Positions 1-64,000 of a stretch of DNA of 64,000 nt are shown in pieces. Each line of letters begins with the position of its first letter. The stretch's first letter is position 1. A program made the position numbers and the translations under genes. The notes under the pieces are model-generated. The model searched no databases. It worked only from the letters and a program-made list of their open reading frames with translations, and was not told the origin of the DNA. This stretch comes from Siphonobacter curvatus (GTDB lineage Bacteria > Bacteroidota > Bacteroidia > Cytophagales > Spirosomataceae), in contig NZ_PTRA01000001.1 in NCBI RefSeq assembly GCF_002943425.1, forward strand, positions 2,232,001-2,296,000, in the 5' to 3' direction.

Positions 1-17
1 CAATCAAGAAGATCGGT

Positions 18-54
18 CTGTAGACTGGTGACAACAGACATCACCAGTCTACAG
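18..54 (-). terminator. Hairpin after the pyrophosphohydrolase gene
   Basis: Positions 18-31 and 41-54 form a perfect 14-bp stem with a 9-nt loop, just past the stop of the leftward gene that ends at 65. The downstream strand is only moderately T-rich, so it may be a terminator or an RNA-stabilising hairpin. Confidence 0.6.
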
Positions 55-64
55 GTGAAGAGAC

Positions 65-538
65 TTATCCTTCCTGTAAAATGGATTCCAGGTCAGCCGG
101 CGAGTAATTAACGGATTTGAGCGTCTTATGATCTGATTTACGATAGACGAGCCATTTACCATTATCTTCATGATAGGCGGCCTCTGTACCATCCTTTGCC
201 AAGTAGAATTCGACGGTAGCCTGAGCTTCGGCTTCAGTAGAGCAGGCCTTGCTCATATTGGAGCGGTGTACCTCGTTGAAAAGCTCTACAAACTTCTCTC
301 CCAGACCAAATTCCAGTACCGCTCCCGAAAGCACGTACTGTAAATCACACAAAGCATCGGCTACGCCCACGAGGTCATTCGCCTCTACGGCTTCCCAAAA
401 TTCTTTGAGTTCCTCCGCTAATAAGGCGTACCGAAGTTTTGATCTTTGTTCGGAGGGGATCTGTGGATCATCTAGTACTGGAGCATGAAAAGTACGATGA
501 AATTCAGCTACTTGTTGAAGAGAATTAAGTTGATCCAT
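65..538 (-). CDS. MazG/PRA-PH-type nucleotide pyrophosphohydrolase
   Basis: This 157-residue protein resembles the all-alpha NTP pyrophosphatases of the phosphoribosyl-ATP pyrophosphohydrolase-like group (DR2231 type). These enzymes hydrolyse (d)NTPs or related nucleotides to monophosphates and pyrophosphate and are thought to clean the nucleotide pool. The metal-binding pattern is visible: an EELKEFWEA helix near residue 42 and a DALCDLQYV helix near residue 62. The N-terminal segment (VAEFHRTF) is also typical, which supports the annotated start. The C-terminal 45 residues are more variable. The gene stands alone and leftward, followed by a strong hairpin. The substrate cannot be told from sequence. 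Confidence 0.8.
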   Translation of the reverse strand: MDQLNSLQQVAEFHRTFHAPVLDDPQIPSEQRSKLRYALLAEELKEFWEAVEANDLVGVADALCDLQYVLSGAVLEFGLGEKFVELFNEVHRSNMSKACSTEAEAQATVEFYLAKDGTEAAYHEDNGKWLVYRKSDHKTLKSVNYSPADLESILQEG

Positions 539-695
539 GTTGTATAATAACCTACTTTATGTTTAATAAGCGTTTTATTAAGAGGAAGCAGAGCCTTTAT
601 TTACTGATCAAATGTCCTGCTTGATGCATCAAATATACGCTTCCCTCCCGCCCTTTTCCCAGCTTTCCTCACCCTCAGCTTTGTAAGCCTACCCC

Positions 696-756
696 GTTCC
701 ACGGCATGGAGATAGCTAACTTATTAGCTATTAACGAGTTACGATTCACGTGGAAC
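696..756. repeat. Nested inverted repeats
   Basis: GTTCCACG (696-703) pairs with CGTGGAAC (749-756), and inside lies a second perfect pair, TAGCTAA (713-719) with TTAGCTA (724-730). The RNA or cruciform would be a two-step stem. No poly-T tract follows on either strand, so it is not a standard terminator. Confidence 0.4.
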
Positions 757-1472
757 AGTTATTTTTTTGCAATAAGTAATGCATTGATAAATAGGCATTT
801 ACATAGAGGTCCCTCAATGATCCCTGTATTATTTTAATAGCCCTTGGAAAGTCTGTTTATACCTTTATCCATTGATTGTAAGCCCAATGGATTTGAACTA
901 TATCTCACTATAGGCCTAGCGTTTTGATGATTGAAACGGATCTCATGCAGATGTAACGGCCTACTGTATTAATATTTTTCTTTTATCAAGAGAAGATTTA
1001 GTGCGTACGGGTTAGCTATGAAAAGAGCCTCGTTTTTGTCCATCTAATTTCAGGAATTTTTTCCAGAACGCACGCTGTGTGCTATGACCCCTTTATATAG
1101 GATCGTTCGTAGCTCTACCAAGCTATGGCTGGTGATTAATAAGATCAATCCAGCGTGACAAATAAGTGCAAATTATCTGATGAATAACCTATGATTAGAC
1201 AGATGTCATAAGCCAGCTGTTCGATTCTTATACAAAAATGAATGAACTCGTGTAGGTTATTACTCGTGTTGCCATTCATCATCAGGCAATCATACTTTAG
1301 CCCTTTAAAGGCGTCACCTTATGAAGTTAACTACACATGGAGTCTGAGTCCAGTAACCCGGCACGAGAGACCTTCTAGGAAAAGTAGTGACCGAGCTCAT
1401 CAAGCAGCTAGTATCTCCAATCCACTCGCTTCGCTATTCAGAATCGTAAAATTTCATAAACGAACCTATATT

Positions 1473-1505
1473 AAATGAATATTCATTTTTTAATGAACAT
1501 TCACT
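1473..1505. promoter_or_regulatory. Two tandem operator-like palindromes
   Basis: AAATGAATATTCATTT (1473-1488) is a perfect palindrome. A related copy, AATGAACATTCACT (1492-1505), follows with its centre 18 bp away. The shape suits a dimeric TetR- or MarR-type repressor. The regulator and the controlled gene are not apparent here. The sites lie just beyond the 3' end of the XRE gene. Confidence 0.4.
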
Positions 1506-1533
1506 AATAGATAGTTAAACAGTCCGGACTTAC

Positions 1534-1944
1534 CTACATAATTTCCTGCCAGGTCTGATCAGAATAAAATACAATCATTTTGACGACATGTTTAGCATCA
1601 AAGGCATGATTATCGTCTACGCGAGAATGAGCTAGATCCGGCTTGCCTACGAATGCATTTCGTTTAGCGGATTCTGGAAGCTTTGCTGCGGCCGGAAATT
1701 CAGTAATAAAGGAAGCGGGCGTTTGGGCGATAGTTCGTTGTTCCGCCGAATCATCGCAAAGCCATTCATACGTAATTTCAGGATACTGCTTGACAACCTT
1801 TCGAGCAATATCCATACTGAGCCGGTTACGCTCAGAAAGAATATGAGAAATACTAGATCGGGGAATTCCGATCGTATCAGCAAATTGAGCAGCGGTTAAA
1901 TTTTTGGATTCCAGTAGATGAAGGATCTTCTCTTTGTCAGTCAT
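1534..1944 (-). CDS. XRE-family helix-turn-helix regulator
   Basis: This 136-residue protein has an N-terminal Cro/CI-type helix-turn-helix in about residues 4-60. The recognition region reads TAAQFADTIGIPRSSISHIL, followed by the usual RKVVKQYPEITYEWL segment. The rest (about 65-136) is not recognised and may be a dimerisation or ligand region. The gene stands alone, leftward. The DNA before its start is AT-rich and full of short repeats that could be its own operators. The lack of a partner gene suggests either an orphan regulator or a remnant of a larger module. The DNA-binding role is secure and the targets are unknown. Confidence 0.85.
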   Translation of the reverse strand: MTDKEKILHLLESKNLTAAQFADTIGIPRSSISHILSERNRLSMDIARKVVKQYPEITYEWLCDDSAEQRTIAQTPASFITEFPAAAKLPESAKRNAFVGKPDLAHSRVDDNHAFDAKHVVKMIVFYSDQTWQEIM

Positions 1945-1952
1945 AAGAGTAA

Positions 1953-2150
1953 CAATTGTGACTTATTACTGGATCAAAGGTATTTTACTTTTGTGAATTA
2001 TCCAAATTACAATATAAACAGTTGTGAATTCATAAATGTAAATACATAGAAACTAATGTAAATTTACTTTTGTGCACAATTTCAATACTACAACTGATTG
2101 ATTATCAATGTGATTTATTAATGTAAATAAGTTGATTTATAAATGTAACA
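1953..2150. promoter_or_regulatory. Repeat-rich promoter region of the XRE gene
   Basis: ATGTAAAT or a near copy occurs at 2036, 2056, 2121 and 2143. The inner spacings are close to two helical turns (20 and 22 bp). A second motif, TTGTG(AATT), recurs near 1955, 1990, 2022 and 2070; the last forms the palindrome TTGTGCACAA (2070-2079). Two TACTTTTG boxes face right but lead to no gene. I infer autoregulatory operators for the XRE protein. Confidence 0.45.
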
Positions 2151-2173
2151 CAATTGTAGGAGGAGTAGCTTAA

Positions 2174-2200
2174 TAAAAAAGGAGGGCATCTACCCTCCTC
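2174..2200 (-). terminator. dapD terminator
   Basis: GGAGGG (2181-2186) pairs with CCCTCC (2193-2198). On the leftward strand the hairpin is followed by TTTTTTATT, a classic intrinsic terminator for dapD. Confidence 0.8.
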
Positions 2201-2228
2201 TATTCATTCATTATATATAACGCGATAC

Positions 2229-3047
2229 TTATACCGCTACGTTGTTTTCGCGTAAAGCCTGATTGAGGGATGTTTTCAGATCCGTACTTTCTTTACGTTT
2301 GCCAATAATGAGTGCACACGGAACTTGGTATTCGCCCGCTGGGAATTGTTTGGTATAACTACCTGGAATGACGACCGAGTTTTCAGGAACTCTTCCGATG
2401 TATTCAACCGGTGATTGGCCTGTAACGTCAATGATTTTCGAGCTACCAGTAATCACCACACCAGCTCCTAATACGGCTTTTTTACCGATATGAGCCCCTT
2501 CTACTACAATACAACGGGAACCAATGAATGCTCCGTCCTCAATAATTACCGGTGCTGCTTGGGGGGGTTCGAGTACGCCTCCGATGCCAACACCTCCGCT
2601 TAAGTGCACGTCTTTTCCGATCTGAGCACAGCTACCAACCGTAGCCCAAGTGTCGACCATCGTACCACTATCTACATAGGCACCAATATTAATATAGGAA
2701 GGCATTAAGATAACACCTTTAGAAATGTAAGAACCGTAACGAGCAACCGCGGGCGGTACCACCCGTACACCCAGTTGATCGTAGCCAGTTTTCAATTTCA
2801 TCTTATCGTGATACTGGAAGATGCCCACTTCCTGTACTTGCATCGATTGAAGAGGGAAATATAAGACGATTGCCTTTTTTACCCATTCGTTAACTTGCCA
2901 CTCTCCGTTAGCAAGGGGTTGTGCTACCCGAAGCGTACCTTTGTCGACTAGATCTACGACTTGTTGAATGGCTTCTTTAGCTGAAGCTGTACTAAGCAAT
3001 TGACGATCGTCCCAGATTTGTTCGATCGTAGTTTGTAATTCATTCAT
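2229..3047 (-). CDS. dapD: 2,3,4,5-Tetrahydropyridine-2,6-dicarboxylate N-succinyltransferase
   Basis: DapD transfers the succinyl group of succinyl-CoA to tetrahydrodipicolinate in the succinylase branch of lysine and meso-diaminopimelate synthesis, so it feeds both protein and peptidoglycan. The 272-residue length is typical of the family. The N-terminal helical domain is followed from about residue 100 by a left-handed beta helix of hexapeptide repeats (GVILMPSYINIGAYV, VIIEDGAFIGSRCIVVEG). The conserved SGGVGIGGVLEPPQA segment, part of the active site, is intact. The gene is monocistronic with its own terminator. No other dap gene is in the window. Confidence 0.97.
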   Translation of the reverse strand: MNELQTTIEQIWDDRQLLSTASAKEAIQQVVDLVDKGTLRVAQPLANGEWQVNEWVKKAIVLYFPLQSMQVQEVGIFQYHDKMKLKTGYDQLGVRVVPPAVARYGSYISKGVILMPSYINIGAYVDSGTMVDTWATVGSCAQIGKDVHLSGGVGIGGVLEPPQAAPVIIEDGAFIGSRCIVVEGAHIGKKAVLGAGVVITGSSKIIDVTGQSPVEYIGRVPENSVVIPGSYTKQFPAGEYQVPCALIIGKRKESTDLKTSLNQALRENNVAV

Positions 3048-4831
<1,784 letters not shown>

Positions 4832-4856
4832 TTACTGATAGCATTCGGTTTATAAT

Positions 4857-4891
4857 AAAAAACCCTACGTCTTCCGACGTAGGGTTTTTTA
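4857..4891. terminator. Bidirectional terminator between gapA and folC
   Basis: AAACCCTACGT (4860-4870) pairs with ACGTAGGGTTT, flanked by A-rich and T-rich tracts on the two sides. It can end both gapA (rightward) and folC (leftward). Confidence 0.85.
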
Positions 4892-6178
4892 TTATAATTC
4901 ATTAAGATCTGCTACCACAAACGTACTTCCGCCCACCACAATTAAGTCCCTAACCTCTGCCTGAGCACGAACGTAGGCCAATGCTTCATTTACATCAGGT
5001 ATGGTCTCTCCACTTAAACCGTACTTAGCGGCTAATTTCTTCAATGCTTCCGCTGGCAAAGCCCGAGGCGTTGAGGCCTGACAGAATACGTATCGGGCCT
5101 GCGTTGGATATAAGGGAAGAATTTTTGACAAGTCTTTATCTGCTACAAAACCCAGTACAAACCATAAATGCTGATAATTGATGGAAGCAATCGTTTTGAA
5201 CACTTCCCGAATACCCGGTTCATTATGCCCCGTATCCGCATAAGTTAAGGGCTGTGTAGAGAGCTGCTGCCAGCGTCCTTTCAATCCCGTTAAGGACACT
5301 ACCTGTGCTAAGGCTCTCCGCGTATGTTCCTGGGTGATCTCATAGCCCAATTGAGTCAGTACACGCGTCGTTTCCAATACTCCCAAAACATTCTTAGCCT
5401 GGTAACTTCCCAAGAGATCCAGTTCTATAGTTTGAATCGCTTCCATTGATTCAATGGTAAGCACTTTCTTGCCTGCCTTTATTACTTCTGTTTGTACGGT
5501 ATAGAGGTCCGAAGCGAACGTCAGAGGAGCCCCCAAAACATCGGCCTTGGCATGGAATACTTCGTTTGTTTCGGGTTGTCGTTCACTAATGACAACGGGT
5601 ACCCCAGCCTTCATAATACCCGCTTTCTCGGCGGCAATTTTAGGTAGGGTATCTCCCAAAACGTCGGCATGGTCCCAGCCAATATTCGTAATTAAGGCTA
5701 CCTCCGGTACGATTACATTCGTAGAATCCAGTCGCCCCCCCATGCCTACTTCAATTACTGCAATGTCTACTTCCTGTCGGGCAAATTCGTAAAAGGCTAA
5801 AGCAACACTTAATTCAAAGAAGGATGGCGTGACCGATTGAATAAACATTCGGTTCTCCTCCACAAAAGCAACCACTCGCTCGGGGTCAATAGCCACGCCA
5901 TTAATCTTGAACCGTTCGGTGTAGTCTTTTAAATGGGGCGAAGTATACAACCCCGTTTTATAACCCGCTTCCTGCAAAATGGCCGAAAGCATGTGAGAGG
6001 AACTCCCCTTTCCATTGGTCCCCGCCACGTGAATAGTCTTAAACTTCCGATGGGGGTTCCCTAAATGTTCCAGTAAGATTTCGGTTGTAAGCAGGCCGGG
6101 TTTATACGCCTGCTTACCTGCCAAGTGAAAGACGGGCAACTGCTGATACAGATACGCGAGGGTTTCCTGATAAGTCAT
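4892..6178 (-). CDS. folC: Folylpolyglutamate synthase / dihydrofolate synthase
   Basis: FolC adds glutamate to dihydropteroate and then to reduced folates, which keeps folates in the cell and active. The 428-residue length is usual. The Mur-ligase-type ATP-binding loop is seen as HVAGTNGKGSSSHML near residue 50, followed by the omega-loop motif GLYTSPHL. EVGMGGRLDSTNV and ITNIGWDH are the conserved central motifs, and a typical C-terminal ligase domain with TGHNEPG follows. It lies just downstream of the TonB-like gene on the same strand. A terminator hairpin sits immediately before the start codon, so the mRNA 5' end is unusual. Confidence 0.95.
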   Translation of the reverse strand: MTYQETLAYLYQQLPVFHLAGKQAYKPGLLTTEILLEHLGNPHRKFKTIHVAGTNGKGSSSHMLSAILQEAGYKTGLYTSPHLKDYTERFKINGVAIDPERVVAFVEENRMFIQSVTPSFFELSVALAFYEFARQEVDIAVIEVGMGGRLDSTNVIVPEVALITNIGWDHADVLGDTLPKIAAEKAGIMKAGVPVVISERQPETNEVFHAKADVLGAPLTFASDLYTVQTEVIKAGKKVLTIESMEAIQTIELDLLGSYQAKNVLGVLETTRVLTQLGYEITQEHTRRALAQVVSLTGLKGRWQQLSTQPLTYADTGHNEPGIREVFKTIASINYQHLWFVLGFVADKDLSKILPLYPTQARYVFCQASTPRALPAEALKKLAAKYGLSGETIPDVNEALAYVRAQAEVRDLIVVGGSTFVVADLNEL

Positions 6179-6183
6179 CGCTA

Positions 6184-6213
6184 AAAAAAATGCGTACAGA
6201 CTGCACGCATTTT
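6184..6213 (-). terminator. Terminator of the TonB-like gene, abutting folC
   Basis: AAATGCGT (6188-6195) pairs with ACGCATTT (6205-6212). Leftward it is followed by an eight-base T run that ends only a few bases before the folC ATG at 6178. Confidence 0.75.
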
Positions 6214-6239
6214 ACTAGTACTATGAATGAATTGATTTT

Positions 6240-7169
6240 CTATTGTGAACGCACAACAAAGGTAATCGTTCCCGAAGACTGAGCAGCCCGACTACCCGAA
6301 GCATTCGTCGGTACAAAATCCAGGCGTTCGATTTCTCGTTCGCATTTCCGTACGTCGGCCGGACTAAGCGTGCTTTCCACGACCGATTTTGAAATCAGGT
6401 TCCCGTTTTCATCAATTTTGATACGGAAGACTACTTTTCCATCCGAAGTCAGCCCCTGCGGACTCGGGCGACGGCTCCAGGTCCAACCCGTCAAACTCAG
6501 GGAGGAGCCATTGCCACCCCCGCCCCCGGTTCCTTTGCCATAGAGACCCCGGCCATCCACTTTACCGTCTGGACTGCCGTAATCGCCTACGCCTTTATTA
6601 CCCGCCGGACCATTGTTATTGCCCCCCGGATTGTCACTTGTCCCATTCGTGCCGTTTGATTTCGCTTTCCCGTACAATCCCTTCGTATCCACTTTAGGTT
6701 GTTCGACGGGTTTTTCAGCGGGTTTGGCGGGAGCACTTACTTTCGTTTCTACGGGCTTTGTTTCTTTCGGTTCGGGCTTGGGTGCCACCTTTACCGGACT
6801 TTCCGTCTTAGCCGTCTTTAAGGGGGCTTCCGGAGCTTTTACCACGGGTTTCTTAACGGGTACGACCTCCTTTACTTCGGGTTTGCGTACCGTACGTTCT
6901 TCACGTACCTCTTCCTTGGCTGGCTTTGATTCTTCCCGATTGGGTAGACGACTGGGTTTATTGTGCGTTTGAATATCACCACTGCCCAGTACCCCGTTAC
7001 CCAGGTTCGCCAGCTCAATGCCGACCATCGGTTCGGGTGGAGGCGTCAATTTCCACATCCCCACGAACCATAACAGCAAAAACAAAAGAACGTAAATGAC
7101 CGTCGTGACTCCCAGAGCCACCGAGCGATTCTTCCGTTCTTCCTGTTCGATTTGAGCCGTTGTATTCAT
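6240..7169 (-). CDS. Energy-transducer TonB-like protein
   Basis: This 309-residue protein has a single N-terminal membrane segment at about residues 16-40 (SVALGVTTVIYVLLFLLLW). A long Pro/Lys/Val-rich periplasmic linker (about 70-165) and a Gly/Asn-rich stretch follow. The C-terminal domain (about 235-309, VVFRIKIDENGNLISKSVVE) has the TonB C-terminal look. TonB proteins pass proton-motive-force energy from ExbB/ExbD to outer-membrane receptors. No exbB or exbD is nearby, so it may share a distant motor. It is leftward and ends at a good hairpin. The family is well supported and the receptor partner is unknown. Confidence 0.8.
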   Translation of the reverse strand: MNTTAQIEQEERKNRSVALGVTTVIYVLLFLLLWFVGMWKLTPPPEPMVGIELANLGNGVLGSGDIQTHNKPSRLPNREESKPAKEEVREERTVRKPEVKEVVPVKKPVVKAPEAPLKTAKTESPVKVAPKPEPKETKPVETKVSAPAKPAEKPVEQPKVDTKGLYGKAKSNGTNGTSDNPGGNNNGPAGNKGVGDYGSPDGKVDGRGLYGKGTGGGGGNGSSLSLTGWTWSRRPSPQGLTSDGKVVFRIKIDENGNLISKSVVESTLSPADVRKCEREIERLDFVPTNASGSRAAQSSGTITFVVRSQ

Positions 7170-7241
7170 ACCGATTCAACTATTTTTTTAAGAACGCGAA
7201 TTTGATCAAAATGTTACAGACCTGTATCGTATACCAACAAA

Positions 7242-7267
7242 AAACCAAACCCGACAGAGTTTGGTTT
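7242..7267 (-). terminator. Terminator of the HU-CCDC81/SPOR gene
   Basis: AAACCAAAC (7242-7250) pairs with GTTTGGTTT (7259-7267). A T-rich tract follows on the leftward strand. Confidence 0.75.
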
Positions 7268-7291
7268 TTTTATTGTATCAATTTTCGAGGC

Positions 7292-8386
7292 TTAATCAAC
7301 CAAGGATTTCAGAATCCAGAGATTATTATGAAAATGACTTCCCACTTTTTGAGCCATTTCCTGAGCCGCCGCCGCCGTGGGTAACTGTTCCCCAATGACT
7401 ACTTTCACTAGACCTTTCCTGGGACGGAACATTTGAACCCGGAATCCATCTGCTTCAAGTTGTTTCTTCATCACGGTCGCTGACTTTACCCCACCAAAGC
7501 TTCCGGTTACAATGTAATAGCCTTTGGCAACGTCCGCTCCATCGAGTGTTTTCACCCGGGAAGGGACTACCAAAAACTTCCTTGTATTTTTCTTCTCTAC
7601 TTTAACTTCTTCTTCTTCAACTTTTTCAACCGTAGCTACTAAGGGTTGAGGCTTCACCAACGGTTGAGCTACCGTAATCGCTTGGGCCGGTTGCTTGGGT
7701 AGTACTACCGCTACGCTAGCGGGTTTCTTCGCATTCAGCCAAGAGAAATCAAGGGCCGATACGGGGTTCATACTACTCAGTGTCGTTTTATTCTGACCCG
7801 TCACCCAGGCCCCTACTAGCGTCACCGCAATCAATACAACCGCAGCAGCAGCCCAACGGCTCAATCGCTTCACGGGCGTAATGCTTTCTGCGACTGGTGC
7901 GGGTAATTCCTCTACTTCGGGCTCCAGAATAACGGGAGTAACCGATGGAGCTATTACGGATTTGATCGGCCGCTTGTACGCCGGTGTAAATTCGCAGAAT
8001 CCAAAGCTTTCCCCGTGAAAATTGATCTTTCCCGCGGGTTCAAATACCAGCTTACCTTCCACATTCTGGGTAAACACCCCCAGCTGATCAAATTGATACT
8101 GCTCTTGCTGGCGAATCTGCGAACGTACTTGATCCACGAATGCCCGCACTTTTACCTTGACCTCTTCCCGCGACCGATTTTCAACAGTGGCTACATAATT
8201 GGTCAGCAAACCATCATCGAACTGCAACATTTCGTTGAACACGAGTCGTTTCCGCGGTGGTAAGATTGAACCGCTGGGTAAAAACGTGGCAGAATCAAAA
8301 TTGCCGATAAAGCCCCCGAATTCCGGGATAACGACGCAATCTTGTTCGAAAAGCAGTTTTTTGACGTGTTCAGGAATAGTAGCCAT
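7292..8386 (-). CDS. HU-CCDC81 and SPOR domain membrane protein
   Basis: About 364 residues from the ATG at 8386. I prefer that start to one 17 codons upstream because the domain begins directly at ATIPEHVKKLLFEQDCVVIPEFGGFIGN. Residues about 1-125 match the two-part prokaryotic HU-CCDC81 region found in Bacteroidota. A basic/acidic linker, one membrane segment (WAAAAVVLIAVTLVGAWV, about 195) and a C-terminal SPOR domain (about 290-364, GYYIVTGSFGG...) follow. SPOR domains bind denuded septal peptidoglycan, so a role linking an intracellular domain to the cell wall or division site is likely by family, not shown here. Confidence 0.85.
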   Translation of the reverse strand: MATIPEHVKKLLFEQDCVVIPEFGGFIGNFDSATFLPSGSILPPRKRLVFNEMLQFDDGLLTNYVATVENRSREEVKVKVRAFVDQVRSQIRQQEQYQFDQLGVFTQNVEGKLVFEPAGKINFHGESFGFCEFTPAYKRPIKSVIAPSVTPVILEPEVEELPAPVAESITPVKRLSRWAAAAVVLIAVTLVGAWVTGQNKTTLSSMNPVSALDFSWLNAKKPASVAVVLPKQPAQAITVAQPLVKPQPLVATVEKVEEEEVKVEKKNTRKFLVVPSRVKTLDGADVAKGYYIVTGSFGGVKSATVMKKQLEADGFRVQMFRPRKGLVKVVIGEQLPTAAAAQEMAQKVGSHFHNNLWILKSLVD

Positions 8387-8600
8387 GCGATTATAAGAGG
8401 TTGAAACCGTGAATAGCTGATTTTGAAAGGACTGCACTTACGCTGGTCATTTCAAGGTTTAAAGGTAGGCTACACCACAACAAAAATCAAACGGCACTTT
8501 TGAAATAATTTCCCTTGCGGGCTCGTAGGGGCCGTTTTTCCTCCACTAACCATTGAAGTAATTCGGGCTAATAGTCCGTATGGTCAGTGGGTTACAAAAA

Positions 8601-8623
8601 AAGTCCGCTCAATGAGCGGACTT
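8601..8623 (-). terminator. Terminator of the barrel/TPR operon
   Basis: AAGTCCGCTC (8601-8610) pairs with GAGCGGACTT (8614-8623). A-rich DNA on both sides gives a T run in either direction. It follows the leftward operon that ends at 8660. Confidence 0.8.
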
Positions 8624-8659
8624 AAAAAATTTATAAAAAATAAATGGGTTTATTTTTCA

Positions 8660-10360
8660 CTAAAACTGGTACGAAACGCCCGCCAGGAAGTTAACCCCCT
8701 GCTGTTTATAGTACTGATAGCGTTCGTAGTTTTTACCAAGAATGTTGTTGATACCCACAAAGCCCGAAATCCGATCAGTGATCAGATAGGTTGTCCGCAG
8801 GTTCAGGTCGAAAATAGCCGGTAGTTTACGAACCTGCTGTGAAACGGGATTACGTCCCTGCAAACCCGAGATCACGTAAAAATCCGTCGCCACAATCAAC
8901 TTCTTATTAAAGGTAAGCGTATTACTCCAGGTAGCCGTAAAGTTCGGACGGTGCCAAGCCGTTTCCAGTTGCTTAAGTTCGTACCCGTATACGTCGAACT
9001 TGAGGAAGGACCGCCACCAGTCTTCGTGCTGGTAGTTGAGTTGTCCGGATACATTAATGACGTTGGACATCCCTCGATCCAGGGGCTGATCGTAGAGGAC
9101 CTCGAAACGGGAGGTATCACGACCCGAGTTGTTAAATACGTACAGATTCCGGTAACGACCGAAAGACACCTTCGCCTCATAGCTAAAACCGCCCGCTATA
9201 AGTCCTTTCGTACCCAGGTAAATGTCGTGTACTTTCTCCGTATTCAGCAGCCGTACATTGGGAGCCAGGAATTGATTTTCGTCGGTCAAGCTGGCCAGCG
9301 TGTTCCGGTGTACATCCCCCTGGTAGCCCGCAAAGATGTGAATATCCTCGACGGGCATCAGATCCAGTTCCAATACTGGATACGCGTGCGTGGGTTTGGT
9401 CAACTCGTTCAGGTTATCTGTTTCGTGTACGACGTTGATTCCCGCCAGTACGCTGAAACGATCGGTACGGTACTGGAACGTCGGTTTGATGCGGAAGAGA
9501 TTTCGACTATTGGTTAATGAATCATTCCGTTGGGTTACGTACGCATCACCGGCCAGATGAGCAAAGAACTGAGCATTGATGGGAAAGGTAGCCTTCAGGT
9601 TGGTACCCCAATCGTATTCATTCGCTTGGGTGAAGGTACTCAGCGTCCGTAAGCGAGTCTTGATCGAATAATCAATCACGGCATCCTTCTTCGTGTTTTC
9701 GATGCCAATTCCTACGTTGAAGTTATTGAGCGTTTGCCGGATGTTTTCCCGCGTAGGCGTTTCCGGGGTCCGCTGATAACCGTAGAAGTAAAACTGATTG
9801 CGATCGTAACCAATGGTACCGTCGAGCTTGAAGCTGTTTGTGGCGTACTTACCCCCCACCTGAATGAGTTGTTGACTCGTACCGGAGTTACGGCCGTCTA
9901 CGGGACCGGTAGCCGTGGAGTTGTGGCGAGCCTTGATGTGAATGCCATACGGCAGATCATTCCGAGAATTCACATTGGCCTCCGCGTAGAAACGTCCGTA
10001 GTTCCCGGCTCCAATTTTCACTTCGGAGTTATACAGGGCCTGGTCGTTCTGCGATTTGGGCAGTTCCGTCACGACGGGATTGAACTTCTGCGGAGCCACC
10101 ATCAGCTTTTGATCGGTGAACTGGTACTTCAGAGGTTGACGGTTGGGACGAGCAGCCTGACTAGCCGGGATTTTCTCGAAGTTCCGGTTTTGAGTCGTCA
10201 GCGAGATTTTCCGTTCGCGAACAATGTCAATTTCCCCCGATTGAATTTCGCCTTCCGCTGGCGTAACTTTTCCTCTATTCTGAGCGACCGCCGCAACGCT
10301 CAGTAAACTCACCAGTCCCAGCGAGTGGATGAAATGGCGAATTGTGATGTGATGACTCAT
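8660..10360 (-). CDS. TonB-receptor-like outer-membrane beta-barrel protein
   Basis: This 566-residue protein opens with a signal peptide (IRHFIHSLGLVSLLSVAAVAQ). Many alternating aromatic/polar strands typical of an outer-membrane barrel follow, and the chain ends in VSYQF, the usual C-terminal aromatic signal. The late part (YLITDRISGFVGINNILGKNYERYQYY) looks like TonB-dependent receptor barrels, but no plug domain or TonB box is evident. It is therefore probably a plug-less barrel. It starts 31 bp after the giant TPR gene on the same strand and probably shares its mRNA, so the two may form one envelope complex. The substrate is unknown. Confidence 0.75.
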   Translation of the reverse strand: MSHHITIRHFIHSLGLVSLLSVAAVAQNRGKVTPAEGEIQSGEIDIVRERKISLTTQNRNFEKIPASQAARPNRQPLKYQFTDQKLMVAPQKFNPVVTELPKSQNDQALYNSEVKIGAGNYGRFYAEANVNSRNDLPYGIHIKARHNSTATGPVDGRNSGTSQQLIQVGGKYATNSFKLDGTIGYDRNQFYFYGYQRTPETPTRENIRQTLNNFNVGIGIENTKKDAVIDYSIKTRLRTLSTFTQANEYDWGTNLKATFPINAQFFAHLAGDAYVTQRNDSLTNSRNLFRIKPTFQYRTDRFSVLAGINVVHETDNLNELTKPTHAYPVLELDLMPVEDIHIFAGYQGDVHRNTLASLTDENQFLAPNVRLLNTEKVHDIYLGTKGLIAGGFSYEAKVSFGRYRNLYVFNNSGRDTSRFEVLYDQPLDRGMSNVINVSGQLNYQHEDWWRSFLKFDVYGYELKQLETAWHRPNFTATWSNTLTFNKKLIVATDFYVISGLQGRNPVSQQVRKLPAIFDLNLRTTYLITDRISGFVGINNILGKNYERYQYYKQQGVNFLAGVSYQF

Positions 10361-10391
10361 ATTTCGATAAAAAGATCTTCAGTGATAGGTT

Positions 10392-13300
10392 TTATTTCAG
10401 AGCAGCCAGCTTTTTGCGAGCTTCCTCCACGATGGTTTTATCCTCGGCTCCTTCGATAATCGTATTCAACAGAGCTTTAGCCTGAAATGCTTCGTTCAGA
10501 CAGACGTACACATCCGCCAGCAACAAGAAACCCCGGTCAATCCACTGCTGATCGGTAAACTGCTCTTTCAGCTCATTAATAATTTTATCGCGAGATTCTT
10601 TACATTTCTTTTCCTTGTATAGAATCAGGGCTACGTTGTAAATCGCTTCGGCCCCGTAGGAATCCTTGGCGAGTTTAGCCGTTTTCTCAAATTCTTCGAT
10701 GGCCTTCTTCGAATCATTTCGGGCCAGGGCAATCTTACCCGAAAACAGCTGAGCCCGGTTCTGAGCACCCATCACGGCGTTTCCTCCGTTAATCACGTCT
10801 TTGGCGTATACGGAAGAAGAGTCATACTTGGCGAGTTTGTAATACGCATCCATCAAACCCAGCTGAGCGGCTACCTGATCCTTTTTGTTGGTGGAGCTGC
10901 GTAACAGGGTTTGGTAGTTACTGACGGCTCCCCGGTAATTTTCGTTCTGGTATTCCAGTTCAGCCGCCCGTTGAGCTGCCCGTCCGACAAACTGCGTCTT
11001 ATTATCCCGAATAACGCGGTAGAAGTATTGCAGAGCACTGGTGCGGTCTTCGGTGCGGTAGTACGAATCCGCCAGGTAATACAGCGCTTCGGGAGCCGAG
11101 CTACTATTGGGATATTTTTGCAGGAATTCCTGAATGGCGGTAATGGCCTGAGCGTATTTCTCGCTGAAGTACATATTCTTGGCCGCGTCGTACTTGATCT
11201 TCTCCAACGATCCATCCGAAGGATTGCTTTGTTCGTAACCCTTGATGATGGAGCTGAACTCTTCCGGACGACCCACGGAATTCAAGGCATCCTGTACGCC
11301 TAATAAAGCCGACTCGGCACTTTTGGAAGTCGCGTATTTAGTTAGAATCACCTGATAATCGGCAATCGCTTCGTCGTACTTTTTCAGGTTACTGTAGGCA
11401 ATCGCCCGTTGCAGATAGCCGGCGTGCAGAATGGGACTCTGGGGTTGCCGCTGAATCAGGCGGGTAAACTGGCTTACAGCACCCGTGTAGTTCTGCTGGT
11501 TGAGTTCGACCATTCCCAGCTGGAACATCGCATCATCCACGTAAGCGGAATTGGGATACTGATTCAGTAACTGGTTGAGAGTCGTACGGGCCTCCGCGTA
11601 TTTGTCCGTGTAGAGAAGCGAAATCCCTTTATTGTACAAAGCATTGTCCTTGTCCGACTTTCCGGTCACAACGACCTGATCATAAATCCGGGTCGCCTCA
11701 TCGTAGCGTTTGGCCACCAGGTAGGTATCGGCCAGCCGGATCATGGCATCTTCGTAATTCCGGCGATCTTCGGCGGGCAGTCCCCGAACGGCGTCGGTAT
11801 AGGCTTTAAACTGGGTAGAGGCCTTGTCGTATTCCCGCGTGTTGTAATAGGCATAACCCAAACCGTACCGACTCCGGATTCGGAAGTCGGGAACAATGGT
11901 CGAATTATCCGAACTGGCAATGAGCTGGGTATACTGCGGAATCACCTCGGCGTACTTCTGCTGAGCGGATATGGCTTCCGCCTTCCAGAAACGGGCGGCA
12001 ACGGACAGATCCCGATTGTCGGTATACTTTAGTGATTTATCAAATGAGACGATGGCCTGATCAAAACGTTCCGCATTAAAGGCATTAATGCCTAGGTTAT
12101 AGGCCGCCTGCTGGTACTGATTGCGTTGTTTGGCCGTCAGGTTACGCTCTTTATCCAGATAATCCAGAATCAGAGCGTAGTTATTAGAAAGCAGTAAGCC
12201 TTCCCCTCGCAGTTCCTTGCTTTCATTGAGGTAGGCACTGTTAGGATACGTTTTGATGAACTGATCGAATTCCTTGACCGACTCATTTCCATTACCCAGA
12301 TCCAGCTGTACCTTGGCGTGGTTGAAGGCCGCATCTTCCTGTACGGATTTATTAAAGCTCAGTTTGCGGGCCTGATCCAGAGCCGCCAGAGAGTACTGGA
12401 GGTTTTCCGTATTCAGATAGCTGATGCCCATGTAATACGAGGAATACTGACCCACGGTATCTTTTGAAGCGGCCAGCGGTTTCAAGGCAGCGATGGCTCC
12501 GTTAAAATCATTTTGGCGATACAACGAGTATCCATATCGGTACGCCGCCGGAACGGGCAATTTACCACCCCGGAAATTCGTGTGCATTTTATAGTACTCG
12601 GCTGCTTTGGCGTAGTTTCCTTTCTGGAAGTACACATCGGCCACGAGTAACGACAGCTCATCAAGTCGCTTGCCCGATTTGTTGCCTTTCCGTAAAATGG
12701 GTTCGGCGTAGCTCAGCAGCGGATCGTATTGGCCCTGCCGATAGTACGAATGGGCGATCCAGCCGGGTACTTCGTTACCAAAGTCCTTGGAGTTTTCAAT
12801 GCGGCGAAAATCGGAAATGGCCGCTGGGTAATTGCCATTGTTGTATTCAATGACGCCGGAGTAGTAGCTGGCCGCTGACGCGTATTCACTAGCCCCCCCT
12901 TTCACCGGATCGAAGGCTTTCAGAGCCGATTCATAGTTCTGGTTGTAGTACTGAGCCATCCCCAATTTAAAAGCGGCTTCGGTACCACTGGCTTTCTCCA
13001 GGTAGGGAATAGCTTTCGCATAATCGCCACTGTTGTAATAAAAATTGCCCAAATCAGCGTAGAGCTGACGGGCCGCTGGATGATCCCCGTGGTTTTTGAT
13101 GAACCGCTCGGCCAGAATTTCGGCTTCGGCCTGATTCAGATACAGGGCCGACATGGCAATGTAGTACTCCGCATTGACCGCATTGAGGTCATTGCTCGTC
13201 AGCAGGCCTTTGTTGGTTTCGAGAAAACGCTGAAACTCTTGGCGGGCAGAAGCGTAATTTTTCTTTTCGACAAACTCGATACCAGATCGATAATGTGCAT

Positions 13301-13400
13301 CGGGTGTGGTGTAATTGAGTGTATTCTGGGCCCACAAAGCCTGACCCGAATACAGCGATAGTAGGCACGATCCCACCAGGGACAAGCGACGTGTACGCAT
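10392..13400 (-). CDS. Giant tetratricopeptide-repeat periplasmic protein
   Basis: About 1002 residues from the ATG at 13400, chosen because it directly opens a signal peptide (MRTRRLSLVGSCLLSLYSGQ) ending near ALWAQ. The rest is almost wholly TPR and related alpha-solenoid repeats (AYYNSGDYAKAIPYLEKA, YPNSAYVDDAMFQLGMVEL and many more), including YbgF/BamD-like units. Such proteins scaffold complexes in the periplasm or at the outer membrane. It lies upstream of and probably co-transcribed with the barrel gene. The exact function is not known to me. Confidence 0.8.
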   Translation of the reverse strand: MRTRRLSLVGSCLLSLYSGQALWAQNTLNYTTPDAHYRSGIEFVEKKNYASARQEFQRFLETNKGLLTSNDLNAVNAEYYIAMSALYLNQAEAEILAERFIKNHGDHPAARQLYADLGNFYYNSGDYAKAIPYLEKASGTEAAFKLGMAQYYNQNYESALKAFDPVKGGASEYASAASYYSGVIEYNNGNYPAAISDFRRIENSKDFGNEVPGWIAHSYYRQGQYDPLLSYAEPILRKGNKSGKRLDELSLLVADVYFQKGNYAKAAEYYKMHTNFRGGKLPVPAAYRYGYSLYRQNDFNGAIAALKPLAASKDTVGQYSSYYMGISYLNTENLQYSLAALDQARKLSFNKSVQEDAAFNHAKVQLDLGNGNESVKEFDQFIKTYPNSAYLNESKELRGEGLLLSNNYALILDYLDKERNLTAKQRNQYQQAAYNLGINAFNAERFDQAIVSFDKSLKYTDNRDLSVAARFWKAEAISAQQKYAEVIPQYTQLIASSDNSTIVPDFRIRSRYGLGYAYYNTREYDKASTQFKAYTDAVRGLPAEDRRNYEDAMIRLADTYLVAKRYDEATRIYDQVVVTGKSDKDNALYNKGISLLYTDKYAEARTTLNQLLNQYPNSAYVDDAMFQLGMVELNQQNYTGAVSQFTRLIQRQPQSPILHAGYLQRAIAYSNLKKYDEAIADYQVILTKYATSKSAESALLGVQDALNSVGRPEEFSSIIKGYEQSNPSDGSLEKIKYDAAKNMYFSEKYAQAITAIQEFLQKYPNSSSAPEALYYLADSYYRTEDRTSALQYFYRVIRDNKTQFVGRAAQRAAELEYQNENYRGAVSNYQTLLRSSTNKKDQVAAQLGLMDAYYKLAKYDSSSVYAKDVINGGNAVMGAQNRAQLFSGKIALARNDSKKAIEEFEKTAKLAKDSYGAEAIYNVALILYKEKKCKESRDKIINELKEQFTDQQWIDRGFLLLADVYVCLNEAFQAKALLNTIIEGAEDKTIVEEARKKLAALK

Positions 13401-13619
13401 AGAAATAGGCTGATTGATTAACATCCGGAACTTTACTTACGAGAACATATACGGAAAAACCCGGTTTAATTCATTCACTGTCAAACTGAAATCAGCGGAT
13501 TCTACCCGTGATTCAGTGGAACGGATGAAAAACCTACAAAAAAAGACAAATAAAACGGCGGAGTGTTCAAAGAGTTGGACTATTTTCACGGTTTAAACGC
13601 AAAGAAATACAAAACCGAT

Positions 13620-15443
13620 ATGATTCAACGACTTTTCGTTTTTGTCGTGTTCTTTCTTTGCGGTTTCGTTTCTGTGCCTGATTCCATGAGTCAAAATCAT
13701 ATAGAGTATACCCTCCGCATGCCGGAACCCGCTACGCATTATTTTCAGGTAGCGATGCACGTTTCGGAATTCGTTCATCCAACCATTCAGAAGCAAGGGT
13801 ACATTGATGTTAAGTTGCCAGTATGGACACCCGGTTCCTATCTGGTACGGGAATATGCCAAGAATCTAGACCGCCTCGAAGCACACGCGAATGGAGTAAA
13901 AACCGACGTTCGTAAGATACGAAAGAATGTCTGGCGGGTTTCCCTGCCCGACGATACGCATGACCTTACCATTACGTACTACCTGTACGCCAATGAATTA
14001 ACCGTACGGACGAATTTTCTGGACGATCAACACGGCTACGCTACCGGAGCCGCTACCTTCCTGTATGCCGACGAATTTAAGGATCAGCCCGCTGATCTGG
14101 TCGTTGAGCCGTACCGGGACTGGACCCGCGTATCAGTAGCTCTGCCTGCCTTACCCGGAAAACCCTTTACGTACCGGGCCGAGAATTATGATCTGCTGGT
14201 AGACTCCCCCATTGAGATCGGTACGCATCAGGTGCTCCATTTTGAAGCCTGTGGCATTCCCCATGAGATTGCCTTAGTGGGTACGCACGCTCCCGTGGAT
14301 GAAGAACAACTGAAGGCCGATTACAAACGGATCTGCGAAGCCGCTCTGACGGTTGTAGGTACGCACCCCTGTCAGCGGTATTTATTCATCGTACACCATA
14401 CGACCGGTGGCAGCGGTGGACTAGAACACCTGCACTGTACCACTCTTCAGACGAACCGGAATACGTACGCTCAGGAATCGTTGTATGCGAACTTCCTGGG
14501 ATTGGTTGCTCACGAATATTTTCACCTCTGGAACGTCAAACGAATTCGGCCCATTGAGCTGGGGCCTTTCGACTACGAGAACGAAAACTATACGCACCAA
14601 CTCTGGGTAGCTGAGGGCTTCACCAGTATGTACGACAATCACATTCTACGGCGGGCGGGCTTGAGTTCCGTAGATAAATACTTGGCCGACGTAGCCAACG
14701 ATTTTACCTACGTGGTGAACACGCCCGGTACGCGGATGCAGTCGCTCGCGGAAGCAAGCTGGGATGCTTGGATCAAGTACTATCGACCCAACGAAAATTC
14801 GATCAATAGTCAGAGTTCTTACTACACCAAGGGAGCAGCCGTAACTACGTTGCTTAATCTGGAAATTCTCCAGGCTACTGCGGGTCAGCGATCCTTGGAC
14901 GATGTCTTGCGATCACTCTACCAAACGTATTACCTCGGAGAAAATCGTGGCTTTACCGAGCAGGAAATTCAGACGGCGATTGAGCAGGTCGCGGGCCGGG
15001 GAATGGAACCCTTTTTCCAAGACTATATCTGGGGTACGGCTCCGCTGGACTTTGATCGATACCTGCAATACGTAGGTTGTCATTTGGAAAATGAACTCGA
15101 TCCTGAACTGGCGTATCTGGGTATTCACTTGGCTGCTGGCCGGCCCACCATTCAGCACATACTGAAAGACTCCCCCGCCTATCAAATAGGTTTAAATGTC
15201 TTTGACGAACTGATCAGTATCGATGGACAACCGATCACGGATTTGCCGCGGTTTCTAGCGACCAAACAACCGAAAGAGGAAGTGCTCATCGAAGTTCGTC
15301 GGGCGGAAATGATTCGAATTTTTGAAGTGGAATTGCAGGCAAATCCAGTACAGAAATTAGTCATCGTTCGGAATGAAAACCCTAATCCAGAACAAATCGA
15401 ATTGTTCAATAAATGGGTATGGCTAGGTTCAGAAATCGCTTAA
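13620..15443 (+). CDS. M61-family metallopeptidase with PDZ domain
   Basis: About 607 residues from the ATG at 13620, which opens a signal peptide (MIQRLFVFVVFFLCGFVSV). The protein resembles M61 glycyl aminopeptidases: an N-terminal beta domain with VKLPVWTPGSYLVREYAKN, then the zinc motif HEYFHLWN with His298, Glu299 and His302, and the nearby VAEGFTSMYD helix that supplies the third ligand. A PDZ-like domain occupies about residues 500-595 (IHLAAGRPTIQHILKDSPA). The family cleaves N-terminal Gly/Ala residues, and here the enzyme is probably periplasmic. It stands alone, divergent from the TPR operon. Confidence 0.88.
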   Translation: MIQRLFVFVVFFLCGFVSVPDSMSQNHIEYTLRMPEPATHYFQVAMHVSEFVHPTIQKQGYIDVKLPVWTPGSYLVREYAKNLDRLEAHANGVKTDVRKIRKNVWRVSLPDDTHDLTITYYLYANELTVRTNFLDDQHGYATGAATFLYADEFKDQPADLVVEPYRDWTRVSVALPALPGKPFTYRAENYDLLVDSPIEIGTHQVLHFEACGIPHEIALVGTHAPVDEEQLKADYKRICEAALTVVGTHPCQRYLFIVHHTTGGSGGLEHLHCTTLQTNRNTYAQESLYANFLGLVAHEYFHLWNVKRIRPIELGPFDYENENYTHQLWVAEGFTSMYDNHILRRAGLSSVDKYLADVANDFTYVVNTPGTRMQSLAEASWDAWIKYYRPNENSINSQSSYYTKGAAVTTLLNLEILQATAGQRSLDDVLRSLYQTYYLGENRGFTEQEIQTAIEQVAGRGMEPFFQDYIWGTAPLDFDRYLQYVGCHLENELDPELAYLGIHLAAGRPTIQHILKDSPAYQIGLNVFDELISIDGQPITDLPRFLATKQPKEEVLIEVRRAEMIRIFEVELQANPVQKLVIVRNENPNPEQIELFNKWVWLGSEIA

Positions 15444-15567
15444 AAAACAGGCTTACAAACCACCTAAAATCCTGCTAAATTTGTTTAGTATTTATTAGTT
15501 AGCACAATACTAATTACATAATAGCCTGATTATTCTGACTTTATAAGCCTGTCTACGTTTTTTACTC

Positions 15568-15813
15568 TTAATCTTCGATTTCTTCGAGGGCTTCTTCCCA
15601 GTCACGAGCCATGGATTCAAAACGAGCCATAACCTTGTCGATAAACGGACCTGTCAATAACTCTTTTAGGTCTTCCTCACTTGAAACATCGTATTCATTA
15701 ATCTTGTAGGTCTGCTCCAAAGCCCCCGCCTCTATCTTGATGATATAGCGGTTGTTCCAGGAATACAGACTGATTTTGCAGGACGGATGCTGAACTTCAC
15801 TAATAAAATGCAT
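15568..15813 (-). CDS. Small acidic conserved protein
   Basis: This 81-residue protein (opening MHFISEVQHPSCKISLYSW) has a beta-rich first half and an acidic helical end (MARDWEEALEEIED). It looks like small cytoplasmic proteins conserved in Cytophagales, but I cannot name a family or function. It is divergent from, and its start region overlaps the 5' leader of, the TPR lipoprotein gene. Coding is supported by regular codon use and by the absence of a better ORF on the other strand. Confidence 0.6.
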   Translation of the reverse strand: MHFISEVQHPSCKISLYSWNNRYIIKIEAGALEQTYKINEYDVSSEEDLKELLTGPFIDKVMARFESMARDWEEALEEIED

Positions 15814-15864
15814 AAGCGTACAGTTTACGAATTAATAAAGCCTCAAGGCTTTCTTTTCACGAAG

Positions 15865-16887
15865 ATGCGAACACTCCTTCCATTATTCCTACTTTTTTTG
15901 ATGGCCGCCTGCGGAAAACAACGCGATCAGGAGGCTTATCAGTTTTTTTTACGCGGTAATGATCAACTTCTCCGACAAGATTACGCCCAAGCTGAGCGTT
16001 TTTATACGGAAGCCCTTCAGAAAAAACCGGAATTTCCGGAGGCTTTAACCAACCGAGGACTGGCCTATATTCAGCAGGCTAACTACGAGAAAGCCCTGAG
16101 TGATTTGAATAACTCCCTGAAGATCAACCCTAAATTAGGTAGTACATATCAGAACCGTGGGAACCTTTTCTCCATGCAGGGTGAATATGCTAATGCCCTA
16201 CGCGACCTAGAAGAAGCAGTAAAATTCATTCCCGATTCTTCTACAGCCTGGGCATTCTTGGGTAACGCCCAGTATATGACGGGACAGGAAGATTTAGCCA
16301 TGTCCTCTTTCCAAAAAGCGGAACAGCTTCGGCCTTCTGACTATACCACCTATGCTTTCCGTGGATGGGTGTACGTATTACGTAAAGAGTACGATAAAGC
16401 CCGACAAGATTTTGAGAGCGTGCTGAAGTACAGACCCAATGAACCGAGTACCGTTAATAATTTATCCATGGTCACTACGCAATTAGGTGATCCGAAGAAG
16501 GGACTTGAATGGGCTGATCGAGCCGTAAAGATTACGGAGGGCAAGCTCCTCGCCTACTCCGTTAATAACCGGGCCTATGCCTTACTTGAACTCAATCGGC
16601 TCGATGAAGCAAAAGCAGAACTCAATCGTTCCCTACGGTTGGACGATAATAACGCATGGGCGTACCGTAATCTTGGGCTATATTATTTCAAAAAGCAGCA
16701 GTTTGCCCAAGCCATGGATGCATTGAAGAAAGCAGAACAAATGGATCCATCCGTTGAAAACCTATACTTCTACTTGGGGAATACGTCCCAGGCCAGCGGA
16801 AAAAACCAGGAAGCCTGCACGTACTGGAAGAAAGGGGCCACGTTAAAGGAAAAGAAATCCATCGAGGCAGCGAAAGGCTGTTCCTGA
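15865..16887 (+). CDS. TPR-repeat lipoprotein
   Basis: About 340 residues from the ATG at 15865. I chose it over an upstream ATG because it opens a lipoprotein signal peptide (RTLLPLFLLFLMAACGKQ) with the acylated Cys at about residue 16. The remainder is tandem TPR units (AYQFFLRGNDQLLRQDYAQA, PEFPEALTNRGLAYIQQANY, and on to about residue 320). It is probably anchored to the periplasmic face of a membrane as a protein-interaction scaffold. No operon partner is visible. Confidence 0.85.
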   Translation: MRTLLPLFLLFLMAACGKQRDQEAYQFFLRGNDQLLRQDYAQAERFYTEALQKKPEFPEALTNRGLAYIQQANYEKALSDLNNSLKINPKLGSTYQNRGNLFSMQGEYANALRDLEEAVKFIPDSSTAWAFLGNAQYMTGQEDLAMSSFQKAEQLRPSDYTTYAFRGWVYVLRKEYDKARQDFESVLKYRPNEPSTVNNLSMVTTQLGDPKKGLEWADRAVKITEGKLLAYSVNNRAYALLELNRLDEAKAELNRSLRLDDNNAWAYRNLGLYYFKKQQFAQAMDALKKAEQMDPSVENLYFYLGNTSQASGKNQEACTYWKKGATLKEKKSIEAAKGCS

Positions 16888-17035
16888 TGGATTTCTGTCT
16901 ACGCTGAGAATTCGGTATTCCGCATCAATACCCAGGCGGTTGCTTTCTATCAAAATCTCAGACGACCGTATGACTACTAAAGCATTGCTTAAGTAACTTC
17001 ATAAACTACTTACAATCAGACCATTACTAAACCAT

Positions 17036-18745
17036 TTACATCGCTTTCATTAGCTCCTTAAATTGGTCAAATGTTTTTTGATTCGCGACAGGGTCACTAC
17101 TGATTTCCAGCAACTTAGCTTTTTTATCCTCGTTTAAAAAGGAAGGTAAGGCTTTCACCAGTTCCTGCTCGTCGGCAATGGCATAGTACACCAGGCCTGC
17201 ATCCTGTGCCGTGCGTTCAGCGGTGGTATGGTGCTGCGTTTCAAAATACGTTTCGAGTTCAGGCTGCTGACGCGGTCCGTCAATCATCCGGAAAATACTT
17301 CCCCCCGAATTGTTGATCAAAATGATTCGCAGGTTACTCGGTACGTGCGAATGCCAAAGGGCGTTGCGGTCATAGAAAAACGCGACATCCCCGATGAGAA
17401 GAAACACCAATTGATCAGTAGTAAGGGCCGCCCCTACAGCCGTACTCATACAGCCATCAATTCCGCTTGTCCCGCGATTGGAAAAAACGGTTACTCGCTG
17501 GGTCAGGCCGATATAGTTGGCGTACCGAACCGACATACTGTTGGCCAGATGCAACTGACTCGATTCCGGAATTTGTTCCAGCACCTGAGCAACGGCCTGA
17601 AATTCGCCGAAGGCTTCACGGGTCTGCAGAAAGTGCTGTATTCCAGAAACTGCCTTTTGTTCGGCCACTTCCCAGCTTTGTAGAAAGGTAGTGTCCCGGT
17701 CTTCGTCACCCTGCCGGAAGGCTCGTAAGTCCAGCGTTTCCAACAGCGTGTGAAAGAAGGCTTCCGGCTCGATCGCCAGTTGCTGGGTCAACGTTTGAAA
17801 CGGATCAATCAGCTCCCGACGAAAAGAGATATGATAATGGTACCGGGGCTTATACTTCCGAAAGAATAACTTCAGATTTTTGGACACGAAGGAATCCCCA
17901 AACGTAATCAGTACCTCCGGACACCGTTCGTCCTGCGGTTGTGTACTACCCAGAAAAATATCCGGGTGCGTGAGGAAGGAATGACCCGACAGATTGGATA
18001 GCACCTCCCCTACTACCGGGAAAGCAAATTCATTTTTTAGCTGCTCCAGAATTTCCAGTAAGGCTTCACTGATCACCTGTTGTCCCGCCAGAATCAGTAC
18101 GCGGTCGGTATCCTCCAGTAGCCCGAGCAGTTCTTCCCAGGTTTCCTGCGGCAGGGTTCGCTGCTCAACAACCCGGGTGATGGTACGCGGCGATCCGTAA
18201 GTAAAAGTTTCGTCGGATTTTGGATAGAAGGGCTCGCGGATGGGTACGTTCAGATGTACGGGTCCCCGGGGTTGTTCCTGGGCACTGTTAATGAGTTGAT
18301 TTACCGTACGCTCGATAAACCAGCGACTATCCACATGCCCGTAATCGGCGGGTAAGGCATACGACTCCTTGATGTGTTTCCCATAGACCGCATCCTGATG
18401 GATCATTTGTCCATCCTGCTGGTGAATCCATTCGGGCGGACGGTCGGCAGTGAGTACCAACAGAGGTACACCAAGAAAATAAGCTTCCGTAACAGCGGGA
18501 GCAAAATTAAGAGCGGCCGTACCCGAAGTACAAATCAGTGCGACGGGCTGGCCCAGTTGCTGGGCCATACCCAGGGCAATGTATCCGGCAGCCCGTTCGT
18601 CGGGTATAACCTTGGTTTGAATATGCGGGTGACGGGCGAAAGCCAGCGTAAGGGCGGCGGAACGAGAACCGGGAGCAATGACGGCGTGATGAATCCCACG
18701 GCGTACACAAAGTTCGGCCAGATCCAATAAAGGTTGCAAGATCAT
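17036..18745 (-). CDS. menD: SEPHCHC synthase (menaquinone synthesis)
   Basis: MenD condenses isochorismate with the succinic semialdehyde-thiamine adduct made from 2-oxoglutarate, giving SEPHCHC, an early step of menaquinone synthesis. The 569 residues show the thiamine-diphosphate enzyme layout. The N-terminal domain has HHAVIAPGSRSAALTLAF and the catalytic Glu region VIPDERAAGYIALG. The central part carries TADRPPEW and the C-terminal cofactor domain has NRGTSGIDGCMSTAVGAA and IGDVAFFYDRN...INNSGGSIF. It is leftward and alone; the other men genes are elsewhere. Menaquinone as the respiratory quinone fits Bacteroidota. Confidence 0.96.
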   Translation of the reverse strand: MILQPLLDLAELCVRRGIHHAVIAPGSRSAALTLAFARHPHIQTKVIPDERAAGYIALGMAQQLGQPVALICTSGTAALNFAPAVTEAYFLGVPLLVLTADRPPEWIHQQDGQMIHQDAVYGKHIKESYALPADYGHVDSRWFIERTVNQLINSAQEQPRGPVHLNVPIREPFYPKSDETFTYGSPRTITRVVEQRTLPQETWEELLGLLEDTDRVLILAGQQVISEALLEILEQLKNEFAFPVVGEVLSNLSGHSFLTHPDIFLGSTQPQDERCPEVLITFGDSFVSKNLKLFFRKYKPRYHYHISFRRELIDPFQTLTQQLAIEPEAFFHTLLETLDLRAFRQGDEDRDTTFLQSWEVAEQKAVSGIQHFLQTREAFGEFQAVAQVLEQIPESSQLHLANSMSVRYANYIGLTQRVTVFSNRGTSGIDGCMSTAVGAALTTDQLVFLLIGDVAFFYDRNALWHSHVPSNLRIILINNSGGSIFRMIDGPRQQPELETYFETQHHTTAERTAQDAGLVYYAIADEQELVKALPSFLNEDKKAKLLEISSDPVANQKTFDQFKELMKAM

Positions 18746-18799
18746 ACGCCAGCAAAGTTATAGGAAAACAGGATTGAATGGATAGATAACAACTGATAC

Positions 18800-18830
18800 A
18801 AAAAAAGCCTCCGGATTGGAGGCTTTTTTT
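18800..18830 (-). terminator. rpoD terminator
   Basis: AAAAAAGCCTCC (18800-18811) pairs with GGAGGCTTTTTT, with a 5-nt loop. It lies just after the leftward rpoD stop and can act in both directions. Confidence 0.85.
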
Positions 18831-18851
18831 GAAACGTACTACGTTAGGGGA

Positions 18852-19715
18852 TTAACCCAAGTACGTTTTTAAGGCTTTGCTACGCGAAGTATGGCGTAAG
18901 CGACGAATGGCCTTTTCCTTGATCTGACGTACCCGTTCCCGAGTCAGATTGAATTTTTCTCCAATCTCTTCCAAGGTCATGGCGTGATTTCCGTCCAAAC
19001 CAAAGTACAGGGTGATTACGTCGGCTTCACGTTGGGTCAACGTTGACAGAGCTCGTTGTACTTCTTTACGTAAGGACTCATTCACTAAACCAGAATCTGG
19101 TTTGTCTTCGCCGTCATTTTCCAATACGTCGAGCAGGGAGTTCTCTTCACCTTGTACGAAAGGAGCATCCATGGATACGTGACGACCCGAGATCTTCAGG
19201 GTGTCGACCACTTCACCCGCTGAAATTTCCAGTACTTCAGCCAGTTCTTCCGGTGAAGGTTCCCGTTCGAAACGTTGTTCGAGTTCGGAGAATGTCTTGG
19301 AAATTTTGTTCAGAGAACCTACCCGGTTTAAAGGCAAACGTACAATCCGTGATTGTTCGGCCAAAGCCTGAAGAATCGACTGGCGAATCCACCATACGGC
19401 GTACGAAATGAATTTAAAACCACGCGTTTCGTCGAAACGCTGAGCGGCTTTAATCAAACCCAAGTTTCCTTCGTTGATCAAATCGCCCAGGGAAAGTCCC
19501 TGGTTCTGGTATTGCTTAGCTACCGACACTACGAAACGTAAGTTCGCTTTGGTCAGTCGCTCTAAAGCTAATTGGTCACCTTCACGAATTCTTCGAGCCA
19601 GTTCTACCTCCTCGTCCGGGGTGAGCAAATCCACTTTACCAATTTCTTGAAGATACTTATCAAGCGATTGGCTTTCCCGGTTAGTGATCTGCTTAGAAAT
19701 TTTTAGCTGTCTCAT
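18852..19715 (-). CDS. rpoD: Primary sigma factor (sigma-70 type)
   Basis: This 287-residue protein is the compact Bacteroidota RpoD, which lacks region 1.1 and the non-conserved insert of proteobacterial sigma-70. Region 1.2 is at about residues 19-50 ([20 protein letters not shown]). Region 2 with the -7 recognition helix follows ([20 protein letters not shown], then [14 protein letters not shown]). Regions 3 and 4 follow, with the helix-turn-helix [20 protein letters not shown] near the C-terminus. It directs RNA polymerase to the TAnnTTTG promoters seen throughout the window. It is a single gene with its own terminator. Confidence 0.96.
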
Positions 19716-19806
19716 CTGGCATCAGAATTTGCTTATGGGTTGCTGATGATTATGTAACATGAAAACATGAAAAAAATTCAGGAATCGTTATCTTTTGTAA
19801 CGTAAA

Positions 19807-22023
19807 TTAGTTACGGGGGCGGCGATTCTCGGAATTTCCCCGGTCCCCACGTTCCGGACGATCTCCTCTTTCAGGACGTTCGGGTCGCTCAGGCCGTTCC
19901 ACATATCCTTCTGGTTTGGGCAACAGCACCCGCCGGGATAAACGGAATTTTCCGGTTTTCTGATCTACTTCAATTAATTTCACCTGTACTTCTTCGCCTA
20001 CTTCGAGTACGCCTTTCATGGCAGGCAGACGATCCCAGGAGATTTCCGAGATGTGCAACAGACCATCACGTCCGGGCAGGAACTCAACGAATGCTCCGAA
20101 GTCCGTAACTGTTTTCACCTTACCCGTGTACACTTCACCTACTTCAGGAATTGTTACGATGCCTTTCACCCGACCTACGGCCGCATCCATCGCTTCTTTG
20201 TTCGTGGCGAAAATGCTGACGTAGCCTTTGCTATCTTTTTCTTCGATGGCAATCGTTGCACCCGTCGTCTTCTGAATTTCCTGTACTACTTTACCACCAG
20301 GTCCAATCACGGCACCGATAAACTCCTGAGGAATTTCCAGAATAACCGCCCGTGGAGCATGAGGTTTGAAATCGGGACGAACTTCGGTAAGGGCTTTCTT
20401 CATTTCGTTCAGAATATGAAGACGACCCCGCTTGGCCTGATTCAGAGCTTCGGCAACCACTTCGTACGAAAGGCCGTCGATTTTCATATCCATCTGGCAA
20501 GCCGTGATTCCGTTTTCCGTACCCGTTACTTTAAAGTCCATATCCCCCAGGTGATCTTCATCGCCAAGAATATCGGAAAGAACGGCGTACTTACCCGTTT
20601 CAGGATCGGAAATCAGACCCATAGCAATACCGGATACGGGAGCTTTGATTTTTACTCCGGCATCCATCAGAGCTAACGTACCCGCACAAACGGTCGCCAT
20701 CGACGACGAACCATTGGATTCGAGAATGTCCGAAACGACCCGAATCGTGTAAGGGTTGTCCGCGTCGGCAGGCATTACCTTTTTCAGGGCACGCATCGCC
20801 AGGTTACCGTGACCTACTTCCCGGCGTCCGGGTCCACGGTTAGGTTTCACTTCACCCGTAGAAAAACCGGGGAAGTTATAGTGCAACAGGAATTTGCTGT
20901 AACCAGAAACTAAGGCCTGATCAACAATCTGCTCATCCAATTTCGTTCCCAGGGTGGCCGTGGTTAACGACTGCGTTTCACCCCGCGTAAATACGGCTGA
21001 TCCGTGGGCACGAGGTAAGTAATCGACTTCGCACCAGATGGGACGAATTTCATCCAGAGCCCGTCCATCCAGACGACGACGCTCATTCAACACCAGGTTA
21101 CGAGCCGCGTCTTTTTCAATATCGTGGAAATACGTGCCAACCAAACCCAGGTCTACGGTATGATCTTCGGGTAAAGTCTCCAGATATTCCTTACGAACGG
21201 CTTTGAATCCTTCTTTACGGATTGATTTATTGGCGTTACCCTGTGCGGCAACGGCATAAACCTTCTCGTAATAATTATCGTACAAAAACTTCTTCAATTC
21301 GAGGTCATGGGTTTCATGACTATATTCTCGCTTGACCGTTTTTCCTACTTCCGCTTCTAATTCTTTCTGAGCAGCACATTGAAGTTTAATGGCATCATGT
21401 GCCGTTCTCAATGCTGTCAGCATATCATCTTCGGACACCTCATTACTTTCACCCTCAACCATCAGAATGTCCGTGCTGTTACCCGCAACAATCAGATCCA
21501 GTTCAGCCCGACTCAGCATGGAGGTCGGCGGATTGATCAGATACAGGCCATCAATTTTGGCTACGCGTACTTCAGAGATGGGACCGTTGAAAGGAATGTC
21601 GGATACCATCAAAGCAGCCGAAGCAGCCAGACCCGCCAAGGCGTCGGGTTGTACTTCGGGGTCAGCCGAAATCATCACCACGTTGACTTGAACATCCGCG
21701 TGGAAATCACCGGGAAACGTAGGACGTAAAGCCCGGTCAACCAGTCGGCTTATTAAAATTTCGTAATCGGAAAGACGGCCTTCCCGGCGTTGGAAACTTC
21801 CGGGGATTTTACCCGCAGAAGCAAATTTTTCCTGGTAATCTACCGAAAGAGGTAAGAAATCAGTACCTGGACGGGCTTCTGGTGCGGCTACGGCCGTGGC
21901 CAGTAACATCGTGTCGCCCATACGGACTACTACTGATCCATCGGCTTGTTTAGCCAGTTTGCCAGTCTCGATGGTAATGATTCGACCATCGGGAAGACTG
22001 AGTTTTTTGGTTACAACGTTCAT
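19807..22023 (-). CDS. pnp: Polyribonucleotide nucleotidyltransferase (PNPase)
   Basis: PNPase degrades RNA 3' to 5' by phosphorolysis and can also add tails. About 738 residues from the ATG at 22023; the 40 in-frame codons upstream look like structured leader, and [14 protein letters not shown] is the normal opening. Two RNase PH domains flank an all-alpha domain (the second contains [20 protein letters not shown] and [18 protein letters not shown]). A KH domain (about 570-630, [20 protein letters not shown]) and an S1 domain (about 640-705) follow, then an Arg/Pro/Glu-rich tail with RPERP-type repeats. It lies downstream of rpsO on the same strand, the classic arrangement. Confidence 0.97.
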
Positions 22024-22036
22024 AGTTTGTCGTTTT

Positions 22037-22140
22037 GACCGCTTTTGAGACCGCTCTCCACCAAGTGAGGGACCGCTGTGTAGCTCATCTTGAGGAGGAA
22101 CCGCTTTCAAGAGGTTAGCCGGGGAAACTCCCCGTAGTTG
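22037..22140 (-). promoter_or_regulatory. Structured leader of pnp with AGCGGT repeats
   Basis: On the leftward strand AGCGGT(C/T) occurs four times between rpsO and pnp (complement at 22037, 22049, 22071 and 22099). A GGGGAG/CTCCCC-type hairpin lies near 22125. PNPase is known in other bacteria to control its own mRNA through a leader hairpin, so I infer a similar control region. Confidence 0.35.
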
Positions 22141-22230
22141 CATTCAGTTACCTCAACTATTCTATAAGAGTACAAAAACGCGAAGAAGTAATCAATTTGT
22201 CGAAGAAAAATTTTCAGGACAAACACAAAA

Positions 22231-22268
22231 CAAGTCAGGGAATCCACTAAACGGAATTCCCTGACTTG
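22231..22268 (-). terminator. rpsO terminator
   Basis: CAAGTCAGGGAAT (22231-22243) pairs with ATTCCCTGACTTG (22256-22268), a 13-bp perfect stem followed leftward by TTTTGTGTTT. It separates rpsO from pnp, so pnp probably also has its own promoter. Confidence 0.85.
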
Positions 22269-22280
22269 CGTATCAACCGA

Positions 22281-22556
22281 TTATTTACGGAGACCTAATT
22301 CAGCAAGAATGGCCCGGTAACGGGTAATATCTTTTTTGTGTAGATAGTCGAGAAGACGACGACGCTTACCTACCAATTTCAACAGACCCGCACGCGTAGC
22401 GTAGTCTTTTTTGTGTACTTTCAGGTGCTCAGTCAGTGAGCTAATCCGATACGTAAACAGAGCAATTTGCGATTCAGCCGAACCGGTGTCGGTTGCTGAC
22501 TTGGCATGCCCCTGCGATTCAAAAATTTCTTTTTTCTTGTCGGCAGTTAGATACAT
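22281..22556 (-). CDS. rpsO: 30S ribosomal protein S15
   Basis: S15 binds 16S rRNA at the central-domain three-way junction and nucleates platform assembly of the small subunit. At 91 residues it is near the usual length. It carries the family signatures [22 protein letters not shown] and [18 protein letters not shown], and ends at the normal LGLRK. It precedes pnp with a strong terminator between them. The start [13 protein letters not shown] is typical for Bacteroidota S15. Confidence 0.97.
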
Positions 22557-22614
22557 GTGTTGCAGCTAATTTTAGTTGTGAAACGCAAAGATACTAAAAT
22601 AATGCAGCAAACGC

Positions 22615-24093
22615 TTATATAGCTTCGCTTTTTTTCTTAAATAAGGGCGTTTTTTCCTTCCAGGCTACAAACCGCTCTTTCAAACGGTTCAGAGCTATAC
22701 GATATACGTCCGCTTCAAAGAGTCGAGAATCGTTCAATGCCTTCGTTAGAAAATAGATTCCAAACCCTAACAATACTAGATTTGACATCCAGGCCGCCAA
22801 GGGTACCCACATGGTCCCTTCCTTCGCGTATTTATCTCCCTGAATGGTGAGTACATACATCAAAATAAAGAAAATAATGGCCACGAGTACGGGTAATCCG
22901 AATCCTCCTTTTTTGATGATGGCTCCCAGCGGAGCTCCAATCAGGAACATTACCAGACAGGAAATAGCCGTTGTGAATTTGTGATTCCATTCCAAATCAT
23001 TTTTGTACATTGTTTTGCGACGGTCGTACATGAGTAAGTCGTCCGTCTCAATAGACGTCAAACGTGATTTAGCCGAACTCAAAGCGGAAGCTGTTAGATC
23101 GCTGTTCTGTAAAGTCGCCGGTAATTTCTCGCGAGCGGTAATTAATGAATCCACCCAGGTAGTAGGCATCTTTTTGGCCCCTTCCCCCATTGTCTGGAAA
23201 TGGTAGGAATAGTACTGCGATGCCATCGTCACCATACTCCTTACGGCTAACTGATAATTCCGCCGTAACGAATCGCCATCATCCGACAACTGCCGAATGG
23301 ATTTCATGATGGCGTGATTCTTGAACTGATCTTCATCCGTAGGGGTCATTTTAAAAGACCGCATGTTGATAAACTTCTTGGTATGGCTAAACGAGTTCTT
23401 AGCGAAGTCACTCGTATTTCCATCCCCCGAAGATTTATCCACGTCTTCTACGTAATCGACGCCTTTAAATAATTCAAAGACCAGATACGTACCTCCCAGA
23501 ATCGTGTAGGTTCGGGCTGAATCCGCTACGGTTACGTGACGGTTGCCACTATTTTCGGAGTGGTCGTAGATCAGCACATTCTTTAAAGAGCCGTCGGCGT
23601 ATTTCTTGGATATTTTTATACTGTACCCCGGAAGATCATTGTTAAAGACGCCCTCTTTAAAGCTCAGGGTAGCTTTCGTGGTTTTAATATCCCACAGCAA
23701 ACTGTACCCTTTTAAGTTAGCCCAGGGCTGAATCGTATTATTGAACCACAGAATAAAGCCGGTAATGAAGACAATCACTACGGAGACGGGACGAATCACC
23801 CGACCAACGGAGATTCCGGCACTCTTCACGGCGGTCAATTCGGAGAACTCTCCCAAGTTTCCGAAGCACATGAGCGAGGAAAGCAATACGGCCAGGGGCA
23901 TGGAAACGGGTACGACCATGAGCCCGAAGTAAAAGAAGAGTCTTCCGTACACATCAAAGCCTACGTCACGCCCGGCAATTTCATCAAAATAGAGCAGGAT
24001 GAAGCGGGTTAGAAAAATAAATTCCGTTACCGCAAAGGTGACCAGGAAAGGTCCCCAGAAAGCTTTTAATACTAATTTATCTAATTTTCTCAT
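22615..24093 (-). CDS. LptF/LptG-family permease (YjgP/YjgQ)
   Basis: About 492 residues from the ATG at 24093, which gives the usual opening MRKLDKLVLKAFWGPFLVTF. LptF and LptG form the membrane part of the ABC transporter that pulls lipopolysaccharide out of the inner membrane. Three membrane segments lie in about residues 15-125 (including VPVSMPLAVLLSSLMCFGNLG) and three more near 370-460, with a large periplasmic beta region between, as in the family. The family motif with SAGISVGRVIRPV is intact. Whether it is LptF or LptG cannot be told. It is leftward, with no lptB adjacent. Confidence 0.9.
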   Translation of the reverse strand: MRKLDKLVLKAFWGPFLVTFAVTEFIFLTRFILLYFDEIAGRDVGFDVYGRLFFYFGLMVVPVSMPLAVLLSSLMCFGNLGEFSELTAVKSAGISVGRVIRPVSVVIVFITGFILWFNNTIQPWANLKGYSLLWDIKTTKATLSFKEGVFNNDLPGYSIKISKKYADGSLKNVLIYDHSENSGNRHVTVADSARTYTILGGTYLVFELFKGVDYVEDVDKSSGDGNTSDFAKNSFSHTKKFINMRSFKMTPTDEDQFKNHAIMKSIRQLSDDGDSLRRNYQLAVRSMVTMASQYYSYHFQTMGEGAKKMPTTWVDSLITAREKLPATLQNSDLTASALSSAKSRLTSIETDDLLMYDRRKTMYKNDLEWNHKFTTAISCLVMFLIGAPLGAIIKKGGFGLPVLVAIIFFILMYVLTIQGDKYAKEGTMWVPLAAWMSNLVLLGFGIYFLTKALNDSRLFEADVYRIALNRLKERFVAWKEKTPLFKKKSEAI

Positions 24094-24178
24094 GGCAACT
24101 CCGTCAATCAGGCACAAGTATAACCCGAAACAAACGTATTCATTTCCTAGCTAAGCCTGATTTAACAATTCCTAACAA

Positions 24179-24568
24179 TCATCCTCCAACGACTTCCCGC
24201 AGCGTATCAATGAGTCCATCCCAAAGAGCTCGCAAGTCTTCTTCGTCGGTATTGTCTGAGTAATCGGTGATTTTTAAAAATGTCGAGTTAGTAAGATCAC
24301 TCTGATCCAGCCGAAACTCCATGTAATTATGTTCTTCTTCATTCGCATCGGGCGTAAAATCGTATTTAATGCTTTTGTTCTGACGCATGGAAACGATTTT
24401 AGCCGGGTGATTTTCACCATCCCATTCAAAAATCATGGATTGGTTTGAACCTACGTTTACCTTGTTAGCAAACCACTGCTGAAGACCGGAAGCCGTACTA
24501 ACGTAGGGGAAGAGCATTTTTGGAGAAGCCCGCAACTCGTACTCAGTAACAAATTTATGCTTAGTCAT
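24179..24568 (-). CDS. START-like (SRPBCC fold) domain protein
   Basis: About 129 residues from the ATG at 24568; a start five codons upstream is possible. The opening KHKFVTEYELRASPKMLFPYVSTASGLQQWFANKVN is typical of the helix-grip fold START-like proteins of Bacteroidota, related to AHSA1. The fold usually binds a hydrophobic ligand or a partner protein. Its role here is unknown. It lies between the LptF/G gene and tRNA-Met, leftward, divergent from the tRNA. Confidence 0.8.
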   Translation of the reverse strand: MTKHKFVTEYELRASPKMLFPYVSTASGLQQWFANKVNVGSNQSMIFEWDGENHPAKIVSMRQNKSIKYDFTPDANEEEHNYMEFRLDQSDLTNSTFLKITDYSDNTDEEDLRALWDGLIDTLREVVGG

Positions 24569-24698
24569 AATTTTTTTTGTCAAAAACGTATCCCGTCAAT
24601 TTACTCAAAATCAGTCCAGTATCAAGTGCGTCGCCGACACGGCCTGAAAAATTTAAGTTTTTTTTTTCACAAGGTATGGATTTTGGCCGAAATACGTA

Positions 24699-24706
24699 TA
24701 CTTTTG
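24699..24706 (+). promoter_or_regulatory. Promoter -7 box of tRNA-Met
   Basis: TACTTTTG matches the Bacteroidota TAnnTTTG box and lies 14 bp before the tRNA. The extended context TATACTTTTGCACCACA is repeated base for base before tRNA-Leu. Confidence 0.75.
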
Positions 24707-24720
24707 CACCACAAAAAAAC

Positions 24721-24794
24721 GGCGGGGTAGCTCAGATGGTTAGAGCGTCGGATTCATAACCCGGAGGTCACGAGTTCGATTCTCGTCCCCGCTA
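24721..24794 (+). tRNA. tRNA-Met (CAT)
   Basis: A 74-nt cloverleaf. The acceptor GGCGGGG pairs with CCCCGCT, the D arm is GCTC...GAGC, the anticodon loop is TTCATAA, and the T arm is ACGAG TTCGATT CTCGT with discriminator A. No CCA is encoded. The 5' G forms a wobble with U72 rather than the C1:A72 mismatch of initiators, so it is probably the elongator; a lysidine-type tRNA-Ile2 is not excluded. The pair closing the anticodon loop is an A:C mismatch. Confidence 0.93.
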
Positions 24795-24796
24795 CA

Positions 24797-24830
24797 AAAA
24801 CGGAGCAGTGAAAACTGTTCCGTTTTTTCT
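24797..24830 (+). terminator. tRNA-Met terminator
   Basis: AAAACGGAGCAGT pairs with ACTGTTCCGTTTT around a GAAA loop and is followed by TTCTTTTT. Confidence 0.8.
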
Positions 24831-24839
24831 TTTTACAAT

Positions 24840-25190
24840 GTTAATTCCAGTTTTTCTCCTAGCTGGCAAGTCGCGGATACGCTTAACTCTTCGTCCTAAC
24901 CGATCCAAAGTAGTCCTGCTTTCTATTTCTGCACAATCCTCAGCAAGTAGGACAAATGCACCCCATTTTGTTCTGCTAAATTAGCCTGCTAAAAGGCTTC
25001 TGTTGCTTCGATTAAACGAACTGTGTACCCCAAGCCGCACTTTTACGCAAGTGTCGCTAGGGCACAGTTTTATTACTGACTTTCAACCCTAAATTAAGCT
25101 TATTCAATCCGTAAACGCCTGTAAATGAGTGTGTAATTTTTTCAAACAATAGATAAAAAAAGTGATCTGCCATACTGTCCGCTTAAAGAA
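24840..25190. other. Non-coding interval after tRNA-Met
   Basis: About 350 bp with no credible ORF and no recognised RNA. It ends at the holA terminator. I see nothing that marks it as a mobile-element scar, although such scars next to tRNAs are common. Confidence 0.4.
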
Positions 25191-25192
25191 AA

Positions 25193-25212
25193 GCTACCCA
25201 TTGATGGGTAGC
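25193..25212 (-). terminator. holA terminator
   Basis: GCTACCCA pairs with TGGGTAGC around TTGA, followed leftward by TTTTCTTT. Confidence 0.8.
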
Positions 25213-25252
25213 CTTGTCCATTTTAGGTCAATTGGACCAAAATTGAGATAAA

Positions 25253-26272
25253 TTAGTGTAAAATCTTAAATATCAGATCTTTAAGAATTACTTCCTCACT
25301 TATTACCCCTACTTCCACGCCTTTAGACTGGGCGTCGGCCTGTCTCAGATATTTAATCACGCTTACTGTTTTATCGAGCGAGAAATTGCGACTAGCCGTT
25401 ACGTAATCTTTCGCAAAAAATGGATTTACGCCCAGCGTACTGGCCAGATTGCGTTCGCTTTTATCGGCCGTAGCATGGGTCAATAAAAGCTTGCTAAAAA
25501 AATTATAAAGAATGATCAGGGTAGGCTGAATGGGATTGTCTTTGGGGTTGCGGGAAAAGTGATAAGCAATGAGATTGGACCGAGCCACATCCCGGTTCAA
25601 TAGGGCTTTCTGTAATTCAAAATTGTTAAATTCCCGACTGACACCAACGAAGCGTTCGACCGTTTCAGCCTGGATTGATTCATCAGCTCGCAGGTTCAGA
25701 ATGATCTTATCCAACTCATTGGCAATTCGCTTTAAATCGTTTCCAATGAATTCAGATAACATTTGTAACGCCTTGGGAGAGATCTTTACGCCTTTTTCGT
25801 GACAGTAGGAGGCGATCCAGTCGGGGATTTTGTTGTCATATAACTTTTTGGAAGGAACGTATACTCCCTTTTTATCCCAAGCCTTCACCCAGGCCTTCCG
25901 TTCATCCACGTTCGACTTGAAACACAGAACCAGAATAGTGGAAGGTAGCGGGTTAACAATGTAATCTTCCAGAAAACGGACCGTATCCTTCGCATCGAGT
26001 CCCTGCATGTCCTGGGCTTCCTTCACCAAAATTAACTGACGATCAGAAAGCATGGGAAAACGCTTGGCATAACTTAACAGCGTACCTACATTAATATCTT
26101 TTCCATAGAGCACGAACTGGTTGAAATCCCGGGCCGAAGCCGGCAAAGCATTTTCTTCCAGATACGAGGCAAGTTGATCCGTATAATAAGGTTCATCGCC
26201 CGCCAGTAGGTATAGCGGAGCATATTGATTCTTTTTTAATTCTTTCCAGACGGTTTCAAAAGTCTGAGGCAT
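25253..26272 (-). CDS. holA: DNA polymerase III delta subunit
   Basis: HolA is the clamp-loader subunit that opens the beta sliding clamp during DNA replication. The 339-residue length is usual. Segments supporting the call are the opening KNQYAPLYLLAGDEPYYTDQ, RQLILVKEAQDMQGLD (about 95), the central NDLKRIANELDKIIL and the C-terminal helical domain with NPFFAKDYVTASRNFSLDK. The family is of low identity but the architecture is clear. It follows acpH with a gap of only 9 bp on the same strand, so the two are probably one operon with a hairpin terminator after holA. Confidence 0.9.
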   Translation of the reverse strand: MPQTFETVWKELKKNQYAPLYLLAGDEPYYTDQLASYLEENALPASARDFNQFVLYGKDINVGTLLSYAKRFPMLSDRQLILVKEAQDMQGLDAKDTVRFLEDYIVNPLPSTILVLCFKSNVDERKAWVKAWDKKGVYVPSKKLYDNKIPDWIASYCHEKGVKISPKALQMLSEFIGNDLKRIANELDKIILNLRADESIQAETVERFVGVSREFNNFELQKALLNRDVARSNLIAYHFSRNPKDNPIQPTLIILYNFFSKLLLTHATADKSERNLASTLGVNPFFAKDYVTASRNFSLDKTVSVIKYLRQADAQSKGVEVGVISEEVILKDLIFKILH

Positions 26273-26281
26273 ACCTGCTAA

Positions 26282-26881
26282 TCAATTAATGGAAGATAAA
26301 TAATCGAAACACCGCTGGCTTAAGTCAGGCCAGAACTCTTCGAAATCGGCTTTAAAAAACGCGTAATCCCGTTGCAGTTGAGTGATGCTCCGTTCAATGC
26401 CAGCAGCCGGGGGGAAGCGTCGGCCAATTCCCCGTAGCGACCATTCGATCCCCGCCAGGGTGGCATAGTTCGTAAACCAGTCGCGAGAAATCATGGATTG
26501 AACCGTGCTTTGCATGGATGCCGGTAGAAACGGACGGTGCTGCTCGACGGCCTCGTAAAATTGCTGAGCAAAGAGCGGAAGCGGGAGGACCGAATACGTC
26601 GCCCATTCGCGGGCCAGTACGTAGTCATAGAACATATCGACCAGAATGCCCGACAACAAGCCGTACTCATCAACCAGACGACTTTTGCTCCGCCGGGTTA
26701 TGGGATGGTGATCCGTAAAATCATCGATAATCCGGTGCAATCGCACGCCCACGAGCATGTCCGTAGTAATGCCCGGCGGGTGGTAATTTTCCAGCCGTCC
26801 CTTCACAAACTCACCCAGCAAATTGCCCACCTGCACGTCGGAATTCTTTCCTGAAAGTAGCGTATGTGCCAGAAAATTCAT
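26282..26881 (-). CDS. acpH: Acyl-carrier-protein phosphodiesterase (AcpH-like)
   Basis: This 199-residue protein matches the DUF479/AcpH family, which removes the phosphopantetheine arm from acyl carrier protein. The opening MNFLAHTLLSGKNSDVQVGN, the GVRLHRIIDDFTDHHP segment with metal-binding His/Asp, and the later MFYDYVLAREW are conserved HD-like features. It lies directly upstream of holA on the same strand. Family assignment is firm; physiological activity in Bacteroidota is less certain. Confidence 0.85.
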   Translation of the reverse strand: MNFLAHTLLSGKNSDVQVGNLLGEFVKGRLENYHPPGITTDMLVGVRLHRIIDDFTDHHPITRRSKSRLVDEYGLLSGILVDMFYDYVLAREWATYSVLPLPLFAQQFYEAVEQHRPFLPASMQSTVQSMISRDWFTNYATLAGIEWSLRGIGRRFPPAAGIERSITQLQRDYAFFKADFEEFWPDLSQRCFDYLSSIN

Positions 26882-26999
26882 GAATAAGGGATTATAAGCT
26901 TTTCTTTGGAATAGTTATTTGGGATACAAGGTTCACTCAAAACGGTCTGATAAAAAAATCTTTTTGTCAGTACTTTTTAATTAGCCGACGTATTTACGG

Positions 27000-27007
27000 T
27001 ACGTTTG
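27000..27007 (+). promoter_or_regulatory. Promoter -7 box of the FKBP gene
   Basis: TACGTTTG fits TAnnTTTG and lies 16 bp before the start codon, giving a very short leader. Confidence 0.6.
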
Positions 27008-27023
27008 CAAAAAAACAACGCTC

Positions 27024-27539
27024 ATGGAAATCACAAAAAACAAGGTAGTTCTTCTTACGTACGACTTATCCATCAAAGGTCCCGATGAAGAGGAATTTGA
27101 ATTGGTAGAAGCCATTGGAGAAGACGAACCGATGGGCTATATACATGGAATGAGTGGCTATCCAGAACGGTTTGAAGACAATCTGGAAGGACTTAAACCA
27201 GGCGATACCTTTGATTTCTCCATTTCACCCGATGAAGGATACGGACAACGCGATCCGGAAGCCGTCGTAGACCTTCCACTGGATGTTTTCCGGGTAAACG
27301 GAGAGATCGATCAGGAACTGATTCAGGTAGGCAATGTATTACCGATGACCAACGATGAAGGCCAGCAAATGAATGGTCGCATTGTAGAAGTTAGTAATGA
27401 TGCCGTATGGATGGACTTTAACCACCCTCTGGCTGAAATGCTACTTCACTTCACGGGTAAAATCCTCGACGTTCGGGAAGCAACACCTACTGAACTCAGC
27501 CACGGCCACGTTCACGGAAATGGTGGCGTCCATCACTAA
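27024..27539 (+). CDS. SlyD-like FKBP-type peptidyl-prolyl isomerase
   Basis: This 171-residue protein catalyses proline cis-trans isomerisation and probably acts as a chaperone in the cytoplasm, since no signal peptide is present. The FKBP core is split by an insert-in-flap domain, as in SlyD. MGYIHGMSGYPERFEDNLEGLKPGD and FSISPDEGYGQRDPEAV belong to the FKBP part, MDFNHPLAEMLLHF to its return. It ends in a short His-rich tail (HGHVHGNGGVHH), a reduced form of the metal-binding tail of SlyD. It stands alone between its own promoter box and a bidirectional terminator. Confidence 0.9.
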   Translation: MEITKNKVVLLTYDLSIKGPDEEEFELVEAIGEDEPMGYIHGMSGYPERFEDNLEGLKPGDTFDFSISPDEGYGQRDPEAVVDLPLDVFRVNGEIDQELIQVGNVLPMTNDEGQQMNGRIVEVSNDAVWMDFNHPLAEMLLHFTGKILDVREATPTELSHGHVHGNGGVHH

Positions 27540-27550
27540 GAATAGGTGTC

Positions 27551-27587
27551 AATGAAAGATTATGAAATCCATTCATAATCTTTCATT
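27551..27587. terminator. Bidirectional terminator
   Basis: AATGAAAGATTATGAA (27551-27566) pairs perfectly with 27572-27587 around a 5-nt loop. It sits between the convergent FKBP and dCMP deaminase genes. The stem is AT-rich and there is no long T run. Confidence 0.65.
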
Positions 27588-27589
27588 GC

Positions 27590-28153
27590 TTACTCTACAG
27601 GTGTGCGGTATTCTTCAACCTGCACGCCAAATTTTCGCAGGAACTCTACGCCTTCATCTACGCCGATCCCTTTGTACTTCGCGTACGAATCCTTGAAAAT
27701 AACGCGGCGAATCCCCATCGAGTAAATAATCCGGGCACAGGCGATACAGGGCGAAAGCGTTACGTAAATCGTGGCTCCTTCAATACTCGCTCCGAGTTTA
27801 GCCGCGTATAAGATTGCATTTTGCTCGGCATGCAAGGCTAAGGAACAGCTGCCTTTCGAATCACGCGGGCAACCTACTTCGGGAAATTCTTCATCACAAT
27901 TGTGCGTACCCGCGGGCGGTCCATTGTAACCAATGGATATAATGCGCGTGTCTTTGGTAAGTACCGCCCCTACCTGAGCTTTAATGCAGTGGGATCGCTT
28001 GGCCAAGTTCACGGCCAGATCCATAAAAATATCGTCAAAATGGGGTTTCAATGGATTCCAATCTTCGTAGGTTTCAGCTGATTGATTTTCAGCGATTTTC
28101 CCTACTGGGTTAATAAATTCGGCGGTAAGGTATCCCATACCAGCCCTTTTCAT
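27590..28153 (-). CDS. Deoxycytidylate deaminase
   Basis: dCMP deaminase converts dCMP to dUMP, the precursor for thymidylate synthesis. The 187-residue protein has the zinc cytidine-deaminase core: LHAEQNAILYA supplies the His ligand and the catalytic Glu, and LSPCIACARIIYS supplies the two Cys ligands. YNGPPAGTHNCDEEF and CPRDSKG are typical of the dCMP branch (ComEB type). An N-terminal extension of about 35 residues precedes the domain, so the true start may be a few codons later. It is divergent from the DUF2911 gene. Confidence 0.92.
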   Translation of the reverse strand: MKRAGMGYLTAEFINPVGKIAENQSAETYEDWNPLKPHFDDIFMDLAVNLAKRSHCIKAQVGAVLTKDTRIISIGYNGPPAGTHNCDEEFPEVGCPRDSKGSCSLALHAEQNAILYAAKLGASIEGATIYVTLSPCIACARIIYSMGIRRVIFKDSYAKYKGIGVDEGVEFLRKFGVQVEEYRTPVE

Positions 28154-28157
28154 CGTT

Positions 28158-28165
28158 TATTTTTG
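28158..28165 (+). promoter_or_regulatory. Promoter -7 box of the DUF2911 gene
   Basis: TATTTTTG fits TAnnTTTG and lies 42 bp before the start of the rightward gene. Confidence 0.5.
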
Positions 28166-28207
28166 CCGAAAGTTCCGACAATAAAACGACGTACGCTTAC
28201 TTAAACT

Positions 28208-28771
28208 ATGAAATTATTTCATTTCGTTGGCATGGGCTGTTTAATGGCTTTCTCCGTACAGGCCCAAACGGATTCCACCGCCAAGAGTACCGCCGCTGAA
28301 ATTATCCAGCCGCAGCTACGGCCCAGCCCACTGGCTTTGGCCCAGTACAAAACGGAAACTTGTTACCTTAAGCTTACGTACGGACAACCCATGCGAAAGG
28401 GGCGGGAAATTTTTGGTAAGCTGGAACCCTACGGAAAAATCTGGCGGACCGGAGCAAACGAAGCTACGGAATTAACGCTTACAAAAGAGGTGAAATTGGC
28501 CGGGCGATCGGTCCGACCGGGTACCTATACCCTTTTTACGATTCCAAACCCGGATTCCTGGACGATTGTCCTTAATTCGGAACTGGGTCAATGGGGAGCA
28601 TTTGCCTACAAGGCCGAAAACGATTACCTACGCGTGGATGTCCCGGTTCAAAAAAACGATCAGATTTACGAAGCTCTTACCTTTCGCTTCGAGGAAACTG
28701 AAGCCGGTGCCGATCTTCATCTGATGTGGGACGACGTTCGGGTACGCATTCCTTTCACGTTCGTTAAATAA
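28208..28771 (+). CDS. DUF2911 exported protein
   Basis: This 187-residue protein has a signal peptide (KLFHFVGMGCLMAFSVQAQ) and then the DUF2911 domain. Its hallmarks are visible: VKLTYGQP-like LKLTYGQPMRKGREIFGKL, YGKIWRTGANEATEL, VRPGTYTLFTIP and WTIVLNSELGQWGAFAY. The family is common in Bacteroidota envelopes and its biochemical role is unknown. It is a single gene between its own promoter box and a long palindromic terminator. Confidence 0.88.
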   Translation: MKLFHFVGMGCLMAFSVQAQTDSTAKSTAAEIIQPQLRPSPLALAQYKTETCYLKLTYGQPMRKGREIFGKLEPYGKIWRTGANEATELTLTKEVKLAGRSVRPGTYTLFTIPNPDSWTIVLNSELGQWGAFAYKAENDYLRVDVPVQKNDQIYEALTFRFEETEAGADLHLMWDDVRVRIPFTFVK

Positions 28772-28772
28772 A

Positions 28773-28810
28773 GCAAAGGCCCGAGGGATTCGAATCCCTC
28801 GGGCCTTTGC
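28773..28810. terminator. Perfect 38-bp palindromic terminator
   Basis: GCAAAGGCCCGAGGGATTC (28773-28791) is followed directly by its exact reverse complement (28792-28810), so the hairpin is fully symmetrical. It separates the convergent DUF2911 and AarF-kinase genes. Confidence 0.8.
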
Positions 28811-28824
28811 TTTCTGACTATCGT

Positions 28825-30144
28825 TTAGCCTCGACTAGGCCGTAACCAGTCCGGACGGTTAGTCGTTACTACGGCTTTCAATTCGTTAAGAATCGAATAC
28901 AGACCAAAGTAGGTGCGATTTACGTACAAGCCATGTTGACTCCCCCGGGCTACTTTAGATTTCCGAATTTCTTCGACCCGCTGTAACTGATCGGCGAAGG
29001 CATATACCTCCTGGAAATACGCATCATTGCCAAAATCAAAGGTTTCCTCCTTGAAGGGTCGTCCCAGCAGATGGATCATTTGAATGAATAGTCCCGAAAA
29101 TAGCTGCTTTTCGTGATCCGAATCGGACGGATACAGAAATTCCAGATTATAGAAAATTTGTTCCGTCCGCTCGCGATCCGCCACCGTATCGGGGTTGATC
29201 AGGGCGAAATAGTTATCGTAATAAAAGGTCGGAATGTCTTTGATACAGCCGAAATCGATTACACCCGTCGTTCCATCCGGCCGCAGCAGAAAATTACCCG
29301 GATGCGGATCGGCGTGTACCTGTCGGAGCGTGTGAATTTGATAATCGTAAAAATCCCAGAGCGTCTGTCCAATCCGGTTACGTATCTCCTGACTGGGATT
29401 CGTTGCCAGAAAATCGCTGAGGTGTTTGCCTTCCAGCCAGTCCATCGTCAAAATCCGACGAGCCGAAAGTTCCGGATAGTAGATTGGAAAGACCAATCCG
29501 TCAATATGAGCACAGGCCTGGGTAATCTCCCCACCCCGGCGTAATTCCAGTTCATAATCGGTTTCTTCCAGCAAGCGTAGCTCTACCTCTGCTGTATAGC
29601 GGTCTACGTCCTTTTCATTCAATCCGAAAAGAGTTTTTGCCATGGGCTTCACCATCTTCAGATCGGAACTTATACTATCCGCCACACCGGGATACTGCAC
29701 CTTTACCGCTAGGTTCTTTCCGTCTTTCGTAGCCCGGTGTACCTGGCCAATGGAGGCCGCGGCAGTCGCTTCCACATCGAAGGTGTCGTACAAGGCCGAA
29801 GGCGATTTGCCGAAAAACTTTTGGAAGGTTTTTACGACCAGCGGAGCCGACAACGGAGGGGCCGAGTACTGCGACAGTTGAAAACGTTCGGAGTACTGCC
29901 GGGGCAATAGATTCCGATCCATAGATAGCATTTGAGCCACTTTCAAAGCCGAGCCCTTCAATTGGCTCAACGACTCGTAGATATCAACGGCGTTATCTTC
30001 GTGTAGCTCATCCCGACTCAGATCCGGGTTCACCAGCTTCTTTACATTATGCTTCAGGTAATTTCCTCCAATTTTGACTCCTGTTTTTACGAATTGCGTC
30101 GCACGGGCTACTTTGGAGGTTGGAATCGATTGTTGGGATTTCAT
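28825..30144 (-). CDS. ABC1/AarF/UbiB-family atypical kinase
   Basis: This 439-residue protein belongs to the ADCK/UbiB atypical kinase family. The KxGQ-like element is KGSALKVAQMLSMD near residue 55, the Ala-rich loop is AAASIGQVHRA, the ATP-binding Lys is in AVKVQYPG, and the catalytic loop is HADPHPGNFLL with metal-binding VIDFGCIKD. UbiB relatives support isoprenoid quinone synthesis and lipid homeostasis. Here the quinone is menaquinone, so the exact target is open. It follows the TetR-like gene with a 15-bp gap on the same strand, which indicates an operon. Confidence 0.9.
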   Translation of the reverse strand: MKSQQSIPTSKVARATQFVKTGVKIGGNYLKHNVKKLVNPDLSRDELHEDNAVDIYESLSQLKGSALKVAQMLSMDRNLLPRQYSERFQLSQYSAPPLSAPLVVKTFQKFFGKSPSALYDTFDVEATAAASIGQVHRATKDGKNLAVKVQYPGVADSISSDLKMVKPMAKTLFGLNEKDVDRYTAEVELRLLEETDYELELRRGGEITQACAHIDGLVFPIYYPELSARRILTMDWLEGKHLSDFLATNPSQEIRNRIGQTLWDFYDYQIHTLRQVHADPHPGNFLLRPDGTTGVIDFGCIKDIPTFYYDNYFALINPDTVADRERTEQIFYNLEFLYPSDSDHEKQLFSGLFIQMIHLLGRPFKEETFDFGNDAYFQEVYAFADQLQRVEEIRKSKVARGSQHGLYVNRTYFGLYSILNELKAVVTTNRPDWLRPSRG

Positions 30145-30159
30145 AAATGGTGGGCCTTG

Positions 30160-30798
30160 TTAACGATTTTGGTAGAGAAACTTGGCCAGATCCAGTACCG
30201 AATCCAAAGCCGATACGCCAATCAAATCAAAGGCCGTATTGACGGCCTTTTCGATGGCAGTATCCGTTTTCTCAAAACCTTTCGAAGTGTCTTTACTCCA
30301 GAAATCGAGTAGCCACATCGTCTGGTACCAAAATGCAGTAGGATATTTAGTTTCGACCAGCTGCCGGGACTTCACTTCCTGGCTCTCCCGCCCTTCAGCC
30401 ATCAGGTCTTTGATGAATTTTTCGAACTGATATTTAAATTCTTCCAGAGCCGCGGGCGTACGCATGGATCGCTGCATACGAAAATCTTTCAGGCTACGCA
30501 GTACGAAGCTGCGGTTGCTGGTGAGCACTTCGATCCAAGTGTAGTAAAACGCCAGTAGCTTTTCCCGAACGGAATACGTGTGAAAAACCTCGTCGCTTTT
30601 CAGTCGGACGAGCGTCTGTTCGAAAAAGCCGGCCCATACCCCGCTTTCAATCTGTTCGAATGAATTATAGTATTCGTAGAACTCGGTCTCTTTGACCTTA
30701 AGTTTCTTGGCAAAGGCATAAATCGACGCTGGTTGCTGCCCCTCTTCGAGCAGATACATTATATAAGCGTCTTTGATTTTATCGGGAGAAGTAGCCAT
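30160..30798 (-). CDS. TetR-family-type regulator
   Basis: This 212-residue protein begins with a TetR-like DNA-binding region (DKIKDAYIMYLLEEGQQPASIYAFAKKLKVKETEFYEYYNSFEQI) and continues with an all-helical ligand domain of the TetR_C type found beside AarF kinases in Bacteroidota. It lies directly upstream of the kinase gene and probably regulates or accompanies it. The helix-turn-helix is divergent (YAFAKKLKVKETEFYEYY), so DNA binding is likely but not certain. Confidence 0.75.
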   Translation of the reverse strand: MATSPDKIKDAYIMYLLEEGQQPASIYAFAKKLKVKETEFYEYYNSFEQIESGVWAGFFEQTLVRLKSDEVFHTYSVREKLLAFYYTWIEVLTSNRSFVLRSLKDFRMQRSMRTPAALEEFKYQFEKFIKDLMAEGRESQEVKSRQLVETKYPTAFWYQTMWLLDFWSKDTSKGFEKTDTAIEKAVNTAFDLIGVSALDSVLDLAKFLYQNR

Positions 30799-30987
30799 AA
30801 AGATCGTTTAAAAGAGTACGGGTAAATCTATCTTTTCAAACGATAATCTGGTACCAGTAGTTTCTCGGAAAAAGAATATTCAGTCAATAATTTATAAGCA
30901 GCCGATTTTTATACGTGAATTCAGCTTTCTTTGCTTTCAAGACCTATTCGTTCAACGAACCCAGCGTACGCTGCATTACATCTTTCC

Positions 30988-31368
30988 ATGAGGTTTCTTT
31001 ATCTGGCCAGTACCGTTTTACTGGTATCCATCATCTGGCTTACCATTAACAAGTATCGCGATCTGGCATCGCCGGGAGCTTATACCGAACCGGATCATCT
31101 CGAAGAGCTACTCGCTGACGTCAAAAAAAAGTTACCCCCCGGTGCTAGCCTCGGTATGAAAGCGAATGTTGCTCCCGACCGGGTTGACATGCTTTATTTT
31201 AAATCAACGCTGGTGTTAGCCCCTATGGTAGTTGAGCTGGCCGAAAGGGATACCATGCTCATCCTTGAAGAACCCGGACTCCCCCCCCTTGCTCTGGATA
31301 ACTACGAACGTATCGTTAGTGGGGGCAATCAAGAGTTAACCTATCGTGTAGTACACCTGAAACGTTAA
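30988..31368 (+). CDS. Membrane-anchored protein paired with the glycosyltransferase-like gene
   Basis: About 126 residues from the ATG at 30988, chosen because it opens the single membrane anchor (MRFLYLASTVLLVSIIWLTI). The rest is a small soluble domain with KKLPPGASLGMKANVAPDRV and repeated hydrophobic strands. I recognise no family. Its stop is one base before the ATG of the next gene, a strong sign of translational coupling with the multi-spanning protein. Confidence 0.65.
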   Translation: MRFLYLASTVLLVSIIWLTINKYRDLASPGAYTEPDHLEELLADVKKKLPPGASLGMKANVAPDRVDMLYFKSTLVLAPMVVELAERDTMLILEEPGLPPLALDNYERIVSGGNQELTYRVVHLKR

Positions 31369-31369
31369 T

Positions 31370-32683
31370 ATGTTAATCTTTGCCTGTATTGCTGCCACCA
31401 TCATTGCTTTTATTGAGGTCAGCTCTTTTTTGCATAAAGGAGACCGATCACGGGGAGGTTTAAGCTATCCCTTTGCTTTTGCCCTGCTGCTTGCCCTGGT
31501 CGGTTATACCTATTATCTGAGTTTAGTCGCTTCTATTCCTTACCCGTTCGTATTAGCCGGACTCGTCGTTGTTCCTGGAATAGCCCTTGCCTTATACGCA
31601 GTCCGCCACCACGATCGCTCCTTGTCGTTACCAACATTCGAACGGCCAGGCCGGGTGCTTCTTCTGCTCGTCGGGCTGTTGGCGGCCACACTACCGTTCA
31701 ACAAGCAAATCTATCGCTGGGGCGATTGGGACGCGTGGGCCATATGGAACCTTCATGCCAAATACCTTTTCTATCCCGAATACTGGACTAATTTATTCAC
31801 CAACAAGTTAGTCAAAACGCATCCGGATTACCCGCTGATGCTGCCATCGCTGGTAGCGTATATGTGGAGAGGTGTGGAGACGGCAACGCCGCTGGCTCCG
31901 ATGATTTTGGCTCATCTGGTCTACTTTGCCATTCCGGTAACGGTATTTCTCGGACTGACCCGCTTCAACTATGTGTTTCCGGCGATTGTCGCTCTGTGTG
32001 TGTTTGCCCTGGATACTAAATTCATCGAGATTGCCCGCTCGCAGTATTCTGATACCCTGCTGGCCTTTTTCATTCTCATTGCGTTTGTGATGTACAAGGA
32101 AGCACAACACGGAATCGACCGACGGCTGTTTTTTCTATTGGGCTTCATCGCCGGTAGTACAACCTGGATAAAAAATGAAGGAGCATTGTTTTTCCTGACG
32201 TTCTCGTTCGCGGTACTTTGCTTTCATTTCAGAAACTTCAGAACGATTCTGCATTACGCGGCGGGTGCGTTGATCCCGTTTCTTATCCTGGTCCACTTTA
32301 AGGTGGTGTACGCTCCCGCCAATGACCTGATTCACGCAGGTCGAGGTACCGATCTGCTGGATCTAATTGGCAATCCGGATCGCTACGGGTTGATCATTAC
32401 CTATTTCTTTAGAACCGGTTTTATGTATTATTCAGTAATACTTGTTTTACTGACTTTGCTGCTCGTAAAGAAAATCGCCTTTGTGAAGTCCCTGCCAATG
32501 CTAGTCGTAGGCTTACTACTTTCGGGTTATTTTGTGATTTACCTCACTACGCCGAATGACCTGGAATGGCACCTCAGTCAGTCTATTGAACGTCTGTTTC
32601 ACCATATCTATCCGGCCTGCCTGTATCTGCTTCTTTTAAAAATAAGTACACAATCGCCCGGATTTAAAACCGTCACGATTTGA
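31370..32683 (+). CDS. Multi-spanning glycosyltransferase-39-like membrane protein
   Basis: This 437-residue protein has about ten membrane segments. An early periplasmic loop reads WGDWDAWAIWNLHAKYLFYP, with the acidic DWDAW motif in the place where GT-C enzymes (ArnT, Pmt, GT39/83) hold catalytic Asp residues. HPDYPLMLPSLVAYMWR is also typical of this group. GT-C enzymes transfer sugars from polyprenyl-phosphate donors to lipids or proteins on the outer face of the membrane. The donor and acceptor are unknown. It is coupled to the preceding small gene. Confidence 0.7.
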   Translation: MLIFACIAATIIAFIEVSSFLHKGDRSRGGLSYPFAFALLLALVGYTYYLSLVASIPYPFVLAGLVVVPGIALALYAVRHHDRSLSLPTFERPGRVLLLLVGLLAATLPFNKQIYRWGDWDAWAIWNLHAKYLFYPEYWTNLFTNKLVKTHPDYPLMLPSLVAYMWRGVETATPLAPMILAHLVYFAIPVTVFLGLTRFNYVFPAIVALCVFALDTKFIEIARSQYSDTLLAFFILIAFVMYKEAQHGIDRRLFFLLGFIAGSTTWIKNEGALFFLTFSFAVLCFHFRNFRTILHYAAGALIPFLILVHFKVVYAPANDLIHAGRGTDLLDLIGNPDRYGLIITYFFRTGFMYYSVILVLLTLLLVKKIAFVKSLPMLVVGLLLSGYFVIYLTTPNDLEWHLSQSIERLFHHIYPACLYLLLLKISTQSPGFKTVTI

Positions 32684-32703
32684 CTAGAAAAGGATACTGC
32701 AAT

Positions 32704-32740
32704 AAAAAAGAGAAAGCTGCGTTTGAGCTTTCTCTTTTTT
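32704..32740 (+). terminator. Terminator of the glycosyltransferase-like operon
   Basis: AAAAAAGAGAAAGCT pairs with AGCTTTCTCTTTTTT around a 7-nt loop. It is symmetrical enough to act in both directions. Confidence 0.85.
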
Positions 32741-32868
32741 ATTGCGGTAAAACCAAAATCAGCGTTTATAATCATCGATGTGAATCACCCTATACGCACA
32801 AATAGCTCTGAATATCAACATTATATTTTTGACAGGTGCCTGTAAGAAAAGCTGTCATGTTAAGGTAT

Positions 32869-33606
32869 TTACCAAGCAATGTGATCTGTTTCAGGATTTA
32901 TCTCTTCGCTAAAGAATTTTCCGGTAGGCCCATCATTGTCAATCAAAGCATATTTTACTATTCGTTTTCCCGCATCTTCTACTTTACCTGTTCCAATGTG
33001 ATTACCAAAATCTGTATCTGTATAACCAGGACAAACCGCATTTACTTTGAAGACAGTATCCTTCAACTCATAAGCCAGATGGACTGTAAACATATTCAGT
33101 GCCGTTTTTGAAGAATTATAGGCGAACAATTTCACCTTATAAAATTGATAATCCGGGTCACTGTGCAACGTTAAGGAGCCTAAGCTTGAACTCACATTCA
33201 CGATACGTGGTTCATTTGATTTTTTCAATAAATCAATAAAATTCTGAGTAACGCTTATAGCACCGTACACATTTGTTTCATACACTTCCTTTAAAACGTC
33301 AATGCTCACATCCGATGCCGATTGAGGAAAGTTTCCCAAAATTCCCGCATTGTTTATCAGAACGTCTAATTTCCCTTGTTCTTTTTCAATAATCCTTTTT
33401 GCCGACAAAATTGTTTCGGGATCAGTCACATCCAGTACAACTGCTTTCACATTTTGAAACCCATTCTTATTTAGGTCTTTTACAGCTTCATTTCCTTTTT
33501 CTTTATTACGACTACCCAGATAAACAAACAATCCGTTTTGTAGCAGTAATTTGGCTGTTTCAAGTCCAATACCTTTATTACCACCTGTAATTAATGCTGT
33601 TTTCAT
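32869..33606 (-). CDS. Short-chain dehydrogenase/reductase (SDR)
   Basis: This 245-residue protein is a classical SDR: NAD(P)-binding TGGNKGIGLETAKLL at the N-terminus, NNAG near residue 87, the Ser of NVSSSLGSL, and the catalytic YNSSK pair near residue 155, then CPGYTDTDF. It resembles carbonyl-reductase-like SDRs. The substrate is unknown. Base composition and codons are more AT-rich than the flanking genes, as for the Crp-like neighbour, so the pair was probably acquired together. A perfect palindrome lies 54 bp upstream of its start. Confidence 0.9.
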   Translation of the reverse strand: MKTALITGGNKGIGLETAKLLLQNGLFVYLGSRNKEKGNEAVKDLNKNGFQNVKAVVLDVTDPETILSAKRIIEKEQGKLDVLINNAGILGNFPQSASDVSIDVLKEVYETNVYGAISVTQNFIDLLKKSNEPRIVNVSSSLGSLTLHSDPDYQFYKVKLFAYNSSKTALNMFTVHLAYELKDTVFKVNAVCPGYTDTDFGNHIGTGKVEDAGKRIVKYALIDNDGPTGKFFSEEINPETDHIAW

Positions 33607-33659
33607 TTAAAGGTTTAATTTGTTGCGTTACAAAGTAACATCAACTAAACATGAAAACA

Positions 33660-33675
33660 TTTCACATATGTGAAA
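33660..33675. promoter_or_regulatory. Crp-like operator between the Crp and SDR genes
   Basis: TTTCACATATGTGAAA is a perfect 16-bp palindrome of the Crp/Fnr operator type. It lies upstream of a TTACTTTG box (33632-33639, leftward), where a -33 element would be, in the gap between the regulator and the SDR gene. Confidence 0.6.
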
Positions 33676-33681
33676 AAGCAA

Positions 33682-34251
33682 TCAACGAATACTTTTTCTT
33701 ACTCTGCTCAAAGATTGCTGCCTGATTCCCAAATAAGAAGCAACATACGACAATGGAATACGATTGACTATATTAGGATATTTATGAAGAAAAGACAGGT
33801 AACGTTCCGTTGCATCCTGGGAAACTAAAGGACTTCGTCTGTCGAGTTTTTCAGTTTTGTGCTTGGTAATTATCTTTTGAATGATGCCATTCCAACAAGC
33901 GATATTATCGGAAATATCTATCCAATCTTTTTTCGAAAAAACGACGAGTTTACAATCTGTAATCGCTTGTAAGTTTGCAACAGGAATAAAACTTCCGTCT
34001 GAATTTTCCCAATCTGTAATTAAATGATTTTCTTCAATAAAGTAACTGGTAACCTCTTCCCCCTTATGGTTGTAATCATAAACACGCAACACCCCTTCCG
34101 TGATAAAACCAACATGTTTTGAAGCCTTTCCAATCTCCCAAAAATGTTCATCTTTGAGAAGTACGGACGCTGTTGCCTTACTTTCCACATAGGCAATTTG
34201 TGGTTGAGTTAAGTTACCATTGTTCAACAAAAAATCTATAAACTCTTTCAT
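33682..34251 (-). CDS. Crp/Fnr-family regulator
   Basis: This 189-residue protein has a cyclic-nucleotide-binding-type beta roll in residues about 20-115 (DEHFWEIGKASKHVGFITEGVLR, then NHKGEEVTSYFIEENHLITDW). A helical linker and a C-terminal helix-turn-helix (RIPLSYVASYLGIRQQSLSRVRK) follow. It lacks Cys clusters for Fe-S binding, so it is not a direct oxygen sensor of the Fnr type. It sits upstream of the SDR gene on the same strand, and the palindrome between them suggests that it controls the SDR. Confidence 0.88.
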   Translation of the reverse strand: MKEFIDFLLNNGNLTQPQIAYVESKATASVLLKDEHFWEIGKASKHVGFITEGVLRVYDYNHKGEEVTSYFIEENHLITDWENSDGSFIPVANLQAITDCKLVVFSKKDWIDISDNIACWNGIIQKIITKHKTEKLDRRSPLVSQDATERYLSFLHKYPNIVNRIPLSYVASYLGIRQQSLSRVRKSIR

Positions 34252-34522
34252 TTTCCAAAGTTAACCATTGTCTTTTTAAAATCCCTTGTACTAAAAAGCA
34301 GTGAGTTATCAGGTTGATTGGTTTGGCCAAAAGACTTCTTCGCCTGCTTGTCAGGCAAGACCAAATATGTATTTATTAGCATAGCGGGCGTAACCTTTTC
34401 GGACTGGGCTTGCAGCATCATAAAGCGTCTTTGAAGAGGTGACCAAACGGTAGAATGTATCTTGATTAAGAAGAACCTGCTTTTTTGCTAAGTATGCTGA
34501 GAGTCCATGTAGTTTAAACAAA

Positions 34523-34546
34523 AAAGGCACACTTGCGTGTGCCTTT
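34523..34546 (-). terminator. Terminator of the tRNA-Lys operon
   Basis: AAAGGCACAC pairs with GTGTGCCTTT around TTGC, followed leftward by TTTTTGTTT. It begins two bases after the last tRNA-Lys. Confidence 0.85.
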
Positions 34547-34548
34547 CG

Positions 34549-34621
34549 TGATTCCGCTGGGATTCGAACCCAGGACCCATACATTAAAAGTGTATTGCTC
34601 TACCAGCTGAGCTACAGAATC
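34549..34621 (-). tRNA. tRNA-Lys (TTT), copy 3 in transcription order
   Basis: A 73-nt cloverleaf: acceptor GATTCTG with CGGAATC, anticodon loop CTTTTAA, T loop TTCGAAT and discriminator A. CCA is not encoded. It is identical to the other two copies. Confidence 0.97.
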
Positions 34622-34713
34622 GGTACTTTCTAACAAATAGAGGATTAAAACAAACTTCGGATGGTAACGAAGAGACGCTAAAAAGCGTTGATTTTAACTC
34701 TAAACTGTTTTGG

Positions 34714-34786
34714 TGATTCCGCTGGGATTCGAACCCAGGACCCATACATTAAAAGTGTATTGCTCTACCAGCTGAGCTACAGAATC
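34714..34786 (-). tRNA. tRNA-Lys (TTT), copy 2
   Basis: Same 73-nt sequence as the copies at 34549 and 34879, inside the second 165-bp repeat unit. Confidence 0.97.
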
Positions 34787-34878
34787 GGTACTTTCTAACA
34801 AATAGAGGATTAAAACAAACTTCGGATGGTAACGAAGAGACGCTAAAAAGCGTTGATTTTAACTCTAAACTGTTTTGG

Positions 34879-34951
34879 TGATTCCGCTGGGATTCGAACC
34901 CAGGACCCATACATTAAAAGTGTATTGCTCTACCAGCTGAGCTACAGAATC
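34879..34951 (-). tRNA. tRNA-Lys (TTT), copy 1
   Basis: Same 73-nt sequence. It is first in transcription order, 42 bp downstream of the TACTTTTG box at 34994-35001. Confidence 0.97.
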
Positions 34952-34953
34952 AT

Positions 34954-34961
34954 TATCTTTG
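34954..34961 (+). promoter_or_regulatory. Promoter -7 box of the TPR/SH3 gene
   Basis: TATCTTTG fits TAnnTTTG and begins only three bases past the 5' end of the first tRNA-Lys. Its -33 contact must therefore lie inside the tRNA gene. It overlaps the TTG that might be mistaken for the start of the following gene. Confidence 0.6.
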
Positions 34962-34993
34962 CTTGACAGAAAATCTTTCCGTTTTTGCGAGTG

Positions 34994-35001
34994 CAAAAGT
35001 A
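34994..35001 (-). promoter_or_regulatory. Promoter -7 box of the tRNA-Lys operon
   Basis: On the leftward strand TACTTTTG followed by CAC matches the tRNA-Met and tRNA-Leu promoters. It lies 42 bp before the first tRNA-Lys and overlaps the leader of the rightward gene. Confidence 0.65.
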
Positions 35002-35024
35002 GTGTTATCAGCAGCCGAACGCAA

Positions 35025-35756
35025 GTGTTACGACTTAAAAATTTACATTTCTCTATCTTTTTTTTCTTTGCCAGCCTGCAACTGTCTGCTGCTCAGAACG
35101 TCGCACAACGACTTATTCACGCCGATTCTCTGTTCGAAATTCATAGTTTTCGGAAAGCAACCCTGGCCTACGAACAAATTCTGAAGACTTCGCCCCGAAT
35201 TTCTCCAACTATTTATTTAAAACTGGCTTATCTCTACGAACAAAAAAAAGATTGGCTTCAGGTACAATACTACCTCAACCTGTACTACGAACAGATTCCG
35301 GACGAACGCGTACTGCGAAAAATGAATGAGATTGCCCGCGACCAAGGCTGGAAAGGATACGAGCTGGATGACTTTAATTTGCTCATTCTACTCTTCAAAC
35401 AGTACTCGGGCTATCTCATTGGACTATTCCTTGTCATCGGGGTGTACGTTTTTGCCGTTTTACTCAGTAAACGAGTCAAGCATCAGTACATTCCCTTCCG
35501 ACATAAAATGATCTTCTTTTTCTACTGGGCGGGCGTTGCTCTCTTAGTTAATCTGCCGGGCCGTTACCGACAGGCCATCATTCGGAAAGAGGGTTCGATT
35601 CTTCGGAGTGACCCTTCAGCGGCAGCCCCCCCGACCGAGATCGTTAAAGAAGGTCACCGCCTGAAAGTGGTCGGAAAATCGGATATCTGGTACCAGGTAC
35701 TCTGGGAAAATCAGCTTGTATACGTCAAATCCTCCGATGTCTGGATTGTCCGCTAG
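35025..35756 (+). CDS. TPR and SH3-type membrane protein (BatE-like)
   Basis: About 243 residues from the GTG at 35025. There is no in-frame ATG before about residue 95, and the upstream TTG lies in the promoter box, so GTG is the best start; it opens a signal peptide (LRLKNLHFSIFFFFASLQLS). TPR-like helices (about 25-105), two membrane segments (about 120-145 and 160-180) and a C-terminal SH3-like domain (about 190-243, HRLKVVGKSDIWYQVLW) follow. The layout resembles BatE of the aerotolerance locus, but no other bat gene is near. Its stop overlaps the stop of the convergent SDR gene. Confidence 0.7.
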   Translation: MLRLKNLHFSIFFFFASLQLSAAQNVAQRLIHADSLFEIHSFRKATLAYEQILKTSPRISPTIYLKLAYLYEQKKDWLQVQYYLNLYYEQIPDERVLRKMNEIARDQGWKGYELDDFNLLILLFKQYSGYLIGLFLVIGVYVFAVLLSKRVKHQYIPFRHKMIFFFYWAGVALLVNLPGRYRQAIIRKEGSILRSDPSAAAPPTEIVKEGHRLKVVGKSDIWYQVLWENQLVYVKSSDVWIVR

Positions 35757-36565
35757 CGTTTTCGCAGGGGTGAATTCTCTTCCTTGGCTAATTCGTTGTA
35801 GACCATGGTATCCATAAACTTTGGGAAAAGCTTATTCAGCCATACCGTGAGCTTACCCTGCGAGGTCAGAATCAACTCCCGTTTGCGTTGAACGATGGCT
35901 TTGTAGATACGAGCAGCCACTTCCTCCGCCGACATCATTTTTGCTTCATTCCGCATCGTCTCTCCCATTTTCTGCCCATCTTTTCCCAGCGAGGCGACGC
36001 GAATATTCGAAGCTGTAAAGCCCGGCGAGGCCGTTAGTACGTGTACGCCGGAATGCAGTAATTCGGTACGTAAAGCTTCCAGGAAGCCATTCAGGGCAAA
36101 CTTTGAAGCCGAGTACCCTACGCGTACCGGCAAACCCCGATACCCCGCGATAGACGAAATGCCTACGATACTGCCTTTGCTCTTGAGCAGGTGCGGCAAA
36201 GCCGCTTTGGTTGCGTAGACACTGCCGAAGAAATTAATATCCATGACTTTACGGATGACTTCAGGATCAAGATCTTCGAACATGGCCCGCATCGAAATAC
36301 CAGCGTTGTTGATCAGTACATCGAGCTGACCAAACTGAGTCATAACTGCTGCTATTACGGCTTCGTTGTCTGCCTGCATGCTAACGTCAGAAACCAGACT
36401 CAGGTAGGTGATGCCTTCGTTTCTCAGCAGTATTTCGACTTCGGCTAATTTTCCGGCATCCCGACCCGTGATCACTACTTTACTACCTTTTCTGCCAAAT
36501 TCCACCGCTAATGCTTTGCCAATCCCGGAAGAGCCGCCCGTAATCAGTACCACTTTATCTTTCAT
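35753..36565 (-). CDS. SDR-family oxidoreductase
   Basis: About 270 residues from the ATG at 36565. It is a classical SDR with TGGSSGIGKALAVEFG at the N-terminus, NNAGISMRAMFEDLD, the catalytic Ser in GISSIAGYRG and YSASK near residue 155, and the PGFTASNIR segment. A C-terminal extension with amphipathic helices is typical of the DHRS7-like/YqjQ group. The substrate is unknown. Its stop codon overlaps the stop of the convergent TPR/SH3 gene by sharing the bases CTAG. Confidence 0.9.
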   Translation of the reverse strand: MKDKVVLITGGSSGIGKALAVEFGRKGSKVVITGRDAGKLAEVEILLRNEGITYLSLVSDVSMQADNEAVIAAVMTQFGQLDVLINNAGISMRAMFEDLDPEVIRKVMDINFFGSVYATKAALPHLLKSKGSIVGISSIAGYRGLPVRVGYSASKFALNGFLEALRTELLHSGVHVLTASPGFTASNIRVASLGKDGQKMGETMRNEAKMMSAEEVAARIYKAIVQRKRELILTSQGKLTVWLNKLFPKFMDTMVYNELAKEENSPLRKR

Positions 36566-36625
36566 TGCCTTTTCGTTCAAAACTGCTAAAATACGGGTGG
36601 TTCTACACTTTAGATACGACCTACC

Positions 36626-38848
36626 CTACCGTAAGAGGTTCACCACCCCCTTAAACTGGCGTTTGGAATACTTTATGACGTAGTAGTACTGTCCAGTGGA
36701 GAAGTCTTCGCCCGTCCAGCGAAAATTGTGCTTGGTATCCCGGAAGACGCGTTTACCCCAGCGGTTAAAGATCTCGACGTACTGGAATTGCTCAATACAG
36801 TTATCCAGCGGCAGGTCGTCCACAGAAAAATGATCGTTTTTACCGTCGGCATTGGGCGTAAACACATTAGGAGGCAGAAACTCATAGTCTACCATCTGAT
36901 CCCGAACTACCAGTTCCACCTTTACAGAATCGTACCGATTGGGATTGCAGGAGTTATCTTCGGTAATGAAGTCCACAATAAACGTTTTCTCGGGTAGACC
37001 TTCCATGAGTTCACAGGTTGGTATCCATTCGAACGGGCCACTCACCGTACCCGTACCCGACTGATCACTCCATTGCATGCCCGCTCCGCCCAAGGCAAAG
37101 CCCCTTCCCTGCCCCCGCAGTACCAAGGGATCTCGTTCTGGATCCTGAGCATTGACCTGAAAACGAATGGGTTGACCAGCGATTCCCTGTAGGGTTACAG
37201 TAGCCGTATTGCCGGGTAAGGTTGTTGCCACCGACGGGGGCTGACTAGGCCTTCCCGTGGTCGTTAACTCAACACTGACGGAATCCGTCAGGTTACGACC
37301 ACAGCGAAGATCGATGACGTAGAAATCAACGATGTACGGTTCCCGTCGTACGGCCGCACAGGGTAAGGTCCAACTAAAGGGTGAACGAGCTTTCCCCAGT
37401 CCTTGGGAGGGTGTAAAGTTCATCCCTACACTAGCCAAAGAAAAACCACGACCCCGGGCCTCTAGCCGAATACTGTCCGGGTCCAGATCCAAACCGTCGA
37501 TATTAAAATCAAGTTTCGTTCCTACCATCACCGTAGCCCGATTATTGGCTAGGGTCGTCGATACCTGTGGTTTCTGATTGGCTCTTGGCCGAACGAATAC
37601 GCTGATCGTTAACGTATCGTGTTGCGGAAGGGGGCAGCTCTCATCACTGGCGATCACTTGAAAACGTAAGGGACGGCTATCAGCACTCTCGGCACATTCT
37701 CCCAGGCAGATTTGAGCCCGAGCCGTATCACTGCCCGTCGTCAGTGTCACTTGGGTGGGCGTAATGGTATACTGTAGCGGGTTCGGATGTAAGGCTTGTA
37801 CCTTTAAATTCAAGCGGGAATTGGGGTCTTTGTCCGTAAAGAACAGGTCGATACACCGCTGCTCGCCCACCGTCATTTCCATAGTTTGGCCGGGTTTGTA
37901 AAATTCTTTTTTTCCCTGCTCACGAGCCATTACCACAGGAGGAGCACTCATGGGGCAGTCAATCACTTTCAATTGGAAATCCCGGCGAACCAGCCCAATG
38001 CGTTTCCCCGCCCGAAACTCCTCCACCATCACCGAAAACACGTGCAGTCCCAGTTGCGTAGCCGTTACTGACAGCTGCCCCGTACGCGGGTTGATAGTCA
38101 GCGGTGGATTCCCAATGATTGCCGTCGTCGCCGAAAATCCAGCCCCCCATGTGATGGCGGGGTACGACGAACTCGGCTGAGCCAATGGTCTAGGATTGAC
38201 GGTGTTACTATACCCATTCAGTGGCGTAACGAGGGAATAACGCAGACTGTCTCCATCGGGATCAATGGCACTGAAATCGAAGGTAAAGGGACGATTCAGA
38301 CAGATAAAATCCCCTTTTACGGTCGTAAATTGGGGAGAAGAGTTGACGTAGGGTCGACTATTCTGGTACAGCGGTGGCATTTCGAGGTAAAATACGGTAG
38401 CCGCATCCTGAGGTCGTACGATGTTGGTAATAATGTTGTTCCGACAGCAGCGTTCCCAGACGATGTAATAGCCCTGCGGATCATCAAATTCCTGTTGTCG
38501 GAAAATGACGTCGGAGCTGTAGCGAATGAGTCGCGTACGCAGCGACGCTCCCGCCGACGTACAGAGCGGATTGCTGTAGGGAATCAGAGCACTGGCTACC
38601 CGGGGCATTTCCAGATCACCCATTCGGGCATTATCGCGTTTGCGGAAAACCGAAATCACTACGGTTAAATCATTGGCTCCGGGTTGGCCGTTAATGTCAT
38701 CGAAGTACAAATTTAGCGAGATGCGGTGTGTAGCTCCGTTGATACTGCTTCTCAGTGATTCAAATTGCAATTCCCCTCCCACAATGTGCGTAGCTCGGGC
38801 CAGCAGTACACTCCATACCAATAAAAAAGTCAGGTAAATTTTTTTCAT
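36626..38848 (-). CDS. T9SS type B sorted surface protein
   Basis: This 740-residue protein has a signal peptide (KKIYLTFLLVWSVLLARA), a long series of beta-sandwich-like regions with repeated DPDxDSLRYSL or DPERDPLVLRG-type segments, and a C-terminal gliding-motility-type domain (FLPPNVFTPNADGKNDHF, then VEIFNRWGKRVFR). That domain sends proteins through the type IX secretion system to the cell surface. The opening THIVGGELQFES is shared with many such Bacteroidota surface proteins. The function is probably adhesion or surface structure. Confidence 0.88.
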   Translation of the reverse strand: MKKIYLTFLLVWSVLLARATHIVGGELQFESLRSSINGATHRISLNLYFDDINGQPGANDLTVVISVFRKRDNARMGDLEMPRVASALIPYSNPLCTSAGASLRTRLIRYSSDVIFRQQEFDDPQGYYIVWERCCRNNIITNIVRPQDAATVFYLEMPPLYQNSRPYVNSSPQFTTVKGDFICLNRPFTFDFSAIDPDGDSLRYSLVTPLNGYSNTVNPRPLAQPSSSYPAITWGAGFSATTAIIGNPPLTINPRTGQLSVTATQLGLHVFSVMVEEFRAGKRIGLVRRDFQLKVIDCPMSAPPVVMAREQGKKEFYKPGQTMEMTVGEQRCIDLFFTDKDPNSRLNLKVQALHPNPLQYTITPTQVTLTTGSDTARAQICLGECAESADSRPLRFQVIASDESCPLPQHDTLTISVFVRPRANQKPQVSTTLANNRATVMVGTKLDFNIDGLDLDPDSIRLEARGRGFSLASVGMNFTPSQGLGKARSPFSWTLPCAAVRREPYIVDFYVIDLRCGRNLTDSVSVELTTTGRPSQPPSVATTLPGNTATVTLQGIAGQPIRFQVNAQDPERDPLVLRGQGRGFALGGAGMQWSDQSGTGTVSGPFEWIPTCELMEGLPEKTFIVDFITEDNSCNPNRYDSVKVELVVRDQMVDYEFLPPNVFTPNADGKNDHFSVDDLPLDNCIEQFQYVEIFNRWGKRVFRDTKHNFRWTGEDFSTGQYYYVIKYSKRQFKGVVNLLR

Positions 38849-38949
38849 AGTACAATAGGATCAATTACGGAATTTACGGTTTAGGGCTGAATCAGCAAAG
38901 AATCCGACGATGCGGGGACTGAAATAGCGTAGAGGCTCCGGAAAATGTC

Positions 38950-38957
38950 TAATTTTG
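38950..38957 (+). promoter_or_regulatory. Possible -7 box just before rlmD
   Basis: TAATTTTG fits TAnnTTTG but ends only eight bases before the chosen ATG, so transcription from it would give an almost leaderless mRNA. Confidence 0.35.
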
Positions 38958-38965
38958 TGGGATCA

Positions 38966-40384
38966 ATGAGAAAGAAACAACAAAAAGCCCCGGTGATTCT
39001 GGAAAATCTCCGGGTTGAAGATTTTGCCGCCGAAGGAAAATGCCTGGCCCGTAACGATGGGCAGGTGATTTTCATTGAGGGAGAGGTAGCCCCCGGTGAT
39101 CTGGTCGATGTTCGCATATATAAAACCAAGTCCAGCTTTCGGGAAGGCCGGGCTATTGCGGTACGAGAGTATTCTAACCTCCGCCAAACGCCCCGTTGTC
39201 AGCATTTTGGAACCTGTGGTGGCTGCAAATGGCAGCATGTACAGTACGAAACCCAACTGGATTTTAAGACCCGTCAGGTACGCGATTCGTTGGAACGACT
39301 GGCGAAAATTCCGCATCCGGGCATCCGGCCTATTATTGGTTCAGCCCACGAATATGGCTATCGGAATAAATTAGAATTCACTTTTTCGACCAACCGCTGG
39401 TATACAGATGCCGAGATTGCCTCGGGTGAGACGCTGGAGCGACGGGCGGCGGGTTTCCACATCCCTAAACGTTTCGATCGGATTCTGGATATTATGCAGT
39501 GTCATTTGCAGCCAGAACCCTCCAATGCGATTCGTCTGGCCATCAAGCATTACGCGGAAGAACGCGACTGGGCTTTCTATGACCTCATTAAGCACGAAGG
39601 ATTCGTGCGTAACGTAGTCATCCGAACGGCCAGTACGGGACAGGTGATGGTGATTGTACAGTTTGGTCAACCCGACTGGGAAAAGATTGACGAACTGATG
39701 CGTTTTCTTCAGGAGCAGTTCCCAACGATCTCGTCCTTACACGTGGTCGTCAACCAAAAGGTCAATGATACCTTTCAGGATCAGGACATCATTCACATCG
39801 CCGGTACGCCGTACATTGAAGAATCCATGGAAGGGCTGATCTTCCGCGTTGGCCCCAAGTCTTTTTATCAGACGAATTCAGAACAGGCGTATGTCCTTTA
39901 CAAAATAGCCCGCGATTTTGCTCAATTGAAAGGCGACGAGCTGGTTTACGATCTATACACAGGCACCGGAACAATTGCCAACTTTGTGGCTCACCAAGCC
40001 CGCAAAGTAGTAGGCATTGAGTACGTACCTTCGGCGGTTGAAGACGCCAAAATTAATTCCGAGATCAACGGTGTAGCGAACACTTCGTTCTACGCCGGAG
40101 ACATGAAGAAGCTACTAAAACCTGATTTCTTCGCTGAACACGGCAAACCCGACGTGATCATCACCGATCCCCCACGAGCGGGCATGGATGCGGATGTAGT
40201 AGAAGCCATTCTGGAAGCCGCTCCCCAACGCATTGTTTACGTGAGCTGCAATCCGGCTACGCAAGCCCGCGATGTAGCAATGATGGCCGAGCAGTACGAA
40301 GTGAAAGCCGTACAACCGGTAGATATGTTCCCGCATACGCACCACGTAGAGAACGTCATGTGGCTGGAAAAGAAAAGTGTATAA
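38966..40384 (+). CDS. rlmD: 23S rRNA (uracil-1939-C5) methyltransferase
   Basis: About 472 residues from the ATG at 38966; the ATG at 38945 would lie before a promoter box. The protein has an N-terminal TRAM domain (LENLRVEDFAAEGKCLARND), a four-Cys Fe-S motif (CQHFGTCGGCKW) and a Rossmann methyltransferase domain (ELVYDLYTGTGTIANFVAH, ITDPPRAGMD). The catalytic Cys lies in VYVSCNPATQARD and the base-flip His/Glu end HTHHVENVMWLEK is present. It uses SAM to make 5-methyluridine in 23S rRNA. RlmC- or TrmA-type substrates are possible in this family. Confidence 0.9.
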   Translation: MRKKQQKAPVILENLRVEDFAAEGKCLARNDGQVIFIEGEVAPGDLVDVRIYKTKSSFREGRAIAVREYSNLRQTPRCQHFGTCGGCKWQHVQYETQLDFKTRQVRDSLERLAKIPHPGIRPIIGSAHEYGYRNKLEFTFSTNRWYTDAEIASGETLERRAAGFHIPKRFDRILDIMQCHLQPEPSNAIRLAIKHYAEERDWAFYDLIKHEGFVRNVVIRTASTGQVMVIVQFGQPDWEKIDELMRFLQEQFPTISSLHVVVNQKVNDTFQDQDIIHIAGTPYIEESMEGLIFRVGPKSFYQTNSEQAYVLYKIARDFAQLKGDELVYDLYTGTGTIANFVAHQARKVVGIEYVPSAVEDAKINSEINGVANTSFYAGDMKKLLKPDFFAEHGKPDVIITDPPRAGMDADVVEAILEAAPQRIVYVSCNPATQARDVAMMAEQYEVKAVQPVDMFPHTHHVENVMWLEKKSV

Positions 40385-40421
40385 ATGAAGAAGGGCCTAA
40401 TAGTTAGGCCCTTCTTCATTT
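40383..40421. terminator. rlmD terminator
   Basis: AAATGAAGAAGGGCCTAA pairs with TTAGGCCCTTCTTCATTT around TAG, an 18-bp perfect stem. Confidence 0.8.
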
Positions 40422-40553
40422 ATACAGATACCTGATCGTTTGATCTGTTTCAGCCCTACCGCTTCGGGCTTGAGACGTTTATGTAGGATTAATTTAATAA
40501 ATTAGCCCGATCATCCGTCAGTCCTTAAATAAGCACCGTAACGTGCGGTACTC

Positions 40554-41219
40554 ATGAAACGTATTTTACGTATCCTTACCCAATTGAATCTGAATACCAT
40601 TCGATTCAATTTCAAGTATTTGCCCTTTAGTCAAGCCATTCGTTTTCCGGTTTTCGTTGCCAAGCAAGTGTATCTGAGTAATCTCCAGGGTGAGATAAAA
40701 ATTGAAGGACATGTATGGCCTGGAAAGATAAAAATTGGCTACGGTGAAATTGGAATATTTGATAAGCAAAAATCCCGCTCTATTTGGCAAGTTGCCGGTA
40801 AAGTAGTCTTCAAAGGAGCCTGTAATCTTGGACACGGATCTAAAATTTCCGTAGGTGATTACGGCGAAGTTATTTTTGGAGAAAATTTTTCAATCACGGC
40901 CGAAAGTTCTCTGATCTGTTACAAAAAAATTACGTTTGGATCCGCTTGTGTACTTTCATGGGATATACTTCTCATGGATACCGACCTTCATTCCATTTAT
41001 AATGCTCAGGGTGAACTTATCAATGCTCCCAAAGAAATTAGTGTAGGTGATCACGTCTGGATTGGCTGTCGGTGTACCATTTTAAAAGGAGCCCGGATTG
41101 GTTCTAATAGCATCGTCGCCGCGGGGACAACCATTAACAAAACGCTTCTCAACGAAAACGTCATTTTAGGTGGAAGCCCTGTTCGGGTGTTAAAAGAAGA
41201 GGTCTCCTGGCAGGTATAA
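40554..41219 (+). CDS. Left-handed beta-helix acyltransferase
   Basis: This 221-residue protein ends in hexapeptide repeats of a maltose/galactoside O-acetyltransferase type (ISVGDHVWIGCRCTILKGAR, then IGSNSIVAAGTTINKTL and GGSPVRVLKE). The probable catalytic His is in the DTDLHSIYN segment. It probably acetylates a sugar or polysaccharide precursor. It is convergent with a Wzx-like flippase gene only 4 bp away, which suggests a surface-polysaccharide setting, though no larger cluster is present. Confidence 0.82.
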   Translation: MKRILRILTQLNLNTIRFNFKYLPFSQAIRFPVFVAKQVYLSNLQGEIKIEGHVWPGKIKIGYGEIGIFDKQKSRSIWQVAGKVVFKGACNLGHGSKISVGDYGEVIFGENFSITAESSLICYKKITFGSACVLSWDILLMDTDLHSIYNAQGELINAPKEISVGDHVWIGCRCTILKGARIGSNSIVAAGTTINKTLLNENVILGGSPVRVLKEEVSWQV

Positions 41220-41223
41220 ATGG

Positions 41224-42672
41224 TCATACATTCACTTTTCCGTATTTGCGGGAAGCAATCTGTACTATTTCCCGAATGTCATGGTCTTTGATAAAGAACC
41301 ATTGCAATACCATGTACATAACCACACTCCCACTGACTGTAACGACTAATACAGTTAGGGTATCTTCTGTGTACAGGTAGGTCAGATTACGGATGCCAAA
41401 AAAGAGAAATCCAACGAGGACGTTTTGTAACAGGAGTTTCCAGGGAAACGTTAGTTTAATTAATCGCTGGGAAAAAATAAACAACAGTAGCGTGACGATA
41501 CTTTCGGTCAGCACCGTACTGATGGCACTGCCGATGTGATGGTAAATGGGAATCAGGATTAAATTGAAAACTACGCAGACCGCTACACCCGCCAGCGAAG
41601 CAAACATGATGTATTTCTCTTTATTAAGCGGAATTAGAATTTGGTAGTAGATCTGAGCCAGGCTAATAATAATCACAACACTCGCCAGAATTTTCAGTGA
41701 TAAAGCGGCTTCGGCAAATTCTTTCCCCGAAATCAACATGACCAATTCTTTCGATAAACAAATGATTCCTAGGGCCAGCGGAACACTGATTAAGAGCGAA
41801 AAACGGAGGGCTTTATTCAATAAAAGGGTTGCTTCATCCCGTTTGTTTTCGTTCAGTAAATTGGATAACCGAGGTAATAACACGCCCACTAAAGAGCCAA
41901 TGATTATTAAAAATAACTTACTGATTTTCAGTGAAGCTGCGTAAAAAGCAACCTGCATACGCGTCGAAAAGAATCCTAATAAAACGGTATCCATCAACAC
42001 GTACAGACTGGTAATAATCGTAATGGAGAGGAGAACCAGTAATTGCTTGATATGCGGAACCAGCAATAGATTTTTCCATCTAAAGTTTACGTATCTTCTT
42101 GCGAAGTACATATTGATGATTGCTGTAACTACCAGACTGAATAAATTAATTCCGTAGTAGATGGACTTGTCATCCGGACTTTTAACAAACAGGAATAATA
42201 AGGCAATACAGAAAACCCGTATGGCTAGTGATCGAAAAACGATCAGTTTAAAATTCTCATTACCAGTAAATAGCCATTCGATGGTAAATACGTTACTGAT
42301 CACAAAGCCAATTCCGATTTTACAGAGTGTTAAGTCCGTGTGGAGCTTGGCGACGTTGATGGCCAGCAGCCAGTAAAGCAGAGCCATCATCATCGAAATC
42401 AAGAAATGGATTGTTAATAGCTCCGAAAAGAGCTTGCTCATTTTTTCCTTGTCCTGCCTTACTTTAGCAATTTCGCGTACGCCGTAAATAGGAATGCCCA
42501 GAGCACTGAATAGCATAAAGTACTGCGTAAGATTCTCAACAAAACTTACCGATCCCATCCCTTCCGGAAGCAACACGCGGGAAGCGTACGGAAAGGTGAT
42601 CAGCGGCAATAGTAACTGGCTTGCTGAGAGCAAGAAATTATAAATAAAATTCTTTCCAATTGTACGATCCAT
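41224..42672 (-). CDS. Wzx-like polysaccharide flippase
   Basis: About 482 residues from the ATG at 42672, chosen because GKNFIYNFLLSASQLLLPLITFPYASRVL is the usual opening. It has 12-14 membrane segments of the MATE/MOP superfamily. Wzx-type proteins flip undecaprenyl-linked oligosaccharides to the periplasm for O-antigen or capsule assembly. It stands alone on its strand and is convergent with the acyltransferase gene, so the two together hint at a small polysaccharide island. Confidence 0.88.
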   Translation of the reverse strand: MDRTIGKNFIYNFLLSASQLLLPLITFPYASRVLLPEGMGSVSFVENLTQYFMLFSALGIPIYGVREIAKVRQDKEKMSKLFSELLTIHFLISMMMALLYWLLAINVAKLHTDLTLCKIGIGFVISNVFTIEWLFTGNENFKLIVFRSLAIRVFCIALLFLFVKSPDDKSIYYGINLFSLVVTAIINMYFARRYVNFRWKNLLLVPHIKQLLVLLSITIITSLYVLMDTVLLGFFSTRMQVAFYAASLKISKLFLIIIGSLVGVLLPRLSNLLNENKRDEATLLLNKALRFSLLISVPLALGIICLSKELVMLISGKEFAEAALSLKILASVVIIISLAQIYYQILIPLNKEKYIMFASLAGVAVCVVFNLILIPIYHHIGSAISTVLTESIVTLLLFIFSQRLIKLTFPWKLLLQNVLVGFLFFGIRNLTYLYTEDTLTVLVVTVSGSVVMYMVLQWFFIKDHDIREIVQIASRKYGKVNV

Positions 42673-42828
42673 AGGCTGGGTTAGCGAATATCGAGCTGCA
42701 TAAGCGAATCCTAGCACTAAAAGTACTGAAAAGTTTACAGGAATTTTTCAAAATCCCTAACCCATTTTGCTGGATTTTTCTCAAGCGTACGTAAGTATTA
42801 GTTACTAATCGTTTGCATTGGTCATAAA

Positions 42829-42865
42829 AAAGGCCAGTGAGTGCAATAGACAATCACTGGCCTTT
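42829..42865 (-). terminator. dnaB terminator
   Basis: AAAGGCCAGTGA pairs with TCACTGGCCTTT around a 13-nt loop, followed leftward by a TTTTTATGAC tract. Confidence 0.75.
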
Positions 42866-42884
42866 AGCTGTAATAAGCTGATAG

Positions 42885-44492
42885 TTAGAAGGGTACGTCG
42901 CCCATATTAGTACTGAAACTACCAAATTCGCCCGGTGGAGGGCTTTGCGTCTGCTGATTGACCTTGCTACCAAACGTCTTTGCCGGAGCTTGACTCTCAA
43001 AGGATCCAATCGAGTCACTAGTTTCTACAGTATTGAAACGCGGAGCCTCGATCATTGAGAAATCGCCCCCGCCCAGATCCGCAAACTTGGTAAACTTATT
43101 AATGAATCGGAGTTGTACCGTTTCCGTCGAACCCGAACGGTTTTTACCAATGATTACTTCCCCTACGCCAGTAGTTGCCTGACCGTTCTCATCCTGCGTG
43201 ATCCCGTAGTATTCGGGTCGGTAGAGGAACATAACCATATCGGCATCCTGCTCGATGGAGCCCGATTCCCGTAAATCCGAAAGCTGGGGCTTCTTTTCTC
43301 CACCCCGCGTTTCTACGGCCCGGCTCAACTGCGACAGGGCGATCACGGGTACGTTCAATTCCTTGGCCAAGTTTTTCAGAGCCCGCGAAATCGAGGCAAT
43401 TTCCTGTTCACGGTTTCCGCCACCTTTGCTACTATCGCCCTGCATCAATTGAAGGTAATCGATGACGACTAGCTGAATGTCGTGTTGTTGTTTCAGACGG
43501 CGGCACTTGGCTCGCAATTCCAAAATGGAGAGAGCGGGCGTATCGTCAATAAAAATCGGAGCCGAGTTCAGTTTACCAATTCGGGCGTGCAACTGAGCCC
43601 ACTCGTGATTAGCCAGACTTCCTTTCTTGATTTTTTCGCTTTCGATCTCCGCCTCCGCTGAGATCAAACGATTCACCAGCTGCACGGAAGACATCTCCAG
43701 CGAGAAAATAGCCACGGCCTGATTCCAGTCGACCGCAGCATTCCGGCAAGCGGACAGAATAAAGGCCGTTTTCCCCATGGCCGGACGAGCCGCGATAATA
43801 ATTAATTCGGATTTCTGCCAACCGCCCGTTACGCGGTCCAGAGCCGTAAAGCCGGACGCTACGCCCGTTAAACCATCCTGCAGGTGTTTCTTGGCTTCGA
43901 GTTCTTCCAGAGCCTGTTTGACAACCGCATTCATGTCCGAGAAATTTTTCCGAATGTTCGATTCAGAAATACGGAACAAGTCTTGTTCGGCTTTATCAAG
44001 CAGATTGAATACGTCGGTGGTATCCTCGTAAGCCAGCTTGAGTACTTCATTGGACGAAGTAATCAAATCCCGCTTAATGGAATTCTCGGCAATTTTTCGA
44101 GCGTACGCTTCCACGTTCGCTGCCGAGCTGATCCGGCTGGTAAGCTCGGCCAGGTAGGCCGATCCCCCCGAAAATTCGAGCGTACCGTCATTCCGCAAGC
44201 GTTGCGTTACCGTTAACAAGTCAACGGGTTCGGAATTATTAAAGAGCGTGAGTACCGCCGAAAAAATCTTTTGGTGGGCTTCGCGATAAAAACTTTCCGG
44301 CTTCAGGATGTCCACGACGTTGGTCAGAGCATCCCGTTCCAGCATAACCGCTCCCAACACGGCTTCCTCCAAATCAACGGATTGCGGGGGTATCTTTCCT
44401 AAGCCCGTATCCAGCCAGCGATTACCGTTGGCAAGTCCTCCTACTGAAGTCGTTGGTTTTCTTGCAGTTATGTTTTTTCGTTTATCGTCCAT
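42885..44492 (-). CDS. dnaB: Replicative DNA helicase
   Basis: About 535 residues from the ATG at 44492. DnaB is the hexameric helicase that unwinds DNA at the replication fork. The N-terminal domain begins GKIPPQSVDLEEAVLGAVML. The RecA-like domain has Walker A in IIAARPAMGKTAFIL and Walker B in LVVIDYLQLMQGD, then LSQLSRAVETR and SGSIEQDADMVMFLYRPEYY. The C-terminal 70 residues are a flexible Ser/Gln/Pro-rich tail. No intein is visible. It is a single leftward gene with its own terminator. Confidence 0.96.
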   Translation of the reverse strand: MDDKRKNITARKPTTSVGGLANGNRWLDTGLGKIPPQSVDLEEAVLGAVMLERDALTNVVDILKPESFYREAHQKIFSAVLTLFNNSEPVDLLTVTQRLRNDGTLEFSGGSAYLAELTSRISSAANVEAYARKIAENSIKRDLITSSNEVLKLAYEDTTDVFNLLDKAEQDLFRISESNIRKNFSDMNAVVKQALEELEAKKHLQDGLTGVASGFTALDRVTGGWQKSELIIIAARPAMGKTAFILSACRNAAVDWNQAVAIFSLEMSSVQLVNRLISAEAEIESEKIKKGSLANHEWAQLHARIGKLNSAPIFIDDTPALSILELRAKCRRLKQQHDIQLVVIDYLQLMQGDSSKGGGNREQEIASISRALKNLAKELNVPVIALSQLSRAVETRGGEKKPQLSDLRESGSIEQDADMVMFLYRPEYYGITQDENGQATTGVGEVIIGKNRSGSTETVQLRFINKFTKFADLGGGDFSMIEAPRFNTVETSDSIGSFESQAPAKTFGSKVNQQTQSPPPGEFGSFSTNMGDVPF

Positions 44493-44694
44493 ACTTACAA
44501 TGTTACGCAAAAAGAGGGTCTAATTTGCAGGATGGTCCTGCATTTTTTTATGCGAAATCGATAACTTCCTGATACTGAAAATTGAACGAAAGAGCGGCTT
44601 TACTGGTTTTAAAAAAATAACAAATAAGCCTGCAAATCGTTAGAAAAAAAGATTACTTTGGGCAAAGAAACGATTCACAAAACCTCTTCATAGT

Positions 44695-45663
44695 TTGATC
44701 GAAAAAACCATCACACTCGACGAAGTTTCCTTAGTTGATTTTTTAGGCGTCGAGAATACGAATATCCGGGAGCTCTCAGCAGCTTTCCCGATGAGTAAAA
44801 TTATTTCGCGGGGTAACGAAATTACCATTCGCGGTACTTCGTCAGAAATCAATCGCATCACCGAAATTCTGGAGTCACTCCAGCAGCATTATTTACGTTA
44901 CGGGAAGATTACCTCCGACAACGTAAAATCTTACCTCAATCAGACCGAGGACGAGCCAGTAACCACCGCTGCTCCAACGGACGATGACGTGTTTCTCTAC
45001 GGAAACAAAGGCGTCGTTATTCGTATGAAAACGGCCAACCAGTTGGCGATGGTCGAAGCAGCTGCTAAACACGACATTGTGTTTGCGGTAGGTCCGGCGG
45101 GTACGGGTAAAACGTATACGGCCGTCGCTATTGCTGTAAAAGCTCTCAAGAACAAGGAAGTACGTAAAATCATTATCACTCGCCCGGCCGTAGAAGCCGG
45201 TGAAAATCTAGGCTTTCTACCGGGAGACTTGAAAGAGAAAATTGATCCGTACCTGCGACCGATCTACGATGCTCTGGATGATATGATTCCGGCTGAAAAG
45301 CTGAAACTGTACATTGAGAACCGGACCATCGAAATTGCTCCGCTGGCCTACATGCGGGGTCGTACCCTTAACAACGCTTTTATTTTGTTGGATGAGGCTC
45401 AGAATACGACAACGATGCAGTTGAAGATGTTCCTGACGCGGATGGGTCCTACGTCGAAGACCATTATTACGGGTGACCGGACCCAGGTGGATCTCCCGAC
45501 TAAAATGAAATCAGGACTTAGTGAAGCCCTGGGCATTTTGGATGGAGTACCTGGTATTGGTTTTATTCAACTCGATGGCCGGGACGTGGTTCGCCACAAG
45601 CTGGTTCGTCTGATTATTGAAGCCTACGAAAAGTCGGAAGCTACGCATGAGTCCAGAAAATAA
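44695..45663 (+). CDS. phoH: PhoH-family ATPase
   Basis: This 322-residue protein begins at a TTG; the opening IEKTITLDEVSLVDFLGVEN is the normal N-terminus of Bacteroidota PhoH and no ATG is nearby. A KH-like region (about 30-75) precedes the P-loop domain with Walker A GPAGTGKTYTA near residue 133 and Walker B FILLDEAQNTT near 240. PhoH/YbeZ proteins are RNA-linked ATPases working with YbeY in ribosome or RNA maintenance. Its 3' end overlaps the next gene by 17 bases, and a terminator hairpin lies just beyond. Confidence 0.9.
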   Translation: MIEKTITLDEVSLVDFLGVENTNIRELSAAFPMSKIISRGNEITIRGTSSEINRITEILESLQQHYLRYGKITSDNVKSYLNQTEDEPVTTAAPTDDDVFLYGNKGVVIRMKTANQLAMVEAAAKHDIVFAVGPAGTGKTYTAVAIAVKALKNKEVRKIIITRPAVEAGENLGFLPGDLKEKIDPYLRPIYDALDDMIPAEKLKLYIENRTIEIAPLAYMRGRTLNNAFILLDEAQNTTTMQLKMFLTRMGPTSKTIITGDRTQVDLPTKMKSGLSEALGILDGVPGIGFIQLDGRDVVRHKLVRLIIEAYEKSEATHESRK

Positions 45664-46978
45664 ACAATCTTATTATTTCTGTAAAAAGCCGCTCTTATGC
45701 GGCTTTTTGCTTTGCCTGCTCAGTATCTCCACTACCTGGGCCCAACGCGTACGGGACTGTGCGTTTTCCCCCGTTTACCAGCAACACGTACAAAAAATCA
45801 AGGGGGCGGCCGTACGGCGACAGGCTTTTGAGGATTCCATTCAGGCCTTTGTTGAGCAACGAAAAAACCGAGGTGGCCGTACGGCGGACCGGATCATCCG
45901 GATTCCGGTGGTCGTTCACATCATTCATAATACGGCGGATTCAAACCGAATCGGTGGAACGGGTAATGCCAATATTTCAGTAGCCCAGATTGAATCACAA
46001 ATTCGGGTGCTTAATGAAGATTATCGTCGGCAGGAAGGTACGCGGGGCTATAATACCAATCCTGTGGGAGCGGATATGGAAATTGAGTTTTACCTGGCCA
46101 ACCGCGATCCGAATGGGAATCCTACCAACGGAATCGTTCGTCGCTACCGAAATCAGGCCGTTTATAACATTCAGTCCGACCTTGAAACCGTTAGTGCCCT
46201 TAGCTACTGGCCTTCCAATCGCTATTTGAACATTTGGGTCTTGCCGGATATTCGTAACTATCTTGGTTACGGGCAGTTTCCAGCTTCTACAGCCGTGGAG
46301 GGACTAGATGCGTACTACGAAGATTTCCCGCAAACCGACGGCGTATTCATCGCTCACCAATATTTTGGGGATACGGGCAATCTGGCCGACGAAGCCTACA
46401 GTTATGGCCGTACGCTCACGCACGAAGTCGGTCACTGGCTGGGTTTAATTCATACCTGGGGCGATGAGTACTGCGGAACGGATTACTGTGATGATACGCC
46501 ACCAACCGAGTCGGCGAACAACACGCGGTTTTGTAATGATCGGTATTCGACCTGCGTAAGCGGTCAGAGCACCCGCAACATGATCGAGAATTTTCTCGAC
46601 TACTCGCCCGACGCCTGCATGAATACCTTTACACTGGATCAGAAAAATCGGGTACGGGCGGTACTGGAACTGAGTCCGCGTCGTCGGCAACTGGTAGCTA
46701 CTACGAATTTGCTCGAAGAAACCGAAAAACTGGTGCTGAAGGTATACAATCACCCTATCCGAACCCAGACCATCACCTTTGAAGCGACCTTCAAGGGCAT
46801 TCAACCCATTGAGTATTCGCTCTTGGATCTACAGGGCCATGTAGTATACTCGGCCCGTCAAAGCAGTCAGCCCAGCAGTATATTTTCGATTTCGGGGGTA
46901 CATTTAGCCCCTGCCGTATATGTCCTGCGTTTTACCGCTGGAACTGAGACCCATAGTACGCGTCTTGTGGTGCAGTAA
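45647..46978 (+). CDS. M43-family (cytophagalysin-like) secreted metalloprotease
   Basis: About 443 residues from the ATG at 45647, which opens a signal peptide ending near TTWAQ. The zinc site is LTHEVGHWLGLIHTWG, the HExxHxxGxxH motif of M43B (pappalysin/cytophagalysin), followed by CDDTPPTES and the Met-turn-like NFLDYSPDACMNTFT. The C-terminal 80 residues (VLKVYNHPIRTQTITFEA..., VLRFTAGTETHSTRLVVQ) form a type A sorting domain, so the enzyme is probably exported by the type IX system. It overlaps phoH, and the phoH terminator hairpin is inside its signal-peptide codons. Confidence 0.88.
   Translation: MSPENKQSYYFCKKPLLCGFLLCLLSISTTWAQRVRDCAFSPVYQQHVQKIKGAAVRRQAFEDSIQAFVEQRKNRGGRTADRIIRIPVVVHIIHNTADSNRIGGTGNANISVAQIESQIRVLNEDYRRQEGTRGYNTNPVGADMEIEFYLANRDPNGNPTNGIVRRYRNQAVYNIQSDLETVSALSYWPSNRYLNIWVLPDIRNYLGYGQFPASTAVEGLDAYYEDFPQTDGVFIAHQYFGDTGNLADEAYSYGRTLTHEVGHWLGLIHTWGDEYCGTDYCDDTPPTESANNTRFCNDRYSTCVSGQSTRNMIENFLDYSPDACMNTFTLDQKNRVRAVLELSPRRRQLVATTNLLEETEKLVLKVYNHPIRTQTITFEATFKGIQPIEYSLLDLQGHVVYSARQSSQPSSIFSISGVHLAPAVYVLRFTAGTETHSTRLVVQ
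45683..45708 (+). terminator. Terminator-like hairpin inside the M43 signal-peptide codons
   Basis: AAAAAGCCGC (45683-45692) pairs with GCGGCTTTTT (45699-45708) around TCTTAT. It lies 20 bases after the phoH stop but within the coding sequence of the protease gene. Confidence 0.6.
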
Positions 46979-47057
46979 CCGTTACCTCAAATACTCACCT
47001 TTCCTTTGTACCGCGTGGGTACGAATTCCATCTTTGGGCATACCTCTTTGTTGACCC

Positions 47058-49123
47058 ATGTTCTGGAATTCGTACCCGCTTATTCGGTATACGCTGGCCT
47101 TTACGGCTGGAATCATTCTCTATACGCAGACTTCACTGCCCTTAATAGCTCTAGTCCTTACCGGCTTCGTCACCCTAACCCTTTACCTCTATTTCCATTT
47201 TTTGGGAAAACAGTTATCCTGGCTGAGTGGACCGGCTGGTGTGGTGACAGTCGGGATATTAGGCTGGCTCTTTACGGCACAGGCGGACGACAGTACGCGT
47301 CCTGACTATCTTGTTCATCTTCCAGGCCCCGTTGAAGGTTATCGGGCGGTACTGAGTTCGGCGGTAGAAACGAAAAGCAATACGTTTCGGGTCACGGCTC
47401 AGGTAGAACAAGTACGCATTCACTCCCGCTGGCTGCCCGCTCGTGGCAAAGTATTACTCTTTATAGACCGCAACGTTCCGCACAAACCGGCTTACGGCAA
47501 TGAGCTTCTGGTACGGAAAGCCCCCAAACGCGTAGAGCCGCCGCACAATCCAAATGAATTTAACTACCAACAGTATTTGAAATACCAGGGTATCGACTAC
47601 CAGCAGTACCTGCACGTCGGCGAGTTTGTACGATTGGACAAACGTCCACCTTCCCGGTTCGTACAACTGGCCCTTCAGGTTAATGAATCCGCGACGGCCC
47701 TACTAGCCCAACAGCTGACTTCCCGAAACGAACTGGCCGTTGCCTCGGCCATGCTTCTGGGCGTACGTGACGAACTCGACAGTAATTTACTGCGAGCGTA
47801 TTCGGCTGCGGGGGCGGTGCATACGCTTTCCGTATCGGGTATGCATGTCGGCATTTTGTTTCTAGTGCTGAGCTGGTTCCTACAACCCTTACGCAAAGGT
47901 TCGTCGTACAAAAAGTGGGGCTTCGTTGGGATTGTTTTTACCTTTTTATGGGGATATGCCTTACTCACGGGAATGTCTGCTCCGGTACTCCGTTCGGCGA
48001 TCATGCTCAGCGTATTTGTCATTGGAGATACCTTTCGGCTTTCGCGGAATTCATTTAATACGCTGACTTTCTCGGCTTTGGTGATTCTGGTGTTTAATCC
48101 CTACGCTTTATTTCAGATGGGCTTTCGTCTTATCTATCAGTAGCGGGGATTCTGTACCTGTATCCCAGGCTGCACTGGCTCTGGCAACCAGTCAATCCGC
48201 TCTGGGCCGAGCTCTGGAGTTTATCCTGCGGGGCGGTAACCGCCCAGGTGGTTACTTACCCACTGGCCGTGTATTACTTCCACCAATTTCCAACGTATTT
48301 TCTACTCGTCAATCCACTCGTTTTAGGGCTTTCGAGTTTAGGGTTGATTGTGGGAATGTTGTACCTGTTATTATCCTTCGTCCCCGTGTTAAACGATTTT
48401 CTGTTGTATTGCCTTAAACTTTCTTTTGGCTTACTAAATCAATTGGTATTTCGTACGGAAACCTGGCCCGGTGCCCGATGGAATCGTCTGATTGTTACGG
48501 ATCTTCAATTGGTACTCCTCTACGGCATACTTACTCTGTTGCTTTTGCTTTTCGCAAACCGGAGGAAAATCTATTTGTGGCCCTGTATTGCCTTGGCGTT
48601 CGTCTTTGCGTCAACCAAACTGTACGCGTACCAGCAACAGCGGAAACAACACTGGCTAGTTGTACATCACTTGAAGAAACATACGGCCGTTAGCTTCATT
48701 CAGGGTCGTAGGCTACACTTGCTTGCTGATTCCCTGCTTTATACGGACCGCCGTATGCAGGAACTTCATTTGGAGCAATTCTGGACGGCTCAGGGTATTC
48801 ACCAAACGCACCATACCCTTGTTCAAACCCTCACTCCTTTTGGGCAAGCCCTCTGCTGGCAGGGTAAACGCGTACTCTTGATTCGGCACCCCCTTCCCCG
48901 CCGTACAATTTTACATAGTCAACAGATAATTGACCTTTTACTGATCAGCAACAATGCTCTACGCTACCCGCCGGATTGGCTAAGTGAATTTCCTGTCCGG
49001 CAAATTGTGCTGGATGTTACCAACAGTCGAAGCGTAGCTGAACGCTGGCGAACGTTCTGTACTGATCGAAATATTACTTGTTACGACGTTCGTACCCGGG
49101 GAGCTTTCGTAGCCTCCTGGTAA
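47058..49123 (+). pseudogene. comEC: ComEC/Rec2 DNA-uptake channel, frameshifted
   Basis: ComEC carries single-stranded DNA across the inner membrane in natural transformation. The first frame (47058-48143, 361 residues) has the membrane N-terminus, the OB-like periplasmic part and the competence domain (GAVHTLSVSGMHVGILF, SAPVLRSAIMLSVFVIGD), then stops after FQMGFRLIYQ. The other frame continues from 48131 with YLSVAGILYLYPRL, more membrane segments and a reduced C-terminal domain to 49123. Restoring one TCTT after 48131 would give the expected FRLSYLSVAG without a break. It is either a true inactivation or a sequence error. A full protein would be about 690 residues, normal for the group. 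Confidence 0.85.
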
Positions 49124-49194
49124 AAAATAACCCAAGAATCTTATCGGGCTGGAGCAAGCTGAATTAATTTGCGGTACAAACCGAACGAAAGCAA

Positions 49195-49881
49195 ATGAAA
49201 AAAATTGGTGTTATTCTGCACGGCAGCGGTGTTTTTGATGGTTCCGAAATTCACGAAGCGACGCTTTCTCTCCTAGCGATTCGGGAAGCCGGAGCGGTGT
49301 ACGAGTGCTACGCCCCCGATGTCGATCAATACCACGTGATCAATCATACGACGGGAGAAGAAATGCCCGAAAAACGGAATGTGCTGGTGGAATCCGCTCG
49401 CATTGCCCGGGGTGAAATCAAAAATCTGATGGAACTGGACCTCGACGCAGTCGATGGTCTGCTAATTCCGGGAGGCTTTGGAGCGGCTAAAAATCTGTCA
49501 ACCTGGGCCTTCGACGGTCCCGCCGGTAGTGTACTCCCCCAAATGAAAGAAGTTATTTTAGCGGCGGTTCGTAAACAGGTCCCCATTGCTTCACTCTGCG
49601 TGAGTCCAGTAGTAGTTGCAAAAGCCTTAGAAGGCAGCGAATACCACCCTCAGCTTACGCTCGGTACGAGCAAGCAGGCATCACCTTATGATATTGCGGG
49701 ATTTTCGGCGGGAATCGAAAGCGTAGGAGCTGTAGCCCAATCGGCTAGTATTGAAGAAGTCTGGGTAGACTCTACCTTGAAAATTGTAACGGCTCCCTGT
49801 TACATGATGGAAACCGACATTTTAGGCATTCGAGCCAATACAAAGCAAGCCGTTGAGCGATTACTCGAGCTCATCGGATAG
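49195..49881 (+). CDS. elbB: ElbB-type glyoxalase/DJ-1 superfamily protein
   Basis: This 228-residue cytoplasmic protein matches ElbB (isoprenoid-biosynthesis protein with amidotransferase-like domain). KKIGVILHGSGVFDGSEIHEA and DVDQYHVINHTTGEEMPEKRNVLVES are signatures, DGLLIPGGFGAAKNLSTWAF is the nucleophile-elbow neighbourhood of the fold, and SLCVSPVVVAKAL carries the conserved Cys. Family members have weak glyoxalase activity; the physiological role is not settled. It is a single gene ended by a bidirectional hairpin. Confidence 0.92.
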   Translation: MKKIGVILHGSGVFDGSEIHEATLSLLAIREAGAVYECYAPDVDQYHVINHTTGEEMPEKRNVLVESARIARGEIKNLMELDLDAVDGLLIPGGFGAAKNLSTWAFDGPAGSVLPQMKEVILAAVRKQVPIASLCVSPVVVAKALEGSEYHPQLTLGTSKQASPYDIAGFSAGIESVGAVAQSASIEEVWVDSTLKIVTAPCYMMETDILGIRANTKQAVERLLELIG

Positions 49882-49899
49882 CCCCTACAATCAAAAGTA

Positions 49900-49935
49900 A
49901 CAAAGGGTAGTTAGCCGTAGCTAACCACCCTTTGT
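49900..49935. terminator. Bidirectional terminator between elbB and the DUF3127 gene
   Basis: ACAAAGGGTAGTTAGC pairs with GCTAACCACCCTTTGT around CGTA, with one mismatch, between convergent genes. Confidence 0.8.
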
Positions 49936-49947
49936 ATGATGCGTCTT

Positions 49948-50319
49948 CTAGAAAGGCAGATCGTCCGTATCGTTGTCGGCCGGAGGCAAGGTGGGCGAAG
50001 ACGGCATGTGTGTTGGCTCACTTCCGCCGATAAAGGCGTTGGTATCGACCGCATCCACTCGCCAGGCCCGGGCTTCCGTGTACCAGCGACCGTTATATTC
50101 CCGCGATTCCAGGTTAAAGGAAACCTTGATTTTATCGCCAGGGGTGTATTGTTTAAATTCAGCTACTTTGTCTCCCCAGAGAGAAAAGTTTACTTTCTTC
50201 GGATACTGTTCATCCGTTTCGATTACAAAATCCTGTTTTACCCAGGAATTACCGCTCTTGCTGGTACCCGTCACTTCCGGCAGCACTTGTTGCAGCACAC
50301 CTTCAATTTCTAATGCCAT
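49948..50319 (-). CDS. DUF3127 protein with SSB-like tail
   Basis: This 123-residue protein has an OB-fold-like DUF3127 domain (EGVLQQVLPEVTGTSKSGNSWVKQDFVIET, then KVNFSLWGDKVAEFKQYTPG) and a Pro/Ser-rich acidic tail that ends DTDDLPF. The last residues are the same type of acidic Asp-Asp-x-Pro-Phe tip that single-stranded DNA-binding proteins use to dock repair and replication enzymes. I infer a DNA- or SSB-related role. It is leftward, convergent with elbB and divergent from tRNA-Leu. Confidence 0.8.
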   Translation of the reverse strand: MALEIEGVLQQVLPEVTGTSKSGNSWVKQDFVIETDEQYPKKVNFSLWGDKVAEFKQYTPGDKIKVSFNLESREYNGRWYTEARAWRVDAVDTNAFIGGSEPTHMPSSPTLPPADNDTDDLPF

Positions 50320-50425
50320 TTATTTTTTCGATAAGAGGATTTGATTATCAGCACGTAGGCACTAAACCTGCCCTATGCCGATGCAAAAATAACATTCCAG
50401 ACTTGCTTTTGCTTTCAAAAAAATA

Positions 50426-50433
50426 TACTTTTG
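50426..50433 (+). promoter_or_regulatory. Promoter -7 box of tRNA-Leu
   Basis: TACTTTTG within TATACTTTTGCACCACA, the same 17-base context as before tRNA-Met, lies 17 bp before the tRNA. Confidence 0.75.
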
Positions 50434-50450
50434 CACCACATTCATCAAGG

Positions 50451-50534
50451 GGCGTTGTGGTGGAATTGGTAGACACGCTACTTTGAGGGGGTAGTGCCGG
50501 TTCCGGCATGGGAGTTCGAGTCTCCCCAACGTCA
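50451..50534 (+). tRNA. tRNA-Leu (GAG), integration target
   Basis: An 84-nt class II tRNA: acceptor GGCGTTG with CAACGTC, anticodon loop TTGAGGG, a long variable arm (TGCCGGTTCCGGCA), T arm GGGAG TTCGAGT CTCCC and discriminator A. The tyrosine integrase begins 225 bp downstream, so its 3' end is the likely attachment site. Confidence 0.95.
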
Positions 50535-50602
50535 CATATGTGTGGGATAATATCCCGAACAAACCCGATAAATCAGCTATAAAACGCTGGTTTGTCGGGT
50601 TT
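50533..50602 (+). other. Predicted attL region and tRNA-Leu terminator
   Basis: CACATATGTG (50533-50542) is a palindrome that includes the last bases of the tRNA. GGGATAATATCCC (50544-50556) is a second one. A longer hairpin, AAACCCGA (50561-50568) with TCGGGTTT (50595-50602) and an inner stem, then ends in TTCTG and can terminate the tRNA. The palindromes may be core-type integrase sites. Confidence 0.5.
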
Positions 50603-50658
50603 TCTGCGTTTAGGCCTCTACCTCAATTTCGATACATAACCGTTATTTTCTATGCAGC

Positions 50659-50723
50659 GACCGCACCAAATACCATCCTACAGTTTCTCGTCAAAAACTC
50701 ATTTGACCGCACCTGACCGCACC
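50659..50723. repeat. GACCGCACC direct repeats before the integrase
   Basis: GACCGCACC occurs at 50659, 50705 and 50715; the last two form a perfect 10-bp tandem repeat (TGACCGCACC). They lie in the leader of the integrase gene, where arm-type integrase sites are often found. Confidence 0.5.
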
Positions 50724-50758
50724 TGATTTTCTCCCTTCCATTTTCAACGTTCCTACTG

Positions 50759-52366
50759 ATGAATATTCAATTTAAGATTCGCACCGACAAGCCTGAAAAC
50801 TCAGATGGCTTTCCCATTTACATGACCCTTTATTATATGCATCAGCGGTACCTGTACTCTACCCAGTGCCGGTCTAAGACTAGCGACTGGGATTCGGTCA
50901 AGGGATTGCCTAAGAAGAAACATCCCTTTCACGAGCAGATCAAGCAAAGGATTGACAACCTTCAAGATCGAACTAAACGTCTTTTTATGGTTCGTGCTCC
51001 TTTTGGTTTTCCGTCGAACGAACAGTTACGTAGCTATCTTGACGGAGTGGATGTGCATGGGATGGCTTTATTACTTTCCAAATTCGTTGAATATCCTGGG
51101 ATGTTCTTCCAGGCAGCTGACTCACTCCGGGACTTCTTAACCCTTCACCTGATTGATGTCTTACAGTTCGATAGTCACAACTACCAGGCTTATGAGAAAA
51201 CCATCCGTCTTCAATACGATATTACTATTGCTGAAGCTTTACTTTCCTATACGCTCCAATTACTGGAAGGAATTGAGACGTTCGTATCCACTCCTATTCC
51301 CTGTTTACATTCGGCTCCTCAATATGATTTTTTTGAGGAATACGATCGTTTTATGGCGGATGGTATTCTGATGGGAAAGAAAGACGGTACCATGCGGCCG
51401 TACAGGGCCTTGCTAAAACTCTTGAAAAAATTTGACGAAATAAAGCCTGGCACACTCATTATTAGCGAGTATACGGCAAGTGTACACCAGAGTTTCCTGC
51501 GTTATTTGATGAGCCTTCGGGATTATCACCCCAACTATATTTCAGGCATCTGCAAAAACCTGACTGCGTTCTTTAATTGGTGTATCAAGCAAGGATATCC
51601 TCTACACAAACAGCACGCCAAGATTTCTCAAAAATACATTGAACCTCCCCGGTGCGTACTAACGATGGAGGAAGTGACGCAGATCATGGGTGTAAACGTG
51701 TTTCGCTACAATGATTATGTAGCTGCATTAAATCCAGAAGATCGATTGGGTATTCCTATGTGGAAAACAGTTGAAAAGACACGGGATAGCTTTGTGTTTG
51801 CCTGTTTTACGGGTCTACGCTACTCTGATCTTTCCAGACTTTCCGAATCGCACATTGTAGATGGAAAAGACTATGATCTGATCATTCTCCACCCTACAAA
51901 GGCCGTAACTACCCGATCAGTTAAAATTAAGAAGGTAGTCATACCATTAACGGATATCCCCCAGTCCATTCGGAACAAATACAAGAATCGACACTCAACC
52001 ATAGTTCCTGTGCCTGCTGCCAGCTATTACAATTCAAGCCTAAAGATTCTAGCGACGATTGCGGGCCTTAAAGGGAGTTTTGAAACGATCGAATACGAAC
52101 GAAATACACCTAAGATTGTAAATGTGCCCAAGGTCGAAGCCATCACCTCACACGTGGCCCGGCATACCTTTGCCACCCTGCTTGCCGGATTAAACATCCC
52201 TCAAAAGTTTATCCAGGACACGCTAGGCCATTCTGATCAGCGACAAACAGCTATTTATACCCACTACGTGGAAAGCGAAGCTTCGAAGCAAATTGTTCAG
52301 GCTTTTAAGAAAATAGCTTCCAGGGACCTAAGTATGCTTCTTATTAATGAAGCCTTTAAAGATTAG
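50759..52366 (+). CDS. Tyrosine-type recombinase/integrase
   Basis: This 535-residue protein has an N-terminal arm-binding-like domain (IQFKIRTDKPENSDGFPIYM), a SAM-like core-binding domain (about 205-290) and a C-terminal catalytic domain. The tyrosine-recombinase residues are all present: Arg354 in TGLRYSDL, His465 and Arg468 in HVARHTF, His491 in TLGHSD and Tyr500 in AIYTHYVE. It therefore looks active. It starts 225 bp after tRNA-Leu in the same direction, typical of elements that insert in a tRNA 3' end. An insert of about 100 residues between the first two domains makes it longer than many relatives. Confidence 0.95.
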   Translation: MNIQFKIRTDKPENSDGFPIYMTLYYMHQRYLYSTQCRSKTSDWDSVKGLPKKKHPFHEQIKQRIDNLQDRTKRLFMVRAPFGFPSNEQLRSYLDGVDVHGMALLLSKFVEYPGMFFQAADSLRDFLTLHLIDVLQFDSHNYQAYEKTIRLQYDITIAEALLSYTLQLLEGIETFVSTPIPCLHSAPQYDFFEEYDRFMADGILMGKKDGTMRPYRALLKLLKKFDEIKPGTLIISEYTASVHQSFLRYLMSLRDYHPNYISGICKNLTAFFNWCIKQGYPLHKQHAKISQKYIEPPRCVLTMEEVTQIMGVNVFRYNDYVAALNPEDRLGIPMWKTVEKTRDSFVFACFTGLRYSDLSRLSESHIVDGKDYDLIILHPTKAVTTRSVKIKKVVIPLTDIPQSIRNKYKNRHSTIVPVPAASYYNSSLKILATIAGLKGSFETIEYERNTPKIVNVPKVEAITSHVARHTFATLLAGLNIPQKFIQDTLGHSDQRQTAIYTHYVESEASKQIVQAFKKIASRDLSMLLINEAFKD

Positions 52367-52485
52367 TTCTTACTTAGAATATGATCGCTGGGAAATGTTA
52401 CCTAGTAAAAATCAGTAAATTTTTAAATAAAATATTTCCTGTTAGTACTTAATAACATACTATGCTTGTCATTTACTTATGATAC

Positions 52486-52503
52486 ATACCTATTAATAGG
52501 TAT
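52486..52503. promoter_or_regulatory. Perfect 18-bp palindrome before the lipoprotein gene
   Basis: ATACCTATTAATAGGTAT lies 75 bp upstream of the lipoprotein start in a very AT-rich spacer. It is a plausible operator for a dimeric repressor or activator; no regulator gene is adjacent. Confidence 0.5.
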
Positions 52504-52577
52504 AGTAACTAACATATACAATTTTGAATTTTACATTTTAAACTTATCAATTGTACATACTAAATCAGTAATAATAA

Positions 52578-54536
52578 ATGAATAAGCTATATCCATTATT
52601 ATTTGTGCTATTTTTAGCTATATACGGATGCTCTAAAAAAGGCACTCCAATTGATAAGACAGAACCTGGAACACTTAAGCCTATTGGAAAGACAGGTCTT
52701 GCTCCAGGTCAGATCATCTTACATTCTTCTACTTCATCTTTAGTAATGCTCAAAGGCGAAACTACCCGCCTGACTCTCAGACAGGAATCCTCTATACCCT
52801 CAGATACCATACCTAGAAACTTAACTTATTTTAGCTCTAATTCATCAATTGCTACATGGCAATCTGGAGATATAGTTGCTAAAGATACAGGCACTTGTAT
52901 ATTAACAGTGAGAAATATCAATAGTAACATTGTCTTAATTCAAGTTTCTGTTCAGTTGCCATCCAATACTATTTTATCGCTAAGTCAACCGATGTTCGCT
53001 GATTTTAAAAAAGATATACTTATTATAGACACTGACAAGTCAAAATCAGTCGATGTATCTTCATTAAACAGAATAGGTAAGCCTGTAAAAAGCGAAATAA
53101 AGTTGATCTTTTCTAACCAAAAAGGCGATTTTGAAACAGCCCCAGGGGGACGCACAAAAGATCTTCCAGAAGAAGGATTTTACAGAGTTAGAGCTAAAGT
53201 TAATGACAAGTACCTACAAGGCGAATCTGCAGCTATTATTATAAAGTCGTCCAACTCGCTCTTATTTAATGACACAACCCTTCAAGTCTTTAACATTTTT
53301 TTAACAAAATATCCTACATTCTTCACTAGAACTAATATCCAATCTCAAAGTATTCAAGGAAATGTATTTCTTGTAAAACCTACAAATAATAATGGTAAAA
53401 TAGATTTACAGTACAGTACTTTGTTCTCTCAAGTGTTAAATATAGAAACAGAAAACAATCAGATTATTTCTTCTAACGGCAGTACACTAAGTTCTGTCAA
53501 AGAAGGCTTTGGCCGTTGGCGTCCAATTTATAAAAATTTCAAAGGGCCTTGGTACGCTAGTCAAGTTTTCGTTGATTTTTCTGGAATCTGGTATTGTGAA
53601 AGTGATAAAAAAGGAAATGAAATTAGTTTAAATATTCCATTTATTCCTGAAAAAGTATTTTATGATGGTTCTGCAGGAGGTCCTTTTGAAATTTTTAAAT
53701 ACTACAAAATAAATGATAGACAAGTAGCTTATGCTCAATTAAACCTCGGAAAAGCTCAAATTAAAAACAAATTTAGTCCATTTAATATTATAAACACTCA
53801 AGTAGAAATTGGCCCAGTTACGGATTGTTTGATTTGCACGAATACTCCAACAACGCCTCAAAGACAGGATTGGCCCTTTGGAGCCCTCAATTTACTAAAT
53901 CAGAACAGATATGGAACTTTATTTTATTCAAGTAAAGATAAGTTTATTTTAAATGACAATGAAAACTCTAGGATAGAGTTCATTAGAAAGAATGCTCAAT
54001 TCGAAGAGCAAGATAAACCTGAAAAGTTCACAATTGAAGGTGTCGAAGTTTATGGAACCAAAGGAATAAAAGGAATAAATTTAATTGGAGAATATAAAGC
54101 TGAAACAAAAAATCACCTTTCTTACCAAGGGGTTAAATACCCTAACCTACCCTTGATTTTAAATCCTGACAACTCAGGTACTTTTGTTGAAAATGAAGAT
54201 TATGAAGTATTAATAGTATCTACAACTACGAATAAGACTCCCTTTACTTGGCGAATTCTAACGGACGATAATGGGAATCCCCTTATGGAAACCAGAGAAA
54301 GTAGTCGATTTAAAGGGAAATCTGGATTGATCTCAATAACAATTCATAAAAAGGATGTTTCAAAAGAAACAATCTTTTATGAAATTTATAAAGATAACCT
54401 AGAACGGTATGGCTCACAATCATTCATATGGCCAATTATCATAGATGAATCTAGAAATGAAATAATTATTGAAAGGTTTTCTGGCATACTCTCGTCCTAT
54501 AACGAATATGATATTAGGGTAAAAAGATTAAAATAG
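52578..54536 (+). CDS. AT-rich lipoprotein cargo gene of unknown function
   Basis: This 652-residue protein has a lipoprotein signal (YPLLFVLFLAIYGCSKKG) with the acylated Cys near residue 18. Residues about 45-135 look like a bacterial Ig-like domain (SSLVMLKGETTRLTL, then YFSSNSSIATWQSGDIVAKD and GTCILTVRN). The remaining 500 residues are beta-rich and unrecognised. Codons are far more AT-rich than the core genes, which points to recent transfer. It lies between the integrase and a leftward gene, so it is a cargo gene. A surface or periplasmic role is likely. Confidence 0.7.
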   Translation: MNKLYPLLFVLFLAIYGCSKKGTPIDKTEPGTLKPIGKTGLAPGQIILHSSTSSLVMLKGETTRLTLRQESSIPSDTIPRNLTYFSSNSSIATWQSGDIVAKDTGTCILTVRNINSNIVLIQVSVQLPSNTILSLSQPMFADFKKDILIIDTDKSKSVDVSSLNRIGKPVKSEIKLIFSNQKGDFETAPGGRTKDLPEEGFYRVRAKVNDKYLQGESAAIIIKSSNSLLFNDTTLQVFNIFLTKYPTFFTRTNIQSQSIQGNVFLVKPTNNNGKIDLQYSTLFSQVLNIETENNQIISSNGSTLSSVKEGFGRWRPIYKNFKGPWYASQVFVDFSGIWYCESDKKGNEISLNIPFIPEKVFYDGSAGGPFEIFKYYKINDRQVAYAQLNLGKAQIKNKFSPFNIINTQVEIGPVTDCLICTNTPTTPQRQDWPFGALNLLNQNRYGTLFYSSKDKFILNDNENSRIEFIRKNAQFEEQDKPEKFTIEGVEVYGTKGIKGINLIGEYKAETKNHLSYQGVKYPNLPLILNPDNSGTFVENEDYEVLIVSTTTNKTPFTWRILTDDNGNPLMETRESSRFKGKSGLISITIHKKDVSKETIFYEIYKDNLERYGSQSFIWPIIIDESRNEIIIERFSGILSSYNEYDIRVKRLK

Positions 54537-54626
54537 CAGTCAGTATCTTTATTGATGCCTTTATTTTAAACATTAAACTTATAGAATAATCACTTGATAA
54601 AAGAAAAGGCTACTAGGTAATTTATT

Positions 54627-54655
54627 AAAGCCGTCAGCAAATATCTGACGGCTTT
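54627..54655. terminator. Bidirectional terminator in the cargo region
   Basis: AAAGCCGTCAG pairs with CTGACGGCTTT around CAAATAT, between the convergent lipoprotein and chimera genes. Confidence 0.8.
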
Positions 54656-54721
54656 AATAAAAACAGCATAGCTAGTTTATGAGTGGGTGTGGTTTCCCCT
54701 TTACTAATCCTACTTTATACA

Positions 54722-55390
54722 CTAAAGCTGATTTAGCAGTAATATCTTTACAATCTGATCGAGCTTATCCTTATTGACCTCTATAAACTTTTCAGATACT
54801 GCTTTCATTTTCGCCATCGCCTCAGGACTGGCATCGTCCATCTTGATACCTGGCGAATCAAAGTCCAGACGGATGTATCGCTCCTCGGAATCAAAAAACC
54901 AGTACAACAGATTGACAATGAAGTCCACGACCTGAAAGGAGCCAGACATCTGAATACCGATAATGCTCTCGACCATCATCAAAGCCATCTTACCGACCAA
55001 AGTACTTTTTTTGCCCTTCTCAGCTCCTGTTCCCCAGCTGATAACGTAGGGCAGCTCTTTACAGCCCTTATTGGCTTTGAAATACTCGGCGAGCGTCATC
55101 AGCGTTGGGTTCGCTGCGAACATGCCTCCATCAATAAGCGTATACTTGTTCCATGCTTTCGAAGTAATCTCGGCAGGTTCGAAGTACGTAGGAGCCGCCA
55201 TACTGGCCAGCGTAGCGTCCGCCAGATCGAAATCAAAATCAGGATCCTGTAAGGTGGTACGCTTTCCTTCGTTGGGCGGGTGATAGAAGACCGCCTGCGG
55301 GTACTGAGCCCGGAGGTAGTTGCAGACCTGAATCTGCACGTGATCCTCAAGGCCCAGATACTGTTCATAGGGATTTCGTTTGGGGTACAT
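54722..55390 (-). pseudogene. Chimera: VRR-NUC nuclease start joined to patatin end
   Basis: This 222-residue open frame joins two families. Residues 1-44 (GLEDHVQIQVCNYLRAQYPQ, then FYHPPNEGKR) are the opening of a phage VRR-NUC nuclease, whose PNEGKR motif normally leads into the catalytic core. From about residue 47 the sequence is the end of a patatin-like phospholipase: LASMAAPTYFEPA and LIDGGMFAANPTLMTLAEYF, with the catalytic Asp of DGG, then YVISWGTGAEKG. The patatin nucleophile motif GxSxG and most of the nuclease are missing, so neither activity is expected. The likely cause is a deletion that fused them near 55247-55258. It could be expressed as a new protein, but loss of function is simpler. 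Confidence 0.7.
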
Positions 55391-55532
55391 GATTGATCGG
55401 GAAGTTAATACTGAGGGCTTTCATTAGATTGCAAAGTTCCGTTTTCACGATATTGTTTTGGGTGAGCTTGCCTCTATCTGGATAGAAATACTCCTCATCT
55501 TTGGTTTGCTGTTGCATGGATTTAGTTTTCAT
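55365..55532 (-). CDS. Small phage-like protein upstream of the chimera
   Basis: A 55-residue ORF (MKTKSMQQQTKDEEYFYP...) whose end overlaps the chimera start by 26 bases, a usual layout in phage early operons. It has no recognised family. The codon use resembles that of the phage-like genes rather than the AT-rich cargo. It may also begin at the second Met (55517). Confidence 0.4.
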   Translation of the reverse strand: MKTKSMQQQTKDEEYFYPDRGKLTQNNIVKTELCNLMKALSINFPINHVPQTKSL

Positions 55533-55636
55533 TACATAAACAACGCTATAGTATATACGTTTTTGGTTTCTGGCCTGTGATGAGTGTTTTGCTGAATATT
55601 TTTAATATTCCAAAAAGTTCATAACATGCAATCACT

Positions 55637-55644
55637 TACCTTGC
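55637..55644 (+). promoter_or_regulatory. Possible promoter -7 box of the HEPN gene
   Basis: TACCTTGC lies 25 bp before the start codon, close to the TAnnTTTG pattern. It is flanked by an ATGCAA...TTGCAT inverted repeat. Confidence 0.4.
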
Positions 55645-55669
55645 ATAGCCTAATTTAACCACACATGCT

Positions 55670-56977
55670 ATGTCTGCGACTCCTCAAACCACACCTAATC
55701 ATCTGGTTGAGTATTTAATAAAACTTAAAGGTGATACCAATTACTGTACAACTATCGAAACGTTTAACAGATTCTTAACTTCTGACGGATCTATCGTCAT
55801 TGAAAATAATCTGATCAAATTCAAGGGTATTGAAATAAATTATACTTTAAAATCAGGCCCAATACCCAACAAGAGTAAGATATACTATCATTTAATCTTC
55901 AAATGTCCATATACAAGTGACATTGAAATATATCTCGATTTCTTAAAACATATAAAAACATTATTGGCTTTAATATCTGACTCTCACAATATTCTCACTT
56001 TATGGGATGATACAAGCTTTTATTATGCTCAAAAATCATACCCTCTTATACATGAGATAGAAAACTTAATGAGAAAACTATTTACAAAATTCATGGTCAT
56101 AAATTTAGATACTGAATGGAGTAAAAGCAGAGTTCCGTCCGAAATAAAAGCAAAAAGTGAATATAAACAATCAGGCAATTCGGATGATTATTTATATCAA
56201 ACAGATTTCATTCACTTAAAAACCTTTTTGAGCACTGAAATAACGACTCCCAAGAGTCAAGATCTATATAGTAAAATAAAAAAAGCAAATACACTTGATG
56301 AATTAAATCTAGAAGAACTTAAAAGCTTTATTCCTGTTTCAAACTGGGATAAATACTTTAAGAGTATCATTAGTTGCGATCTTGACTTTATAACTTCAAG
56401 ATGGGATGAATTGTATCAATTAAGATGCAAAGTTGCTCACAATAATTTCCTAAACAAAGCCGAATATCAAACAATTATAAGATTATTTGAAGATTTGAAA
56501 CCTAAAATATCACAAGCAATTGAATCTCTTGACTCAATTGAAGTAGATGAATCCGATGCTAAGGTCATTACTGAAAATATAGAATCGAGTATTGAGGAAT
56601 CCAATACAATTCCATCCGGTTTTGTAAGTTTAAATGAAACTTTGGAAAATTTATATACAAATAAATATATTGATGTTTTTTTATTTACTAAAATAACTGA
56701 GGGATTGATTATTAATCCAGAGTCTATTGATACGATAGAAAACGACAGTATAAAGAGGGAAATGCTACAAAGAGCCATAACTAGTATTGATCTACGTATA
56801 GAAAGATATAGAGCTCAATTACATTTCCAAGAACTAAACAGGGATAATTTTATGGAAAAGATGACATCAAAAGCAAGAATTGAAGATTTGAACCAAACAA
56901 GAAAAAAACTTATAGAAGTTTTGAGCAGATTCAATAATGAAAATGAGGAAATTACTACAAATGTAGAAGATAAATAA
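55670..56977 (+). CDS. HEPN-domain protein, candidate anti-phage ribonuclease
   Basis: This 435-residue protein is unlike its neighbours in composition: very AT-rich, with many Lys, Asn and Ile codons. Residues about 118-275 look like a HEPN domain of the Swt1/ApeA-like kind: an opening helix YPLIHEIENLMRKLFTKFM and, later, RWDELYQLRCKVAHNN. The latter carries the Rx4H motif (Arg252, His257) that forms the ribonuclease site in HEPN enzymes. Residues 1-115 and the C-terminal coiled-coil-like part (about 360-425) are not recognised. HEPN proteins are common in abortive-infection and toxin systems. It stands alone and rightward, inserted between leftward phage-like genes, as expected of cargo. 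Family membership is moderately certain and function is inferred. Confidence 0.65.
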   Translation: MSATPQTTPNHLVEYLIKLKGDTNYCTTIETFNRFLTSDGSIVIENNLIKFKGIEINYTLKSGPIPNKSKIYYHLIFKCPYTSDIEIYLDFLKHIKTLLALISDSHNILTLWDDTSFYYAQKSYPLIHEIENLMRKLFTKFMVINLDTEWSKSRVPSEIKAKSEYKQSGNSDDYLYQTDFIHLKTFLSTEITTPKSQDLYSKIKKANTLDELNLEELKSFIPVSNWDKYFKSIISCDLDFITSRWDELYQLRCKVAHNNFLNKAEYQTIIRLFEDLKPKISQAIESLDSIEVDESDAKVITENIESSIEESNTIPSGFVSLNETLENLYTNKYIDVFLFTKITEGLIINPESIDTIENDSIKREMLQRAITSIDLRIERYRAQLHFQELNRDNFMEKMTSKARIEDLNQTRKKLIEVLSRFNNENEEITTNVEDK

Positions 56978-57229
56978 TTTTATTAATCACTAATCTTTAT
57001 AAATTGGTCACAAACGCCTATAGCAAGGATCGATTGTAATGCAGGACGATGACTATATCCTTAACAAGCGAGTTTAGAGGAACTTTTTCGTTTGTGCTAA
57101 ACACGCCGATATAGCACTTGCACTAGCAGCACCATTTGACGTCATGCCTGGTTTGTTTTACTACCATTTGTAGGACTAGTCTTTGAGAACGTTTCCCTAA
57201 ATCTCAAAGTCTCATCATCTTCTCCCTCT

Positions 57230-57289
57230 TTATTGCCAAATAGCGTAAGCCACCGCGGCACATAAGAGGGTGAAGATGATATACCGCAT
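57230..57289 (-). CDS. Possible 19-residue membrane peptide
   Basis: An ORF encoding MRYIIFTLLCAAVAYAIWQ starts in the TAATG overlap with the stop of the frameshifted gene upstream. It is almost entirely one membrane-spanning helix. Coupled start and hydrophobic content support it, but an ORF this short can arise by chance. Confidence 0.25.
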   Translation of the reverse strand: MRYIIFTLLCAAVAYAIWQ

Positions 57290-57665
57290 TATTCTGTATC
57301 GGATTGAACAAGTTGAGGTCCCTCGCCTCCTTGCGAATGCAAAAGCATTCGTTGCTGCAGGTGCTTATGAAGGTCCGGGTTATTGGTATCATTAGCGTAC
57401 CGCATCAAGTTTCTAAGCTCTGATGAAACGGCACTTTTTCCGGCCCCTTCCCGTGTTTGATACCAAGGATCAATCTGTTTTTGAAGTCCTTCCAGCGTGC
57501 TGATCAGTTCCAGATTTGCTTTAGCATCAAGAAAGTGATAGGTGTAGGCATCTTCATCATCATCACCGGACGTGAAACCTTGATAGCGACGGTGTCTTTA
57601 GGCATTTCACTTAAGCCTACCGTCAGGGTACTTTTAAACGAATCTTCGATTAAGACAAAGCTCAT
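57289..57665 (-). pseudogene. Phage-like gene with a one-base frameshift
   Basis: The leftward frame from the ATG at 57665 begins MSFVLIEDSFKSTLTVGLSE and runs well to about 57588. Coding then continues in another frame to 57289 (YQGFTSGDDDEDAYTYHFLD, then ANLELISTLEGLQKQIDPWY and on to VQSDTE). The total span is one base short of a whole number of codons, so a single deletion near 57583-57590 explains it. The repaired protein would be about 125 residues, acidic and unrecognised. There is no slippery sequence for programmed shifting. Confidence 0.6.
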
Positions 57666-57730
57666 ATGGGTAGTTGTAAAGGGTTAACGATAAGTGGGTA
57701 ACCGGGCTCTAAGCGTGCGGATGTTTGATT

Positions 57731-58060
57731 TTAGAGATACAGGACAATCCAGCGGTCAGGCTTTACCTGGATTGATACGATGGCCTTGATAAACTCCCCT
57801 TCTTTCATTTCTACCCATAGCTCACTAATGGAAGGGACCCGCTTTTCTATTATCCGTATACCCATCGGTTTTCGGGAAACACGAATCTTACTGTACCGAC
57901 ATCCAAGGATTTTGATTAAGGCCTGCAAGTCGTTTACGAAAGCCTCTCCTTTGATTTTTGTTAGCAGCCGAAACATGCGTTCATTGCTGACCATGTTGAG
58001 CTTTTGGGCTTCTCTGATAAAGTCCCGATACCCAGCCATGATAGGGTCTTTGTAAGTCAT
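57731..58060 (-). CDS. Small phage-like protein of unknown function
   Basis: This 109-residue protein begins MTYKDPIMAGYRDFIREAQK and is mixed alpha/beta with a basic centre (KILGCRYSKIRVSRKPMGIR). I recognise no family. Its start overlaps the stop of the gene upstream by four bases (ATGA), so the two are translationally coupled in the leftward operon. Confidence 0.65.
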   Translation of the reverse strand: MTYKDPIMAGYRDFIREAQKLNMVSNERMFRLLTKIKGEAFVNDLQALIKILGCRYSKIRVSRKPMGIRIIEKRVPSISELWVEMKEGEFIKAIVSIQVKPDRWIVLYL

Positions 58061-58380
58061 GATCTTGGTTTTGATAGTGGTCGTCTTTCATTTGGATCAA
58101 ATGCGAAGCATGGGAAGGCCTCCTCTCCTTTGACCCAGACACTACAGGTCCCGGCCTGCATTTCGTACACGACCAGTTCTTTGAGTCCATCAAGCCGCTG
58201 GAGCGTGAGTGTGTAGCAGGTGTAGCCTTCTACGGGCCGCTTCTGCTTGGTGCGAACAATGGCAGTAATGAGATACACAGTCCCCGGCCCCTTCTTTCCC
58301 TTGTTCACTAGATACCTGCCGGGCTCGGGGACTGGATGCCCTTCGCCGATGTAGTAATACAGCTTTTTGGCTTCCCGCAT
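58057..58380 (-). CDS. Small phage-like protein of unknown function
   Basis: This 107-residue protein begins MREAKKLYYYIGEGHPVPEP and is beta-rich and basic, with repeated short strands (KGPGTVYLITAIVRTKQ). No family is recognised. It follows the MazG-like gene by two bases and overlaps the next gene by four, in the operon of the element. Confidence 0.65.
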   Translation of the reverse strand: MREAKKLYYYIGEGHPVPEPGRYLVNKGKKGPGTVYLITAIVRTKQKRPVEGYTCYTLTLQRLDGLKELVVYEMQAGTCSVWVKGEEAFPCFAFDPNERRPLSKPRS

Positions 58381-58382
58381 GA

Positions 58383-58943
58383 CTAATACGCTTTACCGTG
58401 CTTTCTTTCCCGGGTAGCGTTGTAAGCCATCTTCATGCGGATGTGCCAGTCCAGGTGCATTCCCTTAGAGCTTGCGTAGCTGTAGCAGCAGGAAATCAGG
58501 CTCTGCAAACATTCCGAGATGTTATTTTTATTGTACTGCCACATGATGATGCTTATTGTGGACATGATAAACTCGGAGATGTTTTCGAATTCGGTCGGTG
58601 CATGAATGGCCGTAATGTCCTCCGATTCGATCTGGTGACCGACGAGCGTATCCATGCAGCGAATGACTACGTCGGCCAACTCATCCTCTACCGTGTCTTT
58701 GACGGCAATTTTGAAGAACATTGGATCAAAGTGTGCATTCAAATCATTCATGAGCATTCGTCGCTCCTCAGATGAATTGATCTTGGCCATGGTTTTCCCA
58801 ACCCGATCGGCTTCCAGGGCTTCAAACAGCTCCCCGATAGCCAGGGCAATGCATTGCTTGAGCGGTGGGACTTCATCCCAGAAGCCATTGTTGCGATTGA
58901 TTTGGTGGGCTTCTTTCGCGAGGCCAGTAAGTTCAGTAATCAT
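58383..58943 (-). CDS. MazG-like nucleotide pyrophosphohydrolase
   Basis: This 186-residue protein has the all-alpha NTP-pyrophosphatase pattern: GFWDEVPPLKQCIALAIGEL with ELFEALEADR as the first metal site and VEDELADVVIRCMD as the second. The C-terminal MKMAYNATRERKHGKAY is also typical. Phages often carry such enzymes to shape nucleotide pools or to lower (p)ppGpp in the host; which applies here is unknown. It is in the leftward early operon. Confidence 0.82.
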   Translation of the reverse strand: MITELTGLAKEAHQINRNNGFWDEVPPLKQCIALAIGELFEALEADRVGKTMAKINSSEERRMLMNDLNAHFDPMFFKIAVKDTVEDELADVVIRCMDTLVGHQIESEDITAIHAPTEFENISEFIMSTISIIMWQYNKNNISECLQSLISCCYSYASSKGMHLDWHIRMKMAYNATRERKHGKAY

Positions 58944-58947
58944 TGTG

Positions 58948-59205
58948 TTAGGGGTGTTTGGTAATAATGATACGTTTGTAGAGAATGGCTACTTTGTTTT
59001 CAGGGTCTGTAGGATGCTCCGCATACTCACAGACAATCCAATAGGGTGGCGGATGAGGCCCATAACCTCTTGGGTAAGCGTTTACGTCCCTTTTCCAGCG
59101 TTTGCCGATGGTAGTACCGGTGGGAATGGAACAGGAGTATTCGGGCAGCCCATCAAATTCCCTTTGGGTGAGCCGGATAACGGGCCAATCTTTCGTATTC
59201 AGCAT
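58948..59205 (-). CDS. Small phage-like protein of unknown function
   Basis: This 85-residue protein begins MLNTKDWPVIRLTQREFDGL and is rich in Pro, Tyr and charged residues (RDVNAYPRGYGPHPPPYWIV). No family is recognised. It is four bases from the MazG-like start on the same strand, and codons match the operon. Confidence 0.6.
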   Translation of the reverse strand: MLNTKDWPVIRLTQREFDGLPEYSCSIPTGTTIGKRWKRDVNAYPRGYGPHPPPYWIVCEYAEHPTDPENKVAILYKRIIITKHP

Positions 59206-59239
59206 AATCGCTATTTGGTGTGGCTGTAAATAGTGAGTT

Positions 59240-59464
59240 TTAGAATAAGCTTTGCTGCGTGCCTGATGTCCGAACGATCTCCTTCTCTAGCCTGTCAATC
59301 AGGACTCTGAACACATCGATGCGATGCTGAGCGACGTCGAAGGATACCTTACCCTTGCTGATCCAGTCAGGATACACCCGTATTCTCGTATCCAGCTCCC
59401 TTTTTAGCTCTTTCAGGGATTCTTCGAGGGTTTTGTGTTGGGGAATGGTGCTGAGCTGTTTCAT
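59240..59464 (-). CDS. Small helical phage-like protein
   Basis: About 74 residues from the ATG at 59464 (MKQLSTIPQHKTLEESLKEL), which I prefer to a start 22 codons upstream because that extra part lies within the methyltransferase reading frame and is not protein-like. It is a long amphipathic helix followed by VSFDVAQHRIDVFRVLIDRL. It overlaps the methyltransferase 3' end. No family name can be given. Confidence 0.6.
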   Translation of the reverse strand: MKQLSTIPQHKTLEESLKELKRELDTRIRVYPDWISKGKVSFDVAQHRIDVFRVLIDRLEKEIVRTSGTQQSLF

Positions 59465-61713
59465 CCTTGCCTCCCTTCGCCAAAGCCTCCACCCAAACCT
59501 TTGGAAACACAGGAGGCACGCTGTTACCAATGTATTTTTTCTGATCAGTCTGGGAGCCAGCCAAGTAGTAGTTAGCCGGAAACCCTTGAATGAGTTTAAG
59601 TTCCTGCACCTTCAGCATACGCATTTTGATGTCTACGATGCCATACTCGGCCATGAAGGCTTTGATTTTTCGTACGGGTTCCGAATCGCTTTCGTAGACC
59701 AGAATGGCAGGCAAGGGTCCTTTCTCCACCGTCATCACATAGGCCCAGTGACTATCTGCTGTAATCGTTGGGGCTGGACTATCCAGGGGCGTACCTACGT
59801 TAGCGAAGTTGGTGCTCATCAGATAGTGATGATTACCTGTCAAAAGCGTGGGCCCCGCCTCATCCAGTGAAGTACCTGGATTCTTGTGCATGTTGGTAAG
59901 TAACCATTCGGGCGATACGATTGATGCGGGAGCCTTGTCCTGCCGGGCGATGATCGTGTGAGCGGGCTTTTCAATGCTGTGAGAGTGGCCGCCCCACTGC
60001 GGGTCTACGATGAAGGCCTGCACCAAAGCACTATGGGGATTGACGGTAATGCAAGGGGCCGGGTCCTCAACACTCGACGGCTTGGACTGACCGTACTGTT
60101 GATCGATGAATTCAGCCGTCACGACCCTGTGCTTGGGTACAGCAGATAAGAGCAGATGCCGGAGCGTTCATGGACTAATCCTGCTGACCTTGCGAGTACT
60201 GTAAGGCAATGAACTGCTCGGCTTGCACCACACCCATTTTATCCTTGGTTGTGATCGTAGGACAGGGTTGATTCAGAGCCGTTGATTGGCTATTGCTGTG
60301 GTAGCTCAACAGGTATTCCGACTGGACCAGTCCGACGCGGTCCGTGGTCGTCAGCGTGGAGCAGGGGCTATCCGAGCTAAACGTATTATCGCCCGTTCCG
60401 TGGTATTTCATGCAAAAGGGTTCCGGACTCACCAATGACTGATTATCGCCTGCCGTAATTACCCGCGAAGGGTTTTCAACCGGATACGATTTTGCGGATG
60501 CTTCACCGCCGTAGGACTGAACTACGAAGGGTTCTCAGCTGACCAGGGCAATGGTGTTTTCAGTCATCAGGGTTTGAGCGGGCTCATCCATGCTTTTCAC
60601 CCGGTTCTCAGGCGACCCGCTGTTGTAAGTCATAGCAAAGGGCTCGGGCGTTACCATCGCGTGCCCGTCCTGGGTAGTAATCGTACGGGCCGGGCGGTCG
60701 CTGGGATAGGTGTTATGCCCTTTGGAGTTAGCTCCGAATACCTGCGTCATAAAGGGCAGGACTGAAACCAAAGCCTGATGATCGACGGTCGTAATGGAAG
60801 CTGCGGGCTGGTCAGCGGAGAAGGTCATTCCCGGTCCGGAGAAATATTTGGTCAAGAATTCCCGGCGGCCACCCCCTACGTGACGGATCAGGCCTTCGAA
60901 AATCCGCTCGTAGGTTTTATCCGACAGGGGTGGGTTTCGAAAGATCGTGCGTCCCTTGTCTTCGAGTTGCAGGCACTCCCGGATGGGCCGCCACTTTTCA
61001 AGCTGCTTGCCAAACATTCCTACTTTCGAGGGGTCTTTGGCATGCGTAGGCTCGGGCCAGGCAATGGGAAGATTGCCCTTGGCAAAGATGCCAAACAACC
61101 GCGTGCGGCTCGTGTTAGCCCCGTAATCTGCTACATTACACAGGCGGGCATCGTAGCGATATCCCATTGCTTCAATACTTTGATACCAGCGAACGTAATC
61201 CGATCCTTTCTTTCTCGACACCGGCTTGCCGTTTTCATCGAGCGGTCCCCAGCTCATGAACTCCCGAACGTTTTCGATGGTGAAGTAATCGGGCATTATC
61301 ACGATCAGATACATCTCCATGAAGTCAGCCAGCATGCGGCTATCGGGATCTCGAGGTTTTCCGCCTTTGGCATTGCTGAAATTCGTGCATTCCAGCGAGG
61401 CTTGAAAAACGATTTTAGCGTTCGGATATAGCTTACGACCTTCTTTGATCACGGCCAGTACCCGCTCGGGCAGGGATGAATCCCGGATATCCTCAATGAA
61501 GTGGGTTGTTTCGGGATGGTTTCTGGCGTGGGATTCGATAGCCCCATTGTCGTGATTGATGCCTACGCCCACTACGGCTATCCGGTTTCCATTTTCATTC
61601 GTTGCGTTTTCGACGCCTTCGGTTACTCCACCCGCTCCGCAGAAGCCGTCGACGTAGTAGTACTCAACCTCTTCGGGTACGATGGGTGGTTTAGGTAATT
61701 TTCTATTGCTCAT
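59367..61713 (-). pseudogene. DNA cytosine-5 methyltransferase with a repeat array, broken
   Basis: The frame from 61713 gives the catalytic part: SAM-binding YYVDGFCGAGGVTEG, the catalytic Cys in QASLECTNFSNAKGG, the ENV motif in FTIENVREF and the NTSRTRLFGIF motif. It then enters tandem repeats and meets TGA at 60535. The same frame runs on to TAG at 60175. A third frame continues to the C-terminal motifs (LKLIQGFPANYYLAG, YIGNSVPP) and 59367. So two stops and a shift break one gene of about 780 residues. The enzyme would methylate cytosine in the element's or host's DNA. The last 34 residues overlap the next gene, which is unusual. Confidence 0.85.
59730..60858 (-). repeat. About eleven 34-residue tandem repeats in the methyltransferase
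   Basis: Each unit of roughly 100 bp encodes an aromatic start (F/Y), a Gly/Ser-rich turn and a signature like SxDxPAxTITTxDxxALVxPE (for example PSDRPARTITTQDGHAMV and LNQPCPTITTKDKMGVV). The units differ strongly from one another, so this is an old protein repeat rather than a recent DNA repeat. It occupies the target-recognition region. Confidence 0.8.
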
Positions 61714-61879
61714 TGGTATTTACTTCCTCGTCTTTTACGGAAATCCACTCGGATTCCTGGATGGTATAATCGCACATTTCGCAGTCGTGCAGGTAGGTGG
61801 GAAAGGGGTAACTATCCCGGATAACCGCGTGCTGAACGTGTCCGCAGTCGGGGCAGCGGATGACATCTGTTACGTCCAT
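61703..61879 (-). CDS. Zinc-ribbon small phage-like protein
   Basis: A 58-residue ORF, MDVTDVIRCPDCGHVQHAVI... with a second pair, HDCEMCDY, so two CxxC pairs about 24 residues apart can bind one zinc ion. It overlaps the methyltransferase start by 11 bases, a typical coupled pair. Small zinc-ribbon proteins are frequent in phage early regions, where they bind nucleic acids or polymerase. Coding is convincing; the function is unknown. Confidence 0.7.
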   Translation of the reverse strand: MDVTDVIRCPDCGHVQHAVIRDSYPFPTYLHDCEMCDYTIQESEWISVKDEEVNTNEQ

Positions 61880-62024
61880 GATGATTGAATTAGAAAGTAC
61901 TTTTGTACGGATTTCCTATGCGAAAAGTCATTGTTCTAAGGGCCTAAAACCACCAACTTAGGGCTATCGAAAGAGGGGTTCTGATAGGTGGCAGTCCATT
62001 TAGGTGGTTTTCTTGGTTTGACAT

Positions 62025-62053
62025 AAATCTCAGCTAGGGTCTAGCTGGGATTT
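62025..62053. terminator. Hairpin between the zinc-ribbon gene and the 245-residue gene
   Basis: AAATCTCAGCTAG (62025-62037) pairs with CTAGCTGGGATTT (62041-62053) with one mismatch around GGT. The T-rich side is to the right, but it may also limit leftward reading from the upstream gene. The surrounding 200 bp hold no gene. Confidence 0.5.
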
Positions 62054-62085
62054 ATTATTTTGCAATTGAAGAGCCTGGCAGTAAG

Positions 62086-62823
62086 CTATGCTAATTTCTG
62101 GCAGGCGATGGCTTCTTCAACCATTTGTAGAACGACTCCTAAGGCGTATAGTGAGCCAGGTAAGTGATCGGGCTGCACTCCTGACCAATCCCCTAATTCC
62201 TCTTCACTGTAAGCTTTAATCTTTTCAAGCTTTACCAAAGTTGAATCAGTAGACTTAGAGCTATTTTCTTCAGGACTAAGTAGGGATTTGTCAGCCTCTA
62301 ACTCCTTGACGTGCTTAATAAAATGCGGCCACAGGTAATTAAAGAACCCTCTCAGCATCGGCGTATGATCATCGCCTAGACTAAATGCTTCGCCATCTGG
62401 ATAGACCTTTACAAAGTGCTCGCTTTCACGATACAACTGGTGGACTACCTGCTTTCCATCATAATTTCGGCAAGAGTCCTCTACTTCTTTGATAGCCAGC
62501 TTGCCGAGCTTGGCAGGTACTGTACCGTCTTTGACATGGCGTTTAATGTCCTTAATCACCCGCTGTTCAAACAAATCGCTTTGAAAGACCTTACGTTCAA
62601 AATTACCCATCAAATACGGGTCATTGGATTTGGTTAGAAAGCTTTTCCAGCTCTCACCCGGGTGACTCCACCCACTTCCCCAGCAGCCGTAGTTTGAATT
62701 AATGGTGAGTGTAAAACCGTTGCGGTGGTGATTGGCATCAGGCCATTCGTTGATAAAGAAATAAGCCCAATCCCCGTTGTGATGCAGATAAAAGCAGAGT
62801 GGGGTTTTGTTTTCAATACTCAT
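62086..62823 (-). CDS. Phage-like protein of unknown function
   Basis: This 245-residue protein begins MSIENKTPLCFYLHHNGDWA. Its first 110 residues (FTLTINSNYGCWGSGWSHPG, KSFLTKSNDPYLMGNFERKV) resemble a group of phage proteins of unknown role that share the WGSxW-like and Y-M-x-K pattern. The C-terminal half is helical and acidic. It overlaps the small membrane gene upstream by four bases. Confidence 0.65.
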   Translation of the reverse strand: MSIENKTPLCFYLHHNGDWAYFFINEWPDANHHRNGFTLTINSNYGCWGSGWSHPGESWKSFLTKSNDPYLMGNFERKVFQSDLFEQRVIKDIKRHVKDGTVPAKLGKLAIKEVEDSCRNYDGKQVVHQLYRESEHFVKVYPDGEAFSLGDDHTPMLRGFFNYLWPHFIKHVKELEADKSLLSPEENSSKSTDSTLVKLEKIKAYSEEELGDWSGVQPDHLPGSLYALGVVLQMVEEAIACQKLA

Positions 62824-63044
62824 ACTTCCTGTAAGTTTTGGGGTTGCAAAAAATGGTTTTGAGAAAGCCAGAGCTCATCGAGTGGATGGAACTTGCCGTT
62901 TTCGGCGATGTCCTTCTCCCGGGCCAGCCGCTCGGATAGCTCACGCTGATCGGAATCCCGGGTGGCTTTACGGGTATCTTTAATCAGGTAGACGATGTAG
63001 CCGAAGCCGATCGAAATAGCGAGTACTGCATAAAAATTTTCCAT
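62820..63044 (-). CDS. Small membrane protein in the phage-like operon
   Basis: This 74-residue protein has one N-terminal membrane segment (ENFYAVLAISIGFGYIVYLI) and a charged cytoplasmic tail (KATRDSDQRELSERLAREKD). Its stop overlaps the next start by four bases. It has no recognised family; it could be an anchor or a small modulator. Confidence 0.65.
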   Translation of the reverse strand: MENFYAVLAISIGFGYIVYLIKDTRKATRDSDQRELSERLAREKDIAENGKFHPLDELWLSQNHFLQPQNLQEV

Positions 63045-63061
63045 TACTAGAATTTCAAAGG

Positions 63062-64000
63062 TTAGTTTTCATCACTCATGGTCACAGAAGGCCTCAAACT
63101 TGGGCTAGAAGCCTCGAACTCTATCCAGTTGAACATCTCCCCCAACCGATCAGCAAAACGCCCGCCATACGCCTTTTTCAAATCTTCCAGACTTCCGTTG
63201 GTGGTGGCATGGAATCGGAAGTACTGCCCGACGCACTTGCTGTAAATCTTTTCGAGTAGCCCCTGCATCACGTTCTGGCGATCGGAAAAGTGGTGGCCTT
63301 CGCCTTCCGTACCCAGATCATCAAAGCACCAACCAATGGCATCATGCCAGTACTGCGAGCGGTAGGCGTTGGGAGCAGGACGAGTAAATACGGTAATGCC
63401 TTCTTCTCCTCCACCCTTGCTACTTTTGAACCGCTCGACGACATCACGAACCGAAAAGACATTGAAGGGCTCTACGGCAAAGTTTCTGTCCCCCAATTGC
63501 AGGTTGCCAAGGATTTCCATAAGCCTGGTCTTTCCGCAGCCTACAGGCCCAGTGAGCAGCAGACCTTTGCTAAGCGAGAAGTTTAATCCTGCCGACCGGC
63601 CTAGTTCCTCAAAGCGGGGGTCTTTTGCCAAGTACAGACACAACAGCGGCAAGATTCCTCCGTAGACCTCAGCCGAAAAGGGCTTGTCCCAATGTTCAGC
63701 CACTGCTTTCAGCTTTCCTGCTTCGGTGATCAGTTTAAGGATCTGGCTTGAGCTTAGTTCGGGCTTTAAGCTTTTAGGCATCCGTACGGCATCCAGGTAA
63801 GCAGCATTGCGACGATGAATCTGCAGGCGTTCCCGTTTTCTCTCCCGTTCTTTCTGGACATCTTCCTGAGTAGGCTCCCGCTTAAGCTTTAATCGCTTTT
63901 TGAGATTTTGCATTTCGTACTCACTGAGCTCAGGCAGATAATCCTCATCCACAATCTCAAGGATCGAGCTGGATGTGGTCCCAGCTTCGGGGTATGGACT
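63062..64000 (-). CDS. DnaC-like AAA+ helicase loader, partial
   Basis: At least 296 residues; the frame stays open to the window edge, and a GTG at 63952 is only one possible start, so the true 5' end may lie outside. The AAA+ core has Walker A LLTGPVGCGKTRL and Walker B WCFDDLGTEGEG, followed by NVMQGLLEKIYS and the sensor-like HATTNGSLEDLKKAYGGRFA. Such proteins load the replicative helicase on phage or host DNA. The N-terminal part is a basic coiled coil (MQNLKKRLKLKREPTQEDVQ). Confidence 0.82.
   Translation of the reverse strand, partial: SPYPEAGTTSSSILEIVDEDYLPELSEYEMQNLKKRLKLKREPTQEDVQKERERKRERLQIHRRNAAYLDAVRMPKSLKPELSSSQILKLITEAGKLKAVAEHWDKPFSAEVYGGILPLLCLYLAKDPRFEELGRSAGLNFSLSKGLLLTGPVGCGKTRLMEILGNLQLGDRNFAVEPFNVFSVRDVVERFKSSKGGGEEGITVFTRPAPNAYRSQYWHDAIGWCFDDLGTEGEGHHFSDRQNVMQGLLEKIYSKCVGQYFRFHATTNGSLEDLKKAYGGRFADRLGEMFNWIEFEASSPSLRPSVTMSDEN

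Follow-up and report, generated by a model that had tools for sequence, protein, structure and literature searches.

A gene for a C5-cytosine DNA methyltransferase lies on the minus strand of the Siphonobacter curvatus window, the 64,000-nucleotide stretch of DNA analysed here, from position 61713 down to 59367. Between its catalytic region and its C-terminal motifs it encodes a long chain of short, diverged repeat units. What such a chain does in a cytosine methyltransferase, whether its length is exceptional, and whether the gene that carries it is intact are the questions that this locus raises.

A cytosine methyltransferase gene with an array of diverged units

The gene is read on the minus strand as three open pieces. 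The catalytic motifs and the first three units are in the N-terminal piece (ORF 60535-61713, 392 aa). Units 4, 5 and 6 follow in the middle piece (ORF 60175-60435, its frame open from 60534), together with the first part of unit 7, and the C-terminal piece (ORF 59367-60122, 251 aa) holds the last four units, 8 to 11, along with the C-terminal motifs. The catalytic region spans 60859..61713, with an ATG at 61713 and the motifs SLECTNFS and ENV; the C-terminal motifs, MRMLKVQEL...QGFP and KKYIGNSV, occupy 59370..59735 within ORF 59367-60122. PF00145 matches both outer pieces (E 3e-11 for the N-terminal piece; E 2.3e-8, over profile positions 234-313, for the C-terminal piece), which places the gene in this family by its catalytic and its C-terminal conserved motifs alike, and PF00145 was present in all 51 relatives scanned. 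The best phage family for both pieces is PHROG 116 (E 9.3e-43 and 4.2e-19, respectively), which the search output names only “DNA methyltransferase”, with no description of an array. The first-pass annotation had read a cytosine methyltransferase whose catalytic and C-terminal motifs frame the repeats, and the array does consist of several modules in tandem, flanked by the catalytic region on one side and the MRML/IGNSV motifs on the other.

A unit profile of 31 columns (consensus FLSKYYSGGGKPSSIDEPAPTITTNDRHALV), applied to six-frame translations of the window, located ten units, all on the minus strand from 59742 to 60858 and scoring 4.4 to 34.3 bits. Nothing else in the six frames reached 2 bits, and the best score in 20 base-shuffled windows was 1.1 bits. 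A profile rebuilt without this genome’s own copy recovered the same ten units and an eleventh at 0.4 bits, the interrupted unit 7. This weak eleventh (about 60120-60213) contains a TAG and a frameshift, so that eleven is, by eye, the correct count.

From the N-terminal end, and all on the minus strand, these are unit 1 (60766..60858; 30.7 bits), unit 2 (60652..60753; 21.4 bits), unit 3 (60541..60639; 21.2 bits over 60541-60633, its start extended by eye), unit 4 (60430..60528; 14.8 bits), unit 5 (60325..60417; 29.3 bits), unit 6 (60226..60312; 27.1 bits), unit 7 (60120..60213; read by eye in two frames, its first part scoring 0.4 bits) and unit 8 (60021..60110; 34.3 bits). The last three, whose ends were set by eye, are unit 9 (59916..60014; 4.8 bits over 59943-59999), which is of a near-universal kind that we call IARxDK, unit 10 (59817..59906; 4.4 bits over 59820-59894) and unit 11 (59736..59816; 11.2 bits over 59742-59822). 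By eye, units 4 and 6 have no counterpart in a nine-unit relative, L006. The array goes unreported by a tandem repeat finder working at the DNA level, as expected from units so diverged. The earlier description of about eleven diverged units of 34 residues with a PAxTITTxDxxALV signature is therefore sound: ten are found by profile and the interrupted unit 7 by eye, the signature agrees with the profile consensus, and the length equals the median unit spacing in relatives (below).

The usual motif of C5 methyltransferases is Pro-Cys. Glu precedes the catalytic Cys in the window (SLECTNFS), and Asp does so in Pseudomonas phage F116, Citrobacter phage phiNP and relative L201, in contrast to the methyltransferase of phage phi3T, where Pro precedes it. 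Because the ORFs of the other relatives were picked by the pattern S-[LP]-E-C-T, Glu at this position is present in them by construction, and we therefore offer no count of it.

Arrays of variable length are widespread in phages

A first viral scan with the window’s own piece as query returned no relative, and an alignment-based scan succeeded. Phages evidently carry this enzyme: the N-terminal piece has matches in 263 phage records, none of which reaches 60% identity, and a pattern search of IMG/VR gave 515 matches, 501 of them encoding relatives. Loci were taken as the best 80 of 239 and the best 80 of 501, ranked by similarity to a nine-unit query; from 194 loci, ORFs with the catalytic motif were obtained in 177, leaving 149 unique proteins after identical ones were removed (in one extraction, 8 of 160 loci had no S-[LP]-E-C-T ORF). 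Units were counted in 117 of these 149 relatives, the other 32 being left out for want of a C-terminal anchor or because they were the window’s own piece.

The number of units is not fixed, as a count across homologues, a check proposed at first pass, makes clear. The 117 arrays range from 2 to 11 units and mostly have 6 to 8, in a distribution that leans to long arrays since loci were ranked by likeness to a nine-unit query: 2 units (1 relative), 3 (1), 4 (2), 5 (7), 6 (34), 7 (36), 8 (26), 9 (6), 10 (3) and 11 (1). On average, each additional unit lengthens the protein by 36.9 aa (r 0.95); the median unit spacing is 34. Eleven further phage enzymes carry arrays by profile hits at a domain E of up to 1, many of them weak. 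These are the Pseudomonas phages F116 (8 units), Presto (8), UAntarctica (6) and Haddon (5), Nostoc phage Nsp-JY10 (8), Burkholderia phage BgManors32 (7), Citrobacter phage phiNP (6), a Bradyrhizobium phage (6), Gordonia phage Suerte (4), Mycobacterium phage Misha28 (4) and Psychrobacillus phage PVJ1 (2). Thus, the first-pass view that so many units would be unusual is not supported: in the relatives sampled, 6 to 8 units are ordinary and eleven is the top of the range, and Pseudomonas, Citrobacter, Burkholderia, Nostoc, Gordonia and Mycobacterium all have phages with multi-unit arrays. Phage F116 has three annotated methyltransferase genes in a row, with the array in the middle one.

Unit types recur between enzymes and rarely within one

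Units of one array differ strongly from each other, with a median identity of 30% and a maximum of 63% (1656 pairs), although the same types recur in other arrays. We typed the units of 75 arrays that were less than 80% identical to each other in the catalytic region, using a distance cut of 0.55. This assigned 432 of 526 units to 41 types, 14 of which are single units; the remaining 94 had too few aligned columns to be typed. The arrays are non-redundant: a type occurred twice in one array only 7 times, against a mean of 75.5 (minimum 61) when labels were shuffled and 54 to 66 (minimum 38) when they were shuffled inside position bins. Other distance cuts agreed (1 observed vs 38.0 shuffled, 2 vs 51.5 and 20 vs 96.3). 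The order of types is mostly conserved, both orders being seen in 8 of 52 type pairs. Every unit was typed in just 1 of the 75 arrays, and full architecture strings are therefore not comparable; for enzymes at 70-80% catalytic identity, the sets of typed units had a mean Jaccard index of 0.51 (228 pairs).

Across 807 units of the 117 arrays, T stands at column 21 in 66% and I, L or V at column 22 in about 99%, giving a T-(I/L/V) core. The most variable columns are 3, 11-13, 17 and 25. Columns 11-13 and 25 flank the core and may be compared with the two recognition loops of M.HhaI; column 3 has no such explanation.

One kind of unit stands apart. Of the 117 arrays, 114 contain an IARxDK-like unit, and in 107 it comes last; in the window two units follow it. 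The three arrays with no recognisable IARxDK unit are L008, L164 and L170; in L008, by eye the same enzyme as L038, the last unit is of an ITANRKHHYLV kind.

Comparison with known methyltransferases

A few Bacillus phages have long, over decades, been known to encode multispecific methyltransferases. These enzymes carry a handful of recognition domains, and each domain has a T-(L/I/V) core. We searched three distinct proteins with the unit profile. The multispecific phi3T enzyme scored a weak 9.4 bits over two places, where the core reads like S-x-e-x-P-x-x-T-(L/V)-x-T; the two other methyltransferases of the S. curvatus genome scored -0.1 and -1.1 bits.

In the account given by a review, temperate Bacillus phages encode several target recognition domains per polypeptide, with protection against many restriction systems (PMC12707154), and a second paper likewise ascribes tandem recognition domains to the multi-target Bacillus phage enzymes (PMC8936443). 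The Bacillus phage enzymes M.SPRI, M.phi3TI, M.H2I and M.(phi)BssHII resemble the present family in being phage-borne C5 enzymes with tandem domains, for which a role in protection against several restriction systems is proposed (PMC12707154, PMC8936443). In contrast to them, the present family has 2-11 units of about 34 residues, recurring unit types and exact one-unit insertions and deletions. In a search of the open-licence literature, we found no description of such arrays outside the Bacillus phage type. For Prevotella, a methylome study assigns its only m5C enzyme the single motif GCWGC (PMC5608340). A paper on a Pseudomonas prophage methyltransferase was set aside, as it concerns an m4C enzyme of another kind (PMC4936722).

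Structural models and how the units may recognise DNA

Two relatives were modelled with AlphaFold. The model of L066, with 10 units, had a mean pLDDT of 68.8, with high values in the catalytic and C-terminal parts and mostly below 60 in the array, except for an IARQDK unit at about 511-550 (75-89). The model of L200, the two-unit enzyme of Cellulophaga phage phi4:1, had a mean pLDDT of 81.6, with 33-40 in its first unit and 60-87 in its IARMDK unit. Only one unit, of the IARxDK kind, is confidently ordered in both models, and most other units are disordered. Both models aligned with M.HhaI (L066, Z 27.3 over 290 residues; L200, Z 25.9 over 286) and M.HaeIII (1dct; Z 28.2 over 283 and Z 25.4 over 278, respectively), and over the leading DNA complexes of these two enzymes, which share the overall fold of the modelled relatives, Z ranged from 24.4 to 28.2. 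The top structural matches were DNMT1 for L066 (29.1) and, for L200, a cytosine carboxymethyltransferase (25.9, tied with M.HhaI). Whereas M.HhaI and M.HaeIII each have one recognition domain and one target, an array takes this place here, and because only one unit is ordered in the two HhaI/HaeIII-type models, the units appear not to form one ordinary domain. A single ordinary domain with a fixed number of units was the outcome that the first-pass annotation had regarded as damaging to its proposal, and the predicted folds give no sign of such a domain. The unit profile alone had no match among solved structures at E up to 10.

We consider it likely that the family represents a multispecific phage methyltransferase of the kind known from Bacillus phages, with a larger and more modular array. 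One catalytic domain would be joined to a chain of units of about 34 residues, which takes the position of the single target-recognition region of ordinary relatives. The variable units probably serve as separate target-recognising domains, and each would recognise a different short sequence; the near-universal IARxDK unit may belong to the constant core or provide a default specificity. We infer that the units take turns at one DNA-reading site beside the catalytic pocket, in which case one enzyme would methylate many restriction sites in phage DNA. The disordered units of the models neither show such turn-taking nor argue against another arrangement. Gain, loss and exchange of whole units between phages would then retune which restriction enzymes are blocked.

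Three other ways of using the units were weighed against this multispecific reading. The IARxDK unit could be the only one that recognises DNA, the others being a tethered decoy, a protein-binding region or a packaging region under other pressures. Its order in both models, which no other unit shares, and its near-universal presence, usually in last place, would suit such a role, but the other units have a common core motif that resembles the two places in the phi3T enzyme and belong to types that recur across enzymes, and we regard this division of labour as unlikely.

We find it rather improbable that the units jointly read one long site, each contacting part of it as in a TALE, so that an array amounts to one long specificity. 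The regular unit length of about 34 residues and the mostly conserved order of types point that way. However, in place of the near-identical units of a TALE-like array, which differ at a specificity position, identity among units of one array is only about 30% (median 0.30, maximum 0.63 over the 1656 pairs), types almost never recur within an array, as they would if a code of one unit per base reused them, and neither model, both being of low confidence in the array, contains an ordered superhelix.

Doubtful, too, and to a greater degree, is a near-nonspecific enzyme whose units read very short overlapping sequences, so that most cytosines are methylated in some context. M.EcoGII, an adenine enzyme, offers a parallel. 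Low-specificity phage enzymes of its kind do exist, the review calling M.EcoGII highly non-specific (PMC12707154), but the strong differences between unit types suggest distinct targets.

Gain, loss and possible exchange of single units

Closely related enzymes differ by whole units. Among pairs with at least 90% catalytic identity, 6 of 22 differ by one gap of at least 20 aa, in every case of 28 or 33 aa, and apart from it these six pairs have no internal gap that reaches 6 aa. At 80% identity or more, a gap of at least 20 aa occurs in 48 of 100 pairs; 61 gaps are unit-sized (28-38 or 60-74 aa), and 13 measure 10-27 or 39-59 aa. Lowering the threshold to 75% blurs this pattern: 217 of 318 pairs then have such a gap, and 257 unit-sized gaps stand against 134 of other sizes. 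Pairs share members in all these counts, which are thus not independent. The Bacteroides phage BS-TP2 (L025) and the IMG/VR relative L116, for example, are 95% identical in the catalytic region and differ by exactly one FIDQQYG unit, BS-TP2 having 7 units and L116 8. Six extra units were compared with the rest of the array in which they stand, and none exceeded 47% identity to another unit there. The first-pass suggestion that the array grows and shrinks is therefore upheld as far as single-unit differences between near-identical enzymes go; growth by tandem duplication is unsupported, because the units of one array are not close copies.

Units may also move between enzymes. The identity of same-type units followed catalytic identity weakly (Spearman 0.26 over 7466 pairs; -0.07 to 0.48 for 13 types), compared with 0.36 to 0.69 for 25 catalytic windows of equal length; this fits an exchange of units, though part of the weakness is due to the restriction to one type, typing having narrowed the range. 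Among unit pairs at least 85% identical, only 4 of 291 join enzymes with less than 60% catalytic identity. Recent exchange between distant enzymes would thus seem to be rare, and the conserved type order also counts against free shuffling.

Since intact relatives gain and lose single units, and do so in many phages, the units may make up a swappable kit of wide distribution that disguises phage DNA from restriction enzymes. It is possible, although we lean somewhat against it, that Bacteroidota phages share a library of about 40 exchangeable unit types and other phyla have libraries of their own, with each non-redundant set of 2-11 units edited unit by unit and recording the restriction systems through which the phage has passed. 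If this shared-library reading is true, the target of a single decoded unit type could be predicted for all phages with that type, the recurrence of types making an assignment of unit to target transferable. One-unit differences that exist in nature, such as that between BS-TP2 and L116, offer natural experiments by which a unit could be matched to its target. If the units are recognition domains, the multispecific principle would be far more widespread, and more modular, than the Bacillus phage enzymes indicate.

The copy in Siphonobacter curvatus is interrupted

The reading frame in this genome is interrupted by two in-frame stops and a frameshift, which divide it into the three open pieces and which the first-pass annotation omitted. 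A TGA lies between units 3 and 4 (60535-60537, minus strand), where the frame is open in relatives L006 and L007; a TAG, read from the sequence, lies inside unit 7 (60175-60177, minus strand); and the frameshift falls between about 60175 and 60122 on the same strand, nearer the end of unit 7 than the TAG. Both relatives are uninterrupted: L006 has 9 units and is 74% identical over the N-terminal piece, and L007, the same protein as L066 of Fibrella forsythiae, has 10 units and is 66% identical there. In a comparison of both outer pieces with L006, conservation is similar (C-terminal 70%, N-terminal 73%), and the decay is therefore probably recent, or the assembly is wrong at that place. Estimates of dN/dS were unusable because 6 of 7 comparisons had reached saturation at synonymous sites. 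To judge from its frame, the window’s copy is probably inactive. We hold it to be highly improbable that the gene is instead split or recoded, with its three pieces still working jointly as one enzyme, for despite the nearly equal conservation of the outer pieces, an AGGG close upstream of the C-terminal piece’s GTG and the existence of split C5 methyltransferases such as M.AquI, the gene has two different stop codons as well as a frameshift, and L006 and L007 are uninterrupted.

The gene is placed between a recombinase-like integrase and genes of phage replication type. The integrase, tyrosine-recombinase-like as read from the ORF translation (50759..52366, plus strand), is the probable edge of an integrated element. 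A phage pyrophosphatase (58383..58943, minus strand; PHROG 9236 “pyrophosphatase”, E 5.4e-38), presumably MazG-like, lies on one side of the methyltransferase gene, and a DnaC-like helicase loader of the same element (63062..63952, minus strand; PHROG 50, E 9e-13), which runs past the window edge and is complete as an ORF in L030, on the other; further on, an ORF reads like a phage repressor (L031:1316-1753). By eye, no phage structural genes were seen in the window or among the ORFs listed to 22 kb beyond its edge. The setting looks like a prophage remnant, a reading rather than a proof because most of these ORFs were judged by eye. Matches to the methyltransferase at E 1e-30 or better occur in 15 of 222 genomes of the bacterial family, this genome included, and in none of the five other genomes of the genus. 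The explanation that, taken as a whole, we believe to be probably right includes a phage C5-cytosine methyltransferase of wide distribution, present here as a decayed copy in a prophage. The broken copy itself is of lesser interest, and it is the methyltransferase family that deserves the attention.

Defence-type genes adjoin the element to the right of the window, at L031:3948-5951, L031:8009-11494 and L031:12397-13299. The PADLOC matches there are Lamassu LmuB (E 2.5e-40), a near-complete candidate pair, PDC-M65A/B (E 3.4e-141 and 3.1e-301), and “cll” (E 7.8e-22). Within the window, a phospholipase (54722-55390, minus strand) matches defence effector models (E 9.5e-23) and looks cut at its N terminus, since the match begins at profile position 147 of 331. 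Elsewhere in the window, positions 34544-34951 hold a tandem repeat with a period of 165 and 2.5 copies at 99% match, its unit resembling a tRNA gene by eye.
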